A stretch of DNA of 64,000 nucleotides from Defluviicoccus sp. (GTDB lineage: Bacteria; Pseudomonadota; Alphaproteobacteria; MPNO01). The notes under the pieces are model-generated. The model ran no database searches. It was not told the origin of the DNA and saw only the letters and a list, made by a program, of their open reading frames with translations. The stretch's first letter is position 1; each line of letters starts with the position of its first letter. The stretch spans positions 1-64,000 of the forward strand of contig JAPPIT010000179.1 of NCBI GenBank assembly GCA_028820505.1, read 5' to 3'. Below, one piece after another: positions 1 through 64,000 of the stretch. The translations under genes were made by a program, and so were the position numbers.

Positions 1-90
1 CTTAAAAACTCGTGGATGGTCGGCCTTCGCCGACCATGACGGTGAGGAGCCGGGGGTAAAGGCGCTTCTATCTGAAACGGACAGGCTCTA
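1..90 (+). repeat. Right arm of family-A palindromic doublet plus conserved flank
   Basis: This stretch carries one arm of the intergenic repeat, GGATGGTCGGC-CTTC-GCCGACCATG, preceded by an A-run, so its left partner must lie before the window. It matches 2838-2924 almost throughout, including a flank after the palindrome that ends in CGGACAGGCTCTAG. The final CTAG contains the stop codon of the PaaK-like gene. Confidence 0.8.
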
Positions 91-1377
91 GTCCCGCAGG
101 TCCTGGAAGCGGGGCGCCTTGACGCTCGCCTCGAAATCGCGGGCCAGGGTGCCGAGAGGCAGCACGTCCACGTCGGGCCGGACTTCGAACGCACCCCTCA
201 CCGAGCCGGCGACTTCCCGCGATACCGAGTCGCCGTCCATTCCCCGCTTGACCTCGATCGACAGCCGCAGGACCTCCCGGTCGTCCGTCGTGACGAGCGC
301 CACCCGGAAATCGGTGACCGCGGGCTGGCGGAACATGAAATCCTCGAATTCGGCGTGGTTCACGTTGATCCCGCGGATCTTGAAGAAGCCGACCGTCCGG
401 TGGGCATGACGCATCACCGGGAACACCGAGAACGGACCGTCGAGCGACGTCTGGTTTCGAATGCTGACGATGTCGCCGGAACTCCAGCGCAGGAACGGCG
501 TCGCGTTGTTGACGAAGAGCGGCGTGATCACCATCAGGCCGTCTTCGCCCTCCGGCAGAGCCTCGCCGGTGTCGGGATCGACGACTTCGAAGACCGCCTG
601 GTCGGTCCAGATGTGGAACCCTTCCTCGACCCTGCTGTCGGCGCCCAGGATGCCGATCTCGGTCATGCCGAAGAGGTCGCGCACTTCGTCCACCCCCCAC
701 ATGCGCTCGAGCTTCTCCCGCTTGGCCGCCGACAACGCCTCCGCCCCGACCAGCAGCTTGCGCACCGGCCCGTCCGCGAGATCGATACCCCCGGCTTCCG
801 CCAGATTGGCGAGATGGAGGCCGTAGCTCGGCATGCCCATCCACAGCGTCGGCCGCAGCCGGGACAGCAGGTCGAGCTGGACTTCCGACGGGGTCGTGTT
901 GCCGGCGCCTACCCAGACGATGCCTATACCCGCGTCGTTGGCGGTACGGGACCACAACTGTCCCGCCGGATGCACGCCGAAGGGAAAGGACATGTGGCAC
1001 AGATCGCCCCGCTCGACGCCCGCGCAAACCCAGCAGCGGACGAGCTGAAGGAAGCTGTAGCGCATGTCTTCCGCCGTCCGCGGGTAGTAGATCGGAACGC
1101 CGGTCGCGCCGCCCGAGCGCCAGTATTCGGCGATTTCGCGCCGCTCGCAGACGACCATCCGGTCCTCGAACGCATCCGCCGGGATCTCGCGCAGGGTTTC
1201 CTTGTCGATAATCGGGATCTTTGCCCATTCGTCGGGATCGTCGAGCCGGTCGGGATCGATGCCGTCCAGCCTGCCGGCGTAGAACGGCGCCCGCTTCGCC
1301 CGCTCGAAGGCAACGCGCTTGCGGCGGCTCTGGATCGCGTCGATTTCGTCCTTCGACGAAGGCAGCTGGAGGTCCAT
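88..1377 (-). CDS. PaaK-like phenylacetate/aryl-CoA ligase family protein (AMP-forming)
   Basis: 429 aa, the usual length of the phenylacetate-CoA ligase (PaaK) branch of the adenylate-forming superfamily, which activates an aromatic or related acid to its CoA thioester through an acyl-AMP. The nucleotide-binding motif is RSGGATGVPIYYP, and the later acid/amide motif is DLFGMTEIG. The C-terminal subdomain contains KIRGINVNHAEFEDF, where PaaK enzymes have the hinge and lid. The ATG is preceded by GGAG at about 8 nt. It diverges from the aminotransferase gene with roughly 100 bp between, so the two may share a control region. The substrate cannot be read from sequence. The stop codon lies inside a dispersed intergenic repeat. 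Confidence 0.75.
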   Translation of the reverse strand: MDLQLPSSKDEIDAIQSRRKRVAFERAKRAPFYAGRLDGIDPDRLDDPDEWAKIPIIDKETLREIPADAFEDRMVVCERREIAEYWRSGGATGVPIYYPRTAEDMRYSFLQLVRCWVCAGVERGDLCHMSFPFGVHPAGQLWSRTANDAGIGIVWVGAGNTTPSEVQLDLLSRLRPTLWMGMPSYGLHLANLAEAGGIDLADGPVRKLLVGAEALSAAKREKLERMWGVDEVRDLFGMTEIGILGADSRVEEGFHIWTDQAVFEVVDPDTGEALPEGEDGLMVITPLFVNNATPFLRWSSGDIVSIRNQTSLDGPFSVFPVMRHAHRTVGFFKIRGINVNHAEFEDFMFRQPAVTDFRVALVTTDDREVLRLSIEVKRGMDGDSVSREVAGSVRGAFEVRPDVDVLPLGTLARDFEASVKAPRFQDLRD

Positions 1378-1480
1378 CGGTCGTCTCCGCCCTTTGCGGC
1401 GGCGATCCTAGAAGAAGTCCGGCGCAAATCGAATATCGGGATTGCGGTCCGGGCGCCCGATGTGATTCCCTAGGCGCGGC

Positions 1481-2341
1481 ATGACGGCAAATTCTCTTAC
1501 CTGGCACGACGGCGCGTGGCACGAGGGCAACCCTCCGCTTCTCGGACCGATGGATCACAGCTGGTGGATGGCCTCCAGCGTGTTCGACGGCGCCCGGGCG
1601 TTCGGAGGCCTCGCGCCCGACCTCGATCTCCACTGCGCGCGCGTGGTGCGTTCGGCCGAGACTTTCGGGATCGCGCCGGCTATCGACGGCCCCGCCATCG
1701 AGGCGCTGTGCTGGGAGGGGATCGGCCGCTTTCACGCCGACGCGGAACTCTATATCCGCCCCATGTTCTACTTCACCGGCGGTTTCGTCGTGCCGGATTA
1801 CGACGCGGCAAGGTTCCTGCTCACGATATTCGAATCGCCCCTGCCCCCCTGGCGCGGTTTGACGGCCTGCCTGGTGCCGTTCCGGCGCCCCGCTCCCGAA
1901 ACGGCGCCGACCCACGCGAAGGCGTCCTGCCTCTACCCCAACGTGGTGCGCTGCATGACCGCGGCGCGGGACAAGGGCTACGACACCGCGATGGTGCTCG
2001 ATCCGGACGGCAACGTGGCGGAGTTCGCCACCAACAACCTCTTCATGGCGAAGGACGGGACGGTGAAGACGCCGGCCGCGAACGGCTGCTTCCTCGCGGG
2101 CATCACCCGTTCCCGGGTCATGGGGCTCCTGCGCGGCGCGGGCGTGCAGGTGGAGGAGACGACGCTGTCGGTCGAGGACGTGATGGGCGCCGACGAGGTG
2201 TTTCTGACCGGCAACTATTCCAAGATCCTGCCGATCTCGAAGGTCGAGGAGTGCGAGTATCCCGAGGGACCGATGGCCCGGCTCGCCCGCAAGCTCTATT
2301 TCGAGTTCGCCGAACGCGAGGGCCGCCGCCGCGCCGCCTGA
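1481..2341 (+). CDS. Class IV PLP aminotransferase, branched-chain aminotransferase-like
   Basis: 286 aa, fold-type IV aminotransferase of the IlvE/DAAT group. The PLP-binding lysine is probably the one in THAKASCLYPN. The motif NVAEFATNNLFMA matches the family's E-x-x-x-x-N signature, and the TGNYSKILPISKVE stretch near the end is the phosphate/substrate-side segment. The family transfers amino groups between branched-chain or D-amino acids and 2-oxoacids in the cytoplasm. The N-terminal stretch (WHDGAWHEGNPPLLGPMDH) resembles the BCAT-like proteins often annotated as branched-chain-amino-acid aminotransferase. It stands alone, divergent from the PaaK-like gene; donor specificity is not determinable here. 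Confidence 0.75.
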   Translation: MTANSLTWHDGAWHEGNPPLLGPMDHSWWMASSVFDGARAFGGLAPDLDLHCARVVRSAETFGIAPAIDGPAIEALCWEGIGRFHADAELYIRPMFYFTGGFVVPDYDAARFLLTIFESPLPPWRGLTACLVPFRRPAPETAPTHAKASCLYPNVVRCMTAARDKGYDTAMVLDPDGNVAEFATNNLFMAKDGTVKTPAANGCFLAGITRSRVMGLLRGAGVQVEETTLSVEDVMGADEVFLTGNYSKILPISKVEECEYPEGPMARLARKLYFEFAEREGRRRAA

Positions 2342-2785
2342 CGCTCGGAGCGTATCCGTTCTTGCTTGAAATCCATCTGTCCTCGCGTCCGCATCCCCTC
2401 CACCTCGTCATGCCCCGAACAAGTCCGGGCATGACGGCGGGGGAAAGCGACCGGGCCGGGCCACCGCGCCTGACCCGCGTTTCTCACCAAGGGTCGACGC
2501 AGAGCCCGCACCGCGGCCGACCTCAAAGCTGTCACCCCGGCCTTGAGCCGGGGTCCAGGCTTGTCCCGGACACCGATCCGGGGGCCACAAGCACCGCCCT
2601 CGCCCAGCTTCCCTGGACCCCGGATCAAGTCCGGGGTGACAACCGGGGGGCGGAGACGGCCTCTCTCATGGGCCCGGAACCCGCGCTGAAAAACTAAACC
2701 GGACAGCGGTGGAACAAGTCCGGGCATGACGGGATGGGGCCAGGGCACGTTTGTTCTAGTTGGAACCGCTTCTTCCGTTCTCTTT
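2342..2785. repeat. Intergenic palindromic repeat cluster (families B and C)
   Basis: No gene is evident. A single GTCATGCCC...GGGCATGAC palindrome sits at 2407-2436. A facing pair of CACCCCGG...CCGGGGTCCAG elements occupies 2531-2640, and an arm TAAACCGGACAG...AAGTCCGGGCATGACGG lies at 2695-2732. Each element is a short hairpin, and most are arranged as inverted pairs. Confidence 0.75.
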
Positions 2786-2924
2786 CGTCATGGTCGGCGA
2801 AGGCCGACCATCCACGTTTTGTTTTTGTTTCCAGTGCCTTAAAAACTCGTGGATGGTCGGCCTTCGCCGACCATGACGGTGAGGGTCGGGGTAAAGCGCT
2901 TCTATCTGGAACGGACAGGCTCTA
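2786..2924. repeat. Family-A doublet (GAAG loop type) with flank
   Basis: Two facing arms, CATGGTCGGC-GAAG-GCCGACCATCC and its inverse, are separated by about 30 bp beginning TTTTG and ending AAAAACT. Each arm alone forms a 9-bp hairpin, and together they form one long inverted repeat. A conserved flank ending CGGACAGGCTCTAG follows the right arm, as at the start of the window. Hairpins followed by T-runs in both directions would allow a bidirectional terminator role, which is inference. Confidence 0.8.
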
Positions 2925-3046
2925 GGTGTCGGAGAACGCGCGCACCGCCCGACCTTGTCCCCGCCTCTCGGCGCAGAGCCCGCCGAACGCCGAACCCGAC
3001 AGCAAAGGGACGAGTCCGGGCATGACGGCGGGGGGACAGCCGCGTC
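2925..3046. repeat. Rest of intergenic gap, partial family-B arm
   Basis: A degenerate family-B arm, CGACAGCAAAGGGACGAGTC followed by CGGGCATGACGG, lies at about 2997-3028, close to the end of the convergent desaturase-Fbp gene. Nothing else is recognisable. Confidence 0.5.
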
Positions 3047-5035
3047 CTACCACCCCGCCCTGTCGATCACCTTCTGCGCGGCGGGGGCGAGGTCGGCGAT
3101 GCGGGCGATGGGGAGCTTGTCCTCGCGGAAGCCGCTGCCGGCCTTCACCGCGTCGGGCGGGGCGACGGCGGGGTTGACCGGGTATTCGAAGTTGACCGTG
3201 CCGTAGAGCTTCTGCGCCGCCTCCGAGGTCAGGAATTCGAGGAAGCCGACCGCGCCCGCCTTGTTGCGCGAGTGCCTGGCCACCCCGCCGCCCGAAATGT
3301 TGACATGGGTGCCGCGGCCCGCCTGATTGGGGAAGATCAGGCGCACCGCCTTCGCCCATTCGCGGTGCGCCGGCACCGGCGACGCCGCCAGCTTGCCGTA
3401 ATAGTAGTTGTTGACGATCGAGACGTCGCAGACGCCCTCGAAGATCGCCTTCACCTGCGCCCGGTCGTTGCCCTGCGGCCGGCGCGCGAGGTTGGCGACC
3501 ACGCCGCGCGCCCAGGCGAGCGCGCCGGCCTCGCCATGCGCGGCGATCATCGAGGCGACCAGAGCCCGGTTGTAGACGTGGCTGCCGGGCCGCGCGCAGA
3601 TGCGGCCCTTCCAGCGCGCGTCCGTCAGGTCCTCGTAGCGCTTTATCAGGTCCGTGTCCTTCGCCTTGCGGGAGACCACGACCACCCGGGCGCGTTTCGA
3701 GAACGCGAACCAGCGGTCGCCGGGATCGCGCAGATGGGCGGGGATGTTCTTCTTGAGCACCGCGGAGTCCACCGCCGCCAGCAGGTCCTTGTCGGCGTAG
3801 ACGTGGAGCCGGGCGATGTCGACGGTCAGCACCACGTCGGCCGGGCTCCGCCGGCCCTCGGCCTGCAGGCGCTGCGCGAGACCCTTCCTGGCGTAGACGG
3901 TATTGACCTTGACCCCCGTCTTCTTCTCGTAAGCCGCGATGAACGGGTTTATCAGGAAGGGCTGGCGGTGGGAGTAGATGTTGAGCTCCTGCGCGAGGGC
4001 GCCGGGCGCGCCGAGGAGCGCGGGCAGCGCCGCCAGCGCCGCGATACCGCCCCGAAAGGACGGGCTGAAGCGGTGTGTCGACATGGTCGTGGGTCTCCCG
4101 AACAGGGATTTGTAGAGCATCGCGGCGGCGTCCCGAAAGGGGGCGAGGTAGACGTTGGCGAGGCGGTGGCTGGCCGCGCCCGCGCCGGGCAGGCCGAAGC
4201 GGAGGTCGGGGCCGCGTTCGGCGAGGCGGAGGCTGCCGCCGATCCAGTCCCACACCGCGAGCACGGCGCCGAAATTGCGGCCGGCGTGCCGCGCCGCGGC
4301 GGAATGGTGGATCTGGTGCTGGGCGGGCGAGATCAGCACCCGCTCGACGATCCGCCCGTAGGAGATCCGGACATGGCTGTGGCGCAGGTTCGACCCCGCG
4401 ACGTTGAACGCGAAGATTATCGCGTTGGCGCCGAGCACGGTCACCAGCTCCGCCCGGTCGCCGAAGAAGAACACGAAGCCGGCGACGCTGACGGCCTGCA
4501 CCAGCGTCGCGCGGAGCGCGAACAGGACGCCCTCGACCGGGTGGGTGCGGTAGACCGTGAACGGCGTCAGCGTCTCGGCGGTGTGATGCACCCGGTGGAA
4601 GCACCAGAGGACGGGCCATGCGTGCAGCCAGCGGTGCAGCAGATACCGGGTCGCGTCGTCGAGCAGGAACAGGGCGAGGGTGAAGCCCGCCGCCACCGCC
4701 CAGCCGGGCGCGTCGGCGAGCAGGACGGGGCGCCCGTCGAACCAGACATGCATCCCCTCGAAGAGCAGCGTCGCCAGGCCGAGCGTGGAGACCAGCCGGG
4801 GCGCCACCCCCATCATCGCCGCCTGGTTGACGACCGCGATCCGGTAATCCGCCCGCGCCGAGCGCGACCACCAGATCTTCGGGTCGAACAGGCGGGGATG
4901 CGCGCCCCCCGCGATCCGCCGGACCGCGATGGCGATGACGAGCGCGCTCAGGAGATAGCCGAGGAAGACCCGCTTCTTCGGGTTCAGAAGCTGGTCGGCG
5001 AGGCGCTCGGCGAATTCGACGACGAAACCGTCCAT
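3047..5035 (-). CDS. Fusion: sterol desaturase/fatty-acid hydroxylase family + ferric iron-binding periplasmic protein
   Basis: 662 aa in one uninterrupted frame. Residues 1-317 are a membrane di-iron sterol desaturase/hydroxylase: several hydrophobic segments and the histidine clusters LLHRWLH, HRVHH and HQIHH. Residues 318-662 are a complete FbpA/AfuA-type ABC substrate-binding protein: its own Met, a signal peptide ending GALAQ, then ELNIYSHRQPFLINPFIAAYEKKTG-type sequence (read in parts) and the SIVNNYYYGKL metal-binding tyrosines. The second half starts at an ATG (4084) with GGGAG about 9 nt upstream, so it can be translated on its own. What is unusual is the missing stop between the two. 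It may be a real fusion, read-through of two genes, or a lost stop/sequence error. The neighbours are probable iron-uptake genes; no permease or ATPase is present. Confidence 0.75.
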   Translation of the reverse strand: MDGFVVEFAERLADQLLNPKKRVFLGYLLSALVIAIAVRRIAGGAHPRLFDPKIWWSRSARADYRIAVVNQAAMMGVAPRLVSTLGLATLLFEGMHVWFDGRPVLLADAPGWAVAAGFTLALFLLDDATRYLLHRWLHAWPVLWCFHRVHHTAETLTPFTVYRTHPVEGVLFALRATLVQAVSVAGFVFFFGDRAELVTVLGANAIIFAFNVAGSNLRHSHVRISYGRIVERVLISPAQHQIHHSAAARHAGRNFGAVLAVWDWIGGSLRLAERGPDLRFGLPGAGAASHRLANVYLAPFRDAAAMLYKSLFGRPTTMSTHRFSPSFRGGIAALAALPALLGAPGALAQELNIYSHRQPFLINPFIAAYEKKTGVKVNTVYARKGLAQRLQAEGRRSPADVVLTVDIARLHVYADKDLLAAVDSAVLKKNIPAHLRDPGDRWFAFSKRARVVVVSRKAKDTDLIKRYEDLTDARWKGRICARPGSHVYNRALVASMIAAHGEAGALAWARGVVANLARRPQGNDRAQVKAIFEGVCDVSIVNNYYYGKLAASPVPAHREWAKAVRLIFPNQAGRGTHVNISGGGVARHSRNKAGAVGFLEFLTSEAAQKLYGTVNFEYPVNPAVAPPDAVKAGSGFREDKLPIARIADLAPAAQKVIDRAGW
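4082..4099 (-). promoter_or_regulatory. Internal ribosome binding site and start codon of the Fbp part
   Basis: On the minus strand GGGAGA stands 9 nt before an in-frame ATG (codon 318 of the fused frame), followed directly by a typical signal peptide. This would let the ferric-binding domain be made as a separate exported protein. Confidence 0.55.
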
Positions 5036-5420
5036 GACCGGCCGATCTACGGTGGGCCCGTCTTACAGGGAACCGACGCGGCGCGGCGTCCCTCGATACG
5101 CGGCTTCGCCGCTACTCGGGACGAGGGGTTTTCCTGTGGCATGCCGCCTCTCCTCATCCTGAGTAGCGCCCGAAGGGGGTGTATCGAAGGACGGCCCGAA
5201 CCGCCCCCAAGCCTGTCACCCCGGCCTTGAGCCGGGGTCCAGAGACACGGGCACCGCCTTCGCCCGGCCTCCCTGGACCCCGGCTCAAGGCCGGGGCGAC
5301 AGCGGGACGGACGACAGGCTGCGGGCTTCCCTGGAACCGCCGGGGAGCGGCCAAGTCCGTGTCGCGCAACCGTTCCCGCGCGTTCGACACAAGAAGCGCC
5401 CGCCGCTCGTGAGAACCCCC
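5036..5420. repeat. Intergenic region with one family-D and one family-C doublet
   Basis: The family-D pair lies at 5087-5193: CTCGATACGCGGCTTCGCCG...CTACTCGGG facing CTCATCCTGAGTAGCG...TATCGAAGG. The family-C pair is at 5215-5300: CACCCCGGCCTTGAGCCGGGGTCC facing its inverse. No open frame here looks coding. The gap separates the fused desaturase-Fbp gene from the DUF4856 gene on the same strand, so they may be separate transcripts. Confidence 0.75.
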
Positions 5421-6839
5421 CTAGTCGTTCTCCGCCGAGGCCTTGCCGCCGAGCGCGTCGGAGAGCGCCTTCATGTCCCCGGTCACGTCGTTGTTGCGGG
5501 CCTTGACCCCGAACCTGTCGATCAGGAGCTTCTGCACCTTGGCCATGTGCAGCATGTACTCGCCCCATTCCGGGCCCTGGTCGCGCACGTAGTTGCCCTT
5601 GGAGTCGATGTCGACCACCTGGCTCGCGTTCAAGAGCAGCGGGCCGGCGCCGATCATCCGGTTGAGCCGGGTCGCGGTCTCGCCGAGATTGTTCTTGCCC
5701 GCCTGCAGCGCGAGCGAGAAGCCCTTGAGCTCGCCCCAGTGCTTGGCGTAGGCGCGGAACGCCTTGGCGGGATCGCCCTTGGCGTCGGTGATGGTCTTCA
5801 GCTTGACCATGTCCTTGTAGACCGATCCGGCGTATTTGAACGTCGCCTCGGCCAGCACCTTCTCCCAATTGTCCGAGATCGTCTTGGCGTGGCCCATCAG
5901 CGTGGCGCGCTGGGCGTCGGTCAGCTTCTCGCCCTTCGCGGCGGCGAGCAGCTTGCGCCCGTCGAGGAACGCCTTCGCGATGGTGTGCAGGTACGACGTG
6001 CTGTTGCCCTTGTCGTAGACCGAGGCGTCGAACCCGGCCGCGTAATAGGCCGGACCGAAGGTCATCTCGGTCTTGAGGTCGACCTTGCCGTCCCTGTTCA
6101 TGTCGGCCGCGGCAACGTCCCTCTGCTTGGCGATGTCGTAGACCTGCTTCGGGGTCAGCTTCAGCGTGTGCGCCGGCGTCCCGAAATAGCCGAACGCCTC
6201 GTCCCAGGCGTGCTCCTTGCCGGTATAGGCCGCGCCCTTCGAGTAGGGCTTGTCGTTGGGCTTTTTGGTTGCGCTCAGATACTCGTCGAGATAGCCGTCG
6301 ACCGCCTGGTTGTAGGACACCGCCCCCATGATGAACTTGGAGATCAGCTGGCCGTAATCGTAGCCGTTGGCGGCGTCGAACCCCTTCTTCGCCGACGACG
6401 CCTTGTCGATCCAGAAGGCGACCAGCTCGGGGCCGGTCATGCCGTTCGGCATCCCGGCGACGGCGGCCTTGTAGGTCTTGCCGGCGAGGTTCTTGCCCTT
6501 GCTCAGCGAATCGACTTCGGTCTGCTTGACGGCGAACTTGCCCTTGGTCGCGGGCGCGACGATCTTCCGCCCGGCGTCCTTGCCGGAGAAGTAGGCCATC
6601 ATCTGCGCCTTGAGCGCCGGGTTGGGCTTGCCGTTCCCCTTGCCGACCAGCTTCTTCAGCGAATCGTGCAGCGCATGCCGCGCGATCTGCCCGCCATAGG
6701 ACACCGACGTGGTCTTCTTGCCGGAATACCCCTTCACCGTCACCGGAAACCCGGAATAGACCATCCCGTCCGCCGCGGCGGCGCCCGAGAGCAACACAAG
6801 CGACAGTGCCGCCGTCCCTGCGATAATCGTCTTCTTCAT
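5421..6839 (-). CDS. DUF4856 (imelysin-like) exported protein
   Basis: 472 aa starting at the ATG at 6839, preceded by a strong GGAGGAGGAGT ribosome site. A Lys-Lys signal peptide (MKKTIIAGTAALSLVLLSG) ends near GAAAADG. The mature part resembles DUF4856, a periplasmic/outer-surface family related in context to imelysins. It contains a calcium-loop-like ADMNRDGKVDL segment and YSGKKTTSVSYGGQIARHAL near the N-terminus. It lies between the DUF2325 gene and the desaturase-Fbp fusion, all on one strand behind a Fur-like box, which points to iron acquisition or handling outside the cytoplasm. The exact ligand is unknown. The family assignment is from memory of its motifs. Confidence 0.65.
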   Translation of the reverse strand: MKKTIIAGTAALSLVLLSGAAAADGMVYSGFPVTVKGYSGKKTTSVSYGGQIARHALHDSLKKLVGKGNGKPNPALKAQMMAYFSGKDAGRKIVAPATKGKFAVKQTEVDSLSKGKNLAGKTYKAAVAGMPNGMTGPELVAFWIDKASSAKKGFDAANGYDYGQLISKFIMGAVSYNQAVDGYLDEYLSATKKPNDKPYSKGAAYTGKEHAWDEAFGYFGTPAHTLKLTPKQVYDIAKQRDVAAADMNRDGKVDLKTEMTFGPAYYAAGFDASVYDKGNSTSYLHTIAKAFLDGRKLLAAAKGEKLTDAQRATLMGHAKTISDNWEKVLAEATFKYAGSVYKDMVKLKTITDAKGDPAKAFRAYAKHWGELKGFSLALQAGKNNLGETATRLNRMIGAGPLLLNASQVVDIDSKGNYVRDQGPEWGEYMLHMAKVQKLLIDRFGVKARNNDVTGDMKALSDALGGKASAEND

Positions 6840-6894
6840 CCTGACTCCTCCTCCAGTTGTCGATCCCAAGGGATCGGTTTCGGTTATTGAAAAC

Positions 6895-8151
6895 TCAGTG
6901 GCGCGCCGCACCGGCACCTCCCTCCCCGGCCGGGCCCCCGTCGCCGCAGGCGTGGTGCAGCCCGGCGGCGAGCGCCGACAGGCTGGCGCTCCTCAGCGGC
7001 ACGAACGTCTTGGCGGCCCGCTTGCAGAACTTCTTGGCCCGCAGGCAGGCGCTGTGGCTGACGCAGTCGATCGGGCAGAGCACCACGTCGGCCTGGCTGA
7101 GCACCCGGTCGAGGCGCTGCGCCCCGTCCTCGACGCCGCCGTCGTGATGGGCGAACCGCCCGTTCGCGCTCTCGACCAGGGCGCGGAAATGGCGCACCGC
7201 CGCGTCCCGCCCGCCGACATAGGCGATCCGGCGGCCGCAGAGGTCGATCGCGGGGGCATCCGCGCGGTGGTCTTCGCCGACGGCGATCCCCGATCGCAGC
7301 ATCGCCTCCAACGCCGAGCGCTCCGCTTCCGCGGCCTCCAGCCTGGCGGCGTGGTCGCTCCTCTCCCGGCGCAGTTCGGCGAGCTCCCGCTCCAGGGCCT
7401 GGCTGCGCCGCGCCTCGGCGTCGCGGTCCCGCCGCGTCTCCTCCAGCGCCGCCTCGGCCCCGTCCTTCCCGCTCCGCAGCCCGCGATAGAGGTCGCCGCT
7501 CTCGAACGCGCGCAGCCGGGCCTCGGCCGCCTCCAGCGCCGCCGCCCCGGCTTCGGCGGTCCGGAGCCGGTCCCGCAGCGCCTCGTTCTCCCGCGCACGG
7601 CGTTCGAGGCGCCGCGCGGCGTCCGAAAGCCTGCGGTCGAGCGCGTCGCGCTCCGCCTCCGCCGCGCGCAGGCGCTGGGAGGCGTCCCGGTTGGCGCTGC
7701 CCATGCGGTGCGACAGCATGTGCACCACGCCATAGGCCTCCGCCCGCAGATCCTCGGTCGCGGCGGGGTGGGTCATCACCGCCCAGAACGGCCCGGGAAT
7801 GTCGCCCTTTGCCACCGCGCGCGACCAGAACGAAGCGAGCGCCGCCTCGTCCCGCGCCGCGCGGGCGGCGCCGATGGCGGCGTGCCAGCGCCGGTCGAGG
7901 CGCTTGTGCAGCAGCCGCGTCAGCGGGGTGGGCTCGCCGCAATTCTGCACGAACCAGGCGTGGACCTCGTAATCGGTGGCGTCGGGCTCGGGCACGATCC
8001 CCGCCTTACGCCCGGTCTTGACCAGATCGGCGAAGCTCATGCAGGTGCCGAGCACCGCGCAGTGCAGGCCGGGCGTCAGCTCCCACAGCCGCAGGCGCCT
8101 GCGCGCGGCGGGCGGCGGCGCGGCCTCGACCTCAGCGCGCGACACGCACAT
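6895..8151 (-). CDS. DUF2325 domain protein with central coiled coil
   Basis: 418 aa. Residues 1-60 contain the conserved N-terminal segment (LWELTPGLHCAVLGTCMSF). Residues about 170-290 are a long charged coiled coil rich in Ala/Glu/Arg. The C-terminal domain is DUF2325: RIAYVGGRDAAVRHF, HHDGGVED, then ADVVLCPIDCVSHSAC followed by LRAKKFCK. The function of DUF2325 is not established. The paired cysteines and His/Asp residues could bind metal, and these proteins recur beside iron-uptake genes. The 5' end overlaps the preceding small ORF by 20 nt, and DUF4856 follows after 55 nt, consistent with one operon. Confidence 0.7.
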   Translation of the reverse strand: MCVSRAEVEAAPPPAARRRLRLWELTPGLHCAVLGTCMSFADLVKTGRKAGIVPEPDATDYEVHAWFVQNCGEPTPLTRLLHKRLDRRWHAAIGAARAARDEAALASFWSRAVAKGDIPGPFWAVMTHPAATEDLRAEAYGVVHMLSHRMGSANRDASQRLRAAEAERDALDRRLSDAARRLERRARENEALRDRLRTAEAGAAALEAAEARLRAFESGDLYRGLRSGKDGAEAALEETRRDRDAEARRSQALERELAELRRERSDHAARLEAAEAERSALEAMLRSGIAVGEDHRADAPAIDLCGRRIAYVGGRDAAVRHFRALVESANGRFAHHDGGVEDGAQRLDRVLSQADVVLCPIDCVSHSACLRAKKFCKRAAKTFVPLRSASLSALAAGLHHACGDGGPAGEGGAGAARH

Positions 8152-8320
8152 GACGCACTTTCCCCTCGCCCGTCACGGCGGGCCCGCGGGCGGGGCGGGC
8201 AGGGGCTTTCCCCGCCGCCGCGCGCCGCCCCCGGCCCGGCTTCGGCTTGCCGCGCGCCCGTGCCGCCTCGACGAGCAGCTCGCCGAGCAGCCTGCGGTCT
8301 ATGTTGAGCACGATCAGCAC
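8132..8320 (-). CDS. Small basic hypothetical protein (62 aa)
   Basis: A GTG-started frame of 62 codons fills the space between the DUF2218 stop and the DUF2325 start, overlapping the latter by 20 nt. The N-terminus (VLIVLNIDRRLLGELLVEAA) could form a beta strand and helix; the rest is Arg/Ala/Pro-rich and low complexity. No family is recognised, and it does not match HemP. The ribosome site is weak. It is supported mainly by operon geometry. Confidence 0.35.
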   Translation of the reverse strand: MLIVLNIDRRLLGELLVEAARARGKPKPGRGRRAAAGKAPARPARGPAVTGEGKVRHVRVAR

Positions 8321-8341
8321 GACTCGAACGACGCCGCCGGG

Positions 8342-8623
8342 TCACCGCCAGTCGATCTTCAGCTCTTCCCGGAAGGCGAAGCGTTCCAGATGGGAGGCAA
8401 GAACGCTTGTGAGCCTCGTCAGGTCTTCCTCGTTCCCGGCCAGGGCCGTCATCTTCAGACCGTCCGGCCCCGCCTGCAGCGCCGCCCGGCCGAATTCGAA
8501 GGCGATCGACCCCCTTTCCGGGGTGAATTCGACCTCGAGCTTGTGGCCGAAATGCTTGCACAGGCGCTGCAGGTAGCCGCTGGCGTTCCCGGTTTCGACG
8601 AGGATGCTCGAAGAGGCGTTCAC
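8342..8623 (-). CDS. DUF2218 domain protein
   Basis: 93 aa from a GTG at 8623 with GGAGG 5 nt upstream; a longer frame to 8713 would run into the promoter box. The sequence matches the DUF2218 pattern: LQRLCKHFGHKLEVEF early, FEFGRAALQAG in the middle, and SHLERFAFREELKIDW at the end. DUF2218 proteins are small cytoplasmic proteins of unknown activity, often encoded with siderophore or iron-uptake genes. It is the first gene of the minus-strand cluster, about 60 nt downstream of the Fur-like palindrome. Confidence 0.75.
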   Translation of the reverse strand: MNASSSILVETGNASGYLQRLCKHFGHKLEVEFTPERGSIAFEFGRAALQAGPDGLKMTALAGNEEDLTRLTSVLASHLERFAFREELKIDWR

Positions 8624-8685
8624 GGTTTCCTCCGTTGCTGAGTCCGAACCGTCCACCCCGCATTTTAGATGCGATTGCCTATCAC

Positions 8686-8713
8686 TTGCAATAGTAATAA
8701 GAATTAGTCGCAA
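8686..8713. promoter_or_regulatory. Candidate Fur-type iron box
   Basis: An AT-rich element in GC-rich surroundings: TTGCAATAGTAATAAG followed by AATTAGTCGCAA. Its ends TTGC and GCAA are symmetric and its centre resembles the Fur pattern (TTGCAAATGATAATCATT-like). It stands 63-90 nt upstream of the DUF2218 start. The resemblance is by eye; a Rhizobiales-type Irr or RirA box fits less well. Confidence 0.5.
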
Positions 8714-8843
8714 TTAAAATGTCGAGTCGGCGCGATCGGGCGATGAGGTGGCGGTTGCCGCGCCGGCCCGCCCTCGTCCCGATCCGGCTCAAGCGCCTCC
8801 AGGGCAAGGATCGAGGGGCGGGTGCCCGCCGTTTCTTCTTCTC

Positions 8844-8875
8844 CCGTCATGGTCGACGGAGGCCGACCATGACGG
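8844..8875. repeat. Collapsed single copy of family A
   Basis: CCGTCATGGTCGACGGAGGC followed by CGACCATGACGG: one hairpin flanked on both sides by the outer ends of the doublet, lacking the spacer and second arm. It looks like a doublet reduced to one unit. Confidence 0.6.
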
Positions 8876-8905
8876 TGAGGGTCCGACGGGAGGCGGACTC
8901 GCTAA

Positions 8906-8921
8906 TGTTTCACGTGAAACA
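8906..8921. other. parS site (ParB binding), perfect consensus
   Basis: TGTTTCACGTGAAACA matches the bacterial chromosomal parS consensus exactly and is extended to a 24-bp perfect palindrome (8902-8925). It abuts the stop codon of the MFS gene. Chromosomal parS sites load ParB and cluster near the replication origin. Confidence 0.9.
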
Positions 8922-10121
8922 TTAGCCGCCCCGATCCAGCCGCGACAGCGCCCATGCGGCGGCGAGGCCTGTGAGGATCATCGGGACCGTCAGCCAGTTG
9001 GCGCGTTCCCACGAGGCGAGGCCGGCGACCAGGGCGGCGAGGATCGGCGGGCCGATCAGCTGGTTCAGCATCAGCATCTGGCTCACCAGCCCGACGCAGG
9101 TCGAGGCGAGACCCGGCCCCGCCGCGAGCGCGCCGGTGCGGGCGAGGACGGCGGGCGGGATCATGCCGCCGATGAACGGCATGAAGATCGCGCAGGCGAG
9201 GCGGAGGCCCGGGTCGATCCCGTCGGCGAAGATGCCGGGCGTCGAGATCAGCATCCCGAGATAGGCGAGCGCGATCACCCGCGCCGCCGGCCAGCCGCGC
9301 CTGAGCAGCCAGCCGCCCAGCACGCAGCCCGGCGCGTTGACGACCATCGCCACCGCGACCCAGTAGGACGCCGCGTGGTGCGGGTAGCCCTGGCGTTCGA
9401 TCAGGAAGGTCGGCAGGAACACCGAGACCGAGATGTAGACCAGCGAATAGGCGGCGAAGCAGGTCGCGAGGGTGGGCGGGCCGGGGCTGGTAACGGTCTT
9501 CCATATGGCGGTCCGCATGGGCGTCGCGATGCCGCTTCCCGTGGCCGCCCGCGCCCCCCGCGTCGCCCACGCCGCCCCGCCGATGGCGGCGAGCGCCAGC
9601 GCGCCGTTGATCTGCCACAGCCCGCGCCACGACGCGGCCTCGATCACGGCGGGCGAGACCGCCACCATGCCGGCGAGCCCGACCGGCATGTAGAACGCCC
9701 AGAGGCCCAGCGCCATCGGCCGGTCGCGCTCGCGGCAGAAGGCGCCGATCGCGGTCGGCCCGGCGGTGAGCACCGTGACGTAGCCGCAGCCCTCGACCAG
9801 GCGGGTCAGGAACAGCTCCGTCCCCGACCCGGCGAAGCTGCCGAGGACGGTGCCGGCGACGATCACGCCGAGCCCCGAGAGCAGCATCCGGCGGTGGCCG
9901 AACCGGTCGGCGACGAAGCCCCAGACCATCCCCGTCGCCACGCCCACCGCGGCGAGCGCCGAGACGATCCACCCCGCCTCGACCAGGCTGAGGCCCAGCT
10001 CGGCGCGGAGCGCGGGGAGCGCCGCCGGCAGCTTGCCGATCTGGAACGCGGCCACGATGCCGGCGACCGCGATCGCCGCGACCGCGAGCCACGAGGTGGC
10101 GGGCGCGCGGTCCCCGGTCAT
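8922..10121 (-). CDS. MFS transporter
   Basis: 399 aa with about 12 hydrophobic segments, the usual size for a 12-helix major facilitator. The signature GFVADRFGHRRMLL between helices 2 and 3 is the MFS motif A (G-x-x-x-D-R-x-G-x-x). It acts in the inner membrane; the substrate is unknown. The start lies 13 nt after the stop of the SMP-30 gene on the same strand, suggesting co-transcription. With the lactonase and divergent SDR it may belong to a sugar or sugar-acid oxidation pathway (inference). Its stop codon directly touches a parS site. Confidence 0.75.
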   Translation of the reverse strand: MTGDRAPATSWLAVAAIAVAGIVAAFQIGKLPAALPALRAELGLSLVEAGWIVSALAAVGVATGMVWGFVADRFGHRRMLLSGLGVIVAGTVLGSFAGSGTELFLTRLVEGCGYVTVLTAGPTAIGAFCRERDRPMALGLWAFYMPVGLAGMVAVSPAVIEAASWRGLWQINGALALAAIGGAAWATRGARAATGSGIATPMRTAIWKTVTSPGPPTLATCFAAYSLVYISVSVFLPTFLIERQGYPHHAASYWVAVAMVVNAPGCVLGGWLLRRGWPAARVIALAYLGMLISTPGIFADGIDPGLRLACAIFMPFIGGMIPPAVLARTGALAAGPGLASTCVGLVSQMLMLNQLIGPPILAALVAGLASWERANWLTVPMILTGLAAAWALSRLDRGG

Positions 10122-10134
10122 CCGCGCCGGGGGC

Positions 10135-11013
10135 TCAGGCGCCGAAGACCGGCTCGGGCAGGCCGCGCACGCCGGGATCGGCGGCGAACAGCGCGCCGGC
10201 GAGCGGTTGTTCGGCGAGCGCCGCGCGGTCCATGCGGAGCGAGGCGGTGGTGACGTAGAGCGTCGCGAGCTCCGGCCCGCCGAAGGCGCACGACGTGACC
10301 TGCGGCACCGGCAGGGCGATGGTGCGGTCGACCGTGCCGTCGGGCGCGAAGCGGCTCACCCTGCCGCCGAACATGTGGGCGCACCAGACGAACCCCTCTT
10401 CGTCCACCGTCGCGCCGTCCGGCACGCCCTCGTCCTCGGGGATCGAGGCGAAGACCCGCTTGTTTTCGAACGTCCCGGCCTCGAGGTCGAAGTCGAACGC
10501 CCAGATCCGGTGCGAGTAGCTGTCGGTGAAGTACATCGTGGCGGAGTCCGGGCTCCAGCAGAGCGCGTTGGGGATCCGGATATCGCCCATCGTCGACTCC
10601 GCCTTGCCGTCCGCGCCGATCCGCCAGAGCGTCCCCTGCGGCTTGTGGCCGGGGTCGTTCATCGTCCCCACCCAGAACCGCCCGGCGCGGTCGACCTTGC
10701 CGTCGTTCATCCGGTTCTCGTTGAAGCGGCCCTCGCCCTCGGGGTCGCAGATCTTCTCGATCCCGCCGGTTTCGAGGTCGAAATAGTGGAGCCCGGTGCG
10801 GAGCCCCGCCACCAGCCGCCCCGGCCCGGCGAGCCCGATCGAGCCGATCTCGGTCTCGACGAACCAGCGCTTGCGCCCGCCGGTCGCCGGATCCAGCCGG
10901 TGCACCGTCGGGTTGTTTATGTCGACCCAGTAGAGCGCCGCCTCGCCGGGCGACCAGACCGGGCTCTCGCCCAGAACCGCGTTGCCGTCCGCGGCGACTT
11001 CGACCTCGCCCAT
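10135..11013 (-). CDS. SMP-30/gluconolactonase family lactonase
   Basis: 292 aa, six-bladed beta-propeller of the SMP-30/gluconolaconase/LRE family. The N-terminal LGESPVWSPGEAALYWVDI holds the first metal-binding glutamate. RFNENRMNDGKVDRAGRFWVG (read in parts) contributes the Asn/Asp ligands. IPNALCWSPD and FTDSYSHRIWAFD carry the last ones. Members hydrolyse sugar lactones with a divalent metal in the cytoplasm. The neighbouring MFS transporter and SDR dehydrogenase suggest a dehydrogenase-then-lactonase pair. The exact lactone is unknown. Confidence 0.8.
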   Translation of the reverse strand: MGEVEVAADGNAVLGESPVWSPGEAALYWVDINNPTVHRLDPATGGRKRWFVETEIGSIGLAGPGRLVAGLRTGLHYFDLETGGIEKICDPEGEGRFNENRMNDGKVDRAGRFWVGTMNDPGHKPQGTLWRIGADGKAESTMGDIRIPNALCWSPDSATMYFTDSYSHRIWAFDFDLEAGTFENKRVFASIPEDEGVPDGATVDEEGFVWCAHMFGGRVSRFAPDGTVDRTIALPVPQVTSCAFGGPELATLYVTTASLRMDRAALAEQPLAGALFAADPGVRGLPEPVFGA

Positions 11014-11105
11014 GCCGTTCCTCCTCCGGGCCAGTATCGCACCGGGGCGCGGCTTGCGGTATCCTCCCGCGCCTTCGCGGAACCGTATCGACAGGGGGAT
11101 GACGG

Positions 11106-11864
11106 ATGGGACGTCTCGACGGCCGGGTAGCGATCGTCACCGGCGCGGCGCAGGGGATCGGCGCGGCCTACGCCAAGCGCTTCGCCGAGGAGGGCGCGAA
11201 GGTCGCGATCTGCGACGTGCTCGACTGCACCAACGTCGTCAACACCATTACCCAGTCGGGCGGCGAGGCGTTCGGCATGGAGGTCGACGTCTCCGACGAG
11301 GCGCAGGTGGGGGCGCTGGTCGCGAGGACGGTCGAGACCTTCGGCCGGGTCGACGTGATGGTGCCCAACGCGGCGATCTTCGCCGCGCTGAACCGCCGCT
11401 CCTTCCTCGACATCGGGGTCGAGGAGTGGGACCGGGTGATGGCGGTCAACGTCCGCGGCGTGTTCGTCTGCATCAAGGCGGTCGTGCCGCCGATGAAGGA
11501 GCAGGGCTACGGCAAGATCGTCAACATCTCGTCCTCCACCGTGCAGGCGGGCGTGCCGTGGTTCCTCCACTACGTCTCGTCCAAGGGCGCGGTCGACGCG
11601 ATGACCCGGGCGGCGGCGCGCGAGCTCGGCGATTTCGGCATAAGGGTGAATTCCATCGCCCCCGGCTTCACCATGAGCGAGCAGATCGAGAGCCAGCGCG
11701 AGGCGCTCCAGTTCAACCTCGACATGAACCTCGCCGGGCGCGCCTTCAAGCGCGAGGAGATGCCCGAGGATCTGCTCGGCACGATGGTCTTTCTCGCCTC
11801 CGCCGAGAGCGACTTCATGAGCGGCCAGACCGTGGTGGTCGACGGCGGGCTGGTGATGCACTGA
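11106..11864 (+). CDS. SDR family NAD(P)-dependent oxidoreductase
   Basis: 252 aa, classical short-chain dehydrogenase. The cofactor site is TGAAQGIGAAYAK, followed by the NAAIF motif (NNAG equivalent), the active-site Ser in NISSSTVQAG and the Tyr/Lys pair in HYVSSKGAVDAM. The C-terminal SGQTVVVDGGLVMH is typical of the family. It is probably a sugar or alcohol dehydrogenase that could feed the adjacent SMP-30 lactonase. The ATG at 11106 follows GGGGATGACGG. The stop is 13 nt before the next MFS gene on the same strand. Confidence 0.8.
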   Translation: MGRLDGRVAIVTGAAQGIGAAYAKRFAEEGAKVAICDVLDCTNVVNTITQSGGEAFGMEVDVSDEAQVGALVARTVETFGRVDVMVPNAAIFAALNRRSFLDIGVEEWDRVMAVNVRGVFVCIKAVVPPMKEQGYGKIVNISSSTVQAGVPWFLHYVSSKGAVDAMTRAAARELGDFGIRVNSIAPGFTMSEQIESQREALQFNLDMNLAGRAFKREEMPEDLLGTMVFLASAESDFMSGQTVVVDGGLVMH

Positions 11865-11877
11865 CCGCGGGCCGCCG

Positions 11878-13068
11878 ATGGCCCGGCGTCCGCCCGAGCC
11901 CGGCGCCGTCCTGTTCGCGGCGCTGGTCGGCGTCACGCTGATCGGGCCGCTCTCGGTCCATCTGTTCTTCCCGGCGGTCCCCTTCGTCCGGCGCGCCTTC
12001 GCGGTCGAGGCCGGCGCGGCGCAGCTCGCCTTCAGCCTGTCGATGCTGGCGATGGCGGCCGGGACGCTGGTCTACGGCACGCTCGCCGACCGCATCGGGC
12101 GCTTGCCGACGCTGATCGGCGGACTGGCGCTATTCTCCGGCGGGGCGGCGATCGGCGCGGCGGCGCCCACCATCGAGCTGCTGATCGGGGGCCGGATACT
12201 CCAGGGGCTCGGCGCCGCCTGCGGGGTGGTGCTGGCGCGCACCATGGTGAGCGACGTCTACGGCAAGGACCGGCTGCCGCAGATGATCGCGTATCTCACG
12301 ACCGCCTACGTGCTCGGGCCGATGATCGCGCCGGTCATCGGCGGCGGGCTCGCGGATACGCTCGGCTGGCAGTCGATCATGGTGGTCCCGGCCGCCTTCG
12401 GGCTCGCGACGATCCTGCTTGCCGTCTTCGTCATCGGCGAGACCCGGCCGCGCGCCGCGCCGGGGCCCGGCGCCGGGCTCGCCCAGGGCTATGCGCGGCT
12501 GCTCGGGCTGCGGCGCTTCGTCTTCCACATGGCCAACCCCGCCTTCGGCTCGGCCACCTTCATGTCGGCCAACGCGGGCGCGGCCTATCTGATGGTCGAG
12601 GTGCTGGAGCGCCCGGCGACCGAGTACGGGCTCTGGTTCACCCTCGGCCCGGTCGGCTTCATGCTCGGCAACTTCCTGTCGGGGCGGGCGAGCGGGCGGC
12701 TTTCGGCGGCGTTCCTGATCGTCTCCGGCACCGGGCTCACCTTCGCCGGCGCGCTCGCCCTCGCGGCGCCGGTCGTGGGCCTCGCGCTGAGCCCCGCAGC
12801 GCTGTTCGTCCCCATCGGCATCTTCTCGGTCGGCCAGGGCCTCTCGATGCCGCAGGCCCAGGCCGCCGCGATGTCGGCCGTGCCCGAGCTCACCGGCACC
12901 GCGTCCGGCATCGTCGTCTTCGCCCAGTTCCTGATGTCCGCCCTGCTGACCCAGACGGTGGCGGTGTTCTACGACGGCACCCCGCTCCCGATGGTGCTCA
13001 CCGTCGTCGGCGCCGCCGCCGCCTCGCTCCTGTTCGGCGTCCTGTCGGTGCTACCGGCGCGGCGCTGA
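11878..13068 (+). CDS. MFS transporter, Bcr/CflA drug-resistance type
   Basis: 396 aa, 12 predicted membrane helices. The start MARRPPEPGAVLFAALVGVT and the motifs LVYGTLADRIGRLPTLIGG, GRILQGLGAACGVVLARTMV and VLGPMIAPVIGGGLADTLGW are those of the Bcr/CflA multidrug efflux branch of the MFS. It exports substrates across the inner membrane using proton motive force; specificity is unknown. It follows the SDR gene by 13 nt. A perfect parS site begins at the first base after its stop codon. Confidence 0.8.
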   Translation: MARRPPEPGAVLFAALVGVTLIGPLSVHLFFPAVPFVRRAFAVEAGAAQLAFSLSMLAMAAGTLVYGTLADRIGRLPTLIGGLALFSGGAAIGAAAPTIELLIGGRILQGLGAACGVVLARTMVSDVYGKDRLPQMIAYLTTAYVLGPMIAPVIGGGLADTLGWQSIMVVPAAFGLATILLAVFVIGETRPRAAPGPGAGLAQGYARLLGLRRFVFHMANPAFGSATFMSANAGAAYLMVEVLERPATEYGLWFTLGPVGFMLGNFLSGRASGRLSAAFLIVSGTGLTFAGALALAAPVVGLALSPAALFVPIGIFSVGQGLSMPQAQAAAMSAVPELTGTASGIVVFAQFLMSALLTQTVAVFYDGTPLPMVLTVVGAAAASLLFGVLSVLPARR

Positions 13069-13084
13069 TGTTTCACGTGAAACA
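13069..13084. other. parS site (ParB binding), perfect consensus
   Basis: A second exact TGTTTCACGTGAAACA, starting at the base after the MFS stop codon and 4.16 kb from the first. Two exact 16-bp matches this close are not expected by chance and fit an origin-proximal parS cluster. Confidence 0.9.
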
Positions 13085-13256
13085 AAGGTCAGCCTTGTTG
13101 ACTTATCTATCGCGTGAAGAACTTGCCGTAAGTCGTTAATCCGTTCCCGCGCGGCCCGGCGGAGCGGGTCGGGAACCGCCCAACGCATGCCCGCCGCGTC
13201 CCCCGGGGACGCAAATCGCCCGAATCGGCTTGCCGGCGGGGCCGCGCGGCGCCAAT

Positions 13257-13280
13257 ATTCGTCCCCCTTCAGGGAAGAAT
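13257..13280. promoter_or_regulatory. Operator-like inverted repeat before DUF433 gene 1
   Basis: ATTCGTCCC-CCTTCA-GGGAAGAAT, 9-6-9 with one mismatch, ending one base before the start codon so that its right arm covers the ribosome site. Nearly the same repeat precedes the second DUF433 gene. Confidence 0.6.
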
Positions 13281-13281
13281 T

Positions 13282-13857
13282 ATGGCCCTGTCCCCCGACC
13301 TGACCGTCCGCGAGACCGCCCTCCTCGCGGGGGTTTCGGCAAAGACCGTCGAGAAGGCGCTGGAGGCCGGCGTGCTCAAGGCCGTGCCCGCGCCGGCCCG
13401 GTTCCGCGGCGGGGCGGCGCGGTTCCTGCCGATCCGGGCGGTGGCCTTCTTCCACGCGCTGGACGCCGCCGACCTCGCCGACCTGCCGCTGCGCCACAGG
13501 CGGGCGCTGTGGGACCAGCTGACGACCCTCAAGCCGGGCCCGCTCCAGGCGATCGAGTTCGCCCCAGGTGCTGCCCTCGACCTCGAACGCCTCGCCGCCC
13601 CCGCGCTCCGCTACGCCGAGCGCTACCGGGACGCCCGCGACCGCCACATCGCCCCCGCCCCCGACGGCGGCGCGCCGGTGGTCGCGGGGACGGGGCTGAC
13701 GGTCCACGCCGTGCTCGCGCGGCTGGAGGGCGGGGCGACGCTCGAAGACCTCGCGGCGGAGTATCCAGCGGTGCTGCCGAGGGCTTTCGCCGCCGCGCAG
13801 GTCTACGCGACGACGCATCCGTTGCGCGGGCGGCCGAAGGGGCGGGGTGGAGGGTGA
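13282..13857 (+). CDS. DUF433 antitoxin-like protein, orphan copy
   Basis: 191 aa. The N-terminal part has a helix-turn-helix-like segment (VRETALLAGVSAKTVEKALE), the middle is a linker domain, and the C-terminal domain is DUF433 (GAPVVAGTGLTVHAVLARL, ending TTHPLRGRPKG). DUF433 proteins are commonly VapB-type antitoxins partnered with a PIN-like DUF5615 toxin. It is clearly paralogous over its whole length to the 16867 gene. The DUF433 core is usually GTPVIAGTR; here the Arg is Gly. No toxin gene follows: the next 0.7 kb is repeats. It could be an orphan antitoxin or a stand-alone regulator. Confidence 0.7.
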   Translation: MALSPDLTVRETALLAGVSAKTVEKALEAGVLKAVPAPARFRGGAARFLPIRAVAFFHALDAADLADLPLRHRRALWDQLTTLKPGPLQAIEFAPGAALDLERLAAPALRYAERYRDARDRHIAPAPDGGAPVVAGTGLTVHAVLARLEGGATLEDLAAEYPAVLPRAFAAAQVYATTHPLRGRPKGRGGG

Positions 13858-14627
13858 TGTGGGAGTGTGCCGACGTCGACTTCTCCCTTTCCGTCATGCC
13901 CGGACTTGTTCCACTGCTGTCCGGTTTAACTTCGGCGGACCGGGTGCAAGGCGTTGGTACAGGCGGGTTTCCGGCCTTTCCACCGGATCGGGACACGGAT
14001 TGCGGGACGCTCGCACCGCCCGTCCGTATCTCCCGCTGTCACCCCGGACTTGTTCCGGGGTGACAGCGGGGGGCAGAGACGACCCCGAATTCTAAACCGG
14101 ACAACAGTGGAACGAGCCCGGGCATGACGGCTTGGTGCGATGGTCCGGTCGGATTACACGGCGCACGCGCCGGAAGCACTTCAACCGTCCTGAGAGTCTC
14201 AACTGAGGTTCCCATTGTGAAACTCACCTCCTGCTCACATCTCAGCAGTGAAATCTCAAACCAGGGTCTCAGCCGGAAGGTGGGACGTCCGCGACGCTTA
14301 CGAAAAACTATTTCCATTTATGATCTTCTTGCATTAAGTAGACGATGATTTTACCTTTGTCCACCATCGCAACTGAAGGCCACGACCATGACAGACGTGA
14401 CAGGCCACATCGATGCGACTACTAGAATTAAAGAGTTTCTGTGTGGCATCGTCCCTGGCAGCAAGACCGTCCTGATTACGCGCGGGCGAGACGTCAAAAC
14501 CTCACGCGCGTCGGCTGAGTCTGGTGCCGACTTGACACTCGTTGCGCGGACGACAGGAAAATTCGCCGCCATTGATGGATCAAATCCAAAATCTTCCGGA
14601 ATCAGGTATGAAAAAAGGAGAAGTCTT
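13858..14627. repeat. Intergenic region: family-B and family-C repeats, then low-GC sequence
   Basis: Family-B arms at 13891-13928 and 14093-14130 face each other, with a compact family-C hairpin (ACCCCGGACTTGTTCCGGGGT) at 14038-14064 between them. From about 14140 the GC content drops. An ATG frame at 14388 reads into the SnoaL-like gene, but its first 80 codons look non-coding and that gene has its own ribosome site. No other gene is seen. Confidence 0.6.
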
Positions 14628-15191
14628 ATGCGCTTGATGTCGGCTCTGTGGACTGCTGCGTTTGTGTTTTCATTCACACCAGCTGGCGCAGAAGAAATTA
14701 AATCCCTGGGAACTCCCATAACGTCAGAAAACCTCGTAGATGTTCTGGAGATACAACGGGTTGTTACCAATCTGACGGATGCCGTCGATAGCCAACACTG
14801 GTCTGTGGTACGTGATATCCTGGAAGACAAAGTAGACACGACGATCGGCGAGACGGAACCCGGCGTGTCTCGCGTGAAATCTGAGGATGAAATCGCAACT
14901 CGGTGGAAGAATTTCTACGACAATGCAGAGATACTTGTAATCCATCATGTGACGTCAAACGAGCGTGTTTTCTTCGACGATCCGAATAACGCAACGGTGT
15001 TTAGCAAAGGTGTTATCGTGGTTGAGAACACCCCCGCTGGTGCATATGCCAAGAGTGGTGGAACGCTGCGTATGTATCGCTGGGTCAACTATGAGTTCGG
15101 TCTGATCAGAACCAACAACGGCTGGAAGGTGAACAAGGTTCTGGTGGATTACCTCGTCCAGGAAGCGAATTCGCTGAAAGCTAAGAAATAA
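14628..15191 (+). CDS. SnoaL-like (NTF2-fold) secreted protein
   Basis: 187 aa from the ATG at 14628, with AGGAG 7 nt upstream. A signal peptide (RLMSALWTAAFVFSFTPAGA) is followed by an NTF2/SnoaL-like domain: VLEIQRVVTNLTDAVDSQHW, then RVKSEDEIATRWKNFYDNAE, and a final strand pair LRMYRWVNYEF/GWKVNKVLVDYLV. This fold serves many small enzymes and ligand-binding proteins, so function is not predictable. GC content and codon use differ sharply from neighbours, indicating horizontal acquisition. It sits alone between repeats and the nucleotidyltransferase-fold gene. Confidence 0.6.
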   Translation: MRLMSALWTAAFVFSFTPAGAEEIKSLGTPITSENLVDVLEIQRVVTNLTDAVDSQHWSVVRDILEDKVDTTIGETEPGVSRVKSEDEIATRWKNFYDNAEILVIHHVTSNERVFFDDPNNATVFSKGVIVVENTPAGAYAKSGGTLRMYRWVNYEFGLIRTNNGWKVNKVLVDYLVQEANSLKAKK

Positions 15192-15624
15192 CAGATCGAC
15201 AAATGACGGGGCTCAGGGCCAGTTGGGGCAGCATAGGGTCGTTAGGACAGTGAGACCTCATGGTCCTATGTGAAAGCGAAGATTTCCTCTCAGGGTAAGC
15301 TCTGGCATTTTTCAAGCTTAGTGCCTGCTAAAAGTCATGAGATATTCGTCGGATGACAGGTTGACCGAGACGCGGTGTTTTGAAGGCATGGTCAAAGAGG
15401 CAAGCTTGGCCTCAATAGCGGCACGGTGCAGCACTATTGTGCACCATCGCAATTGTGAACGCAGCCCGTCAATCGGCTGTAACCGCCCCGTGCAGCTTGC
15501 GTTGGACCGCCACGGTCACTCTATCAGCAGCCTGGCTCAGTGTAGCGTCGTCGAGCAAGCGGCGCGGTCTCATCACACCCCACTCCCACCGGACCCCGTC
15601 GAAGGGAAACGGAGCGGCCTGCCC
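15192..15624. other. Gap without a recognisable gene (end of low-GC patch)
   Basis: The sequence remains AT-richer than the surroundings until about 15590 and then returns to high GC. Weak dyads such as TAGGAC...GTCCTA around 15241-15266 might form a terminator for the SnoaL-like gene, but no T-run follows. Frames here have no plausible start or composition, and I see no repeat of the dispersed families. Confidence 0.4.
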
Positions 15625-16683
15625 CTATCTCCCCACCGCCCCCGCCAGTGCCGCCTTCGCGTCCGCGCCCAGCCGCCGTGCTCCCCGGTCCACCGCCTCG
15701 CGCCACGCCGGCCCGCGCGCCCGCGCCTCGGCGTAGGCGTCCTCGAGCTCGTCGGGGCGATCCTCGGCCAGCACGCGGATCAGCGCGGCCGATTGCTCGA
15801 TGTCCTTCCTCGCCTTGGCCGGCGCCGAGGCCGTCCGCCGGGTCGCGACGATGAGCTTGTGGACCGCGTAGCGGGCGGGGTCGGGAACGTTCGCGAGGAC
15901 CCCCGACCGGTAGAGGATCGCCGCCTGCGCCGGGTCGCGGATCAGGTAGTCCAGGAACCGCAGCGGGAGAGCATGGGCGCCGAGCGCCGGGAGCTCCAGC
16001 GGCTCGTCCCGGTCCGGCCCCTCGTTGGGCGTAAGCAGCTCGACGAGCGCGCCGCTGCCGGCGTCGCGCCACGCGGTGGGCTCTCGATGGAGACCGGGCC
16101 GGGCGACGAACGGTCCGATCCGGTTCAGCGCCTCGCCGAGGGACGGATCGAGGCGGTCGTCAAGCGCGACCGAGACCGAACGGAACGCCGCGATGTCGAT
16201 ATCCTCGGTGACGGCGCGGGCCTCCGGGATCTCGACGCCGAGAAGCGCGGGATAGCAGCGAAAGGCGTGGGTGCCGACGAGGACGCCGCGGAGCCGGAAC
16301 ACCCCCGCCTTCGACAAGGCGAGCAGCACCTTCCCGGTCTGCGCATCCGCCGCCGGCAGCCCGCCCGCGCGGCACATGCGGGCGAGCCGGCCGCGCTGTC
16401 TCTGGCGCTCCCTCGCATCCTCGTTCGCCTGACGGGCGCGTTCGACCCGCTCCCGGATTTCCGCCGTATCGGGTCCCAGATAGCGCTCGACGGCGCGACC
16501 GGCGAGCCGCTGCACCGAGTACCAGTATTTGCGATTGCCGCGCTGGCGAAGAACCGGCGTCCCCCCGAGCTCCAGCACCGCGTCCTCCTGGAGGCGCGCG
16601 AGCAGGTCGGAATAGGCCGTCTGCGCCGTCAGGGGCAGGCGCCGGTTTCGCGCGTCTTCGGTCACTTGTGTCTTGCCCAACAA
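15625..16683 (-). CDS. GSU2403-type nucleotidyltransferase-fold protein
   Basis: 352 aa, TTG start. The N-terminal part reads KYWYSVQRLAGRAVERYLGPDT, a feature of the GSU2403 family. A nucleotidyltransferase-like core follows: LRGVLVGTHAFRCYPALLG, then VTEDIDIAAF as the metal-binding D-x-D. A helical C-terminus follows. Such proteins are related to AbiEii/MNT-type nucleotidyltransferase toxins, but no activity is established for this branch. It is divergent from the DUF433/DUF5615 pair, and two TTGCCC...GGGCAA inverted repeats lie at or before its start, suggesting tight autoregulation. No obvious partner antitoxin is adjacent. Family recall is moderately confident. Confidence 0.6.
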   Translation of the reverse strand: MLGKTQVTEDARNRRLPLTAQTAYSDLLARLQEDAVLELGGTPVLRQRGNRKYWYSVQRLAGRAVERYLGPDTAEIRERVERARQANEDARERQRQRGRLARMCRAGGLPAADAQTGKVLLALSKAGVFRLRGVLVGTHAFRCYPALLGVEIPEARAVTEDIDIAAFRSVSVALDDRLDPSLGEALNRIGPFVARPGLHREPTAWRDAGSGALVELLTPNEGPDRDEPLELPALGAHALPLRFLDYLIRDPAQAAILYRSGVLANVPDPARYAVHKLIVATRRTASAPAKARKDIEQSAALIRVLAEDRPDELEDAYAEARARGPAWREAVDRGARRLGADAKAALAGAVGR

Positions 16684-16703
16684 AAATTATTTTCGTTGGG
16701 CAA
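16673..16703. promoter_or_regulatory. Operator-like inverted repeat at the nucleotidyltransferase start
   Basis: TTGCCCAAC-13 nt-GTTGGGCAA, perfect 9-bp arms with an AT-rich centre, overlapping the TTG start codon of the 15625-16683 gene. Binding here would block both transcription and translation. Confidence 0.55.
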
Positions 16704-16766
16704 TTGTGTCCCGAAGATGGACCGAAGGCAAGCGCGGCGGGACCCGGAAGCCCGAACGGCGAGATC

Positions 16767-16796
16767 TTGCCCAACCAACCAGAATTTGTCGGGCAA
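16767..16796. promoter_or_regulatory. Second TTGCCC/GGGCAA inverted repeat
   Basis: TTGCCCAAC-12 nt-GTCGGGCAA, nearly the same as the 16673-16703 repeat and 94 bp from it, within the divergent control region. A pair of identical operators suggests cooperative binding by one regulator. Confidence 0.5.
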
Positions 16797-16841
16797 ACTC
16801 AGACCACTCCCCGGCTAGCCCCTTCGGCCCCGCCGAACTAT

Positions 16842-16865
16842 ATTCGTTCCAGCAAGGGAACGAAT
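16842..16865. promoter_or_regulatory. Operator-like inverted repeat before DUF433 gene 2
   Basis: ATTCGTTCC-AGCAAG-GGAACGAAT, a perfect 9-6-9 dyad ending one base before the ATG. It aligns without gaps with the 13257-13280 repeat, in the same position relative to the start. Confidence 0.65.
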
Positions 16866-16866
16866 A

Positions 16867-17457
16867 ATGCCTCTCACCGCCGAACTGACCGTTCGCGAGA
16901 CCGCCGCGCTGTCGGGGGTCTCGAAGACGACGGTAGAAAAGGCCCTGGAAGCCGGGATATTGCGGAGCGCGACCGCCTCGCCCCGGTTTCGCGGCGGGGC
17001 GACGCGCTACCTCCCGATCCGGGCGGTCGCCTACTTTCGCGCCCTCGACGCCGCGAAGCTCACGGACCTCTCCCCGCGCCACAAGCGGGCCATCTGGGCG
17101 CATCTGGCTCGACTCGAACCCGTGCGGCTCGGAACCGTCGAATTCGCTCAGGCCACGACGATCGATCTGCGGCGCCTTGCCGCCGATTCGTTGCGCGCCG
17201 CCGAGCGATACCGCGACGCCCGCGACCGATACATCGTTTCCGACCCGGCGATCCTGGGCGGGACACCGGTCATCGCGGGAACCCGGTTGACGGTCTATGC
17301 GATCCTCGGGCGGATGCAGGACGGCGAGACCGTGGACGACCTCGCCGCCGACTATCCGGAAGTTCCGCGCGAGGCCTTCGCCGCGGCCGAACTCTACGCC
17401 AGAACCCACCCGCTGCGGGGTCGCCCCTCCGGCAGGCCCTGGCGCAGCGCAGCCTGA
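16867..17457 (+). CDS. DUF433 antitoxin-like protein (VapB45-type)
   Basis: 196 aa. Residues 1-30 form an HTH-like segment (VRETAALSGVSKTTVEKALE). The C-terminal DUF433 domain contains LGGTPVIAGTRLTVYAI, the canonical motif, and ends RTHPLRGRPSG. The DUF5615 PIN-like gene follows after 20 nt, the standard antitoxin-toxin order, so this is likely the antitoxin and autorepressor of the pair. The operator-like dyad directly upstream, covering the ribosome site, supports autoregulation. It is a full-length paralogue of the 13282 gene. Confidence 0.75.
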   Translation: MPLTAELTVRETAALSGVSKTTVEKALEAGILRSATASPRFRGGATRYLPIRAVAYFRALDAAKLTDLSPRHKRAIWAHLARLEPVRLGTVEFAQATTIDLRRLAADSLRAAERYRDARDRYIVSDPAILGGTPVIAGTRLTVYAILGRMQDGETVDDLAADYPEVPREAFAAAELYARTHPLRGRPSGRPWRSAA

Positions 17458-17476
17458 CCGGCCGCCAAGGCAGCGC

Positions 17477-17863
17477 GTGCGTCTGTTTCTCGACGAGTGC
17501 CTGTCGCCGGCGATCGGCCGGGCACTCAATGCCGAGGGCGCGCACGCCGTCACCCATCCGCGCGACGTCGGAGGCCTGGGGGCGCCCGACCGCGAAGTCC
17601 TCGCCCGATGCGTCGGGCTCGACCTCGTTCTGGTGACGGCAAACGCGCGGGATTTTCGTGCCCTGGTCGCCGCCGAGGACATTCACCCCGGCCTGATCGT
17701 CCTGCCATCGGTCGGCCGCGCGCGTTCGGAAACGCTGCTGCGCGCCGCCATCGACTATCTTTCAGTGCGCGGCGACCCGATGGGGGTCATGGTCAACCAT
17801 GTGCTCGAGGTGTCAGAAGACGCGGAAATGACGCTCTATCCGCTGCCGGCCGGGGAGACGTAA
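17477..17863 (+). CDS. DUF5615 PIN-like protein, probable toxin of the DUF433 pair
   Basis: 128 aa from a GTG at 17477. VRLFLDECLSPAIGRAL holds the first acidic residue of a PIN-type nuclease. HAVTHPRDVGGLGAPDREVL and LVLVTANARDFRAL provide the later conserved Asp residues (the usual D-x-D-F/TxDxDF region reads TANARDF). DUF5615 proteins are predicted RNases of VapC-like toxin-antitoxin modules. The start is 20 nt after the DUF433 stop, with AAGG upstream, so the two are coupled in one operon. Confidence 0.75.
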   Translation: MRLFLDECLSPAIGRALNAEGAHAVTHPRDVGGLGAPDREVLARCVGLDLVLVTANARDFRALVAAEDIHPGLIVLPSVGRARSETLLRAAIDYLSVRGDPMGVMVNHVLEVSEDAEMTLYPLPAGET

Positions 17864-18203
17864 AGGGCCGGCCGGATGCGCGCCGTCATCGCCGTCGATA
17901 CGCCCGCAGACGTCACCCCGGCCAGAGCGCAGCGGAGAGCCGGGGTCCAGCCGCACCGACTTCGCCCGCCTTCCCCCCTGCCTTCTCACCGTCATGGTCG
18001 GCGAAGGCCGACCATGACGGACGAGAACAGATGAAGCGGTTCCAACTAAACCGGACGCGCGCCGGTGATTTCCTCTTCTTCACCCAGTCTCCCAGCCAGT
18101 AGCACCGAAGACCCGGTGCCATTCAACCACCATCTGGGCAACAAGTTAGCGCTTATGGGATCAAGTCCGGGGTGACAGCTGTGGCCGTGCCGAGAGGGGC
18201 CGC
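17864..18203. repeat. Intergenic repeats: family C arms and a collapsed family-A hairpin
   Basis: A family-C arm (CACCCCGGCCAGAGCGCAGC...CCGGGGTCCAG) lies at 17912-17950 and a facing partial arm AAGTCCGGGGTGAC at 18163-18176. Between them, 17989-18020 is a perfect single family-A hairpin, CCGTCATGGTCGGC-GAAG-then its inverse. GCGGTTCCAACTAAACCGGAC follows at about 18032-18052, a flank shared in inverse with 2757-2772. No gene is evident. Confidence 0.65.
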
Positions 18204-20522
18204 CTACCCCTCCACGACCTCCGGCGGCCGGTGCACCGCCACCGGCTCCGCCGCCCCCTCCCACCGCTCCACCTCGACCAGCGCGGAGTGCGCCGCCGTC
18301 GCCTGGCTCAGGCGGGAGGTGCCGCGGTCGTGGGTCAGCACGTTCGGGTTGCCGTGGCGGTCGAGGGCGCCGATTTGGCCGGGCTCGGCCGGGTCGTACC
18401 AGGCGCCGGTGGGCAGCACGACGACGCCCGGGCGGACGGCGTCGGTGACGCGCGCGCCGGCGAGGCACTGGCCGCGGTCGTTGAAGAGCCTGACGATTTC
18501 GCCGTCCCGGATGCCGCGCGCCGCCGCGTCGGCGGGGTGGAGCGTCGCCGCCTCGCGCCCGGCGACCTTGGCGGCCGTGCTGACCGGGGACGGGTCGAGC
18601 TGGCTGTGGAGCCGCGCCGCCGGCTGGTTGGAGACGAGGTGGAGCGGGAAGCGTGCGGCAAGCGGGGCGCCCAGCCACTCGCGCGGCTCGATCCAGACCG
18701 GGTGGCCCGGGCAGTCGTCGTAGCCGAAATTCGCGACGGTCGCGGAGTAGAGCTCGATTTTACCCGAGGGCGTGTTGAGCGGGTTCGCCTCGGGATCGGC
18801 GCGGAAGTCGGCGAACAGCACGAAATCCTCTTCGGGCTCCGGCGCCCGCGCGCGGCCCTCGCGCCAGAAATCCTCGAAGCCCGGCAGCGTCGCGCCCTCC
18901 CGTTCCATGCGCGCGGCGAAGGCTTCGTACGATTCGCGGATCCAGCCGAGCTCGTCCCTGCCGCCGGTGAAGTCCTCGGCGAGCCCCATCCGCCCGGCGA
19001 GCGCGGCCACGATGTCGTAGTCGCTCCTGGCCTCGCCCCTCGGCTCGACCGCCTTCCGCATGGCGTAGATCGTCGAATCGCGGCTGCCGGCGCCGAGATC
19101 GTTGCGCTCCAGCGCCGTCGCCGCCGGCAGCACGATGTCGGCGTGGCGCGCGGCGGGGGTCCAGAACGGGTCCTGCACGACGACCGTCTCCGGCCTGCGC
19201 CAGGCGCGCAGCAGCCGGTTGAGGTCCTGGTGGTGGTGGAACGGGTTGCCGCCCGCCCACCACACCATGCGGATGTCGGGATAGGTGCGGCGCTCGCCGT
19301 CGAAATCGTAGTCGCCGCCCGGGTTCAGCAGCATGTCGGCGATGCGCGCGACCGGGATGAAGCTCCCCGTCGGGTCCCGGCCGGTGGGGAGCCCGCGCGG
19401 CCCGGCGGCGATCTTCTCGTTCCCGATCGAGGCCATCGCGCCGTAGCCGATGCCGAACCCGCCGCCCGGCAGGCCGATCTGGCCCAGCATGGCCGCCAGC
19501 GCGATGCCCGCCCAGATCGGCTGCTCGCCGCGGTCGGCGCGCTGCAGGGAATAGCTCAGCGTTATCATCGTCCGCGTGGCGGCCATGCGGCGGGCGAGAG
19601 CGCGGATCTCGTCCGCCGAGATGTCGCAGCGCGGGGCGGCCCATTCCGCGTCCTTGACCGCGCCGTCCGCCCGGCCGTCGAGATAGGCGGCGAAGCGGTC
19701 GAAGCCGGTGCAGTAGCGCTCGAGGAACGCGGCGTCGTGCAGCCCCTCTTCCATCAGCGTGCGGGCGAGGCCCAGCATCAGCGCGGTGTCGGCGTTGGGC
19801 CGGATCGGCAGCCAGCGCGCGCCGAGCTCGTCGACCGTGTCGTCGCGCAGCGGGCTGATCGAGACCGTCTCCACGCCGGCCGCGCCGAGCCGCGCCATCC
19901 AGCCGCGCGTGCGGTGCGGCCCCGGCCCGCCGAAGGAGATCTGGAGGTTCTTGGGCGCCATGCCGCCGAAGCTCACGATCGTCTTGGTGTGCCTGGCGAT
20001 GTTGCGCCACTCGGTCGCCTGCATGCCGACCGGCGCGGCGGTGCCGACGATGTAGGGGGCGACGACCAGCGCCGCGCCGCAACTGTAGTTGCCGACCGCG
20101 TCGGTCGCGCCGCCGCAAAGGTTGAGCAGGCGGCGGATCAGGGTGCGCGGGTGGTGGATCTTTCCCGAGCTCGCCCAGCCGTAGCTGCCGGCGAAGATCG
20201 CCGCGTTGCCGTGCTCACGCGCGACGCGCCCGATCTCGCCCGCGACGAGGTCGAGCGCGCGCTCCCACGACACCGGCACGAACGGCTCCGCCCCGCGCCC
20301 GGCGGTGTCGGACTCCGGCCCCGCGTTGTGATAGCCCGCGCGCACCATCGGCCGGGCGATGCGGGTCGGGTGGTCCACCGTCGCCGGCAGCGCGGCATGG
20401 AGCGGCGCCGGGTCGGGGTCCTCCGCCCACGGCCGCGAACCGACCACGCGCCCGTCCCTCACCAGCACGTCGTAAATCCCCCAATGTGCGCCGGTGGGGA
20501 TGGCCCGGGTCGCGTCAGTCAT
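18204..20522 (-). CDS. Molybdopterin oxidoreductase, BisC/TMAO-DMSO reductase type
   Basis: 772 aa, the bis-MGD catalytic subunit class of the DMSO reductase family. Residues 114-116 (YGW) match the active-site Tyr-x-Trp of DMSO reductase, and Ser147 in GNYSCGAAL fits the serine molybdenum ligand of the type III (TMAO/DMSO/biotin sulfoxide) group. The C-terminal cofactor-binding domain includes VSNQPAARLHSQLD and HPADAAARGIRDGEIV. There is no N-terminal Fe-S cysteine motif and no twin-arginine signal, so a cytoplasmic biotin/methionine sulfoxide reductase-like role is most likely. It lies near an aldolase and TRAP genes, separated by a repeat doublet. Confidence 0.8.
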   Translation of the reverse strand: MTDATRAIPTGAHWGIYDVLVRDGRVVGSRPWAEDPDPAPLHAALPATVDHPTRIARPMVRAGYHNAGPESDTAGRGAEPFVPVSWERALDLVAGEIGRVAREHGNAAIFAGSYGWASSGKIHHPRTLIRRLLNLCGGATDAVGNYSCGAALVVAPYIVGTAAPVGMQATEWRNIARHTKTIVSFGGMAPKNLQISFGGPGPHRTRGWMARLGAAGVETVSISPLRDDTVDELGARWLPIRPNADTALMLGLARTLMEEGLHDAAFLERYCTGFDRFAAYLDGRADGAVKDAEWAAPRCDISADEIRALARRMAATRTMITLSYSLQRADRGEQPIWAGIALAAMLGQIGLPGGGFGIGYGAMASIGNEKIAAGPRGLPTGRDPTGSFIPVARIADMLLNPGGDYDFDGERRTYPDIRMVWWAGGNPFHHHQDLNRLLRAWRRPETVVVQDPFWTPAARHADIVLPAATALERNDLGAGSRDSTIYAMRKAVEPRGEARSDYDIVAALAGRMGLAEDFTGGRDELGWIRESYEAFAARMEREGATLPGFEDFWREGRARAPEPEEDFVLFADFRADPEANPLNTPSGKIELYSATVANFGYDDCPGHPVWIEPREWLGAPLAARFPLHLVSNQPAARLHSQLDPSPVSTAAKVAGREAATLHPADAAARGIRDGEIVRLFNDRGQCLAGARVTDAVRPGVVVLPTGAWYDPAEPGQIGALDRHGNPNVLTHDRGTSRLSQATAAHSALVEVERWEGAAEPVAVHRPPEVVEG

Positions 20523-20534
20523 CCGTGCCCCCTC

Positions 20535-20638
20535 CCGTCACGGTCGGCGCAGGCCGACCATCCACGTTTTGCTTTTTTTGTTTTTCCGGCGCCACAGAAA
20601 AAAACTCGTGGATGGTCGGCCTGCGCCGACCGTGACGG
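20535..20638. repeat. Family-A doublet (GCAG loop type)
   Basis: Arms CACGGTCGGC-GCAG-GCCGACCATCC and its inverse face each other across a T-rich/A-rich spacer of about 40 bp. Both arms carry the same loop (GCAG) and the same outer C/G change (GTCACGG...CCGTGAC) not seen in the other doublets. Confidence 0.8.
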
Positions 20639-20652
20639 GCAGGGGTGTATCC

Positions 20653-21438
20653 CTACACCGCGTACTCGATCCCCGCCTCGTCGAGCTGGCGGAGCAGCGC
20701 CGGCCATTCGTTGCGGCCGCATTCGGACTGGGTGGACTGGCGCGCGGTGTGCTCGCAGACCTCCCGGGTCGGGTGGTGGATCCGCCCGCCCGCCGCGGCC
20801 GCCGCCTGCAGCTTGAGCTGGGCCGAGCAGACCTTCTCCAGGAAGTACATCAGCACCCACGCCTCGGCGACCGTCCCGCCGGTGGTCAAGAGCCCGTGGT
20901 TCCTCAGGATCATCACCTTCTTGTCGCCGATGTCGTCGACCAGCCGCTCGCGCTCGTCGATGTCGAGCGAGATGCCCTCGAACTCGTGATAGGCGACCCG
21001 GCCGTAGAACAGCATCGCGTCGAGATTGGTGAAGATCAGCCCGTCCTCCAGCGAGGACACCGCCATGCCCGCCTCGGTGTGGGTGTGGACGATACAGTGC
21101 GCGTCCTCGCGGGCGCCGTGGATCGCGCTGTGGATGACGTAGCCCGCGTCGTTGATCGAGTACGGCGTGTCGTCGAGGATGTTGCCGTCGAGGTCGATCT
21201 TGACCAGGTTCGACGCCGTCACCTCGTCCCAGCGGAGCGGGAACGGGTTGAGCAGGAAGTGCCGCTCCGGCCCCGGGATGCGCGCCGAGATGTGGTTGTA
21301 GATCAGCGTCGTCGTCCAGCCGTACATGTGCGACAGCCGGTAGGCCGCGGCGAGGTCGACCCGGGTGCGCCATTCCTCCTCGCTGACGCTTTCTCTGAGC
21401 GAGCGGCCGGCGATGTCGCGAAGCGCGGTGGCGTTCAT
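20653..21438 (-). CDS. Class II aldolase/adducin family protein
   Basis: 261 aa from the ATG at 21438, with AGGAG 7 nt upstream. The zinc-binding pattern is present: IVHTHTEAGMAVSS for the first two His and ILRNHGLLTTGGT for the third, with Glu/Asp in the active site. Members include fuculose-phosphate aldolase and many decarboxylases or aldolases with small substrates; the adducin-like subset includes enzymes without phosphate specificity. It is divergent from the TRAP substrate-binding gene by about 130 bp, so the imported compound may be its substrate (inference). Confidence 0.75.
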   Translation of the reverse strand: MNATALRDIAGRSLRESVSEEEWRTRVDLAAAYRLSHMYGWTTTLIYNHISARIPGPERHFLLNPFPLRWDEVTASNLVKIDLDGNILDDTPYSINDAGYVIHSAIHGAREDAHCIVHTHTEAGMAVSSLEDGLIFTNLDAMLFYGRVAYHEFEGISLDIDERERLVDDIGDKKVMILRNHGLLTTGGTVAEAWVLMYFLEKVCSAQLKLQAAAAAGGRIHHPTREVCEHTARQSTQSECGRNEWPALLRQLDEAGIEYAV

Positions 21439-21570
21439 GGCGGGTCTCCTGCGAAGCGGTGGGGTGCCGGGAGTGTAGGGGTTTTTCGGGGCGGGCGGAA
21501 CGGTTGGAGTCGTGCCGTCCGCGCGGCTAATCTGCGCGCAAGACCCCGACAACGAAGGAGGCTTCATCCC

Positions 21571-22596
21571 ATGCGCAAGATTCTCACGGCGGGCCTGATG
21601 GCTGCCGCCCTGGCCGCGGCGCCGGCCGCCTCGGGCAGCGCCAAGGAGCTCCTGTTCAGCATCATCGGCGCGCCCAAGCACGTCATGAACGCGGACATGT
21701 TCCCCGAATGGACCAGGGGCGTGGAGCAGGCGACCGGCGGCACGGTCAAGCTCAAGATCCTGCTCAAGGCGGTCGCGCCGCCGCCCCGGCTCTACGACGC
21801 GACGACGCAGGGCGTGACGGATTCCGCCGTCATCATGAACGCCTTCATCCAGCGCCGGGCGCCGCTGATCCAGATCTCCATGCTGCCGTTCATGTTCACC
21901 GACGCCGAGGCGCACGCGGTGGCGCTGTGGCGGACCCAGAAGAAGTTCTTCGACAAGGCGAAGACCAACGAATATGCCGACGTCCAGCTTCTCGGCTTTA
22001 CCTCCGGCATGGGCGGCCAGATCTGCAGCCTCAAGGATCCCATCCGGAGCCTCGACGGCCTCAGGAAGCTGAAGCTCTGGTCGCTCCCCGGCGGGGCCGC
22101 CAAGACGCTCTCGGCGCTGAAGGTGGCCGTGGTGCCGGGGCCCGCCGTCCGCATGTATCCCATCGTCTCCAAGGGCACGGTGGACGGCTGGGCGTCGCTC
22201 CCGGTGATGGACGCCTACACGTTCAACATCCTCGACGTCACCAAATCCTGCACGCTGCTCGAGGGCGGGCTCGGCCAGGCGACGTTCTCGATCATGATGA
22301 ACAAGGACGTCTGGAACGGGCTGAAGCGAGAGCAGCAGGAGCAGATCATGGGGGCCTCGGGCGAGAAGCTAGCCCGCACCTCGCGGCTCTGGCAGGCGAT
22401 CGCCGTGAAGCAGCGCGCGGACTTCGCGAAGACCGGAAGGGCGCTGGTCGAGGCGCCGGCCGACTTCCTCGCCGCGCTGCGCCGGGCCGCGCAGCCCCAG
22501 CACGACGCGTGGATCGCGATGGCCAACGGCAAGGGAATCGACGGCAAGGCGGCCTACGACTACTTCGTCGAGCAGTCGCGCACCGCGCACAAATAG
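21571..22596 (+). CDS. TRAP transporter substrate-binding protein (DctP family)
   Basis: 341 aa from the ATG at 21571, with GAAGGAGG upstream. The signal peptide (residues 1 to about 24, ending ASGSA) directs it to the periplasm. The family arginine that binds the substrate carboxylate lies in the RSLDGLRKLKLW region, preceded by GFTSGMGGQI. It delivers an organic acid to the DctQM permease encoded immediately downstream. The ligand is not predictable. First gene of a three-gene operon with 15 and 8 nt gaps. Confidence 0.8.
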   Translation: MRKILTAGLMAAALAAAPAASGSAKELLFSIIGAPKHVMNADMFPEWTRGVEQATGGTVKLKILLKAVAPPPRLYDATTQGVTDSAVIMNAFIQRRAPLIQISMLPFMFTDAEAHAVALWRTQKKFFDKAKTNEYADVQLLGFTSGMGGQICSLKDPIRSLDGLRKLKLWSLPGGAAKTLSALKVAVVPGPAVRMYPIVSKGTVDGWASLPVMDAYTFNILDVTKSCTLLEGGLGQATFSIMMNKDVWNGLKREQQEQIMGASGEKLARTSRLWQAIAVKQRADFAKTGRALVEAPADFLAALRRAAQPQHDAWIAMANGKGIDGKAAYDYFVEQSRTAHK

Positions 22597-22611
22597 GCCG
22601 GACGCCGGGCC

Positions 22612-23136
22612 ATGGCCGGCGACGGCGCGCGGCCCGCCCTGATGGTCCGGCGGTCGCTGGGCTGGATGGTCGCGGCCGTGCTCGCCTTCATGATGGCGCT
22701 CACGGTGGTCGACGTGACCGGGCGGTTCGTGTTCAACCGCCCGGTTCCGGGCAGCTTCGAGGTGATGGAGTTCTGCCTCGCCATCGTGGTGTTCTCGGCC
22801 CTGCCGCTGGTCACCTGGGACCGCAGGCACATCACCGTCAGCCTGTTCGATTCCTTCTTCCGGAGGACGGGCTACCGGGCGCAGCAGGCGCTGATACAGG
22901 CCGCCAGCCTGCTCGCCATGGGGATCGTCTGCTGGCGCATGTGGGACCAGGGGGAGCGGCTGGAGCGGACCCAGGCGATCACCGGCTACCTCGAATGGCC
23001 GGTCGCGCCGATCGCCTATTTCATGTCCGTCCTGGCCGGCCTGTCGACCCTCCTGATCGCCATGCTGCTCTGGCGCGCGGTCGCCGGAAGGCCCTACCCC
23101 GCCTACGACGACCATGACGGCGACGCGGAGGGCTAG
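22612..23136 (+). CDS. TRAP transporter small permease (DctQ)
   Basis: 174 aa with four hydrophobic segments, the standard topology of the small TRAP membrane subunit. The first helix (GWMVAAVLAFMMALTVVDVT) leads into the conserved GRFVFNRPVPGSFEVMEF, a recognisable DctQ motif. LVTWDRRHITVSLFD follows. It forms the membrane complex with the large subunit encoded 8 nt downstream. Confidence 0.85.
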   Translation: MAGDGARPALMVRRSLGWMVAAVLAFMMALTVVDVTGRFVFNRPVPGSFEVMEFCLAIVVFSALPLVTWDRRHITVSLFDSFFRRTGYRAQQALIQAASLLAMGIVCWRMWDQGERLERTQAITGYLEWPVAPIAYFMSVLAGLSTLLIAMLLWRAVAGRPYPAYDDHDGDAEG

Positions 23137-23144
23137 TCCCGGGC

Positions 23145-24446
23145 ATGGTCGAATCGCTCATCGGGTTCGGCGCCATACTGGGGCTCGCCTTTCTCGGCAT
23201 CCCGCTCGGCGTCTCGATGCTCCTGGTGGGCATCGTCGGCTTCGTCTTCGTCCGCAACATGACGGCGGCGCTGTCGATGGCCGGCCAGCAGGTGCTCGAC
23301 CTCTCGACCACCTACGGCTTCACCGTGCTTCCCCTGTTCGTCCTGATGGGGACGTTCATCCACCGCGCCCGGCTCTCGGAGGAGCTCTACGACGCCACCA
23401 ACGCGTGGCTCGGGCACCGCCGCGGCGGTCTCGCCATGGCCACCGTCGGCGCCTGCGCCGGGTTCGCGGCGGTCTCGGGCTCGTCGCTCGCCACCGCGGC
23501 GACCATGAGCAAGGTCGCGATGGCGCCGATGCGCCGGTTCCGCTACGCCGACAGCCTCGCCGCCGGGACCATCGCCGCCGGCGGGACCCTCGGCATCCTG
23601 ATCCCGCCGAGCGTGCCGATGGTGATCTACGGCATCCTGACGGAGAGCGATATCGGCAAGCTGTTCGTCGCCGGGGTGCTCCCGGGGATCCTCCTGGTGG
23701 CGCTCTATTTCGGCGCCATCGCGCTGTTGACCGCGCTGAGGCCGGAGATGGGGCCGCCCGGCGAGCGGTACGCGTGGTCGGCGCGCTGGCGCGCGCTGGG
23801 CAAGGTCTGGGGCGTCGTCGTGCTCTTCCTGCTGGTCCTCGGCGGGATCTATCTCGGCATATTCACGCCCACCGAGGCGGCCGCGATCGGCGCCGCCGGG
23901 GCCATGCTCTTCGCGCTGGGGCGGCGGAGGCTCGCGCTCGCCTCCATGGTGGGCGCGCTGATCGACGCCGGGCGGACTACGGCGATGATCTTCATGGTGG
24001 GGTTCGGCGCGCTGGTGTTCTCGAACTTCATCAACCTCGCCGGGCTGCCCGACGCCATGGTCGCGCTGATCCAGGCCTTCGACGTGCCGACGATCGGCGT
24101 GGTGCTGATCATCTGCGCGATCTACGTCGTGCTGGGCTGCGTGTTCGACAGCCTCGCCATGCTGCTGCTGACGGTCCCGGTGTTCTTCCCGATCGTCGAT
24201 TCGCTGGGTGTGGACCCGATCTGGTTCGGCATCGTGATCATCATCGTGGTGGAGATCGGGTTGATCACCCCGCCGATCGGGATGAACGTCTTCATGGTCA
24301 AGACGGTGCTTCAGGACGTCGAGATCTGGACCATCTTCAACGGGGTGTGGCCGTTCCTCGCGGCCACGCTGATCGGCCTCGCGGCGATCCTCGTCTTCCC
24401 CGAAATCGCGCTCGTGCTGCCCGACCTGATGCTGGACCTGCGGTAG
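23145..24446 (+). CDS. TRAP transporter large permease (DctM)
   Basis: 433 aa, strongly hydrophobic, of the usual DctM length. Conserved DctM stretches are visible: FTVLPLFVLMGTFIHRA, AAVSGSSLATAATMSKVAMAP (split as seen), AGTIAAGGTLGILIPPSVPM and FTPTEAAAIGAAGAM. The last part has EIGLITPPIGMNVFMVK. It catalyses sodium-driven uptake together with DctQ and the binding protein. Last gene of the operon; the next gene is convergent. Confidence 0.88.
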   Translation: MVESLIGFGAILGLAFLGIPLGVSMLLVGIVGFVFVRNMTAALSMAGQQVLDLSTTYGFTVLPLFVLMGTFIHRARLSEELYDATNAWLGHRRGGLAMATVGACAGFAAVSGSSLATAATMSKVAMAPMRRFRYADSLAAGTIAAGGTLGILIPPSVPMVIYGILTESDIGKLFVAGVLPGILLVALYFGAIALLTALRPEMGPPGERYAWSARWRALGKVWGVVVLFLLVLGGIYLGIFTPTEAAAIGAAGAMLFALGRRRLALASMVGALIDAGRTTAMIFMVGFGALVFSNFINLAGLPDAMVALIQAFDVPTIGVVLIICAIYVVLGCVFDSLAMLLLTVPVFFPIVDSLGVDPIWFGIVIIIVVEIGLITPPIGMNVFMVKTVLQDVEIWTIFNGVWPFLAATLIGLAAILVFPEIALVLPDLMLDLR

Positions 24447-24456
24447 GGCCGCGGGC

Positions 24457-24981
24457 TCAGCAGGACTCCCGCCCCCGCTCGAACGCCGCGAGGCCGATCC
24501 GGGCGTTGACCCGCTGCGCCCCCGGGGCCGCCGCGAACCAGGCCCGTGCGTCGCGCAGACCGTCGCTGACCTTGCCCGGGACCGCCTCCAGATATGGGGG
24601 CATCTCGGATGCCCGGTAGAGCCCGCCCAGGGACGGGGGCGGCATCGGCCTCTTTTGCAGGGCCTGCCGGCTCACCTTGAGCCGCGCCGCCACGTCCGCC
24701 AGGCTCACCAGGTCCGGCCGGACCTCGCGGAGCCGCGTTCCCGCCGGGAGGCCTTGAATGAGCCGCGCCGCCGTCTCCGAGATGACGGTCTCGGGATCGC
24801 GGCCGGAACGCGTGAGGCCCACCCCGACGAGCCCCGACGCGCCGAGACCGACGACGGCGTCCCCGCACCCCGCCTCGTAGAGCGCGTCCAGAACGGCATC
24901 CTCGTTCGCCGGGCCGTCCGGCAGCGCGAACACCAGGTCGAACTCGAACGCCGACTCAGCTGCCATGGCCGTCGGTCCCAT
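24457..24981 (-). CDS. Helix-turn-helix DNA-binding protein
   Basis: 174 aa. The N-terminal half (FEFDLVFALPDGPANEDAVL, then GLGASGLVGVGLTRSG) looks like a small alpha/beta sensor domain. Residues about 91-110 read VSLADVAARLKVSRQALQK, a clear AlpA/MerR-type helix-turn-helix, followed by a proline-rich linker and a short C-terminal helix. The likely role is transcriptional regulation. A perfect 8-4-8 palindrome lies about 47-66 bp upstream of the start and may be its operator. The start could also be the ATG 15 nt downstream. Confidence 0.6.
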   Translation of the reverse strand: MGPTAMAAESAFEFDLVFALPDGPANEDAVLDALYEAGCGDAVVGLGASGLVGVGLTRSGRDPETVISETAARLIQGLPAGTRLREVRPDLVSLADVAARLKVSRQALQKRPMPPPSLGGLYRASEMPPYLEAVPGKVSDGLRDARAWFAAAPGAQRVNARIGLAAFERGRESC

Positions 24982-25027
24982 TACGCGGTTGAAGGCTGCA
25001 TCGCCCTTCTCTTACGAAAATACCCGA

Positions 25028-25047
25028 GAGTTGTCAAACGACAACTC
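25028..25047. promoter_or_regulatory. Perfect 8-4-8 palindrome, candidate operator
   Basis: GAGTTGTC-AAAC-GACAACTC stands upstream of the HTH gene, in AT-richer sequence. It is unlike the dispersed intergenic repeat families, and its position suits autoregulation by the HTH protein. Confidence 0.5.
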
Positions 25048-25100
25048 CACAATTGCGGAACATGTCCACTTCGATCGGTAATTTTCCCCGCACTCTTCCC

Positions 25101-25197
25101 CCGTCATGGTCGGCGGAGGCCGACCATCCACGTTTTGTTTTATCCGGCCGTCCGTGCAAAAAACTCGTGGATGGTCGGCCTCCGCCGACCATGACGG
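25101..25197. repeat. Family-A doublet (GGAG loop type)
   Basis: Arms CATGGTCGGC-GGAG-GCCGACCATCC and its exact inverse, with a spacer beginning TTTTGTTTT and ending CAAAAAACT. Both arms carry the GGAG loop. Confidence 0.8.
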
Positions 25198-25217
25198 GAA
25201 GCAAGGCGGCGGTAGCC

Positions 25218-26822
25218 CTAAGCCCGGTTCGTCGGGAACGGGCTGCGGTCGACGAGGTCCATCTGCCGGCGGGCGAGGCGTTCCAGGCATTCGGCCTTCG
25301 CCGCGCCGGCGGCCGGATCGTCCCAGAGGTTGACCAGCTCCGAGGGGTCGTTCTCGAGGTCGTAGAGCTCGCCCCATTCGGTGCGGTCGTAGAGCGTCAT
25401 GCGCCAGCGTTGCGTCACCAGCGTCCGCACGCGGGGCGCCGCGTCGAAGCCGAGGATGGTGCGCTGCTGGTCGTCCTCGATGAGGATGTCCGCGTCCGGA
25501 TCGTCCGGCGCGCCGTCGATCGTCGGCATCAGCGACCGGCCCTGGATGCCGTTATAGGGGGCGATCGCGGCGCGATCGAGGACGGTGCGGGCGATGTCGA
25601 GCGTGCCGGCGAGCGTCTCGCTCGTGCCGGCCGGCGCGGCGCGGCCGGCGGTGTCCTTCCACAGGAACGGCACCCGGATCAGGCTCTGATAGTGGACCGG
25701 GCCCTTGAGCATGATCCGGTGATCGCCGAGATAGTCGCCGTGGTCGGCGGTGAAGATCACCACCGTGTCGTCGGAAAGATCCAGCCTCTCCAGCGTCGAC
25801 AGGATCTCCCCCACCGCGTCGTCGATCATCGCGATCATCCCGCAGGTGAGCGCGCAGGCCTCCCTAGCCTCCCGCTCGGAGACCGCGAAGAGCGACTGGC
25901 TGTTGGTCACCGCGTCGCCGGCCTCGCGGCGTTCGCGCGCCCAGCGGACATGCGGCGGCGGCTCGGCGTTGGCCGCGAACGAGGCGTCCAGCGTCATGTC
26001 GTCCGGGTCGTACATGCCCCAGTACCTGCCGGGCGGGGTGAAGGGGTGGTGCGGGTCGGGGAACGACGCCATCGCGAAGAACGGCGCGCCGCCGCCCTCT
26101 CTCGCATGAGCCTCCAGGAAATCCACCGTGCGCTCGGCGACGTAGCGGGTGGGATAAAGCTCTTCCGGCACCGCCGTCCGCCAGGCCTGCGGCATCGTGT
26201 AGTCGTGCGGCAGCGCGTTGGCGGGTCCGCGCAGGCTGGCCGGGTCGGCGTGGCGCTCCTTGAGCCACTGCCAGTAATGCCCGCCCACCTTGTCGCCGTG
26301 CTCGGTGCAGAGGTCGACGCGCTCGAAGCCGTAGAACGGGTAGAACAGGTCCCAGTCCGGATCGTCGTGCCAGCCGTGCGGCGATTCCACGTCGACCGGC
26401 CCGTCCGCCTCGGTCCGCCGCATTGCCTCCGCGAAGTCGGGGGGCGGCGGCAGATGGCCCTCGGGCGGGTCCCTGCGTTCGAGGAGCGCCGGCATGCCGG
26501 TCATGTTCTGCAGGTGGCTCTTGCCCAGGAGCGCCGTCCGGTAGCCGTGCACCCGCATCAGGTCGACGAAGGTGTTGGCGCGCAGATTGAGCGCCGTGCC
26601 GTTCGAGCGCACGCCGTGCAGCGAGGGCATCCGCCCGGTCATCAGGGTCGAGCGGTTCGGCATGCAGACCGGGGTCGCGACATAGAACCGGTCGAAGCGC
26701 CGGCCGCCCTCCGCGATGGAATCGATATGGGGCGTCCGCAGCACCGGATGCCCCGCGCAGGCGAGGTAATCCGCGCGCTGCTGGTCGGTGATGACGAGAA
26801 GGAAGTTCGGGCGATCGGCCAT
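25218..26822 (-). CDS. Sulfatase family protein (arylsulfatase/choline-sulfatase-like)
   Basis: 534 aa. The N-terminus RPNFLLVITDQQRADYL holds the first Asp pair for calcium. The sulfatase signature VCMPNRSTLMTGR places Cys53, Pro55 and Arg57 in C-x-P-x-R, where the Cys is converted to formylglycine. VVIFTADHGDYLGDHRIMLKG (read in parts) provides the later metal ligands. No signal peptide, so probably cytoplasmic. The family hydrolyses sulfate esters or, in one branch, phosphonate monoesters. No formylglycine-generating enzyme lies in the window. Flanked by family-A doublets on both sides. Confidence 0.8.
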   Translation of the reverse strand: MADRPNFLLVITDQQRADYLACAGHPVLRTPHIDSIAEGGRRFDRFYVATPVCMPNRSTLMTGRMPSLHGVRSNGTALNLRANTFVDLMRVHGYRTALLGKSHLQNMTGMPALLERRDPPEGHLPPPPDFAEAMRRTEADGPVDVESPHGWHDDPDWDLFYPFYGFERVDLCTEHGDKVGGHYWQWLKERHADPASLRGPANALPHDYTMPQAWRTAVPEELYPTRYVAERTVDFLEAHAREGGGAPFFAMASFPDPHHPFTPPGRYWGMYDPDDMTLDASFAANAEPPPHVRWARERREAGDAVTNSQSLFAVSEREAREACALTCGMIAMIDDAVGEILSTLERLDLSDDTVVIFTADHGDYLGDHRIMLKGPVHYQSLIRVPFLWKDTAGRAAPAGTSETLAGTLDIARTVLDRAAIAPYNGIQGRSLMPTIDGAPDDPDADILIEDDQQRTILGFDAAPRVRTLVTQRWRMTLYDRTEWGELYDLENDPSELVNLWDDPAAGAAKAECLERLARRQMDLVDRSPFPTNRA

Positions 26823-26842
26823 TTCGCTGTCCTTGTCTCATG

Positions 26843-26938
26843 CCGTCATGGTCGGCGGAGGCCGACCATCCACGAGTTTTCCTGCCGCGACGGAAAAACA
26901 AAAAAGCGTGGATGGTCGGCCTCCGCCGACCATGACGG
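26843..26938. repeat. Family-A doublet (GGAG loop type)
   Basis: Same arms as at 25101-25197, but the spacer differs and is inverted in character: it starts CACGAGTTTTCC and ends AAAAAAGCGTGG. It lies between the sulfatase and cupin genes. Confidence 0.8.
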
Positions 26939-26961
26939 TTTAGGGCATGGGTGAGGGCGTT

Positions 26962-27408
26962 TCAATCCGACCCGGACCCTATGGAGGTCCGTCCGTCGAA
27001 CCTCTCGGTCGCGTCGACGTCGAACTTGCGCGGCTCCACGTCGACGCGCTCGTTCCTGACGCTCCGGTCGAAGGCGACGACCTGGAGGAGCTCCAGCGTG
27101 TCCTCGCCGACGGATTCGAACCAGTATTGCGAATTGCGCGGCATCACGATTCCCTCGTGCGCGCCGAACTCGCCGATGACGCCGTCCGGGCCGTGCCAGC
27201 GCACCCGACCCTTGAGCACCATCCAGAACCCGTCCATCCCCTTGTGCGAATGGAGGTTGTTGTCGCCGCCCTCGCGCACCACCTGGACCGCGCCACGGAC
27301 GATGTCGGTCTGGCAGAGCGAGACGATCGCCTTGTCGGCGGTCTGCGCCTCCGGCTTCTCGTAGCGGAAGGTCTGCGGCGGGCGGGTTCGGGTCGCGGTT
27401 CCGTCCAT
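26962..27408 (-). CDS. Cupin domain protein
   Basis: 148 aa from the ATG at 27408, with GAGGAGA upstream. The cupin metal-binding motif 1 reads NNLHSHKGMDGFWMVLKGRVRW (in parts), with His, His and a later Gly-rich turn. Motif 2 is seen around HEGIVMPRNSQYWF. A single-domain cupin may be a small dioxygenase, isomerase or sensor. It begins 12 nt after the stop of the acyl-CoA ligase gene on the same strand, so it belongs to that transcript and may serve aromatic-acid metabolism (inference). Confidence 0.7.
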   Translation of the reverse strand: MDGTATRTRPPQTFRYEKPEAQTADKAIVSLCQTDIVRGAVQVVREGGDNNLHSHKGMDGFWMVLKGRVRWHGPDGVIGEFGAHEGIVMPRNSQYWFESVGEDTLELLQVVAFDRSVRNERVDVEPRKFDVDATERFDGRTSIGSGSD

Positions 27409-27419
27409 CCTGTATCTCC

Positions 27420-29000
27420 TCAGGCGCCGGCGGCGGTTTGCCGGCTCTCGCGCCATTCCTCGACGAGGGCGTTGCGGTCCATCTTGCCGCGTTCGGTCTT
27501 GGGGAGCGACTCGCGGAAGATCGCCTCCTTGGGCCGCTTGGCGTGCGGCAGCGCGGACTCGCAATGGGCGAGCACGGCGGCCTCGTCGAGCGCCGCGTCC
27601 GGCCTGGCGACGACATAGACCACGACTTCCTCGCCGTAGATCCGGTCGGGGACGCCGACGGTGGCGGCCTCGGCGACGCCCGGCATCTGCAAGACCAGAT
27701 TGTCGATCTCGGTCGGCGCAATGTTGATCCCGCCCCGGATGATCAGGTCCCTGGCCCGGCCGGTGATGTAGAGATAGCCGTCGGCATCGAGATAGCCGAG
27801 GTCGCCGGTCCGCGCGCGGCCCTTGGAATTGACCCGGTAGCCGCCGTCCTCGGCGAGATAGCGGAACTCGTTGTCCGGATGGCGGCCCATCTCGATCGCG
27901 CCGATCTCGCCCGCCGGAAGCGGATTGCCCGCCTCGTCGACGATCGTGAGGTTCTGGTAGGCGTGCGGCCGGCCGACCGAACCCATGCGTCGGGTGCGTT
28001 CGTTGGAGCCCGCGATCCAGCCGGTCTCGCTGGTGCCGCAGCCCTGGGCCACGGGGATCCCGTACATCTCCTCGAACGCCTTCCAGTCGGCCACCATGAG
28101 GGCGGCCGAGCTCGACGTGATGTAGCGGAGATGCGGGAGGTCGGCGCCCGAGACCGGAATCGGCCGGTTGACCAGCATGTTGATCGCCGTCGGGTTGCAG
28201 GCGGCGACGGTGATGCCGAACTCGCGGATCCAGTCGAAATAGCGGCTCTGCGAGAACCGGCGCGCCATGTAGAGCGTGGCGCCGCGCGCGAGCGGGCCGA
28301 GGAAGCTCAGCACCTGCGCCGACATCCAGTTGTAGGAGCGGAAATCGAGCACCCGGTCGTCCTCGCCGATCCCGAACGCGTCCGCGGTCGGCTCGACGTT
28401 CTCCAGCAATTCGGCGAAGGTGCAGACGACGCCCTTGGGCTTCGAGGCGGTGCCCGAGGTGTAGAAGATCGAGGCTACGTCGCCATAGGCGTTGAGCGGG
28501 GTTCGCGGCGCGCTCGGACCCTGGGCGAGCTCGGCGAAGAAGCCCTCGCCCGCGCCGCCGTCCCAGCGCCCGAGCGGCTGCCACTCCCCGGGCGCCGTCC
28601 CCGCCAGGTCGCCGAGACCGAGCTCGTCCTCGTGCAGGGTGAGCGCCGGGTCGAGCGCGCGCAGGATCTCGTCCAGATGGGCCCGGTTTGTATCGGCCTG
28701 CACGGTGCAGATCGTGGCGCCGTGGCACATCGTGCCGAGATAGACGATCAGATGCTCCAGCGCGTTGCCGGACAGGAGCGCCACGCGGTCGTTCGCCCCC
28801 AGCCCCCGGGCGCGCAGCGCGGCGCCGACCCGCCCGACCATGTCGTGCATCCCGGCATAGGTGATCGCGCGGCCCCGGTCGATGCCGTGCACCAGCGCCT
28901 TGTCGGGCAGCCGCGCCGCGCCATCCTCCAGCCAGGCGAGAAGCACATGCTCCCTCGGCCGCGCCGAGGCGTGCGCGGGGTGCGGTCCTGCTTGCGGCAT
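27420..29000 (-). CDS. Acyl-/aryl-CoA synthetase (AMP-forming), next to the box genes
   Basis: 526 aa from the ATG at 29000. P-loop-like motif IFYTSGTASKPKGVV, then GCGTSETGWIAGSNE, the hinge/ribose motif ARTGDLGYLDADGYLYITGR and the catalytic Lys in KTERGKMDRNALVEEW. It is a typical fatty/aryl-CoA ligase. Its head-to-head position with boxC suggests it makes benzoyl-CoA or a related aryl-CoA, but its motifs do not single out benzoate. A 26-bp palindrome lies in the shared promoter region. It is followed by the cupin gene. Confidence 0.75.
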   Translation of the reverse strand: MPQAGPHPAHASARPREHVLLAWLEDGAARLPDKALVHGIDRGRAITYAGMHDMVGRVGAALRARGLGANDRVALLSGNALEHLIVYLGTMCHGATICTVQADTNRAHLDEILRALDPALTLHEDELGLGDLAGTAPGEWQPLGRWDGGAGEGFFAELAQGPSAPRTPLNAYGDVASIFYTSGTASKPKGVVCTFAELLENVEPTADAFGIGEDDRVLDFRSYNWMSAQVLSFLGPLARGATLYMARRFSQSRYFDWIREFGITVAACNPTAINMLVNRPIPVSGADLPHLRYITSSSAALMVADWKAFEEMYGIPVAQGCGTSETGWIAGSNERTRRMGSVGRPHAYQNLTIVDEAGNPLPAGEIGAIEMGRHPDNEFRYLAEDGGYRVNSKGRARTGDLGYLDADGYLYITGRARDLIIRGGINIAPTEIDNLVLQMPGVAEAATVGVPDRIYGEEVVVYVVARPDAALDEAAVLAHCESALPHAKRPKEAIFRESLPKTERGKMDRNALVEEWRESRQTAAGA

Positions 29001-29084
29001 TTTCCCGGTGTGTCTTAGGTTACGCCTCGCGCCAAGGGTATATCGCGCGGGGCCGGGTCCCCTCAAGAGCGGTTCGTCGCCAAA

Positions 29085-29110
29085 TCAATTGTTGACAAGT
29101 CAACAATTGA
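29085..29110. promoter_or_regulatory. 26-bp perfect palindrome between CoA ligase and boxC
   Basis: TCAATTGTTGAC-AA-GTCAACAATTGA, 12-bp perfect arms, in the 170-bp divergent intergenic region. It is an evident operator for a dimeric regulator controlling both genes, possibly of MarR or GntR type; no such regulator gene is adjacent. Confidence 0.7.
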
Positions 29111-29170
29111 TGACTAAATCATCTTCGCGAGAGCCCGAAGCGGCGAAGTTTCGATCGGGAGAAGGGGGCA

Positions 29171-30865
29171 ATGGCCGAAACCGCTGGCGATCTCCGTACC
29201 GAGGAAGGCACCGGGCGCATCGACATCCAGACGCGCCCCGACGCCTACCGCCACTGGAAGCTGACGATCGAGGGCAACGTCGCCCGGCTGGCGATGGACG
29301 TCGACGAGAACGCGACCCTGGCGCCGGGCTACGCGCTCAAGCTCAACTCCTACGACCTCGGCGTCGACATCGAGCTCTACGACGCGATCCAGCGGCTGCG
29401 CTTCGAGCATCCCGAGGTGGGCTGCGTCGTCGTGACCTCCGACAAGCCGCGGGTGTTCTGCGCCGGCGCCAACATCAACATGCTCGGCCGGTCCTCGCAC
29501 GCCCACAAGGTCAATTTCTGCAAGTTCACCAACGAGACCCGAAACGGGATCGAGGACGCCACCGGCAACTCGCACCAGATCTATATCTGCGCGATCAACG
29601 GCACGGCGGCGGGCGGCGGCTACGAGCTCGCGCTCGCCTGCGACTACATCATGCTGATCGACGACGGCTCCTCGACGGTCTCGCTGCCCGAACTCCCGCT
29701 GCTCGCCGTCCTCCCCGGCACCGGCGGGCTCACCCGGCTGGTCGACAAGCGGAAGGTCCGCCACGACCACGCCGATTTCTTCTGCACCACGTCGGAAGGC
29801 ATGCGCGGCAAGCGGGCTGTCGACTGGAACCTGATCGACGAGCTCGTCCCCGGCGCGCGCTTCCGAGAAATCGTCTCCGAGCGCGCCCGCGAGTTCGCCG
29901 ACAGGTCGGACCGGCCGAAGAATGCCACGGGCGTCGCGCTGACCCCGCTGAAGCGCGAAATCGGCGGCGGCCGCATCGTCTACGACCACGTCACGGTCGT
30001 CCTCGACCGCGCGGATTCGACCGCGACGATCACGATCCGCGCGCCGGAAACCGCGCCGCCTGCCACGGCCGCCGAAATCCACGAGGCCGACACCGCATTC
30101 TGGCCGTTTGCGCTCGCCCGCGAGCTCGACGACGCGATCATGGAGCTCAGGCTGAACGAGCAGGAGATCGGCACCTGGGTGTTCCGGACCGAGGGCGACG
30201 CCGCCATGGTCGCCGCAGCCGACAAGGCGCTGCTCGACAACGCCGGTGACTGGCTGGTGCGCGAGATAATGCTCTATCTCAAGCGCGTGCTCAAACGGAT
30301 CGACGTGAGCTCGCGCAGCCTGATCGCGCTCGTCGAGCCCGGCAGCTGCTTCGCCGGCACGCTCCTGGAGCTCGTGCTTGCGAGCGACCGCTCCTACATG
30401 CTGGACGGCGTGTTCGAGGGCGGCAACGAGCCGCCCGCGGCGGTGCTCCTGACGGGCATGAATTTCGGCCCCTACACGATGTCGAGCGGCCTCACCCGGC
30501 TGGAGAGCCGCTTCCTCGCCGCGCCGGAGAGGGTCGGGGAGGCCAGGGAACGCCAGGGCGAGCCGCTCGAGGCGGAGGACGCCGAGGCGCTCGGGCTGAT
30601 CACCTTCATCCCCGACGACATCGACTGGGAGGACGAGATCCGCATCGCCATCGAGGAGCGCGCGAGCTTCTCCCCCGATGCGCTGACCGGCATGGAGGCG
30701 AGCCTCCGCTTCGCCGGCCCCGAGACCCTGGAGACCAAGATCTTCGGGCGGCTGAGCGCGTGGCAGAACTGGATCTTCCAGCGGCCCAACGCCGCCGGCG
30801 AGCACGGCGCGCTCAAGCTCTACGGCACCGGCCGCAAGAGCCAATACGACAGACGGAGGGTGTGA
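29171..30865 (+). CDS. boxC: Benzoyl-CoA-dihydrodiol lyase BoxC
   Basis: 564 aa, the length of BoxC, a double enoyl-CoA-hydratase-like protein that opens the ring of 2,3-dihydro-2,3-dihydroxybenzoyl-CoA, giving a semialdehyde CoA ester and formate. The first crotonase-like half includes VTSDKPRVFCAGANINMLG and INGTAAGGGYELALACDYIM; the second includes SLIALVEPGSCFAGTLLEL. ATG after GGGAGAAGGGGG. boxB begins 2 nt after its stop, as in known box operons. Aerobic hybrid pathway, cytoplasm. Confidence 0.9.
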   Translation: MAETAGDLRTEEGTGRIDIQTRPDAYRHWKLTIEGNVARLAMDVDENATLAPGYALKLNSYDLGVDIELYDAIQRLRFEHPEVGCVVVTSDKPRVFCAGANINMLGRSSHAHKVNFCKFTNETRNGIEDATGNSHQIYICAINGTAAGGGYELALACDYIMLIDDGSSTVSLPELPLLAVLPGTGGLTRLVDKRKVRHDHADFFCTTSEGMRGKRAVDWNLIDELVPGARFREIVSERAREFADRSDRPKNATGVALTPLKREIGGGRIVYDHVTVVLDRADSTATITIRAPETAPPATAAEIHEADTAFWPFALARELDDAIMELRLNEQEIGTWVFRTEGDAAMVAAADKALLDNAGDWLVREIMLYLKRVLKRIDVSSRSLIALVEPGSCFAGTLLELVLASDRSYMLDGVFEGGNEPPAAVLLTGMNFGPYTMSSGLTRLESRFLAAPERVGEARERQGEPLEAEDAEALGLITFIPDDIDWEDEIRIAIEERASFSPDALTGMEASLRFAGPETLETKIFGRLSAWQNWIFQRPNAAGEHGALKLYGTGRKSQYDRRRV

Positions 30866-30867
30866 CC

Positions 30868-32295
30868 ATGGCGATCAACTACAACGAGCGGATCCCCAAC
30901 AATGTCGACCTGGCCGACAACCGGCGCCTCCAGCGCGCGCTGGAGGCGTGGCAGCCCGAGTTCCTGAGCTGGTGGCACGAGCTCGGCCCCGAGGGGACGA
31001 AGAATTTCGACATCTATCTGCGCACCGCGATCAGCGTCGAGCCGGACGGCTGGGCGCATTACGACTTCGTCAAGATGCCCGACTACCGCTGGGGAATCTT
31101 CGTCAACCCGGAAGAGGCCGGGAAGAAAATCTCCTTCGGCGAGCACAAGGGCGAGGATGTCTGGCAGGAGGTGCCGGGCGAGTACCGCTCCACGCTCCGC
31201 CGGCTGATCGTCACCCAGGGCGACACCGAGCCCGCCTCGGTCGAGCAGCAGCGCATGCTGGGCCTCACCTGCCCTTCGCTCTACGACCTCCGCAACATCT
31301 TCCAGGTCAATGTCGAGGAGGGGCGGCATCTCTGGGCGATGGTCTATCTGCTGCACGCCCATTTCGGCCGCGACGGGCGCGAGGAGGCGGAGGCCATGCT
31401 GGAGCGCCATTCGGGCGATCCCGACAAGCCCCGCATCCTCGGCGCGTTCAACGAGAAGACGCCCGACTGGCTCTCGTTCTTCATGTTCACCTACTTCACC
31501 GACCGCGACGGCAAGTACCAGCTCGCCTCGCTTGCCGAATCCGGCTTCGATCCGCTGGCGCGGACCTGTCAGTTCATGCTGACCGAGGAAGGCCATCACA
31601 TGTTCATCGGGGAGACCGGGGTGGGCCGCGTCATCCAGCGCACCTGCGAGGTGATGGACGAGCTCAAGACCGACGATCCCGGGCGCGTCCGCGCGGCCGG
31701 CGCGGTCGACATGCCGACGCTGCAGAAGTTCATGAACTTCCATTTCAGCGTATCGGTCGACCTGTTCGGCCAGGAGACGTCCACCAACGCGGCGAGCTAC
31801 TTCAATCAGAGCCTGAAGGGCCGCTTCCAGGAGACCATGATCGAGGACGACCACCGCCTGCTGGAAGGCGCCTGGCCGGTCCATGTCGTGAAGGGGGACG
31901 AGATCGTCCTCGAGGAGCAGCCCGCGCTCAACACGGTCAACGAACGGCTGCGCGAGGAGTACATCAAGGACTGCCAGCGCGGCTTGACGCGGTGGAACCG
32001 CAACATCAAGCGGGTCGGAATCGACTTCCAGTTCAAACTGCCGCACCGCGCGTTCAATCGCCGCATCGGCAACTTCGCCGATCTCCGGGTCTCGCCGAAG
32101 GGCAAGGTCCTGTCCGAGGCGGAATGGACCCGAAGGCACGGCGACTGGCTGCCCAACGAAGACGACCGCGCCTTCGTCCAGTCGCTGATGAAGCGCGTCG
32201 TCGAGCCCGGCAAGATCGCGAGCTGGGTCGCGCCGCCGACCCGCGGCATCAACCACGAGGACCCGTCGAGCTTCGAGTACGTGCGGTTCAACTAG
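30868..32295 (+). CDS. boxB: Benzoyl-CoA 2,3-epoxidase oxygenase subunit BoxB
   Basis: 475 aa, matching BoxB, the di-iron component that epoxidises benzoyl-CoA with O2 and electrons from the reductase BoxA. Di-iron ligand regions are visible: QVNVEEGRHLWAMVYLLH with Glu and His, and MLTEEGHHMFIGETGV with Glu, His and Glu. It starts at ATG after GGAGGG, 2 nt past boxC, so the two are translationally coupled. boxA is not in the window; a distant gene would have to supply electrons. Confidence 0.92.
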   Translation: MAINYNERIPNNVDLADNRRLQRALEAWQPEFLSWWHELGPEGTKNFDIYLRTAISVEPDGWAHYDFVKMPDYRWGIFVNPEEAGKKISFGEHKGEDVWQEVPGEYRSTLRRLIVTQGDTEPASVEQQRMLGLTCPSLYDLRNIFQVNVEEGRHLWAMVYLLHAHFGRDGREEAEAMLERHSGDPDKPRILGAFNEKTPDWLSFFMFTYFTDRDGKYQLASLAESGFDPLARTCQFMLTEEGHHMFIGETGVGRVIQRTCEVMDELKTDDPGRVRAAGAVDMPTLQKFMNFHFSVSVDLFGQETSTNAASYFNQSLKGRFQETMIEDDHRLLEGAWPVHVVKGDEIVLEEQPALNTVNERLREEYIKDCQRGLTRWNRNIKRVGIDFQFKLPHRAFNRRIGNFADLRVSPKGKVLSEAEWTRRHGDWLPNEDDRAFVQSLMKRVVEPGKIASWVAPPTRGINHEDPSSFEYVRFN

Positions 32296-32338
32296 GGGCG
32301 GGTCCGGGCCGGAGGGAACCGATCTCCCGGTTTCCTCG

Positions 32339-32432
32339 CGTCATGGTCGGCGGAGGCCGACCATCCACGTTTTCTTTTCTTTTCCAACCGCTATAAAAAC
32401 TCGTGAATGGTCGGCCTCCGCCGACCATGACG
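32339..32432. repeat. Family-A doublet (GGAG loop type)
   Basis: Arms CATGGTCGGC-GGAG-GCCGACCATCC and its inverse, the right arm with one mismatch (GTGAATGG). The spacer has TTTTCTTTTCTTTT on one side and AAAAACT on the other. It lies between boxB and the amidase start, only about 14 bp before the latter. Confidence 0.8.
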
Positions 32433-32446
32433 AAATCGGGTTGGCC

Positions 32447-33727
32447 ATGACCGAAGCACTCAACGAACTCGACGCCACCGAAGCCGCGGCCCGGCTCGCC
32501 GACGGGCGCATCAGCTCGCGGGATCTGGTCTTTTCCTGCCTCGACCGCGTCGCGCTCCGCGACGGGGAGATCGGCGCCTGGGCGCATGTCGAGCCCGCCC
32601 ATGCGCTCGGCCAGGCCTGCATGTCGGATGCCGCCGGGCGGGGGCCGCTCAGGGGCATTCCGGTCGGGATCAAGGACATCTTCGATACCGCCGATCTCCC
32701 GACCGAATACGGCTCGCCGATCCACGAAGGCCACCGCCCGGCGCGCGACTCGGCGTGTGTCGCGGCGCTGCGGCGGGCGGGCGCGGTGATCCTCGGCAAG
32801 GCGACCACCACCGAGTTCGCGAGCCCGGTCCCGGTCGGCGTCCGCAACCCGCGCGATTTTGCGCGGAGCCCCGGCGTGTCGTCCTCCGGCTCCGCCGCGG
32901 CGGTCGCCGATTTCATGGTCCCGGTCACGCTCGGCAGCCAGACCGGCGGATCGATGATCATGCCGGCCGCCTCCTGCGGTGTGGTCGGCTACAAGGCGAG
33001 CCTCGACGGGATCGACCGGGGCGGGCTCCGGCATGTCCGGCCGGGTCTGGATACGATCGGCATCTTCGCCCGCTCGGTTCGCGACATCGCGCTGGTCCGG
33101 GCGGCGATGGCCGACACGCCCGCCGTGTCCCTGGACGACACCCCGCCGCCCCGCGTCGGCGTCTGCCGCGCCCCCAACTGGGAGGACGCCCTGCCCGAGA
33201 CGGTCGATGCCGTCGACGCCGCCGCTGCGGCGCTGGAACGGGCGGGAGCGACCGTCGGCGACGTGGACCTGCCGGCGGTCTTCGGCGGCGCCGAAGACGC
33301 GTTCAGCGTCATCACCGCGGTCGAGGGCGGGCGGGCGCTCGCCTGGGAAATCGCCAATCGGCGCGACCGACTGAACCATTGGATCCAGGACCAGGTGGCG
33401 CTCGGCGAGCGCTGTTCGGAGGCCGACTACGAGTCCGCGTGCGAAACCGCCGCGAAGTGCCGCGAGGCGCTGGCGGGGATCTTTCAGGGGTTCGACGCGA
33501 TCCTCACGGCCAGCGCGCCGGGCGAGCCGACGGACGACCTGACGGGGATCCAGAAATCCTCGTTCAACCGGGTGTGGACGATGATGCACGGCCCCTGCAT
33601 CACCCTGCCCGCCTTCTCCGGCCCCAAAGGGCTGCCCGTCGGCGTCCAGCTGGTCGGCCCGGCGGGCGGCGACGACCGGCTGATCCGGCTCGCGGACTGG
33701 GCCTGGAAGGCGATCGGGACGCGTTAG
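32447..33727 (+). CDS. Amidase signature family protein
   Basis: 426 aa from the ATG at 32447. The amidase signature Ser-cisSer-Lys triad is seen as: Lys in GIPVGIKDIFDTAD, the cis-Ser in SPGVSSSGSAAAVADFM, and the nucleophilic Ser in TGGSMIMPAASCGVVGYK. The ending GLPVGVQLVGPAGGDDRL is typical. It hydrolyses a small amide or a related linkage in the cytoplasm; the substrate is unknown. The start is close to a repeat doublet and a ribosome site is not obvious (GGGTTGGCC). Confidence 0.8.
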   Translation: MTEALNELDATEAAARLADGRISSRDLVFSCLDRVALRDGEIGAWAHVEPAHALGQACMSDAAGRGPLRGIPVGIKDIFDTADLPTEYGSPIHEGHRPARDSACVAALRRAGAVILGKATTTEFASPVPVGVRNPRDFARSPGVSSSGSAAAVADFMVPVTLGSQTGGSMIMPAASCGVVGYKASLDGIDRGGLRHVRPGLDTIGIFARSVRDIALVRAAMADTPAVSLDDTPPPRVGVCRAPNWEDALPETVDAVDAAAAALERAGATVGDVDLPAVFGGAEDAFSVITAVEGGRALAWEIANRRDRLNHWIQDQVALGERCSEADYESACETAAKCREALAGIFQGFDAILTASAPGEPTDDLTGIQKSSFNRVWTMMHGPCITLPAFSGPKGLPVGVQLVGPAGGDDRLIRLADWAWKAIGTR

Positions 33728-33743
33728 CGCGGCTGCAACAGGC

Positions 33744-34106
33744 TCAGGCCGCGCTCTGCTTCCGCATCAGATACGCCGCCGTCAGGTGCTCGGCGCAGAA
33801 CTGGCGGCCCGGCTGCACCGTCTTGCCGCAGATATGGAGCCCGCAGCGGCCCGGCTGGTCGATCTGCCAGCGGCACATCCAGCTCTTGACCTCCGGCATC
33901 GGCGTGATCGGGTAGTCGATCCGGGGCGGCGGCGGTTCGGGCACGGGCTCGGGCGCGGGCGCGCCGCGCTGGAGGTTGAGGCGGTGCGCCTTGCCGATGA
34001 CGGCGTTGCGTGTGACCCCGCCGAGCTTCTCCGCGATCTGGCGCGCCGACAACCCGTCCGACCAAAGCCGCACCAGGCTGTCGACCCTCTCCGGTGTCCA
34101 GGTCAT
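33744..34106 (-). CDS. gcrA: GcrA cell cycle regulator
   Basis: 120 aa. The N-terminus is the GcrA helix-turn-helix (TWTPERVDSLVRLWSDGLSA, then RQIAEKLGG and TRNAVIGKAHRL). The middle is a proline-rich linker; the C-terminal sigma70-binding domain includes SWMCRWQIDQPG and HICGKTVQPGRQFCAEH with cysteines. GcrA joins sigma70-RNA polymerase at CcrM-methylated GANTC promoters and controls cell-cycle genes. It is specific to Alphaproteobacteria, which sets the lineage. Shorter than Caulobacter GcrA because of a short linker. Convergent with the amidase. Confidence 0.9.
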   Translation of the reverse strand: MTWTPERVDSLVRLWSDGLSARQIAEKLGGVTRNAVIGKAHRLNLQRGAPAPEPVPEPPPPRIDYPITPMPEVKSWMCRWQIDQPGRCGLHICGKTVQPGRQFCAEHLTAAYLMRKQSAA

Positions 34107-34296
34107 CGATCTTTCCCTTTGAGCACGCTACATCTCGTGTCTTATGCGAATGTTACAACTATATGTCGGGTTTTGGCGCTTGGGAAGAGGATTTCTTCCA
34201 ATTCTCCACAACGCGGTCGCAACGACTTCCGCGCCGCTTCCCGGCGCGGGTCCGACGGAGTAGGGTCCGCGCGACCCAGGCGGAGGATTTCAGGCC

Positions 34297-35178
34297 ATGC
34301 ACGACCGCATCGTTTCCAAGACCGGGGCGCTCGCCGGGCGGCTGCGTTCGGGCGAATTCATCGCCGCGCCCGGCGTCTACGACATGATTTCGGCGCGGGT
34401 GGCGGACTCGATGGGGTTCTCCGCGATCTACATGACGGGGTCCGGCGTGGTCGCCTCCCATCTCGGCCTGCCGGATGCCGGGATCGCGACCTACACCGAG
34501 ATGGTGTCGCGCGCCGGCCAGATCGCCGCCGGCACGAGGACGCCGCTGATCGCCGACGCCGACACCGGCTACGGGGGGACGGTCAACGTCCGCCACACGG
34601 TGCAGGGCTACGAGCGGGCCGGCGTCGCGGCGATCCAGATCGAGGACCAGGCCTTTCCCAAGAAATGCGGCCACACCGAGGGCCAGCGCCTGATCCCGCT
34701 CGAAGACATGGTGCGCAAGATCAAGGTCGCGCTCGATTCCAGGCTCGACGACGATTTCCTTGTCATCGCGCGCACCGACGCCCGCAAGGCCGACAGCAAG
34801 GACGAGGCGCTGCGCCGGCTGGAAGCCTTCCAGGAGGCCGGCGCCGACATCCTGTTCTACGAGGCGCCGGCCTCGGTCGAGGAGATGGAGGAGGCCGCGC
34901 GGCTGCTCGACGGGCCGCTGATGGCCAACATGGTCGAGGGCGGGCTGACGCCGGTGCTGACGCCCGGCGAGCTCGCCGCGATCGGCTTTCGCGTCGCGAT
35001 CTTCCCCGCCGCCGGTTTCCTCGCCGCCACCGAGGCGCTGAGCCGGGTCTACCGCGCGCTGCGCGACCACGGGTCCTCCGGCGCCGCCGATACCGCGCTG
35101 CACCCGTTCGGCGATTTCAACGAGCTGATGGGATTCCGCGAAGTGATCGCGTTCGAGGACCGTTTCGAGGGTCCGTGA
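34297..35178 (+). CDS. Isocitrate lyase/PEP mutase family protein (methylisocitrate lyase-like)
   Basis: 293 aa TIM-barrel enzyme. The family signature KKCGH with the catalytic Cys is present in FPKKCGHTEG, preceded by LIADADTGYGG (Asp metal ligands) and QIEDQ. IARTDAR follows. This combination fits methylisocitrate lyase or the carboxyvinyl-phosphonate mutase/oxaloacetase relatives. Substrate is open; the neighbour genes do not form a methylcitrate cluster. It is divergent from gcrA and convergent with the PhnE-like gene. The 190-bp upstream region is AT-rich at its gcrA end. Confidence 0.75.
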   Translation: MHDRIVSKTGALAGRLRSGEFIAAPGVYDMISARVADSMGFSAIYMTGSGVVASHLGLPDAGIATYTEMVSRAGQIAAGTRTPLIADADTGYGGTVNVRHTVQGYERAGVAAIQIEDQAFPKKCGHTEGQRLIPLEDMVRKIKVALDSRLDDDFLVIARTDARKADSKDEALRRLEAFQEAGADILFYEAPASVEEMEEAARLLDGPLMANMVEGGLTPVLTPGELAAIGFRVAIFPAAGFLAATEALSRVYRALRDHGSSGAADTALHPFGDFNELMGFREVIAFEDRFEGP

Positions 35179-35185
35179 AGGCCGG

Positions 35186-35968
35186 TCAGCTCAGGCGGCG
35201 GCGGGCCAGCACGCTCGCCTGCTCCACCAGCACCACCATCGCCAGCACCACGAGGGTGAGCGTCGCGACCTTCTCGTAGTGGAAGGAACGCGCGTAGAGC
35301 TGGATGTAGAAGCCGATTCCGCCGGCCCCGACCAGGCCGAGGACAAGGGATTCGCGCAGGTTGAGCTCGAAGCGGAACAGCGTGTCCCGGGCGAGCTCGG
35401 GCGCGATCTGCGGCAGGACGGCGAACCGGACGATCTGCGGCCACGCCGCCCCGGCGGTGCGCAGCGCCTCGATCGGGCCGGGCCGGGCGGCCTCGAAGGC
35501 CTCGGCGTAGAATTTCCCGAGCATTCCCGCGGAGTGGAGCGCGATCGCCGCGACCCCGGGCAGCGGGCCCAGCCCGTACGCGCTGACGAACATCAGGGCG
35601 AGCAGGATGACGGGCACGCCGCGGATCGCGCCAAGGGTCCACTTGACCGGCTGGTGGATGTAAGCCGGCGTCAGGTTGGCCGCGGCCAGCAGGCCGAACC
35701 CGACCGCCAGCACGGCACCCAGCACCGTGCCGAGCAGGGCGATCTGGACGGTCTCCAGCATCGCCCTGAAAACCACCCCCGCGATGGTGAGGTCGGGCGG
35801 CGCCATGCGGGCGAGGAATTCGCCGAGGCGCGGAAGGCCGAGGCCGAGCTTCGCCGGGTCGAACCCGGTCCCCGCCCAGGCCCAGGCGACGACCAGAACG
35901 ATGCCGAGCAGAACCGCCGCGCGGGCGAGGCTGCTACGCCACGTTGCGAGGGGAGCGTCTCTGTTCAT
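35186..35968 (-). CDS. PhnE-like ABC transporter permease
   Basis: 260 aa with about six hydrophobic segments. The binding-protein-dependent permease loop appears as EALRTAGAAWPQIVRFAVLPQI, with the EAA motif used to contact the ATPase. Overall it resembles PhnE, the phosphonate/phosphite-type permease. It overlaps the ATPase gene by 35 nt. Together with the preceding PhnC- and PhnD-like genes it forms a complete importer, which here is linked to a di-heme cytochrome and lies opposite an MntR-type regulator, so the cargo may not be a phosphonate. Confidence 0.78.
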   Translation of the reverse strand: MNRDAPLATWRSSLARAAVLLGIVLVVAWAWAGTGFDPAKLGLGLPRLGEFLARMAPPDLTIAGVVFRAMLETVQIALLGTVLGAVLAVGFGLLAAANLTPAYIHQPVKWTLGAIRGVPVILLALMFVSAYGLGPLPGVAAIALHSAGMLGKFYAEAFEAARPGPIEALRTAGAAWPQIVRFAVLPQIAPELARDTLFRFELNLRESLVLGLVGAGGIGFYIQLYARSFHYEKVATLTLVVLAMVVLVEQASVLARRRLS

Positions 35969-36764
35969 CGCCGCGCTCGCGGGCGTTGATGTCCTGAACG
36001 ATCTGCGGCGGCAGGCTGCGGCCGTAGACCCGGCGCAGCGCGGGGGCGTCGAGCGGCGCGCCGTCGGCGCTGTCGTAGACGATGCGCCCCCCCGCGAGCC
36101 CTATGACCCGGTCCGCGTGCGCGGTCGCCAGCGCCGGGTGGTGGACCGCCGCCAGGACGGCGATTTTCCGGTCCCCCGCCGGTTCCATCACCGCCCGCAG
36201 GATGTCGTCGGCGACGACGGGATCGAGGTTGCTGACCGGTTCGTCCGCGGTGATCAGGTCCGGCGCCTGGGCGAGCGCGCGGGCCACCGCGACGCGTTGG
36301 CGCTGACCGCCCGACAGCGTATCGACGCGCCGGTACGCGAACTCCGAAAGTCCCGTCGCCTCGATCGCCGCGAAGGCCGCCGCGCGGTCGTCGGCGCCGA
36401 ACCGTCCCAGAACGCTCGACAGCACCGGCGCGTGGCCCAGCCGCCCGCACAGCACGTTGCGCAGCACCGACGCGCGCTCGACCAGCTGGAATTCCTGGAA
36501 GACGGCGGCGTGGCGGCGCCGGAAGGCGCGGCGCCGCGCGGTCCTGGAGAGCGTCCGGATTCCGTCCACCGTCACGGTGCCCTCGCTCGGCGCGACCAGG
36601 CCCTGGACCGCGCGCAGCAGGGTGGTCTTGCCCGACCCGCTGGGGCCGATCACCGCCAGCCGTTCCCCCGCCGCCACCGAGAGCGCGTCGACGGTGAGCG
36701 CGGGGTTTTCGCCCGGCGCGTAACGGACCCTGAGGCCGGATATGCGGACCGCTTCCCGCGTCAC
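35934..36764 (-). CDS. PhnC-like ABC transporter ATPase
   Basis: 276 aa, GTG start overlapping the previous stop (GTGA). Walker A GPSGSGKTTLL, the Q-loop around AAVFQEFQLVERASVLRNVL, signature LSGGQRQRVAVARAL and Walker B DLITADEPVSNLD. The Q-loop sequence is the PhnC pattern. It energises import through the PhnE-like permease. The four genes cytochrome-phnD-phnC-phnE overlap at every junction, a sign of one tightly coupled operon. Confidence 0.85.
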   Translation of the reverse strand: MTREAVRISGLRVRYAPGENPALTVDALSVAAGERLAVIGPSGSGKTTLLRAVQGLVAPSEGTVTVDGIRTLSRTARRRAFRRRHAAVFQEFQLVERASVLRNVLCGRLGHAPVLSSVLGRFGADDRAAAFAAIEATGLSEFAYRRVDTLSGGQRQRVAVARALAQAPDLITADEPVSNLDPVVADDILRAVMEPAGDRKIAVLAAVHHPALATAHADRVIGLAGGRIVYDSADGAPLDAPALRRVYGRSLPPQIVQDINARERGDEQRRSPRNVA

Positions 36765-37636
36765 CTGATCAACCCGTATTTCCTGGCCATCGCCGCGACA
36801 CCGTCATAGGCGGCGCGGTCGGGCACGACATAACCCTCGGGCCCGTAGAGATGCTTCAGCAAATGGCGCTTCGCCGGCGCGTTGAGCGCCAGCATCGCCG
36901 CGAGGAAGGCGGCGCGCAACTCCGGATCGAGACCGCGCCGGGCGACCACGACGTGGGACGGGATCGGCGGCGTCCGCGCGATCGCCGCGACCTCTCCGCG
37001 CCGGCCGGCATCGAGGAGCAGCGTCGCGTAGACGCTCACCCCCGCCGCGTCCACCAGCCCGTTCGCCACCGCCTGGATCGCCTGCTGGTAGCCGCCGGCG
37101 AAATAGACCTCGCCGAAAAACGCCCTGGGGTCTCCGCGCGCCGCAAGCAGCCCCGCCTTCACGAACAGGTCCAGCGGGTAGAGGAACCCCGACTCCGAGA
37201 TCGGATCGGCGAACGCGATGGACTTGCCCCTGAGGTCTTCCAGACTCGAGATCCCGCTTCCCCGCCGCACGAAGACGGCACCGCTGTAGCTCGGCTTGCC
37301 CCGGTAGACCTCCGACAGCAGCGCCGCCGCTCCGATCCGCTCCCGCGCCATGACATAGGGCAGGGCGCCCATGAAGGCGATGTCGGCCGCCCCCGCCGCC
37401 AGGCTCTCGACGGCGGCGGCGTGGTCGGCGGTCACGCGGGCCTCGACGCGCCGGCCCATCGCGGCCTCCAGATAGAGGTCGATCGCGCGAACGTCGCCGA
37501 GCAGTTTCTCCGGGTTCTCCTGGGGCACGAAGGCGAGCACGAGCGGCCTGTCCGCGGCCGCCGCCGGTCCGATGGCGAACGCGACCAGCGCGGCCGCGAG
37601 CCCCCTGCCCAGGCGTTCAGTAAATCTCGGCCGCAT
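36761..37636 (-). CDS. PhnD-like periplasmic substrate-binding protein
   Basis: 291 aa with a signal peptide ending near GPAAAA. The fold is PhnD/SsuA-like: LVLAFVPQENPEKLLGDV at the mature N-terminus, the binding loop ADIAFMGALPYVMA, and GKSIAFADPISESGFLYPLD with the Ser-rich anion site typical of PhnD. Paralogues bind phosphonate, phosphite or arsenite, and others are uncharacterised. Here it begins 20 nt inside the 3' end of a di-heme cytochrome gene, so they are co-translated. Ligand unknown. Confidence 0.78.
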   Translation of the reverse strand: MRPRFTERLGRGLAAALVAFAIGPAAAADRPLVLAFVPQENPEKLLGDVRAIDLYLEAAMGRRVEARVTADHAAAVESLAAGAADIAFMGALPYVMARERIGAAALLSEVYRGKPSYSGAVFVRRGSGISSLEDLRGKSIAFADPISESGFLYPLDLFVKAGLLAARGDPRAFFGEVYFAGGYQQAIQAVANGLVDAAGVSVYATLLLDAGRRGEVAAIARTPPIPSHVVVARRGLDPELRAAFLAAMLALNAPAKRHLLKHLYGPEGYVVPDRAAYDGVAAMARKYGLIR

Positions 37637-39461
37637 GGCGCGCCTCTGTCCGCTTGTATTGCGCCCATAACCGCTCGGCGGCCGGCCAGTCCTTCGCCGC
37701 GATCGCGTCCGAAATGGCGTCGATCCTCCCCGCGAGCTCGTTCACGCGGGCGAGCGCGGCGGTGTTGGCCATCCCCGCCGCATCGGCGCGCAGGTCGCGG
37801 CCGACCGTCTCGAGGAGAAGCAGCGCGTGCCGCCGGTCCCGCGCGGGGATCAGCGTCTCCAGCGTCGACAGGAAGGTCGACGCCTCGTCGAAGCCGAGCC
37901 TGAACCGCGTGTTCTTCCCGGCGAACGCCTCAAAAGGTTGCTCGCCGGTGCCGACCGCTTCGAGATAGGCGGTGAGGTCGGCCCGCTCTCCCGCATCGAG
38001 GCCGAGCCCGTACCGCCGGTCGAACCAGTCGACGACCGCGGCGAGGGTCGGCACCGAGCCGTCGTGGAAATAGGGCGCGGTGTAGAGGCTCCCCAGCAGC
38101 GTCGGCGTGTCGAGCGCGCCGTCCCTGGCGTGCGGCGAGGCCGGCGCGACCGAGCCGATGTCGTGGCGCCGTCCGTCGACGAAATTGCCGTCCGGGATGT
38201 GGCACGAAGCGCAGGACCGGCCCGCCATCGCGGCGAAGGGGCGGTTGAAGATCGCCTCCCCGCGCCTGGCGGCGGCGCTCGCGCGCTCGTTCAGGGTCCC
38301 GTCGCGCGCCAGCAGCGGCGCCGGCAGGAAGTCGAACTCGTTCATGTAGGCGACCAGCGCATCGAGCATCAGCGGCGACGGTTCCGGCCCGCCCAGCTCA
38401 CCCACGATCACGTTGCGCGCGAATTCGCGGAGGCTTCCCATCCTGCCGTTCCGGCCGTAGGGCGCGGTGAAGCGGATGCCCCGCAGGCTCGGCACGTCCA
38501 GCGGGTCGAGCCGCCTGTCGTTGCCGCGCGGGTCGAAGAACCCGTTGTCGATATCGATCCCGCCCGCGCGGCGGCTGAGCCCCGGCACGAACAGCGCCCG
38601 GTTGACGTCGCCCCGGTTGTGGCAGGACGAGCAGGCGAAGCCGAGCGCGCGGGCGCGGGGGCCGAGGATCTCCGGCGAATCGAACAGCATGTCCCCGTAG
38701 GCGACGAGGAAGAGCCGCTTCTCGTCGACTCCCCGCTGCTCGAAGTTGAGCACCAGGCGGGGCAGGGGTTCCTGCTCGCGCAACGCGCCTCCGGGCGGAA
38801 GCCGGCCGGCGGGAGGCAAAGGCGGCTTTCCCCCCTCGAAGCGCGCGCGGACCGCCTCGCCCAGCATCCCGATCAGCCGTTCCGCCTCGCCCCCGTCGCC
38901 CGCGCGGGAGAGCACGGTGGTGAGCGAGAGCCAGGCGAGCCCCAGCCGGCGGTGGGCGTCGGGGTCGCTCGCCCGCAGCGCCGCCTCGAACCCCCGGTAG
39001 ATGCCGCGCGCGGCGCCGAGCTCCGCCAGCGCGGCACGCGGCCGGTCGAGCAGGCCGCGGACGTTCTCCAGCCGGGCGCGCAGCGCAATCGCGTTGGCGC
39101 GGGCCGCCGCCGTCCTCAGCCGCTCCGCGTCGCGCGCCGCGATCGCCCGGCGGATCGCCGCGCCCGGATCGCCGCCGGCGAAATCCGACAGCCGCGCCAG
39201 GACGGTCAGCGCGGAGGCGGCGCCGACATGGAGGTAAACCGGGTCGGCGCTTCCATAGCGGCGGGCGATCCCCTCCCAGTCCACCGGGTCGAGGCGGCTC
39301 GCGAAGACCGCGTCGAGATAGGCGGCGGCCAGCGGATGCCACTGCTCGCGGCTCGCGACATGGGCGGTCGCCGGGTTCGCCGCCGTCAGGACGAGGCAAA
39401 GCGCGGCGGCGACCCAAACGGTCCGCCGGAACACTCCGGGATACAAGCGCCGTCCCCACAT
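37617..39461 (-). CDS. Di-heme c-type cytochrome (CCP/MauG-like) with helical extensions
   Basis: 614 aa, signal peptide ending TAANPATAH. Residues about 35-240 are an Ala/Arg-rich helical domain. Heme site 1 is Cys277-Ser-Ser-Cys-His281 and heme site 2 Cys417-Ala-Ser-Cys-His421, within a cytochrome c peroxidase/MauG-like core (TAPYGRNGRMGSLREFA and TAPYFHDGSVPTLAAVV). Another helical region follows to the C-terminus. It is longer than a usual di-heme peroxidase (about 330-400 aa). Periplasmic; probably an oxidase or peroxidase acting on a metal or on the cargo of the downstream PhnD-like transporter. First gene of the operon, divergent from the MntR-like gene by 126 bp. Confidence 0.75.
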   Translation of the reverse strand: MWGRRLYPGVFRRTVWVAAALCLVLTAANPATAHVASREQWHPLAAAYLDAVFASRLDPVDWEGIARRYGSADPVYLHVGAASALTVLARLSDFAGGDPGAAIRRAIAARDAERLRTAAARANAIALRARLENVRGLLDRPRAALAELGAARGIYRGFEAALRASDPDAHRRLGLAWLSLTTVLSRAGDGGEAERLIGMLGEAVRARFEGGKPPLPPAGRLPPGGALREQEPLPRLVLNFEQRGVDEKRLFLVAYGDMLFDSPEILGPRARALGFACSSCHNRGDVNRALFVPGLSRRAGGIDIDNGFFDPRGNDRRLDPLDVPSLRGIRFTAPYGRNGRMGSLREFARNVIVGELGGPEPSPLMLDALVAYMNEFDFLPAPLLARDGTLNERASAAARRGEAIFNRPFAAMAGRSCASCHIPDGNFVDGRRHDIGSVAPASPHARDGALDTPTLLGSLYTAPYFHDGSVPTLAAVVDWFDRRYGLGLDAGERADLTAYLEAVGTGEQPFEAFAGKNTRFRLGFDEASTFLSTLETLIPARDRRHALLLLETVGRDLRADAAGMANTAALARVNELAGRIDAISDAIAAKDWPAAERLWAQYKRTEARHAAEIY

Positions 39462-39485
39462 CGATCTTGCCCGATGCTGAACTAT

Positions 39486-39518
39486 TTAACCTTGGCTAAC
39501 TTATTTGGCTCTGGCCAA
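39486..39518. promoter_or_regulatory. Candidate operator in the mntR/cytochrome divergent region
   Basis: Two adjacent dyads: TTAACCTTGGCTAA (one mismatch) at 39486-39499 and TTGGCTCTGGCCAA (5-4-5) at 39505-39518. They sit between the divergent starts and are AT-richer than the surroundings. They are plausible MntR-type binding sites controlling both directions; the match to a known consensus is not verified. Confidence 0.45.
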
Positions 39519-39587
39519 GAATTGTCAAGCCGCCCGGCATTCGGCATAGTCGGAAAGAGGCGGATCGAAGTGCCGCGAGGGGACCCG

Positions 39588-40058
39588 GTGGCGAAGAAGA
39601 CGCGCAGGAGGCCGCCCACGGTGGCGCCGGTGCTCGTCGAGCCCGACGAGCAGGCGGATCATCACCGCCAGACCCGGCTCGCGCGCCAGACCGAGATCGC
39701 CGAGGACTATGTCGAGCTGATCGCCGACCTGATCGACTCGACCGGCGAGGCGCGGTCCGCCGATATCTCGCGCCGCCTCGGCGTGACCCATGCGAGCGTC
39801 ACCAAGATGGTCGCCCGGCTGCAGCAGAGCGGCCTGGTCACCACGCAGCCCTATCGCGCGATCTTCCTGACCGACGAGGGGCGGCGCATCGCCGAGGAGT
39901 CCCGGCGGCGGCACCAGATCGTGGTCGCGTTCCTCCAGGCGATCGGCGTCAGCGAGGACGTCGCGCGCGCCGACGCGGAGGGCATCGAGCACCATGTCAG
40001 CGAGGAAACCCTCGCCGCGTTCGAGCGCGTGGTGACCGAGCGGGGGCGGAGCAGCTGA
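39588..40058 (+). CDS. mntR: MntR-like manganese-responsive regulator (DtxR family)
   Basis: 156 aa from the GTG at 39588, with GAGGGG 6 nt upstream. TEIAEDYVELIADLIDSTGE leads into the winged HTH (DISRRLGVTHASVTKMVARL, then QQSGLVTTQPYRAIFLTDEG). The dimer/metal domain has RRRHQIVVAFLQAIGVS and DAEGIEHHVSEETLAAF, whose Asp, Glu, His, His and Glu are the metal ligands of MntR. This points to Mn(II)-dependent repression. It is divergent from the cytochrome-PhnDCE operon, its most likely target besides itself. Its stop overlaps the next gene's coding region. Confidence 0.82.
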   Translation: MAKKTRRRPPTVAPVLVEPDEQADHHRQTRLARQTEIAEDYVELIADLIDSTGEARSADISRRLGVTHASVTKMVARLQQSGLVTTQPYRAIFLTDEGRRIAEESRRRHQIVVAFLQAIGVSEDVARADAEGIEHHVSEETLAAFERVVTERGRSS

Positions 40059-40117
40059 CCGGCACGCTGATCGGCAAGCCGATCGCGCGGCTCGAGGATC
40101 CGGCGCTGCTGCGCGGC

Positions 40118-42376
40118 GTGGGGCGCTTCGTCGACGACATCCACCTGCCCGGCATGCTGCATGCCTGTTTCGTCAGGAGCCCGTTCGCGCATGCCGAAAT
40201 CGCCGGCATCGACACGGAGGCGGCAAAGTCGGCCCCGGGCGTAACGGCGGTGCTGACCCATGCCGACCTCGCTCCGCATCTTGCCGTCAAGCGGCTGGTC
40301 ACGGCGCTGCCGAGCGATGCCTACCGGCATATTCTCGACCGGCAGATCCTGGCCGAGGACGAGGTGTGCCATGTCGGCGAGCCGGTCGCCGTGGTCGTCG
40401 CCGCCGACCGCTACGCGGCCGAGGACGCCGCCGCTCTGGTAGACATCGACTACAGCGCCCTTCCCGCCGTGTCGGACTGCCGCGACGCGCTGGCGCCGGA
40501 CGCCCCGGGCGCGCACCGCCGTCTCGACGACAATCTGCTGGCGGAATACGAGATCGGCTACGGCGACGTCGACGCCGCCTTCGCCGCCGCCGCGCACCGG
40601 GTCTCCGTGTCGCTCCGCCAGCACAAGGGGCTCGGGCTCGCGATCGAATGCCGCGGCGTCGTCGCCGCGCCCGATCCGCTCGACGACCGCCTGACGATCT
40701 GGCTGTCCTGCCAGGCGCCGCACGGCGCGCTCCGCGCCCTGGTGGCGGCGCTGGGGCTCGACGAGCGCCGGATCGTCGTCCGCGCCGCCGATCTCGGCGG
40801 CGGTTTCGGACCCAAGCTCGTCGTCTATCCCGAGGACATCGCGGTCGCGCACGCGGCGCGCCGGCTGGGGCGGCCCGTCAAGTGGATCGAGGACCGGCGC
40901 GAGCACTTCACCGCCACCACCCAGGAACGCGACCAGTATTGGGACATGGAAGCGGCGGTCGACGGGGACGGGCGGCTGCTCGCGGTCCGGGGGACGATGA
41001 TCCACGACCACGGCGCCTATACCGCGCGCGGCCTCAACCTCTCCTACAACGCCGCGACCGTGGTTCCCGGACCGTATCGCCTGCCGGCCTATCGCCTCGC
41101 GGTGCGGGCGGCGGTGACCAACAAGGTGCCGACCACGCCGGTCCGCGGCGCCGGCCACCCGCAAGGCACGTTCGCGATGGAGCGGATCGTCGATCGCGTC
41201 GCCGCGACGCTCGGCCTGCCTCGCGAAGAGGTGCGGCGGAGGAATTTCATCGGGGCGGAAGAGATGCCCTATGCCCGCCCGCTCAAGGCGCGCAGCGGCA
41301 CCGGGATCGTGCTCGACAGCGGCGACTACCCGGCCTGCCTGGAGGCCGCGCTCGACGCCGCCGGCATGGCGGATTTCCGCGCGCGGCAGGCGGCGGCGCG
41401 CGCGGAAGGGCGTCATCTCGGCATCGGGCTCGCCAACTACGTCAAGGGCACCGGGCGCGGCCCGTTCGAGGCGGTGACCGTGCGCGTCGCCCCGTCGGGA
41501 CGGGTGAGCCTGATCACCGGCGCCACCGCCATCGGGCAGGGCACGCGCACCATGCTGGCCCAGATCTGCGCCGACCGCCTCGGCGTCGACCCCGGATCGA
41601 TCGAGGTGGTCATGGGGGACACCGGCGCCATCGCCATGGGCATCGGCGCCTCGGCCAGCCGCCAGGCGGTCAACGCCGGCTCGTCCGCGCTGGTGGCGGC
41701 GCGCGAGGTCGCCGACAAGCTGAGAACCCTCGCCGCCGGACGGCTGGAAGCGGCGCCCGACGATATCGAGCTGGTGGACGGAAGCGCGCGGGTCCGGGGC
41801 GTCGCCGAGCTCTCGGTCGGCTTCCCGGAGCTCGCCAATGCGGTCTACGGCACCCCGGGCTACGCCCTGCCGGCCGGCGCGGCGCCCGGGCTGGAGGCGA
41901 CCGCGGCGGTGCCGTTCGACGCGCTGAGCTACGCCAACGGCTGCCATGTCGCCGAGGTCGAGGCCGATCCCGAGACCGGCCGCGTGACGATCCTCCGCTA
42001 TATCGTCGTCCATGACAGCGGTCGCATGATCAACCCGGCGATCGTCGACGGCCAGGTCCAGGGTGGCGTCGCGCACGGTCTCGGCAATGCGATCCTCGAG
42101 CGAATCGCGTTCGACCGCGATGCCCAGCCGCTCACGACGACGCTCGCGGACTACACGATCGCCGGCGCGTGCGAGCTGCCGTCCATCGCGATCGTCCACC
42201 TCGATTCGCCGACCGAACACAACCCGCTCGGCGTGAAGGGGGTGGGGGAGAGCGGCACGGTGCCGGCGACGGCCGCGCTGGCCGCGGCGGTCGAGGACGC
42301 GCTCGCGCCGTTTGCGGTCGAGGTGGATGAGGTTCCCTTGCGCCCCGACCGGCTGGCCCTGGCCGCCTCCGGCTGA
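40118..42376 (+). CDS. Molybdopterin-binding subunit, xanthine dehydrogenase/CoxL family
   Basis: 752 aa from the first GTG. The family's conserved start (IGKPIARLEDPALLRG, then GRFVDDIHLPGMLHACFVRS) actually begins upstream at about 40055, in frame and with no ATG, GTG or TTG, so the true start may be a CTG at 40055 or 40067 overlapping the mntR stop. Form II active-site motif VRGAGHPQGTFAMERI; the Mo-cofactor motif GGGFGPKL is present and the catalytic Glu region ends KGVGESGTVPATAALAAAV. No FAD or 2Fe-2S subunit genes are adjacent. It hydroxylates or oxidises an unknown heteroaromatic or aldehyde. Confidence 0.75.
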   Translation: MGRFVDDIHLPGMLHACFVRSPFAHAEIAGIDTEAAKSAPGVTAVLTHADLAPHLAVKRLVTALPSDAYRHILDRQILAEDEVCHVGEPVAVVVAADRYAAEDAAALVDIDYSALPAVSDCRDALAPDAPGAHRRLDDNLLAEYEIGYGDVDAAFAAAAHRVSVSLRQHKGLGLAIECRGVVAAPDPLDDRLTIWLSCQAPHGALRALVAALGLDERRIVVRAADLGGGFGPKLVVYPEDIAVAHAARRLGRPVKWIEDRREHFTATTQERDQYWDMEAAVDGDGRLLAVRGTMIHDHGAYTARGLNLSYNAATVVPGPYRLPAYRLAVRAAVTNKVPTTPVRGAGHPQGTFAMERIVDRVAATLGLPREEVRRRNFIGAEEMPYARPLKARSGTGIVLDSGDYPACLEAALDAAGMADFRARQAAARAEGRHLGIGLANYVKGTGRGPFEAVTVRVAPSGRVSLITGATAIGQGTRTMLAQICADRLGVDPGSIEVVMGDTGAIAMGIGASASRQAVNAGSSALVAAREVADKLRTLAAGRLEAAPDDIELVDGSARVRGVAELSVGFPELANAVYGTPGYALPAGAAPGLEATAAVPFDALSYANGCHVAEVEADPETGRVTILRYIVVHDSGRMINPAIVDGQVQGGVAHGLGNAILERIAFDRDAQPLTTTLADYTIAGACELPSIAIVHLDSPTEHNPLGVKGVGESGTVPATAALAAAVEDALAPFAVEVDEVPLRPDRLALAASG

Positions 42377-42400
42377 CGACAGGGCCGGTCGGCGGGAAGC

Positions 42401-42414
42401 CACCATATCTGGTG
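42401..42414. promoter_or_regulatory. Possible additional NrdR-like box
   Basis: CACCA-TATC-TGGTG, a 5-4-5 palindrome of the NrdR-box type, about 280 bp before nrdA. It may be a third site or an unrelated dyad. Confidence 0.4.
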
Positions 42415-42551
42415 TCTATCCCCGTGATTCACACAATTCGAATCGCGAACGGACCGGGAACGGACGCTCGAGCCCACGAACGTAGCCGATACGATTGTCA
42501 AACGGAACGGGAACATTATATTGATGTGGGCGAATTTTTCCCCGGCCTCAC
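42415..42551. other. Leader region upstream of the ribonucleotide reductase genes
   Basis: This stretch is noticeably AT-richer than the flanking genes (for example GGGAACATTATATTGATGTG at 42510-42529) and carries no coding frame of plausible composition. The whole 42377-42692 gap therefore looks like a regulatory leader with promoter and NrdR sites. Confidence 0.45.
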
Positions 42552-42597
42552 CACCATCCTTGGTGGGTTTGTTCTTGCTAGACCACAATTTGTTGTG
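42552..42597. promoter_or_regulatory. Tandem NrdR-box pair
   Basis: CACCA-TCCT-TGGTG at 42552-42565 and CACAA-TTTG-TTGTG at 42584-42597. Their centres are 32 bp apart, three helical turns, which is the standard NrdR arrangement. The pair lies about 95 bp before the nrdA start, so it probably represses nrdAB when dATP is abundant. Confidence 0.65.
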
Positions 42598-42692
42598 CAA
42601 GGTGAAGGTTCGTGGTGCTTCGGCAACCGATTCGCTGTCTGGGCCGTTTCCAGGGATTCGGCAGTAGACCGGATAAACGCGGGGGGTGACGG

Positions 42693-44588
42693 GTGCTAGA
42701 TCTGGTTTCTTCGAAGCATGATCTGCTTCAGTCCAAGCGCGAGGTCACGGTCGAGATCGACCGCGGCCGGGACGACTTGCTGACCGAGTTCGGCAAGGCG
42801 GTGCTCGACGATCGCTATCTGTTGCCGGAGGAGGGGTACCAGGATCTGTTTGCCCGGGTCAGCTCCTATTACGGCGACGATTCGGCGCACGCGCAGCGAC
42901 TCTACAACTACATGTCCCGGCTCTGGTTCATGCCGTCGACGCCGGTGCTGTCGAACGGCGGCACCGACCGCGGCCTGCCGATCTCATGCTTCCTCAACGA
43001 GGCGTCCGACAGCCTCGACGGCATCGTCGACCTGTGGAACGAGAACGTGTGGCTCGCCGCGCGCGGCGGCGGCATCGGCAGCTACTGGGGCAACCTCCGC
43101 TCGATCGGCGAGAAGGTCAGCGCCAACGGCAAGACCTCGGGCATCATCCCCTTCATCCGCGTGATGGATTCGCTCACGCTCGCGATCTCCCAAGGTTCGC
43201 TCCGGCGCGGCTCGGCCGCGGTCTATATCGGTATCGACCATCCCGAGATCGAGGAGTTCATCGAGATCCGCCGCCCGACCGGCGGCGACCCCAACCGCAA
43301 GGCGCTGAATTTGCACCACGGCGTGGTGATCACCGACGCCTTCATGCGCGCGGTCGAGAACGACGAGGAATGGGCGCTCATCAGCCCCAAGGACAAGACG
43401 GTGGTCCGCCGGCTCAAGGCGCGCTCGCTGTGGATCCGGCTCCTGACCAGCCGGATCGAGACCGGCGAGCCCTATTTCATCTTCATCGACCACGTGAACC
43501 GCGCCTCGCCCGAGCACCACAAGCTCGCCGGGCTCCAGGTGCGGATGTCCAACCTGTGCAGCGAGATCACCCTGCCGACCGGGCCCGACCATCACGGCAA
43601 TGACCGGACCGCGGTCTGCTGCCTGTCCTCGCTCAACCTCGAGACCTACCTCGAATGGCGGTCCGACCCGCTCTTCATCGAGGACGTGATGCGCTTCCTC
43701 GACAACGTGCTCGACGACTTCATCGAAAAGGCGCCGGACAGCATGGAGAGGGCGCGCTACGCCGCCCTGCGCGAGCGCTCGGTCGGGCTCGGCGTGATGG
43801 GCTTCCACTCCTTCCTGCAGAGCCAGGGTGTGCCGATCGAATCGGCCTCGGCGAAGGCGTGGAACCGCAACATATTCCGCCACGTCAGGGGCCATGCCGA
43901 CGCGGCGTCGCGGGCGCTCGCCGCCGAGCGCGGACCGTGCCCGGACGCGTCCGACTACGGGTTCGACGAGCGGTTCTCCAACAAGCTCGCGATCGCGCCG
44001 ACCGCCTCGATCTCGATCATCTGCGGCGGCTCGTCGCCGGGCATCGAGCCCAACGTCGCCAACGCCTTCACCCACAAGACGCTGTCGGGCTCGTTCAGCG
44101 TGCGCAACAAGTACCTGAAGGCGCTTCTGGCCGAGAAGGGGCAGGACACCGACGACGTCTGGACCTCGATCACCGTCAACGAGGGCTCGGTCGCCCATCT
44201 CGACTTCCTGAGCGACGACGAGAAGGACATCTTCAAGACCGCGTTCGAGATCGACCAGCGCTGGCTGGTCGACTTCGCGGCCGACCGCGCGCCGTTCGTC
44301 TGCCAGTCGCAGTCGCTCAACGTCTTCCTGCCGGCCGACGTGCACAAGAAGACGCTGCACGACATTCATTTCCAAGCCTGGAAGAAGGGTGTGAAATCGC
44401 TCTACTATTGCCGCTCGCGCTCGATCCAGCGCGCCGACAAGGTGGCGAACAAGGTCGATGTCGCCCTGGTCGGCAACGGCGCGACGGCCGTGGCCGCCGC
44501 CGAGGCTCCGATCCCGCTCCACGCGGCCGACGGAGCCGCCGCGGAGACCGCGTCCAACGATTACGAAGAGTGCCTCGCCTGCCAGTAG
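42693..44588 (+). CDS. nrdA: Ribonucleoside-diphosphate reductase large subunit (class I)
   Basis: 631 aa, GTG start. The redox pair is Cys99 (ISCFLN) and Cys310 (AVCCLSSLN), the thiyl Cys is 289 in NLCSE with Asn287 and Glu291, and the C-terminal shuttle pair is Cys627/Cys630 in ECLACQ. YYCRSRSIQRADK is also seen. There is no N-terminal ATP-cone of the usual pattern, so dATP inhibition through the cone is probably absent (shorter than E. coli NrdA, 761 aa). It makes deoxyribonucleotides with NrdB, encoded 17 nt downstream. Confidence 0.9.
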   Translation: MLDLVSSKHDLLQSKREVTVEIDRGRDDLLTEFGKAVLDDRYLLPEEGYQDLFARVSSYYGDDSAHAQRLYNYMSRLWFMPSTPVLSNGGTDRGLPISCFLNEASDSLDGIVDLWNENVWLAARGGGIGSYWGNLRSIGEKVSANGKTSGIIPFIRVMDSLTLAISQGSLRRGSAAVYIGIDHPEIEEFIEIRRPTGGDPNRKALNLHHGVVITDAFMRAVENDEEWALISPKDKTVVRRLKARSLWIRLLTSRIETGEPYFIFIDHVNRASPEHHKLAGLQVRMSNLCSEITLPTGPDHHGNDRTAVCCLSSLNLETYLEWRSDPLFIEDVMRFLDNVLDDFIEKAPDSMERARYAALRERSVGLGVMGFHSFLQSQGVPIESASAKAWNRNIFRHVRGHADAASRALAAERGPCPDASDYGFDERFSNKLAIAPTASISIICGGSSPGIEPNVANAFTHKTLSGSFSVRNKYLKALLAEKGQDTDDVWTSITVNEGSVAHLDFLSDDEKDIFKTAFEIDQRWLVDFAADRAPFVCQSQSLNVFLPADVHKKTLHDIHFQAWKKGVKSLYYCRSRSIQRADKVANKVDVALVGNGATAVAAAEAPIPLHAADGAAAETASNDYEECLACQ

Positions 44589-44605
44589 GTCGCGTAGGAA
44601 CGCCG

Positions 44606-45568
44606 ATGTCGCTGCTCGATTCGAACGGGGTCTACAAGCCGTTTCGCTATCCTTGGGCCTACGATGCTTGGCTCACCCAGCAGCGCATCCACTGGCTGCC
44701 CGAGGAAGTGCCGCTCGCCGACGACGTCAAGGACTGGCACAACAAGCTGAGCGCGGAAGAGCGCCATACGCTCACCCAGATCTTCCGCTTCTTCACCCAG
44801 TCCGATATCGAGGTGAACAACTGCTACATGCGGCATTACGCCCGCGTGTTCGAGCCGACCGAGGTGCAGATGATGCTGTCGGCGTTCTCCAACATGGAGA
44901 CCGTCCACATCGCCGCCTACTCGCATCTGCTCGACACGATCGGCATGCCGGAGACCGAGTACCAAGCCTTCCTCCGCTACAAGGAGATGAAGGACAAGTA
45001 CGACTTCATGCAGCAGTTCGGCACCGACACCAAGGAGGACATCGCCAAGACGCTCGCCGTGTTCGGCGCCTTCACCGAGGGGCTGCAGCTGTTCGCGAGC
45101 TTCGCGATCCTGATGAACTTCCCGCGCGTCAACAAGATGAAGGGGATGGGCCAGATCGTCTCCTGGTCGGTGCGCGACGAGTCGCTCCACACGGATTCGA
45201 TCATCCACCTGTTCCGCACCTTCATCGACGAGAACCCGGAGATCTGGACCGAGGAGTTCCAGCGCGAGCTCTACAAGATCTGCAACACCGTGGTGGACCA
45301 CGAGGACGCCTTCATCGACCTCGCCTTCGAGCTCGGCGGCGTGGAGGGGCTGACCGGGGCGGAGGTCAAGCAGTACATCCGCTACATCGCCGACCGACGC
45401 CTCTCCCAGCTCGGCTTGCAGCCGATCTACCGTATCGAGCGCAATCCGCTGCCCTGGATGGACGAAATGCTGAACGGCATGGAGCACACCAACTTCTTCG
45501 AGAACCGGGCGACCGAGTACTCGAAGGCGGCGACCCAGGGCAGCTGGGACGAGGTCTGGGACGACTGA
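44606..45568 (+). CDS. nrdB: Ribonucleoside-diphosphate reductase small subunit (class Ia)
   Basis: 320 aa. Di-iron ligands are read as Asp67 (SDIEVNN), Glu98 and His101 (ETVHIAAYSH), Glu158 (FTEGLQLF), Glu192 and His195 (RDESLH). The radical Tyr is conserved as Tyr105, four residues after His101 as in E. coli NrdB, so a classical tyrosyl-radical enzyme. Start ATG at 44606, with TAGGA upstream. It follows nrdA by 17 nt. The next gene is open in another frame across this stop. Confidence 0.92.
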   Translation: MSLLDSNGVYKPFRYPWAYDAWLTQQRIHWLPEEVPLADDVKDWHNKLSAEERHTLTQIFRFFTQSDIEVNNCYMRHYARVFEPTEVQMMLSAFSNMETVHIAAYSHLLDTIGMPETEYQAFLRYKEMKDKYDFMQQFGTDTKEDIAKTLAVFGAFTEGLQLFASFAILMNFPRVNKMKGMGQIVSWSVRDESLHTDSIIHLFRTFIDENPEIWTEEFQRELYKICNTVVDHEDAFIDLAFELGGVEGLTGAEVKQYIRYIADRRLSQLGLQPIYRIERNPLPWMDEMLNGMEHTNFFENRATEYSKAATQGSWDEVWDD

Positions 45569-45632
45569 GCCCCGTCAGACGCCCGCGCCGGGCGAAATCT
45601 TCCTCGACCATGTCGGCTGGTTCGTCTCCGAC

Positions 45633-46460
45633 ATGGACGAGGCGGGCGCGGCGTTCGCCCGCCTCGGCTTCCCGCTTACCCCACTGACGGTCCACCGGAA
45701 CGAGGACGAGGCCGGCAACCGGGTTCCGACCGGGACCGCGAACCGTTGCGCGATGCTGGGCCGCGGCTATCTCGAGATCCTGACCGACGTCGAGGGGCTC
45801 GATACGCCGTTCTCGCGTGCCCATCTGGCTGCGGTCGCCCGCTACGAAGGGCTCCATCTGATCGCCTTCTCCGTCGACGACGTCGCGGCCGAGGCGGGAA
45901 GGCTGGATGCCGAGGGGTTCGGGCCGCAGCCGGTGGCGAACTTGCGACGCCCCATGCCGGTCGACGGCGGCGGCGAGGAAGAGGCCGGGTTCTCGGTGCT
46001 CCGGGTCGCGCCCGGGACCATGGCGGAGGGCCGGATGCAGATCCTGTGCCACGAGACCCCGGACGTGGTATGGCAGCCTTCGACGATCGCACGCGAAAAC
46101 GGCGTCTCCGGACTGTCCGGCGTGGTGATCTGCACCGACGACCCGGTCGAGGCCGCCGACCGCTACGCCCGTTTCACGGGACGCCGGCAAGAGGGCACCG
46201 CTATCGTTCTCGACCGTGGCCGACTCGACTTCGTCACCCCCGCCGAACTCGCGCGAGTCATCCCCGCGGCCCGCCCGCTAAGCCTCCCCTTCATCGCCGC
46301 CGCGGTCCTCGAAAGCGCCGACCTCACGGCGACGCGCCGGTTCTTCGAGGCGGCAGCCGTGCCCGTCGAAGCCCTGTCCGATGGCGCGATCGCGGTCGCT
46401 CCTGAATTTGCGATGGGCGCGTGGCTGGCGATACATGCAGCGGGAACGGACTGGCCGTAA
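45633..46460 (+). CDS. VOC/glyoxalase-like domain protein
   Basis: 275 aa from the first available ATG. The family-like first strand EIFLDHVGWFVSDMDEAGAA (in frame) begins about 13 codons upstream, yet no ATG, GTG or TTG exists in that frame down to the nrdB stop. So either translation starts at an unusual codon, the N-terminus is lost, or a base is wrong. The body has two VOC-like repeats: ANRCAMLGRGYLEILTDV and RYEGLHLIAFSVDDV, then SGVVICTDDPVEAADRYARF. This fold supports metal-dependent isomerases and dioxygenases. Function unknown. Confidence 0.65.
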   Translation: MDEAGAAFARLGFPLTPLTVHRNEDEAGNRVPTGTANRCAMLGRGYLEILTDVEGLDTPFSRAHLAAVARYEGLHLIAFSVDDVAAEAGRLDAEGFGPQPVANLRRPMPVDGGGEEEAGFSVLRVAPGTMAEGRMQILCHETPDVVWQPSTIARENGVSGLSGVVICTDDPVEAADRYARFTGRRQEGTAIVLDRGRLDFVTPAELARVIPAARPLSLPFIAAAVLESADLTATRRFFEAAAVPVEALSDGAIAVAPEFAMGAWLAIHAAGTDWP

Positions 46461-46642
46461 GCCCGCCCCTCGACACGCGGCTTCGCCGCTACTCAGGGTG
46501 AGGAGCTAATGAGGCTAAAGGGGAACCCTCATCCCGAGTAGGCCGTCAGCGCCGTATCGAGGGACGCCCGCCCGCGGTTGTCCGGTGGGACCGCCCCGGG
46601 TAAGTTCCGCGCGCTTCCCGAAAGCCCGTGAAGGAGGAATGC
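46461..46642. repeat. Family-D doublet
   Basis: The left arm (46467-46505) reads CTCGACACGCGGCTTCGCCG then CTACTCAGGGTGAGG. The right arm (46526-46566) reads CCCTCATCCCGAGTAGGCCG then TCAGCGCCGTATCGAGGGACG. They face each other but their stems differ. The rest is the leader of the SDR gene. Confidence 0.7.
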
Positions 46643-47488
46643 GTGGCGGAGCCATTGGCCGGCAAGGTCGCGATCGTCACCGGCGGCGGCGGCGGCATGG
46701 GGAGCGCGATGTCGCTCGGCCTGATCGGCGACGGGGCCGACGTGCTCGCCGTCGACGTGCGCGCCGAACCGCTGGAGGCGCTGGCGGAGACCGCGCGGGC
46801 GCGGAACGGCCCAGGCCGGCTCGAAACCGTAGCGGCGGATATCACCGATCCCGCGGCCTGCGCCGACCTGATCGAGCGCGCGAGGAGCGCGTTCGGCGGG
46901 CTCCACATGACGGTCAACAACGCGGGCGTCGGCATGCAGACCATCCGCGAGACCTACATGAACGACCCGGTCCCGTTCTGGGAGACCGATATCGACCGCT
47001 GGCAGCGCATGATGGACGTCAACTTCAAGGCGCCCTTCATGATCGCCCGGTTCGCCGCGCCGCATCTGGTGGCTCAGGGCTGGGGCCGCATCGTCAACGT
47101 CACCACCAGCCTCGATACCATGCACCGCAAGGCCTACACCCCCTACGGCCAGTCCAAGGCGGCGCTGGAGGCGGCGACCTCTACCTGGGCCAAGGACCTG
47201 GAAGGCACCGGGGTGACCGCCAACGTACTGGTCCCCGGAGGGCCGACGAATACCGGGTTCATCCCCGCCAACGCCCCCTTCGACCGCGACGCCCTGGTGC
47301 AGCCGGACGTGATGGTGGCGCCGATCCTGTGGCTCGCCTCCGACGCCTCCGACGGGGTGACCGACTGCCGCTTCGTCGGCAACGACTGGGATCCCGCGCT
47401 GCCGCCGTCGGAGGCCGCCCAGGCCGCCCGGGCTCCCGCCGCGTGGCCCGGGGTCGGCACCGCGGCTGCGTGGCCCGGGGCGCGTTGA
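46643..47488 (+). CDS. SDR family oxidoreductase
   Basis: 281 aa from the GTG at 46643, with GGAGG 5 nt upstream. Cofactor site TGGGGGMGSAMSLGL, NNAGVGMQTIRETY, active-site Ser region NVTTSLDTMH and the Tyr/Lys pair in YGQSKAALEAA. A classical short-chain dehydrogenase; substrate unknown. The C-terminus (ALPPSEAAQAARAPAAWPGV) is longer and alanine-rich. The 3' end overlaps the cysQ-like gene, so the two are co-translated. Confidence 0.75.
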   Translation: MAEPLAGKVAIVTGGGGGMGSAMSLGLIGDGADVLAVDVRAEPLEALAETARARNGPGRLETVAADITDPAACADLIERARSAFGGLHMTVNNAGVGMQTIRETYMNDPVPFWETDIDRWQRMMDVNFKAPFMIARFAAPHLVAQGWGRIVNVTTSLDTMHRKAYTPYGQSKAALEAATSTWAKDLEGTGVTANVLVPGGPTNTGFIPANAPFDRDALVQPDVMVAPILWLASDASDGVTDCRFVGNDWDPALPPSEAAQAARAPAAWPGVGTAAAWPGAR

Positions 47489-48255
47489 AACCCGATTCCG
47501 TCCTGCTCGATCGCATCGTCGCCATCGCGGAAGACGCGGGGCGGGCGATCCTCCGCCACTACCGGACCGATGTCGCCGTCGAGCGCAAGGCGGACTCCTC
47601 GCCCGTGACCGTCGCCGACCGGGAGGCGGAGGCGCTGATCGTGGAGGCGCTCGGGACGATCGACCCGGATGTCCCGGTCGTCGCCGAGGAAGCGGTCGCC
47701 GCGGGCACCGCGCCGCGCGAGGGCGGCGAACGGTTCTGGCTGGTCGATCCGCTGGACGGCACCAGAGAGTTCATCGGCGGGACCGACGAGTTCACCGTCA
47801 ATATCGGCCTGATCCGGGACGGGATACCGGTCCTGGGCGTGGTCCACGCGCCCGCGCTCGACGAGACCTATGGCGGGCTCGTGCCCGGCGCCGCGTGGCG
47901 GTCGCGGCCGGGCGCTGCGAGAAAGGCAATCGCGGCGCGGTCCGTGCCAACGGAAGGCCCGGTGGTGCTCTCGAGCCGCAGGCACGGCGACCGCGTCCGA
48001 CTCGATGAAATGCTGGCGCGCATGGAGGTCGCGGCGCACCGCACCGTCGGAAGCTCGCTCAAGTTCTGCCTCGTCGCCGCCGGCGAGGGCGACATCTACC
48101 CCCGCTACGGCGAGACCAACGAGTGGGATACCGCCGCCGGCCACGCCGTCCTGCTCGCCGCCGGCGGCAGCGTCAGCACGCTCGATGGTGCGCCGCTCGG
48201 CTATGGCAAGCCGGGCTTCCGCAATCCGGAGTTCATCGCCCGTGGCCGCGGTTAG
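47470..48255 (+). CDS. cysQ: 3'(2'),5'-bisphosphate nucleotidase / inositol monophosphatase family
   Basis: 261 aa from the GTG at 47470; an alternative TTG at 47485 overlaps the SDR stop (TTGA). Lithium-sensitive phosphatase metal motifs are seen: ADSSPVTVADREAE, VVAEE, WLVDPLDGTREFIGG and ETNEWDTAAGHAVLLAAGG. The WLVDPLDGTxEF sequence is that of CysQ, which removes the 3'-phosphate from PAP in sulfate assimilation; other IMPase-family roles are possible. It overlaps the following Sua5/TsaC gene by 14 nt. Confidence 0.75.
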   Translation: MARGALKPDSVLLDRIVAIAEDAGRAILRHYRTDVAVERKADSSPVTVADREAEALIVEALGTIDPDVPVVAEEAVAAGTAPREGGERFWLVDPLDGTREFIGGTDEFTVNIGLIRDGIPVLGVVHAPALDETYGGLVPGAAWRSRPGAARKAIAARSVPTEGPVVLSSRRHGDRVRLDEMLARMEVAAHRTVGSSLKFCLVAAGEGDIYPRYGETNEWDTAAGHAVLLAAGGSVSTLDGAPLGYGKPGFRNPEFIARGRG

Positions 48256-49222
48256 GCGCGCGTCCGACCCGGGAGCGATCGCCGAGGCGGCGGAAATCCT
48301 GCGGCGGGGCGGTCTCGTCGCCTTTCCGACCGAAACCGTCTACGGGCTCGGCGCCGACGCCACCGACGACCGCGCCGTCGCCCGCGTGTTCGAGGCCAAG
48401 AACCGTCCCGAGTTCAACCCCCTGATCGTCCACGTCCCCGACCTCGCCGCCGCGCGGCCGCTGGTCGAATGGACCGATGCCGCGCAAGCCCTCGCGGCGC
48501 GGTTCTGGCCCGGCCCGCTCTCCCTCGTCCTGCCCCGGCTGCGGGACTGCCCGGTCTCGAAACTGGCCGCGGCCGGACTATCCACTCTCGCCGTCCGGGC
48601 GCCGGGCGGCGCGGCGGCGCGGGCGCTTCTGGAGGAGGCCGGCCGCCCCGTCGCGGCGCCTAGCGCGAACCCGGCGGGCGCGGTCAGCCCCACCCGCGCG
48701 GAACACGTCGTCGAGACGCTCGGGGATGCAATCGATCTGGTGATCGACGATGGGCCGTGCACCGTCGGCATCGAATCGACCGTGGTGGACCTCGGCGGGG
48801 AAACGCCCGCGCTGCTGCGCCCGGGCGGGCTGCCGGCGGAGGAGATCGAGGCCCTGACCGGTCCGCTGGCGAGACCCGGCGATCCCGATACGCCCCGCTC
48901 GCCCGGCCAGCTCGCCAGCCACTACGCGCCCGCCCTGCCGCTCAGGATCGGCGGCGGCGACCCGGAACACGGCGAGGCGCTGCTCTCTTTCGGCCCCGAC
49001 ACGCCTTCCGGCGCGGCGGTCGAGCGCAACCTGAGCCCGTCGGGGAACCCGGTCGAAGCCGCGGCGAACCTCTTTGCCGCGCTGCACGCGCTCGACCGGT
49101 CCGGCTGCACCGGGATCGTCGCGATGCCGGTGCCCGAAACCGGTCTCGGGCGCGCGATCATGGACCGGCTGCGCCGCGCCGCCGCGCCCCGAGCGCTTGT
49201 CGATCCGACGGACCGGAACTAA
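48242..49222 (+). CDS. tsaC: L-threonylcarbamoyladenylate synthase (Sua5/TsaC family)
   Basis: 326 aa from the GTG at 48242, overlapping the cysQ-like stop by 14 nt. The YrdC domain shows GGLVAFPTETVYGLGADAT and KNRPEFNPLIVHV, followed by FWPGPLSLVL and APSANPAGAVSPTRAEHV. A separate Sua5 C-terminal domain follows (SPGQLASHYAP to the end), so this is the long Sua5 form. It makes threonylcarbamoyl-AMP for t6A37 of ANN-decoding tRNAs. Essential in most bacteria. Confidence 0.88.
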   Translation: MAAVRRASDPGAIAEAAEILRRGGLVAFPTETVYGLGADATDDRAVARVFEAKNRPEFNPLIVHVPDLAAARPLVEWTDAAQALAARFWPGPLSLVLPRLRDCPVSKLAAAGLSTLAVRAPGGAAARALLEEAGRPVAAPSANPAGAVSPTRAEHVVETLGDAIDLVIDDGPCTVGIESTVVDLGGETPALLRPGGLPAEEIEALTGPLARPGDPDTPRSPGQLASHYAPALPLRIGGGDPEHGEALLSFGPDTPSGAAVERNLSPSGNPVEAAANLFAALHALDRSGCTGIVAMPVPETGLGRAIMDRLRRAAAPRALVDPTDRN

Positions 49223-49231
49223 AAGCAGGAT

Positions 49232-50668
49232 ATGGAAGCGACGCTTCGGGACGGGCTTCGCGAGCGCCTCGCCGGCATCGTCGGCGTGCGCGGCCTGCTG
49301 ACCGAGCCGGCGGACATGGCGCCCTATCTGGTGGACGAGCGCGAACGCTATCGCGGCGCCGCGCCCGCGGTCGTGCGCCCCGCGACCGTCGGGGAAGTCG
49401 CGCAAATCGTGTCGCTGTGCGCGGCGGAGAAGATCCCCATCGTGCCGCAGGGCGGCAATACCGGGCTCTGCGGCGCGGCGACCCCGGACGGGAGCGGCCG
49501 CGAGCTGGTCCTCAGCCTGACGCGGCTCAACCGGGTGCGCGAGGTCGACCCGCTCAACTACACCATCACCGTCGAGGCCGGCGTGATCCTGGCCGACGTC
49601 CAGAAGGCCGCGGCCGAGGCCGACCGGCTGTTCCCGCTCTCGCTCGGCGGCGAGGGGACGGCGCGGATCGGCGGCAACCTGTCCACCAACGCGGGCGGGA
49701 CCGGCGTGCTGCGCTACGGCAACGCGCGCGATCTCGCCCTGGGGCTGGAGGTGGTGCTGCCAGACGGCCGGGTCTGGGACGGTCTGTCGGCGCTTCGGAA
49801 GGACAATACCGGCTACGACCTCAAGCACCTGTTCATCGGCGCGGAGGGGACGCTCGGGATCATCACGGCGGCGGTGCTGAAGCTGTTTCCGCGCCCGCAG
49901 GCGCTCGAGACCGCGCTGGTCGCGATCGACGATCCGGCGGCCGCGGTCGAATTGCTGGCGCGCGCGCGCGCGGCGACCGGCGACCGGGTGACGGCGTTCG
50001 AGCTGATCCTTCGCCTGCCGTTCGAACTCGTGCTCGCGGAGATCGCCGGGACCCGCGATCCGTTCGACGAGCGCCATCCGTGCTATGTGCTGTTCGAGCT
50101 GTCGTCGGGCGCCGCGCGCGACGACGTGCGCGGCTTGATGGAATCCGTCCTCGCCGACGCCATGGAAGACGGGCTGGTGCGCGACGCGGTGATCGCCGGG
50201 AGCGGCGCGCAGGCCGCCGATTTCTGGAAGATCCGGGAGACGATCCCGGAGGCCCAGAAGCTCGACGGCGCCTCGATCAAGCACGACATCTCGGTGCCGG
50301 TATCGCGGATTCCCGTCTTCATGCGGGAAGCGGCGGCCGAGGCCGAAGCCGCGGTCGACGGCGTCCGGGTCTGCGCCTTCGGCCATGTCGGCGACGGCAA
50401 CCTGCACTACAACATGAACCAGCCGGTCGGCGCCGACCCGACGGCTTTCCTCGACCGCGAGGGCGAGCTCAACGCCATCGTCCACGACGCCGCCGCGCGC
50501 CACGGCGGCAGCATCAGCGCCGAGCACGGTATCGGCCAGTCGAAGCGCGAGGCCCTGCTTCGTTACAAGCCCGACGTCGCCATCGACCTGATGCGCCGGA
50601 TCAAGCGGACGCTCGATCCCGACAATCTGATGAACCCGGGCAAGGTGCTGGCCCCGCCCGGGCCCTGA
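49232..50668 (+). CDS. FAD-binding oxidase, D-2-hydroxyglutarate dehydrogenase/GlcD-like
   Basis: 478 aa. The FAD-binding PCMH domain has IVPQGGNTGLCGAATPDGSG and LGGEGTARIGGNLSTNAGGT (in parts), with GYDLKHLFIGAEGTLGIITAA. The C-terminal cap has HVGDGNLHYNMN and EHGIGQSKREAL, with metal-binding His residues. It is of the D-lactate/D-2-hydroxyglutarate dehydrogenase group, which passes electrons to ETF or cytochrome. Substrate uncertain. It starts 9 nt after the Sua5 stop and lies 22 nt before the acyl-CoA dehydrogenase. Confidence 0.78.
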   Translation: MEATLRDGLRERLAGIVGVRGLLTEPADMAPYLVDERERYRGAAPAVVRPATVGEVAQIVSLCAAEKIPIVPQGGNTGLCGAATPDGSGRELVLSLTRLNRVREVDPLNYTITVEAGVILADVQKAAAEADRLFPLSLGGEGTARIGGNLSTNAGGTGVLRYGNARDLALGLEVVLPDGRVWDGLSALRKDNTGYDLKHLFIGAEGTLGIITAAVLKLFPRPQALETALVAIDDPAAAVELLARARAATGDRVTAFELILRLPFELVLAEIAGTRDPFDERHPCYVLFELSSGAARDDVRGLMESVLADAMEDGLVRDAVIAGSGAQAADFWKIRETIPEAQKLDGASIKHDISVPVSRIPVFMREAAAEAEAAVDGVRVCAFGHVGDGNLHYNMNQPVGADPTAFLDREGELNAIVHDAAARHGGSISAEHGIGQSKREALLRYKPDVAIDLMRRIKRTLDPDNLMNPGKVLAPPGP

Positions 50669-50690
50669 CAGCCCAGCAAGGACTTCCGCC

Positions 50691-52475
50691 ATGACCGATT
50701 ACGCAGCCCCGGTCCGCGACATGAGCTTCGTCATGGAAGAGCTGATCGGGCTCGATACGATCGCCGGGTTGCCGGGTCTCGACTGGGTGACCGAGGATCT
50801 GGTGCGCGCGGTGCTCGCCGAGGCCGGCAGGTTCGGCGCCGAGGTGCTCGCTCCGCTCAACCGGGTGGGCGATACGCAGGGCTGCCAGCTCAGGAACGGC
50901 GTCGTCACCACGCCCGACGGTTTCGCCGATGCCTACCGGCGGTTCGCGGAGGGCGGCTGGAACGGCACGATCGCGCAGCCGGAATATGGCGGGCAGGGCA
51001 TGCCCTGGCTGGTCGCGACTGCGATCGGGGAGATCTGGGATTCCGCCAACCTCGCCTTCAGCCTGTGCCCGATGCTGACCCAGAGCGCGATCTGGGCGCT
51101 CTCGATCCACGGCTCGCCCGAGCAGAAGGACACCTGGCTTCCCAGGTTGGTGAGCGGGGAATGGACGGGGACGATGAACCTCACCGAGCCGCACGCGGGG
51201 TCCGACGTCGGCGCGCTCAGGACCCGCGCGGTGCGCGACGGCGAGCATTACCGCATCACCGGCCAGAAGATCTTCATCACCTGGGGCGAGCACGACATGG
51301 CCGAGAACATCGTCCACACGGTGCTGGCCCGCGTCGACGGCGCGCCGGAAGGGACGCGCGGTATCTCGCTGTTCATCGTGCCGAAATACCTGGTCAACCC
51401 CGATGGCTCGCTCGGGTCCCGCAACGACCTCCGCTGCGCCGCGCTGGAGCACAAGCTCGGCATCCATGCGAGCCCCACCGCGGTGATGTCCTACGGCGAC
51501 GACGAGGGCGCGATCGGCTACCTCGTCGGCGAGGAGAACCGCGGCATGGAGTACATGTTCACGATGATGAACAACGCCCGGCTCGGGGTCGGGCGGGAAG
51601 GGCTTGCGATGGCGGAGCGCGCCTTCCAGCAGGCGCGGGACTATGCCGGCGGGCGGGTCCAGGGACGCTCGATCGCCGATCCCGCCGCCGGGCCGGTCGC
51701 CATCGTCAGGCACCCCGACGTGCGGCGCATGCTGATGACCATGAAGGCCGAGATCGAGGCGATGCGAGCGCTGTCCTACGTCGTCGCCGCGGATCTCGAC
51801 GTTGCCGGCCGCCACGAGGACGCGGAGGAGCGCGCCCGCCGCCAGGCCCGCGTCGACCTGCTGGTCCCGGTGGTCAAGGCATGGTGCAGCGACACCGGGG
51901 TGGCGGTCGCGTCCGAGGCGGTCCAGGTCCATGGCGGCGCCGGTTTCATCGAGGAGACCGGCGCGGCGCAGCACTATCGCGACTCGCGCATCACGCCGAT
52001 CTACGAGGGGACCAACGGGATCCAGGCGCTCGACCTCGTGCGGCGCAAGATCCTGGGCGACCGGGGCGCCGCCGTCGGCGATCTGATCGCGGAGATGGAC
52101 GCCTTCGCCGGAAGCGCCGGCGGCGGTGCGACGGCGCCGATCCGCGAGGCCCTGGCGGACGGCGTGGCGGCGCTGAAGGACGCCACCGGCTGGCTGCTCG
52201 ACGGCCGTCCGGCGGAGACCTGCGCGGCCGCCGCGACCCCCTATCTCGCCCTGCTCGGGACCGTCGTCGGCGGCTACCTGCTCGCGCGCTCGGCGGCGAT
52301 CGCCGAAGCGAAGGCGGAAGGCGCGGACGGGGACGAATCCTTCTACCGTTCAAAGGTCGAGACCGCCCGGTTCTACGCCGAATGCGTCCTGCCGCGCGCG
52401 GCGTCGCTGAAGCGGACGGCGATCGGGGGCGCGGCGCTGCTCGAAGGATTCGACGAACGGCGCCTCTGGCACTGA
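50691..52475 (+). CDS. Acyl-CoA dehydrogenase, DmdC/FadE-like long form
   Basis: 594 aa, FAD-dependent acyl-CoA dehydrogenase of the roughly 600-residue type with an extra C-terminal domain, as in DmdC (3-methylmercaptopropionyl-CoA dehydrogenase). Conserved: GWNGTIAQPEYGGQGMP, MNLTEPHAGSDVGALRTRAV (in parts), QKIFITWGEHD, GVGREGLAMAERAFQQA and the catalytic Glu region QHYRDSRITPIYEGTNGIQA. The last about 110 residues form the extra domain. The substrate cannot be assigned. It follows the FAD oxidase gene. Confidence 0.8.
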   Translation: MTDYAAPVRDMSFVMEELIGLDTIAGLPGLDWVTEDLVRAVLAEAGRFGAEVLAPLNRVGDTQGCQLRNGVVTTPDGFADAYRRFAEGGWNGTIAQPEYGGQGMPWLVATAIGEIWDSANLAFSLCPMLTQSAIWALSIHGSPEQKDTWLPRLVSGEWTGTMNLTEPHAGSDVGALRTRAVRDGEHYRITGQKIFITWGEHDMAENIVHTVLARVDGAPEGTRGISLFIVPKYLVNPDGSLGSRNDLRCAALEHKLGIHASPTAVMSYGDDEGAIGYLVGEENRGMEYMFTMMNNARLGVGREGLAMAERAFQQARDYAGGRVQGRSIADPAAGPVAIVRHPDVRRMLMTMKAEIEAMRALSYVVAADLDVAGRHEDAEERARRQARVDLLVPVVKAWCSDTGVAVASEAVQVHGGAGFIEETGAAQHYRDSRITPIYEGTNGIQALDLVRRKILGDRGAAVGDLIAEMDAFAGSAGGGATAPIREALADGVAALKDATGWLLDGRPAETCAAAATPYLALLGTVVGGYLLARSAAIAEAKAEGADGDESFYRSKVETARFYAECVLPRAASLKRTAIGGAALLEGFDERRLWH

Positions 52476-52496
52476 CCGGCGGCGGAGATCCCATCG

Positions 52497-52901
52497 ATGG
52501 CCATCGATACCGCGCCCTCTCCGCCCGCCGGCGATTACCTCGTCCGAACCGACGGCACGGTCCACGCCGGCACCCATGTGCTGATCGATTTCTGGGATGC
52601 GTCCCATCTCGACGACGTCGCCGTCGTGGAAAGCGCGCTGCGCGAGGCGGTCGAGGCGTGCAAGGCGACGCTGCTCCATATCCACGTGCATTCGTTCGAG
52701 GAGAACGGCGGCGTGTCGGGGGTCGCGGTGCTCGCCGAATCCCATATGAGCATCCATACCTGGCCGGAGATCGGCTTTGCCGCGTTCGACGTCTTCATGT
52801 GCGGCCGGTGCGAGCCCGAAAACGCGGTCCCCGTCCTGCGGCGCCGGTTCCGGCCCGGCCGCGAGTCGGTCGAGGTGCGGCGGCGGGGCGTCGTCGGATG
52901 A
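52497..52901 (+). CDS. speD: S-adenosylmethionine decarboxylase proenzyme
   Basis: 134 aa, class 1B (SpeH-type) AdoMet decarboxylase. Autocatalytic cleavage between Glu81 and Ser82 in VLAESHMSIHTWPE makes the pyruvoyl group on Ser82; His87 is the usual processing His, and later residues carry the catalytic Cys (FDVFMCGRC). It supplies decarboxylated AdoMet for spermidine. The stop overlaps the speE start (ATGA). Confidence 0.9.
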   Translation: MAIDTAPSPPAGDYLVRTDGTVHAGTHVLIDFWDASHLDDVAVVESALREAVEACKATLLHIHVHSFEENGGVSGVAVLAESHMSIHTWPEIGFAAFDVFMCGRCEPENAVPVLRRRFRPGRESVEVRRRGVVG

Positions 52902-53746
52902 GCGGGGCGTGGTTCGCCGAAACGCTCTACAGGGACTACCAGCAGCGCCTGAAGATCTCGAAAGTTCTCCACCGCGAGAAGACCGGCCACCAGGACCTTC
53001 TGATCTTCGAGAACCCGTATTTCGGGCGGGTGCTCGCGCTCGACGGCATCGTCCAGACGACCGAGGGCGACGAGTTCGCCTATCACGAGATGATCGTCCA
53101 CGTGCCGATGTTCGCGCACGGCAAAGCCAGGCGGGTGGCGATTGTCGGCGGCGGGGACGGCGGCGCGCTGGAAGAAGTCTTGAAGCACGATGTCGAGCGC
53201 GCCGTCATGGTCGAGCTCGACCCCGCCGTGGTCGAGCTCTCGCGCCGCTATTTGCCGACCATCTGCGGCGATGCGTTCGACGATCCGCGCGCCGAGGTGA
53301 TCTTCGCGGACGGCACCGCGTTCATGAAGTCCTGCGGCGAGACGTTCGACGTCATCATCGTCGACTCGACCGACCCCTTGGGTGCCTCGGTGGCGCTGTT
53401 CGAGCGGCCGTTCTATGCCGATTGCCACGCGCGGCTCAGCGAATCCGGCATCCTCGTCACCCAGTCCGGCGTGACCTTCATGCAGGAGCAGGAGGCCCGA
53501 GACACCTACGCCCGCATGAAGCCGCTCTTCGCCGATTCGTGGCTCTACCTCACCCAGGTGCCCACCTACGGCGCCGGCTTCATGACGCTGGGCTGGGGCA
53601 GCCGCAGCGCCGGACCCCGGGCGACGCCGCTGGAAGAGATCGAACGGCGGTTCCGCGCCGCCGACATCGAGACCCGCTACTACAACCCCCAAGCCCACGT
53701 CGCCGCCTTCGGCCTGCCGGAGTACATCCGCGCGTTGATGGGTTGA
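52898..53746 (+). CDS. speE: Spermidine synthase
   Basis: 282 aa from an ATG that overlaps the speD stop. Aminopropyltransferase motifs: VLALDGIVQTTEGDEFAYHE, VAIVGGGDGGALEEVLKH (nucleotide-binding), VELDPAVVELSRRYLP and FDVIIVDSTDPLGASVALF. It transfers aminopropyl from decarboxylated AdoMet to putrescine. speDE here is an operon coupled by translation. Confidence 0.92.
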   Translation: MSGAWFAETLYRDYQQRLKISKVLHREKTGHQDLLIFENPYFGRVLALDGIVQTTEGDEFAYHEMIVHVPMFAHGKARRVAIVGGGDGGALEEVLKHDVERAVMVELDPAVVELSRRYLPTICGDAFDDPRAEVIFADGTAFMKSCGETFDVIIVDSTDPLGASVALFERPFYADCHARLSESGILVTQSGVTFMQEQEARDTYARMKPLFADSWLYLTQVPTYGAGFMTLGWGSRSAGPRATPLEEIERRFRAADIETRYYNPQAHVAAFGLPEYIRALMG

Positions 53747-53905
53747 AGGTCCGGCCCTCATCGTCATATCGACCGGAGCCGGCCCGCAGGGGTGGCGGAG
53801 CGGAGATATCTGTCACGCACGTTGCCGCCACGCCTGCGCTGACAGATTTCTCCACTCCGCTTCGCTTCGGTCGAAATGACGGCGCCGGGATGGGCTCCGC
53901 CGCCC
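53747..53905. repeat. Family-E palindromic doublet
   Basis: GTCATATCGACCGGAGCC...GAGCGGAGATATCTGTCA faces TGACAGATTTCTCCACTCCG...TTCGGTCGAAATGAC at 53763-53880. This is a further intergenic inverted-pair family. No gene is seen. Confidence 0.65.
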
Positions 53906-55417
53906 TCACCCCGCCGTGCCGCTCTCCCTCGCGGCTTCGGCGGCCTGGCCCTGGAGCGCCCGGCGGTCGATCTTGTTGGTGCCGGACAGCGGCAAGGCAT
54001 CCATGAAGAAGACGCGGCGCGGGTGGGCGTAGGCCGGGCCGTTGGCGAGCGCGTGGGTCTTGACCGCGGCCTCGTCGATCCCGGCGTGCGGCCGCGCGAC
54101 GACGAAGGCGACCGGGACGTGGGCCTTCAGCGCGTTGGGCGCGGGGACGACCACCGCCTGCATGATGTCGGGGTGGCGTTCCAGCATCGCCTCGACAGCG
54201 CCCGGGTAGATGTTCTCCCCCGCGGTCACGAACATGTCGTCGACCCGGCCGACGAAATAGTACCAGTCGTTCGCGTCGCGCCGCAGCACGTCGCCGGTAT
54301 CGAGCCAGCCGTCGGCGAGCGCGCGCGCGGTGTCGTCGGGCAGGTTGTGGTAGCCCGCCATCACCCCCGGGCTCCTGACGTGGAGCGTTCCCTGGTCCGC
54401 ATCGGGGCCGCCGACGAGTCGGAGCTCGACCCCCTCGATGGGATAGCCCACCGTCATGCGCGGCCGCGCCAGCCCGTCCGGATGCTTCCAGGAGAACACG
54501 ATCGGCCCGCCCTCGGTGATGCCGTAGTTGAGGTTGAGGGCGGCGTTCGGGAAGGTGTCGGCGAGCGAGTCCAGAAGGTTGTCCGAGGCCGGAGCCGAGC
54601 CCATCGAGCAGGCGCGCACCGGGCTCAGATCGGTCTCCCGCAGCAGCGCCTCCTCCTGGAGGATCAGCGCATACATCGTCGGCACCCCGGTCAGCATGGT
54701 GAGCCGGAATTCCTCGATCGCCCGGATGTAGCGCCGTGCGTCGAAGCGGGCGAAGAGCACGATGGACCCGCCCGCGGCGAGCGCCGATTTGACCGCTAGC
54801 AGGGCGTTCTTGTGATAGAGCGGCGCCGAGATCACGCTTGCGTCGCCGGCCCTGAGATCGCGGGTCTCGACCAGCCTGTCGATCATCCAGCACTGGCCGG
54901 CATGGTCGAGCAACACCCCCTTGGGCCGGCCGGTCGAGCCCGAGGTGTAGGGCTGCTCGGCGATGTCGCCCGGTTGCGGGACGAAGGGCGCCGCGGGCTC
55001 CAGGGTCGTGAATTCGCCCCATCCTTCCCCGTCGAAGGAGACCCGCGCCGCGCCGTCGGGCGGGTCGAACGCGAAATCGCCGTCCGCGAAGACGATCCTG
55101 GCGCCCGAGTCCTCGACGATGAAGCGGATCGTCTCCGCCGGCAGCTTGATGTTGACCATCACCGGTACGCAGCCCGCTCGCATCGCCCCGAACAGCGCGA
55201 CCAGGTATTCGAGGCGGTTGACCGCGCAGATCGCCACCCGGTCGCCGCGCCCGAGCCCGCGCGCCGCAAGCCCCGCCGCCATCGCGCCGCAGGCGCGGTC
55301 GAGCTCGCGGTGGCTCAGGGTCCTGGGCCGGTCGGGGTCGTACAGGTCGACGATGGCCGGGTCGTCGCTCCCGGCATGAGCCGCGAAGATGCAGCCCAGA
55401 TTGCGGGCCCGCGTCAT
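53906..55417 (-). CDS. AMP-dependent acyl-CoA ligase
   Basis: 503 aa. P-loop YTSGSTGRPKGVLLDHAG, followed by NLNYGITEGGPIVFSWK, WLDTGDVLRRDANDWYYFVG (hinge) and the catalytic Lys in LPLSGTNKIDRRAL. A class I adenylate-forming enzyme; long-chain or aromatic substrate unknown. Its start overlaps the stop of the alcohol dehydrogenase gene by 4 nt (ATGA-type), so both are in one operon. Confidence 0.78.
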   Translation of the reverse strand: MTRARNLGCIFAAHAGSDDPAIVDLYDPDRPRTLSHRELDRACGAMAAGLAARGLGRGDRVAICAVNRLEYLVALFGAMRAGCVPVMVNIKLPAETIRFIVEDSGARIVFADGDFAFDPPDGAARVSFDGEGWGEFTTLEPAAPFVPQPGDIAEQPYTSGSTGRPKGVLLDHAGQCWMIDRLVETRDLRAGDASVISAPLYHKNALLAVKSALAAGGSIVLFARFDARRYIRAIEEFRLTMLTGVPTMYALILQEEALLRETDLSPVRACSMGSAPASDNLLDSLADTFPNAALNLNYGITEGGPIVFSWKHPDGLARPRMTVGYPIEGVELRLVGGPDADQGTLHVRSPGVMAGYHNLPDDTARALADGWLDTGDVLRRDANDWYYFVGRVDDMFVTAGENIYPGAVEAMLERHPDIMQAVVVPAPNALKAHVPVAFVVARPHAGIDEAAVKTHALANGPAYAHPRRVFFMDALPLSGTNKIDRRALQGQAAEAARESGTAG

Positions 55418-56427
55418 GGCTCGATGATTATCTTTCCGATCACTTCGCGGTCGCGCAGCCGGCGGACGCCCTCCCTGGTCTCTTCCAAGGGCAGCACGCA
55501 GTCGATGACCGGCTCCAGCTTGCCCTCCCGGATCAGGTCCATCAGCCGGGTCAAATCCTCCGGCGCCCAGCTGTTTGAGCCCAGCACCTTGAGCTCGAAG
55601 GTCCAGATATAGCGGAGGTCGGTGTTCGGGTCGTAACCCGCCGTCGCGCCGCAGGTCATCAGCCTTCCGCCCCGCTTGAGCGCCTTCATGCTCGGCACCC
55701 AGGTATCGCCGCCGGTGAAGTTGACCACCATGTCCACGCCGCCGGTGAAGCGCCGGCGGTGCGGCTTCTCGTAAAGCTTCCAGATCTCGCGCTCGAACTG
55801 GGTCTCGGTGTAGTCGATCACGTGATCGGCGCCCCAGGACTTCAGCGCCTCGAGCTTCTCCGGCGTCGACCCGCAGGCCACCACCTCGGCGCCGATCAGC
55901 TTGGCGAGCAGCACGCAGCAGGAGCCCACCCCGCCGCTCGCGCCGAGGATCAGGATGCGCTCCCCCTCCTTCAGCCCGCCCTGGGTGAACAGCATGCGGT
56001 GCGCGGTGCCGTAGGCGACCGGCAGCGAGGCGGCCTGGGCGTGGGTCACGCCGTCCGGGATCGGGATCAGCCGGGTCGCGTCGACGAGGCAGTATTCGGC
56101 GGTCCCGCCCAGCACCATCTCGCCCATCAGCCCCTTTTCCGGGGTTATCGGGTCGAGCGGGTTGACCAGCACGTCGTCGCCTGCGCTCCAGCCCTCGACG
56201 CCCGGGCCGACCTCGACGATCTCGCCCGCGATGTCGAGCCCGATGATCATCGGCATCGGCACCTTGATCCCCGGCATGCCGTCGCAGGTGAACACGTCGT
56301 GATAGTTGAGCGAGGTCGCGCCGACGCGGATCGTCACCTGGCCCTCGCCGACCTCCGGGTCCGGGAAGTCGGTCTCAAGCCTCAGCGCATTGATTCCGCC
56401 GTGTTCGCGCAAGCAGACCGCTCGCAT
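55414..56427 (-). CDS. Zinc-type alcohol dehydrogenase / quinone oxidoreductase (MDR)
   Basis: 337 aa medium-chain dehydrogenase. YHDVFTCDGMPGIKVPMPMI, GLDIAGEIVEVGPGVEGW and the Rossmann motif ILGASGGVGSCCVLLAKLIGA are present, with the following VACGSTPEKLEALKSWGADHVI. The zinc ligands are not in the usual pattern; it resembles enoyl/quinone reductase-like members. NAD(P)-dependent. Operon with the CoA ligase downstream. Confidence 0.75.
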   Translation of the reverse strand: MRAVCLREHGGINALRLETDFPDPEVGEGQVTIRVGATSLNYHDVFTCDGMPGIKVPMPMIIGLDIAGEIVEVGPGVEGWSAGDDVLVNPLDPITPEKGLMGEMVLGGTAEYCLVDATRLIPIPDGVTHAQAASLPVAYGTAHRMLFTQGGLKEGERILILGASGGVGSCCVLLAKLIGAEVVACGSTPEKLEALKSWGADHVIDYTETQFEREIWKLYEKPHRRRFTGGVDMVVNFTGGDTWVPSMKALKRGGRLMTCGATAGYDPNTDLRYIWTFELKVLGSNSWAPEDLTRLMDLIREGKLEPVIDCVLPLEETREGVRRLRDREVIGKIIIEP

Positions 56428-56905
56428 GACAGTCCCCCGCCGTCGGTGATTGGATCGGTGGCCGAAGCCTCAGGGTCCTCACCCGGAGCGCCGCCGTCAA
56501 GTCTGGGGGGTGTCCGTCCCGCCCCTCTGACGTCATCCCTGAAACAAGTCCATTGCTGTCCGGTTTAGCATTTCGACGCGGGCTTTGCTCCGAAGGTCTG
56601 GTGGGGCGGGTTTTCTCCGGCACTCCCCTCCCTCCCGGTCGTCATGCCCGGACTTGTTCCGGGCATCCACGTCCCTCCGCCGCCTCGCCCGCTCCCGGCT
56701 CGCACCGCGATACCGCAGACGTGGATGCCCGGAACAAGTCCGGGCATGACAATGGGGGAAACAGGGGCCGCGTCTCCGGCCGGCCGAAGAGTATTGCCGA
56801 TGCCGAAAGCGCGGCTACGCGGCTTGCGTCGCCACCACCCGTTGGCCGAGCGCGTGAAGGGCGGTCTCGACCTAGCCGATTGGCGGCACGTGGATCGTCC
56901 GACGC
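56428..56905. repeat. Intergenic region with family-B repeats
   Basis: A degenerate family-B arm (GACGTCATCCCTGAAACAAG...GCTGTCCGGTTTAGC) lies at about 56530-56569. A perfect doublet at 56641-56750 has arms GTCATGCCCGGACTTGTTCC followed by GGGCATCCACGTC, and its inverse. No gene is evident. Confidence 0.7.
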
Positions 56906-58081
56906 CTAAAGCAGCGCGTTGTTCGGCTTCAGGCCGGCGGCGACGCGGCCGAACTCGGCGCCGTTGATCTCCCAGGAGAGGTGGATCTGGTGCTTGGCGG
57001 CGTGGACGTCGCGGTGCTGACGCTGGAGGGCGTTGTCGCGATAGTTGGCCCTGGCCCCGCAGACGCTGTGGATCAGGTCGACCGCCTTGACGCAGCACTG
57101 CGCCGCGTAGGCGCCGTTGCGCCGCCATCGCGCCCGGTCGATCAGCGGGAACGGCGCGCCGCGCGCGATGAGCGCATGGGCCTCCATCCAGTCCTCGCGG
57201 ACCAGGAGCCGGGCGACATCGACCATCTGCGCGGCCTCGGCGAGCTTGAGCTGGACCGTGACGTGCTCGGCGACGCGCGAGCGGTTGTAGGTCGAGACCT
57301 GGTCCCTGAGATAGGCCGCGTAATCGTCGTAAGCCGCCTGCGCCGCGCCGATCATCGGCGCCGCCACCAGATGGGGGATGATGGGGAGCAACGGCAGCCG
57401 GTAGGCATCGCTCATCCCCTCGGTTTCCGGCGGGTAGCCCTCCCGCGAGGGCGCCATGTCGAGCACCATGTGCGCGGGGACGAAGACGTCCGAGCACGCG
57501 ACGTCCTTGCTGCCCGTCCCGATCAGACCCGAGACGTGCCAGGTATCGATGATTTCGATGTCGGCGGCGCGCACCAGCACGATGCGCGGGCCGGGCGCCG
57601 CGTCGGACGGCCCCCGGCCGATCGCGCCCAGCATCATCCAGTCGCTCGAATCCACCCCGCTCGCATAGGGCCAGCGCCCCGTGAGCCGGTAGCCGCCCTC
57701 CGCCGGCGCGAGCTTGCCGGCCGGGAAGACCAGCGTGGAGCCGATCAGCGCCTTCGGGTTCTCGCCCCAGATCTCCTCCTCCGCCCCGTCGGGCCAGTAG
57801 GGCAGCATCCAGTTATGCGCGACGATGTTGATATAGACCCAGGAGGTGGCGGCGCAGCCGCGGCCGAGCTCGATCGTCACGTCGATCATGACGCCGTAAT
57901 CGGTCTCCACCCCGCCGTAACGCTCGGGCTTCAGGATGTCCCACAGCCCGGCGCTCCGCAGGTCCTCGATCGTCTCGTCCGGGATGCGGCGGATGCGCTC
58001 GGCCTCCGGCGCGCGCTCCCGCAGCACCGGGATCAGGCCCCGGGCGGCCTCCAGGATCTCGTCGCGGGCGGGCTCCGGCAT
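56906..58081 (-). CDS. Acyl-CoA dehydrogenase-fold flavin monooxygenase (HsaA/HpaH-like)
   Basis: 391 aa, the length of the two-component FMN/FADH2 monooxygenase oxygenase subunits (HsaA, HpaH). AERIRRIPDETIEDLRSAGL and WDILKPERYGGVETDYGVM are family-like; GLIGTGSKDVACSDVFVPAH (split as seen) and the final HRDVHAAKHQIHLSWE stretch fit the flavin-binding His/Trp region. It would hydroxylate a phenolic or similar substrate using reduced flavin from a separate reductase. No reductase is adjacent. Divergent from the binding-protein gene. Confidence 0.7.
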   Translation of the reverse strand: MPEPARDEILEAARGLIPVLRERAPEAERIRRIPDETIEDLRSAGLWDILKPERYGGVETDYGVMIDVTIELGRGCAATSWVYINIVAHNWMLPYWPDGAEEEIWGENPKALIGSTLVFPAGKLAPAEGGYRLTGRWPYASGVDSSDWMMLGAIGRGPSDAAPGPRIVLVRAADIEIIDTWHVSGLIGTGSKDVACSDVFVPAHMVLDMAPSREGYPPETEGMSDAYRLPLLPIIPHLVAAPMIGAAQAAYDDYAAYLRDQVSTYNRSRVAEHVTVQLKLAEAAQMVDVARLLVREDWMEAHALIARGAPFPLIDRARWRRNGAYAAQCCVKAVDLIHSVCGARANYRDNALQRQHRDVHAAKHQIHLSWEINGAEFGRVAAGLKPNNALL

Positions 58082-58159
58082 GGCCGGAGTTTAGGAAGTC
58101 GCCCCTATGGGGTCCATCGGACCGATCTCCTATGATGGGCGCGCAACGGGGAGGGATCG

Positions 58160-59155
58160 GTGGCGAACGAGCTCAGGCTGACGCTGGCGAGCGGCGACTA
58201 TGAGAGCATCCGCGCGCTGAAGGAGGGAACGGTCGCGCCCGACGGTGTGGCGCTCAACGTGCTGACCGACATGGATTCGTCGACCCGGCACTGGCGGATG
58301 CTGCGGAACCGCGATTTCGACGTCTGCGAGCTCTCGCTCTCGTCCTATCTGGTGGCGAAGGACCAGGACTATCCTCTGGAGGCGATCCCGGTTTTCCTCC
58401 ACCGGCGGTTCCGCCACGGCTTCATCTTCGTCAACACCGGCGCCGGGATAGCCGAGCCGAAGGACCTGATCGGCAGGCGGATCGGTGTGAAGACCTTCCA
58501 GACCACGGCGATCCTCTGGCTGCGCGGCATTCTGGAGCACGAGTACGGCGTGCCGCACACGGAAGTGCAATGGGTCTCCGAGCTGATCGAGGACGTCGAG
58601 TTCACGCCCGGGCCCGGCCTCAAACTCGAACGTGCGCCGGCGGGAAAACGGGTCGAGGACATGCTGGCCGAGGGCGAGATCGATGCCTGCCTGCACGCCG
58701 ACGTGATCGACCCGATCGTCGACGGCGACTCGCGCGTCGGCCGGCTGTTCGAGAACTACGCCGAGATCGAGCGCGAGTATTTCCGGCGCACCGGAATCTT
58801 CCCGATCATGCACGTGACCGCGATCCGGAAGGAGTTGGTCGACGCCCATCCTTGGCTCGCGCGGAACCTGATGAACGCGTTCGAGGCGTCGAAAGCGGCG
58901 TCCTACGCGCGGCTCCGCAACCCCCGGATCGTGCCGCTCGCCTGGTACAACTCCTACCGCGACGAGGAGATCGCCTTCTTCGGCGGCGAGGACCCGTGGC
59001 AGTACGGGCTCGGCGAGGCCAACCGCCGCAACCTCGAGACCGCCATCGGCTACTCGCACGATTGCGGGCTGATCCGGAAACGGCTCGCGGTCGACGACAT
59101 CTTCATCGAGCCCGCGGCCGATGCGGGCCGCGCCCGGGCGAAGCGGGTGCAATGA
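58160..59155 (+). CDS. 4,5-dihydroxyphthalate decarboxylase-like / ABC substrate-binding-fold protein
   Basis: 331 aa, GTG start after GGGAGGG. LRLTLASGDYESIRALKEGT, then LSSYLVAKDQDYPLEAIPVF and LIGRRIGVKTFQTTAILWLR. No signal peptide, so it is the cytoplasmic member of the binding-protein fold that includes 4,5-dihydroxyphthalate decarboxylase. The reaction is probable but not proven. A short membrane protein gene follows after 28 nt. Confidence 0.65.
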   Translation: MANELRLTLASGDYESIRALKEGTVAPDGVALNVLTDMDSSTRHWRMLRNRDFDVCELSLSSYLVAKDQDYPLEAIPVFLHRRFRHGFIFVNTGAGIAEPKDLIGRRIGVKTFQTTAILWLRGILEHEYGVPHTEVQWVSELIEDVEFTPGPGLKLERAPAGKRVEDMLAEGEIDACLHADVIDPIVDGDSRVGRLFENYAEIEREYFRRTGIFPIMHVTAIRKELVDAHPWLARNLMNAFEASKAASYARLRNPRIVPLAWYNSYRDEEIAFFGGEDPWQYGLGEANRRNLETAIGYSHDCGLIRKRLAVDDIFIEPAADAGRARAKRVQ

Positions 59156-59183
59156 TTCGCGCGCGCGGGAGGGGAGGGCGATC

Positions 59184-59345
59184 GTGACCGACACCTGGCG
59201 CATCAGGCAGGCGGTCAGGATGCACCTCGCCCGCCCCGACGAGAAGGTCGGCCGGCCGATCCCGCTCAGGACCGCGGCGATCTGGTGGTGCGTCCTGATG
59301 GCGATCTGCCTGCCCGGCGCGGCGTATTTCCTGGGGTACTGGTAG
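59184..59345 (+). CDS. Small single-helix membrane protein (53 aa)
   Basis: 53 aa from the GTG at 59184, with GGGGAGGG about 5 nt upstream. The N-terminal half is basic (TWRIRQAVRMHLARPDEKVG). The C-terminal half is one hydrophobic segment (IWWCVLMAICLPGAAYFLG). It follows the phthalate-decarboxylase-like gene and is likely co-transcribed. No family recognised. Confidence 0.5.
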   Translation: MTDTWRIRQAVRMHLARPDEKVGRPIPLRTAAIWWCVLMAICLPGAAYFLGYW

Positions 59346-59351
59346 GGTGCT

Positions 59352-59462
59352 GCGTCCCTCGATACGGCGCTGGCGCGCCTACTCGGGATGAGGAGAATTT
59401 TCCGGCACCTGCAACATTTCCCTCATCCTGAGTAGCGGCGAAGCCGCGTATCGAAGGATGCG
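59352..59462. repeat. Family-D doublet
   Basis: Left: CGTCCCTCGATACGGCGCTG...GCCTACTCGGGATGAGG. Right: CCTCATCCTGAGTAGCGGCG...CGCGTATCGAAGGATGCG. The inner stems of the two arms differ, as at 46467 and 5087. Confidence 0.7.
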
Positions 59463-59464
59463 CC

Positions 59465-60304
59465 CTAAGCCGCGCTCCGCCCCTCCGCCGCGGCGAAGAA
59501 GGTCGCGAGCTCGCGGTTGAAGGCGTCGGGTTCCTCCAAATTGACCGCGTGGCCGGTGTCGGGCGCGATCCAGAGGCTGCAATCGGGGACGGTGCGCTTG
59601 AGGAAGATGCCGGTCTCCAGGCAGTCCCCGTCGGTGTCGCCCGAGACCACCAGCACCGGCATCGGCAGCCCGGCCAGCGGCCCGGCGAAGTCCCAGAGCG
59701 AGGGGCGGCCGCCCTGGACGTGGCGCATGTGCATCGCCGAGCCCAGCGTCGAATGGGCGGCGAACTGCGCGAGATAGTCCTCGAACCCGCGCGGGTCCTT
59801 GCGCTTGAGCGTCAGCCGCGCCTCGGCCTCGCTGTAGTCCGGGGCGAAGGCAGGCATGCCGATTTCCTCGATCCGGTCGGCGTTGGCGCGGGCCGAGGCG
59901 GCAAATTCGGCGTGGGTTTCGGGCGGCGCGCCGTAGCCGCAGCCGGCAACCACGAGCGACCGGGCGCGGTCGGGGTGGCGCAGCCCGAAATGGACGGTTG
60001 CGAAACCGCCCATGGAGAGACCGACGATGTGGGCGCGTTCGATCCCGAACCGGTCGAGCACCGCGGCCACGTCGTCCGCCGCCCTGGCCTGGCCGTAGGC
60101 ATCGGGGTCTTCCGGCACGTCGGGCGGGGGATAGCCCCGCGCGTTGTAGGCGATGCAGCGATAGCGCCGGCTGAAATAGCGGACCTGCGGCTCCCAGCTC
60201 GCCGTGTCGCCCGCGAATTCGTGGACGAACGCGATCGGATAGCCGGTCCCGATCTCCTCGCAATAGAGGCGGACGCCGTCGGCGTCGGCGTAGGTCCCGC
60301 TCAC
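59465..60304 (-). CDS. Alpha/beta hydrolase
   Basis: 279 aa from a GTG that overlaps the DUF1223 stop (GTGA). Oxyanion His-x region FVHEFAGDTASWE, nucleophile GLSMGGFATVHFGL, the acid near VVSGDTDGDCLE, and the catalytic His in APDTGHAVNLEEPD. Similar to 3-oxoadipate enol-lactonase-type esterases. No signal peptide. It is downstream of DUF1223 in one operon. Confidence 0.75.
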   Translation of the reverse strand: MSGTYADADGVRLYCEEIGTGYPIAFVHEFAGDTASWEPQVRYFSRRYRCIAYNARGYPPPDVPEDPDAYGQARAADDVAAVLDRFGIERAHIVGLSMGGFATVHFGLRHPDRARSLVVAGCGYGAPPETHAEFAASARANADRIEEIGMPAFAPDYSEAEARLTLKRKDPRGFEDYLAQFAAHSTLGSAMHMRHVQGGRPSLWDFAGPLAGLPMPVLVVSGDTDGDCLETGIFLKRTVPDCSLWIAPDTGHAVNLEEPDAFNRELATFFAAAEGRSAA

Positions 60305-61044
60305 GATGCCGCCGCCGTCCGGCACGGCGCGGCACCCAGGATCGGCCCCGCCTCGCCCGCCTGGACGATGACCGCGCAGCCCCTCTCCCTGTCGTTGCGT
60401 ACCGGGGCCACGTCGATGGTCGTGTCCTTCCCCTTCCAGTCGCCGATCCGGCGCATGTCGGTGACAATGTTGTGATTGACGAGCACCTTGCCGTGGTTCT
60501 CGCCGCGCGGCACGCGGGTGGTCGCCTGCCTGATGAAGGAGACCAGCCAGATCCCGCCCGGGCGGTCGGGACCGTCCTTGAGCGAGACCTTCAGACCCTG
60601 CCCCGCCGGTACCGCGGCCACCTTGACCCGCCTGCCGCCGCGGGCCTTCGCATCCTCGATCGTGCTTTCCACCGCCCCTTCCCGGCTGCCCACGACCTCG
60701 AACTTGCCGTCGACCACCATCTGCGGCGTGTACACCCCCGTGCGCTTGCGGATCGTGACGTTGTAATCCCGCTGGCGGGCGGTGAAGGCGGGGCTCGAGA
60801 AGGGGTCCTTCCACTTGCCGGCCGACCCGTACACCAGATTGTCCCAGTAATCGACGTGGAACTCGAGCGCGAGGATTCCCTCGCGGCCGGCGAGCTCGCC
60901 GAGGAAGCGCTCGGCGGGCGGGCAGGAATAGCAGCCCTGCGAGGTGAACAGCTCGACCACCGTCGGGCTCTCGGCGCGGGCCGTCTGCGCACCCAGGGCG
61001 AGCGCGCCGAGGGCGAGAACGGCTGAGAGGCGGGTTATGTGCAT
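60301..61044 (-). CDS. DUF1223 secreted thioredoxin-fold protein
   Basis: 247 aa from the ATG at 61044, with GGAGG about 10 nt upstream. The signal peptide (HITRLSAVLALGALALGA) ends near ARA. The motif VVELFTSQGCYSCPPAERFL has a CxxC, and LALEFHVDYWDNLVY follows, as in DUF1223. Proteins of this family are periplasmic; the role is unknown. An earlier ATG at 61074 exists but leaves an unlikely leader. Confidence 0.78.
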   Translation of the reverse strand: MHITRLSAVLALGALALGAQTARAESPTVVELFTSQGCYSCPPAERFLGELAGREGILALEFHVDYWDNLVYGSAGKWKDPFSSPAFTARQRDYNVTIRKRTGVYTPQMVVDGKFEVVGSREGAVESTIEDAKARGGRRVKVAAVPAGQGLKVSLKDGPDRPGGIWLVSFIRQATTRVPRGENHGKVLVNHNIVTDMRRIGDWKGKDTTIDVAPVRNDRERGCAVIVQAGEAGPILGAAPCRTAAAS

Positions 61045-61086
61045 CGGCTTCGATCCTCCGTCGTTCGTCTCCATATCGGTCCGGCC

Positions 61087-63384
61087 TCACCCATTGGCAA
61101 GACCCTGGATCGCCCGCCAGACCCGTTCCGGCGTCGCCGGCATGGCGATATCGGCGACGCCGAGCGGGGCGATCGCGTCGAGGATCGCGTGGACCACGGC
61201 CGGCGCGGCACCCACCGTGCCCGTCTCGCCGGCCCCCTTGATCCCGAGCGGGTTGGTCGATGTCGGCACGTCGTGCATCCCGAGGCCGAAGGAGGGCAGG
61301 TCGTCGGCGCGCGGGAGCGCATAGTCCATCAGCGAGCCGGTGAGCAGCTGTCCCGTGTCGCGGTCGTAGACCATGTCCTCGATCAGCGCCTGTCCCGCGC
61401 CCTGCGCGATGCCGCCATGGATCTGCCCGGCGAGCAGCAGCGGGTTGAGCGGCCGGCCGACATCGTCCACCGCCGAGAGCCGGACCAGCTCGACCGCGCC
61501 GGTCTCGGGATCGACCTCGACCTCGGCGATCTGGCAGCCGTTGGGAAAGTTGCCCCCGCCCGCCGCGTAGTCGCCGATGCCCTCCAGCCCGAGCCCGAGC
61601 TCCGCCGGGAAGCCGAACGGGGCATAGGCCGCCTTCGCCACGTCGACGATGCCGACCGCGCGGTCGGTCCCGGCGACCGTGAAGGCGCCGGCGTCGAACG
61701 CGATATCGTCCCCCGCCGCCTCCAGCAGCCAGGCGGCGATCTCCCCGCCCTTTTCGATGACCTTGTCCGCCGCGATCCGCAGTGCCGAACCGCCGACCGT
61801 CATCGAGCGCGACCCGAAGGTGCCGCGCCCGATCGACACCGCGTCGGTGTCCCCCTGGACCAGCCGGACGCTCGCGAAATCGACCCCGAGCCAGTCAGAC
61901 ACCATTTGCGCGTAGACGGTCTCGTGGCCCTGGCCGTGGCTGAAGGTGCCGGCGACCACGGTGACGGATCCGCTCGCATCGAAGCGGATCTCCATCCGCT
62001 CGTTCGACAGCGCCGCGGATTCGAGATAGCAGGCGATGCCCCGCCCGCGCAGCCGCCCGCGCGCCTCGGTCTCCGCGCGGCGCCCGGCGAACCCGTCCCA
62101 GTCGGCGAGCGCCAGCGCCGCGTCCATGACCGCCTCGAATTCGCCCGAATCGTATTCGAGCCCGAGCGGCGTCCGGTACGGCATCGCGGCGGGCGCGACG
62201 AAGTTCCGCCGCCGCAATTCGATCGCGTCGATCCCGGTCTCGCGCGCCGCGATTTCGATCAGCCGCTCGAGCAGATAGGTCGCCTCGGGCCGTCCCGCGC
62301 CGCGATAGGGCGAGGTCCAGGCGGTATTGGTATAGGCCGCGCGCGTCGTCGCATGGATCGCCGGAATCGCGTAGACGCCGGAATAGAGCGTCGTCGAGTG
62401 GACCGGCGAGACCCCGGCCCCCGCCGCGGGATGGGCGCCGAGATCGTAGTCGGCATCGACCCTGAGCCCGACGATGCGCCCGTCCCCGTCCAGCGCCATC
62501 TCGGCCGTCGCCCGCTGGTCGCGCGCGTGGGTGTCGGACGCCATCCCCTCGCTCCGCTCGGCGATCCACTTGACCGGCCGGTCGAGCCTGCGCGCGGCCC
62601 AGAGGACCAGCGCGTCCTCCGGAAACACCCCGCCCTTCATCCCGAACCCGCCGCCCACGTCGCGCGCGATCACCGAGAGGCGGGATTCGGGAATCCCGAA
62701 CACCCCCTGAGCCAGCAGCTGGCGGACCCGGTGCGGGTTCTGGCAGCTCAGATGGAGCCGGTAGCGGCCGTCGGCGGTATCGTATTCCCCGACCGCGCCG
62801 CGCGGCTCCATCGACACCGCGGCGATCCGGTTGTTGTGGAGGGCGAGCCGGACGATGCGGTGGGCCCTTGAGAAGGCGGCCTCCGTCGCGTCTCGGTCGC
62901 CCATCTCGACGGCGAAGCACCGGTTGTCGGGAGCCTGCGGCCAGGTCGCCGCGGCATCGACCGCCACCGGCAGCTCCTCGTAATCGACCGCTACGAGCTC
63001 GGCGGCATCCAGCGCCTTCTCGCGGGTCCCGGCCACGACGAAGGCGACCGGGGCACCGACATGCCGCGCGGCGTCGAGCGCGATGGCCGGGCCGGGCGCG
63101 AGCCGCGCGGGACCGGTCGCGGTCCCGTCGCCGACCGAGAGGCACGGTATCGAGCCCAGCCCGTCCGCCCGGTAATCCTCGCCCGTCAGCACCGCGAGCA
63201 CGCCCGGCGCCGCGCGTGCGGCGGATGCGTCGATCGCCGCGATCCGGGCGTGGGCATGGGGCGAGCGCAGGACGACGCCATGCGCCATCCGCGGCAGCAC
63301 GAGGTCGTCGACATAACGGCCGCGCCCGGTCAAGAAGCGCCGGTCCTCGCTGCGCGGGACCGGCTGGCCGACGCCGTGATTCAT
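61087..63384 (-). CDS. Molybdopterin-binding subunit, xanthine dehydrogenase/CoxL family
   Basis: 765 aa from the ATG at 63384. Conserved N-terminus VPRSEDRRFLTGRGRYVDDL; Mo-cofactor motif VGGGFGMKGGVFPEDAL; form II active-site motif SPYRGAGRPEATYLLERL; terminal Glu region KGAGETGTVGAAPAVVHAI. No FAD or 2Fe-2S subunit genes are seen nearby, so it needs partners elsewhere or works alone. Oxidises an unknown aldehyde or heteroaromatic. Divergent from the fumarylacetoacetase-family gene. Confidence 0.8.
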   Translation of the reverse strand: MNHGVGQPVPRSEDRRFLTGRGRYVDDLVLPRMAHGVVLRSPHAHARIAAIDASAARAAPGVLAVLTGEDYRADGLGSIPCLSVGDGTATGPARLAPGPAIALDAARHVGAPVAFVVAGTREKALDAAELVAVDYEELPVAVDAAATWPQAPDNRCFAVEMGDRDATEAAFSRAHRIVRLALHNNRIAAVSMEPRGAVGEYDTADGRYRLHLSCQNPHRVRQLLAQGVFGIPESRLSVIARDVGGGFGMKGGVFPEDALVLWAARRLDRPVKWIAERSEGMASDTHARDQRATAEMALDGDGRIVGLRVDADYDLGAHPAAGAGVSPVHSTTLYSGVYAIPAIHATTRAAYTNTAWTSPYRGAGRPEATYLLERLIEIAARETGIDAIELRRRNFVAPAAMPYRTPLGLEYDSGEFEAVMDAALALADWDGFAGRRAETEARGRLRGRGIACYLESAALSNERMEIRFDASGSVTVVAGTFSHGQGHETVYAQMVSDWLGVDFASVRLVQGDTDAVSIGRGTFGSRSMTVGGSALRIAADKVIEKGGEIAAWLLEAAGDDIAFDAGAFTVAGTDRAVGIVDVAKAAYAPFGFPAELGLGLEGIGDYAAGGGNFPNGCQIAEVEVDPETGAVELVRLSAVDDVGRPLNPLLLAGQIHGGIAQGAGQALIEDMVYDRDTGQLLTGSLMDYALPRADDLPSFGLGMHDVPTSTNPLGIKGAGETGTVGAAPAVVHAILDAIAPLGVADIAMPATPERVWRAIQGLANG

Positions 63385-63487
63385 GCCTTGCTTCCCTGTT
63401 TCCCTGCCGTGTTGCCCCGCCGCCGGCCGGCGGCGGTAGAATGACGCCCGCGCGGAGCCCGCGCAAAGCCGCACCGGGAGAACGGGA

Positions 63488-64000
63488 ATGAAACTGGCGA
63501 CGTTGGATACAGGCGGCCCCGGCCGCCCCGCCGTGCTGATCGACGAGGACACCGCGCTCGACCTGACGCTCGCCGCCGATACGCTCCCCGCGGCCCGCCT
63601 GGTGCCCGGCAGCGTGCGCGGCATCCTCGCCGCCGGCGAGGACGGGCTCGACGCCGTGCGGCGGACCGTCGACGCGGCGGAGGCGGACCGCGACAATCTG
63701 CGCGAGACCGGCGCGCTCGGATCCTTCGCCAATGCGCCCCTCCTGCCCCCCGTTCCCAACCCCAACCTGATCCTGTCGGAGGGTCTCAACTATCGCCGCC
63801 ATCTGGAGGAGATGTCGGGCACGCCGGCGCCGCCCCACCCGACCGCCTTCGTCAAGGCCGCGTCCTCGCTCACCGGCTCCGGGAAGCCGATCCCCGTGCC
63901 GCCGCAATGCCCCGACATGATCGACTTCGAGGGCGAGTTCACCTTCGTCGTGGGCCGGCGCTGCCACAACGTGTCGGTGGAGGACGCGATGTCCCATATC
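63488..64000 (+). CDS. Fumarylacetoacetate hydrolase family protein, 5' part only
   Basis: The first 171 codons of a gene that runs past the window's end. The start ATG follows AACGGGA. LILSEGLNYRRHLEE is the FAH-family loop, and DMIDFEGEFTFVVG provides the metal ligands (Glu-x-Glu and Asp). The family cleaves carbon-carbon bonds in beta-diketone acids late in aromatic degradation. It is divergent from the CoxL-like gene with about 100 bp between. Confidence 0.78.
   Translation, partial: MKLATLDTGGPGRPAVLIDEDTALDLTLAADTLPAARLVPGSVRGILAAGEDGLDAVRRTVDAAEADRDNLRETGALGSFANAPLLPPVPNPNLILSEGLNYRRHLEEMSGTPAPPHPTAFVKAASSLTGSGKPIPVPPQCPDMIDFEGEFTFVVGRRCHNVSVEDAMSHI

Follow-up and report, generated by a model that had tools for sequence, protein, structure and literature searches.

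The closest described relatives of the operon reported here are importers of the PtxB/PhnD type, which share with it a binding protein of the PF12974 family, the fold of that protein (Z 25-28 to PtxB, PhnD and HtxB) and the set of binding protein, ATPase and permease, whereas a His/Glu/Tyr/His pocket, a leading gene for a di-heme cytochrome and a manganese-type regulator set the operon apart. AioX and ArrX, arsenic-binding relatives of PhnD that belong to sensing systems, are also close in fold (Z 27-29.5, among the best fold matches) and illustrate how the PhnD fold may be taken over for another ligand; ArrX, however, carries an SFS loop and His where the family studied here has SES and Tyr. 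The manganese importers SitABCD and MntH adjoin MntR in the same bacterial family, but belong to other protein families (PF01297 and PF01566) and have no cytochrome. Periplasmic heme or cytochrome parts occur in EfeUOB and FTR1-type iron uptake, a comparable concept in that a redox protein of the periplasm assists metal import, although transporter and binding protein are unrelated and manganese-type control is particular to the present operon. MauG, MbnH and the cytochrome c peroxidases have the di-heme core (PF03150) in common with the cytochrome, which nevertheless scores far below the respective equivalog cut-offs (TTQ_mauG 33.2 against 443.85, MbnH family 51.2 against 362.85) and has long helical parts at both ends. 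No paper on the operon appeared in the literature listings searched, and the original prediction had taken the system for undescribed; a 2006 study of manganese regulation in alphaproteobacteria may hold an earlier prediction of it.

In the window (the whole stretch of 64,000 nucleotides that was analysed, from a Defluviicoccus MAG), mntR is divergent from the overlapping genes cyt, phnD, phnC and phnE (Table 1). Judged by sequence, these five genes would rather probably constitute a self-contained, manganese-repressed importer of a metal, most probably manganese, with a transferrin-like site and a di-heme redox helper. The overlaps are 20 nt (cyt/PhnD-like), 4 nt (PhnD-like/PhnC-like) and 35 nt (PhnC-like/PhnE-like), so that every junction overlaps as had been claimed, while the wording of a cytochrome "fused" with an importer has to be corrected, the genes being separate. 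Among the transporter subunits, the PhnC-like ATPase remained below the cut-off of TIGR02315 (225.7 against 266.1 bits) and the PhnE-like permease exceeded that of TIGR01097 (255.2 against 216.7 bits). That the permease still scores as PhnE is a point against the reading as a metal importer.

Table 1. Features of the mntR-cyt locus, in window coordinates
Feature	Position	Strand	Remarks
mntR, DtxR-family Mn-type regulator	39570-40058	+	GTG start; NCBIfam PRK11050
Long di-heme cytochrome gene cyt	37617-39461	-	614 aa; PF03150 and PF21419 above cut-off; signal-like N-terminus
PhnD-type substrate-binding protein, pocket remodelled	36761-37636	-	PF12974, 201.8 bits
PhnC-type ABC ATPase	35934-36764	-	GTG start; PF00005; TIGR02315 below cut-off
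PhnE-type ABC permease	35186-35968	-	TIGR01097 above cut-off
MntR-type operator (putative) TTAGCCAAGGTTAAA	39485-39499	-	sole genome match of strict pattern TTAGMCNNGKYTAAM
cyt operon promoter	39500-39528	-	TTGACA 39523-39528, 17-nt spacer, AATAAG 39500-39505; abuts operator

The regulator, correctly placed in the DtxR family and directly opposite the cytochrome by the original prediction, exceeded the cut-off of PRK11050 (204.6 against 153 bits) and is the only PF02742 protein of the assembly. Its residues D46, E49, H115, E137, E140 and H141 are at least 95% conserved and were tentatively matched by eye to D8, E11, H77, E99, E102 and H103, the metal ligands of B. subtilis MntR. Directly downstream of the -10 element lies the palindrome TTAGCC-N2-G(G/T)CTAA, a conserved MntR-type box on the promoter, whose copy in the window falls in the region between the divergent starts (39486-39518) that had been pointed out earlier. 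This box was found on the cyt promoter in all 68 loci with a divergent MntR and, at the same place, in none of the 11 without it. The strict pattern had its single match in the 5.49-Mb assembly at the putative operator, and a search with it gave 18 matches in 15 genomes, all 18 between mntR and cyt. In Dadabacteria (L062, L080) and in Acidobacteriota (L064, L081), where the operon is longer, the same box precedes it, and among 11 genomes checked the box and a DtxR-family gene were either both present (four) or both absent (seven). A -35-like TTGACA was seen in 20 of the 23 promoters compared by eye, including two of Dadabacteria; the promoter itself was assigned by eye, since a consensus scan, whose -10 rule requires T at position 6, did not return it. 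The predicted regulatory architecture of the cyt operon, MntR with its box, is thus well supported by comparison among the loci. MntR loaded with Mn(II) would sit on the box, which overlaps the transcription start of cyt, and switch the operon off, and a shortage of manganese would open it; such a response is what the arrangement predicts.

Where a divergent MntR is absent, other metal regulators replace it. Fur-family genes are located alongside the operon in three such loci (L063, L068 and L115), in two of which (L068 and L115) mntH is also near, and a DtxR/MntR-type gene with a FeoA domain takes the place of the divergent MntR in L062 of Dadabacteria. No metal regulator adjoins the operon at loci L035, L066 and L100.

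The conservation of the five-gene neighbourhood, proposed earlier as a check, was found in 80 relatives kept out of 130 and extends over several phyla: a divergent MntR is present in 67 of them, phnD in 78, phnC in 75 and phnE in 71, and the gaps in the phn genes coincide with contig ends. Wherever the contig extends as far as phnD (78 loci), this gene is the immediate neighbour of cyt. The gene arrangement is more than chance, as it is met again in Rhodobacterales, Hyphomicrobiales, gammaproteobacterial MAGs, Dadabacteria and Acidobacteriota.

Within one bacterial family, the module occurs in at least 11 of 199 genomes, a lower bound because up to six candidates per genome were scored in the first screen. 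MntR is present in 11/11 of these genomes versus 24 of the 188 others. Among 42 places where MntR exceeded the cut-off, 31 lie beside Nramp (17), SitA (3) or the module (11). The rule that MntR always faces a manganese importer was rejected, as it faces something else at the other 11 places; the seven of these read by eye (L248, L269, L270 and L271 being left out) include multicopper-oxidase-like genes (L237, L240, L247), P-type ATPases (L249, L268) and two places with no recognised neighbour (L243, L252). A strict replacement of other manganese importers was also rejected. More than one PF01297 protein is encoded in 7/11 module genomes, which in many cases leaves the module as one of several candidate manganese importers. 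Nramp over cut-off was found in 0/11 module genomes versus 31/188 others (Fisher p 0.22), and a single PF01297 protein without Nramp in 4/11 versus 23/188 (p 0.046; both sets of counts made by eye), which makes replacement partial at most. In another screen, Nramp exceeded the cut-off in 4 of 46 module-carrying genomes. The module suggests an undescribed bacterial route of manganese uptake, and, if this is true, many bacteria possess a means of acquiring manganese that has so far gone unrecognised.

The binding protein of the window has no PF01297 match, its family being PF12974, and is thus not of the SitABCD type. Its structure model (pLDDT 88.8) matched ArrX, PtxB and AioX, with transferrins lower. 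The phosphite pocket of PtxB includes Y55, T131, H160 and Y208 (PMC5700983); in the module these are changed to H72, E148, Y183 and H228, respectively, all invariant in the family alignment and placed on the PtxB ligand positions by alignment only. Tyr117 and the Ser147/Ser149 helix start are kept. In place of the STS-H phosphite motif with its capping residue, the family has SES, Tyr183 and the cap His228, again invariant, whereas six of six control proteins retain the phosphite pocket, Ser-(Thr/Ala)-Ser with His. The pocket thus appears to speak against phosphite or phosphonate and for a metal ligand. The PhnD-type protein would act as a periplasmic metal binder by means of His72, Glu148, Tyr183 and His228, and its likeliest ligand, going by the aligned positions, might be a metal ion, most likely manganese, together with an anion bound synergistically where the helix begins, comparable to the metal-plus-anion sites of transferrin or bacterial ferric-binding proteins. 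PhnC and PhnE would then import the captured metal. The cytochrome might shift the redox state of the same metal in the periplasm for its capture or release, which is the least certain step. A more specific version, put forward tentatively as one possibility among several, is a new class of manganese importer in at least three phyla, spreading on roseobacter plasmids, in which a transferrin-like site for Mn(III), or for manganese plus anion, would be loaded by a co-transcribed di-heme Mn(II)-oxidising enzyme, so that uptake would be coupled to oxidation in the way known from iron transport by fungi.

Fe(III) is the best-known ligand of the Tyr/His/Glu sites that occur in type II binding proteins, and this, together with the transferrins among the fold matches, the FeoA gene after the Dadabacteria operon and the Fur-family genes that precede the operon in three loci, would also agree with import of iron as Fe(III), or of another metal or chelate, manganese merely signalling metal shortage to MntR. 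This is the strongest of the rival explanations but still rather unlikely, as the commonest dedicated regulator is the manganese-type MntR with its box, and mntH lies near two of the MntR-less loci.

The cytochrome has a CCP_MauG/RoxA-like core with helical parts at its N- and C-terminal sides, and its two heme sites are where they had been predicted, with CSSCH beginning the first at residue 277 and CASCH marking the second at 417. PF03150 was matched in 42/42 relatives at E up to 0.5, the window protein lying over the cut-off, and with two CXXCH motifs this places it in the di-heme peroxidase family CCP_MauG. Its structure model is of low quality where the heme core is concerned (mean pLDDT 64.8). 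The C-terminal helical part resembled PsbQ and other bundles with a best Z of 13.3, a level expected for common helical arrangements, and no function is therefore drawn from it; imelysin-type families are absent among the matches listed, which does not speak against them. Manganese shortage weakens manganese-dependent antioxidant enzymes, and a member of the CCP_MauG family might be a peroxidase shielding manganese-starved cells from hydrogen peroxide, with the transporter as a manganese-regulated passenger. This seems unlikely given the unbroken pairing of cyt with phnD and the shorter length of the solitary two-heme relatives. The latter, lacking PhnDCE, are scattered and have no common context except lineage-specific neighbours; a search of viral contigs yielded no relatives.

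An importer of phosphonate, phosphite or another oxyanion that happens to be under manganese control, the substrate being oxidised or reduced by the cytochrome, would be in line with PF12974, TIGR01098 (158.4 against a cut-off of 112.05 for the window protein) and TIGR01097 over cut-off, and with the retained Ser-x-Ser helix start. The PhnD equivalog TIGR03431 was, by comparison, far from reached (151.3 against 261.1 bits), and the acidic Glu148 in the anion loop, the invariant loss of the Tyr55/His160/Tyr208 set and the several families of metal regulators adjoining the operon make such a substrate improbable. Of the metal complex or oxyanion envisaged by the original prediction, the metal side thus gains from the predicted pocket residues, while phosphonate and phosphite lose ground. 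Should the metal-importer reading be true, an oxyanion-binding fold has been converted to a metal binder and a periplasmic di-heme enzyme gains a role in metal supply; with its invariant pocket and one dedicated operator, the module lends itself to direct tests in strains that can be cultured, for example Phaeobacter inhibens with its pP54_b copy of the binding protein.

Among plasmids, 43 records carry the module and 36 of these are of conjugative or mobilizable type; on the two roseobacter plasmids that were read it lies inside a metal-handling island with P-type ATPase, ZIP and DUF411 genes, so that a metal other than manganese would fit too. A part in heavy-metal resistance, handling a toxic metal rather than serving nutrition, which these plasmids might suggest, is very improbable in view of the importer-type gene set and the lack of such an island around the Dadabacteria and Acidobacteriota loci and in the flanks of the window. 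Automatic annotation assigns the module genes of the two roseobacter plasmids to phosphonate transport and cytochrome c peroxidase; if the genes do form a manganese importer, counts of marine phosphonate genes include metal transporters.

As shown by comparison of the sequences, the genes studied form a conserved module with a dedicated, putatively MntR-type operator on its promoter and a binding protein whose predicted pocket differs from those of proteins that bind phosphite or phosphonate. On the minus strand of the window, a long di-heme cytochrome gene (cyt) is followed by phnD-, phnC- and phnE-like genes, and mntR lies divergently on the plus strand. The overlap noted at every junction was borne out (20, 4 and 35 bases). 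The cytochrome starts with a signal-like N-terminus and holds two CXXCH sites; its CCP_MauG/RoxA-like core is flanked on both sides by helical parts. The window belongs to a Defluviicoccus MAG; its closest named relatives bear the same name, and their cytochromes share 77-86% identity along the entire length. The regulator scored well above the cut-off of the MntR model PRK11050 and is the sole protein of the whole assembly with a DtxR-family PF02742 domain. Two further genes recognised by eye in the window are listed in the table.

Of six genomes of the bacterial family, the five sampled from the genus all matched the cytochrome, and the sixth, from another genus, did not. Named genomes, scanned with a five-cytochrome alignment, yielded 130 relatives, and the five-gene arrangement noted earlier proved to be conserved among the best 80 of these, with a phnD-like gene in 78, phnC in 75, phnE in 71 and a divergent MntR in 67; the missing phn genes fall at contig ends. 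In two loci of this set, both from Dadabacteria, a DtxR-type gene lies upstream in the same orientation, and 11 of the 80 had no MntR match, three of them on contigs beginning in or near cyt. Among the hosts are many Rhodobacterales as well as Hyphomicrobiales, gammaproteobacterial MAGs, Dadabacteria and Acidobacteriota. In a tree of 53 proteins the 49 family members are separate from the four controls. Plasmids carry the cytochrome too: 43 records have it, and 36 of these are conjugative or mobilizable. One is Phaeobacter inhibens pP54_b, where the genes of the module bear the annotations mntR, cytochrome c peroxidase, phosphonate-type binding protein, ATPase and phnE. On two roseobacter plasmids (L280 and L281) the module lies inside a common block with SCO, M23 peptidase, DUF411, ZIP, lspA, lnt and P-type ATPase genes. 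Shorter, solitary cytochrome relatives occur at unrelated loci of other alphaproteobacteria (L036, L037, L038, L042, L044, L045).

In the region of the dyads noticed earlier between the mntR and cyt starts lies a conserved palindrome at the cyt promoter, present in all 68 divergent-MntR loci (the 67 and L057) with 12 or 13 of the 13 specified positions of TTAGMCNNGKYTAAM and each time outscoring 95 or more of 100 Markov shuffles. Where a divergent MntR is missing (11 loci), none reached 12 positions at the corresponding place before cyt; three loci whose upstream sequence was too short were left out of the operator count. Since the pattern was derived from the same 68 loci, the independent tests are a whole-genome search, loci with longer operons and co-occurrence with DtxR-family genes. 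A strict search of 15 genomes gave 18 matches in 12 genomes, all 18 between mntR and cyt; reversed as a control, the pattern had, by count, 20 matches in these genomes. No strict match occurred in G003, G129 or G788; G003 and G788 (L135) carry a variant box, and G129 has none. In Dadabacteria (L062, L080) and Acidobacteriota (L064, L081) the box stands not before cyt but at the head of a longer operon. The leading gene there is outer-membrane-barrel-like; no family was found for it in Dadabacteria, and in Acidobacteriota, where it is a PF13557 gene, it could provide a channel through the outer membrane for the same metal. A search of 11 genomes with PF02742 found a DtxR-family gene in each of the four that have the box (G000, G749, G762, G975) and in none of the seven that lack it. 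From Defluviicoccus to Dadabacteria the box abuts the -10 of a TTGACA promoter (20 of 23 promoters compared), where a bound repressor would block transcription start. It presumably shares the TAGC-N4-GCTA core of the E. coli MntR box.

Coordinates of features in the window and at other loci
Feature	Sequence	Position	Strand	Remark
MntR-type palindrome	window	39485-39499	-	
Long ORF, xanthine-dehydrogenase/CoxL-type molybdoenzyme-like	window	40118-42376	+	by eye; about 60 bases past mntR
Small GcrA-like protein	window	33744-34106	-	by eye; cell-cycle regulator
PF13557 outer-membrane-barrel-like gene	L064	4124-4933		heads operon behind MntR-type box, Acidobacteriota
PF13557 outer-membrane-barrel-like gene	L081	8118-8933		heads operon behind MntR-type box, Acidobacteriota
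Common block with module	L280	1-19428		roseobacter plasmid

Some loci without a divergent MntR have another metal context. A Fur-family gene directly adjoins cyt in L063, L068 and L115, and in the latter two mntH is divergent from it (NCBIfam MntH, 639 and 642 bits); these Fur-family genes score below every equivalog cut-off, so that Fur and Mur are not distinguishable. For the upstream regulator of L062 the nearest model is MntR (211.5 bits, cut-off 350 and so not reached); downstream there is a gene with a FeoA domain. An ArsR-like gene was seen by eye slightly downstream in L065, and no metal regulator adjoins the operon in L066, L100 and L035.

Trichodesmium PtxB binds phosphite by Y55, Y100, S130, T131, S132 and H160, with the cap Y208 plus D22 (PMC5700983). 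Aligned to it, the binding proteins of the module have H72, Y117, S147, E148, S149, Y183, H228 and Q39, all invariant in a 39-sequence alignment; the same pattern is present in two plasmid copies, whereas six PhnD-like proteins from elsewhere keep Y, Y, S-(T/A)-S and H. A free oxyanion is an unlikely ligand because of the Glu in the anion-holding loop. The retained helix start, surrounded by two His, one Glu and two Tyr, is reminiscent of the way in which transferrins and ferric-binding proteins hold a metal together with an anion. The protein was modelled well (pLDDT 88.8), and its predicted structure matches ArrX, PtxB, AioX and PhnD (Z 25-29.5) and transferrins (Z about 22-23), although fold similarity by itself indicates no function. 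In a tree of 53 proteins the 49 family members are separate from the four controls.

The module is not an ordinary phosphonate operon, and its best reading, which we hold with moderate confidence, is a new variety of ABC metal importer. Mn(II)-loaded MntR would repress the cyt operon; under Mn shortage the binding protein may capture a metal, most likely Mn, which the ABC transporter of the module would import, and the di-heme enzyme might act on the redox state of the metal. As a site with Tyr ligands would be expected to prefer a trivalent ion, a bold reading is that oxidation of Mn(II) precedes its capture; it is equally possible that Mn(III) or Mn oxides are first reduced and then captured. 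No description of the module was found in the literature searched, in agreement with the earlier claim of novelty.

The use of MntR was surveyed in 199 genomes of the bacterial family of G599, a genome whose protein falls among roseobacters in the tree. The module occurs in at least 11 of them, and MntR over the cut-off in 11/11 module genomes versus 24/188 others. The 42 MntR places over the cut-off adjoin Nramp (17; 16 neighbourhoods read and one by coordinates), SitA (3), the module (11; 10 from the same reading and one from the scan of relatives) or other genes (11), so that in this family the module fills a place otherwise mostly held by Mn importers. The replacement is only partial: seven of the 11 genomes that carry the module encode two or more PF01297 (SitA-type) proteins. 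Some MntR copies in one alphaproteobacterial family, beside multicopper-oxidase-like genes (L237, L240, L247) or P-type ATPases (L249, L268), lie in metal-handling clusters in which no Mn importer was recognised.
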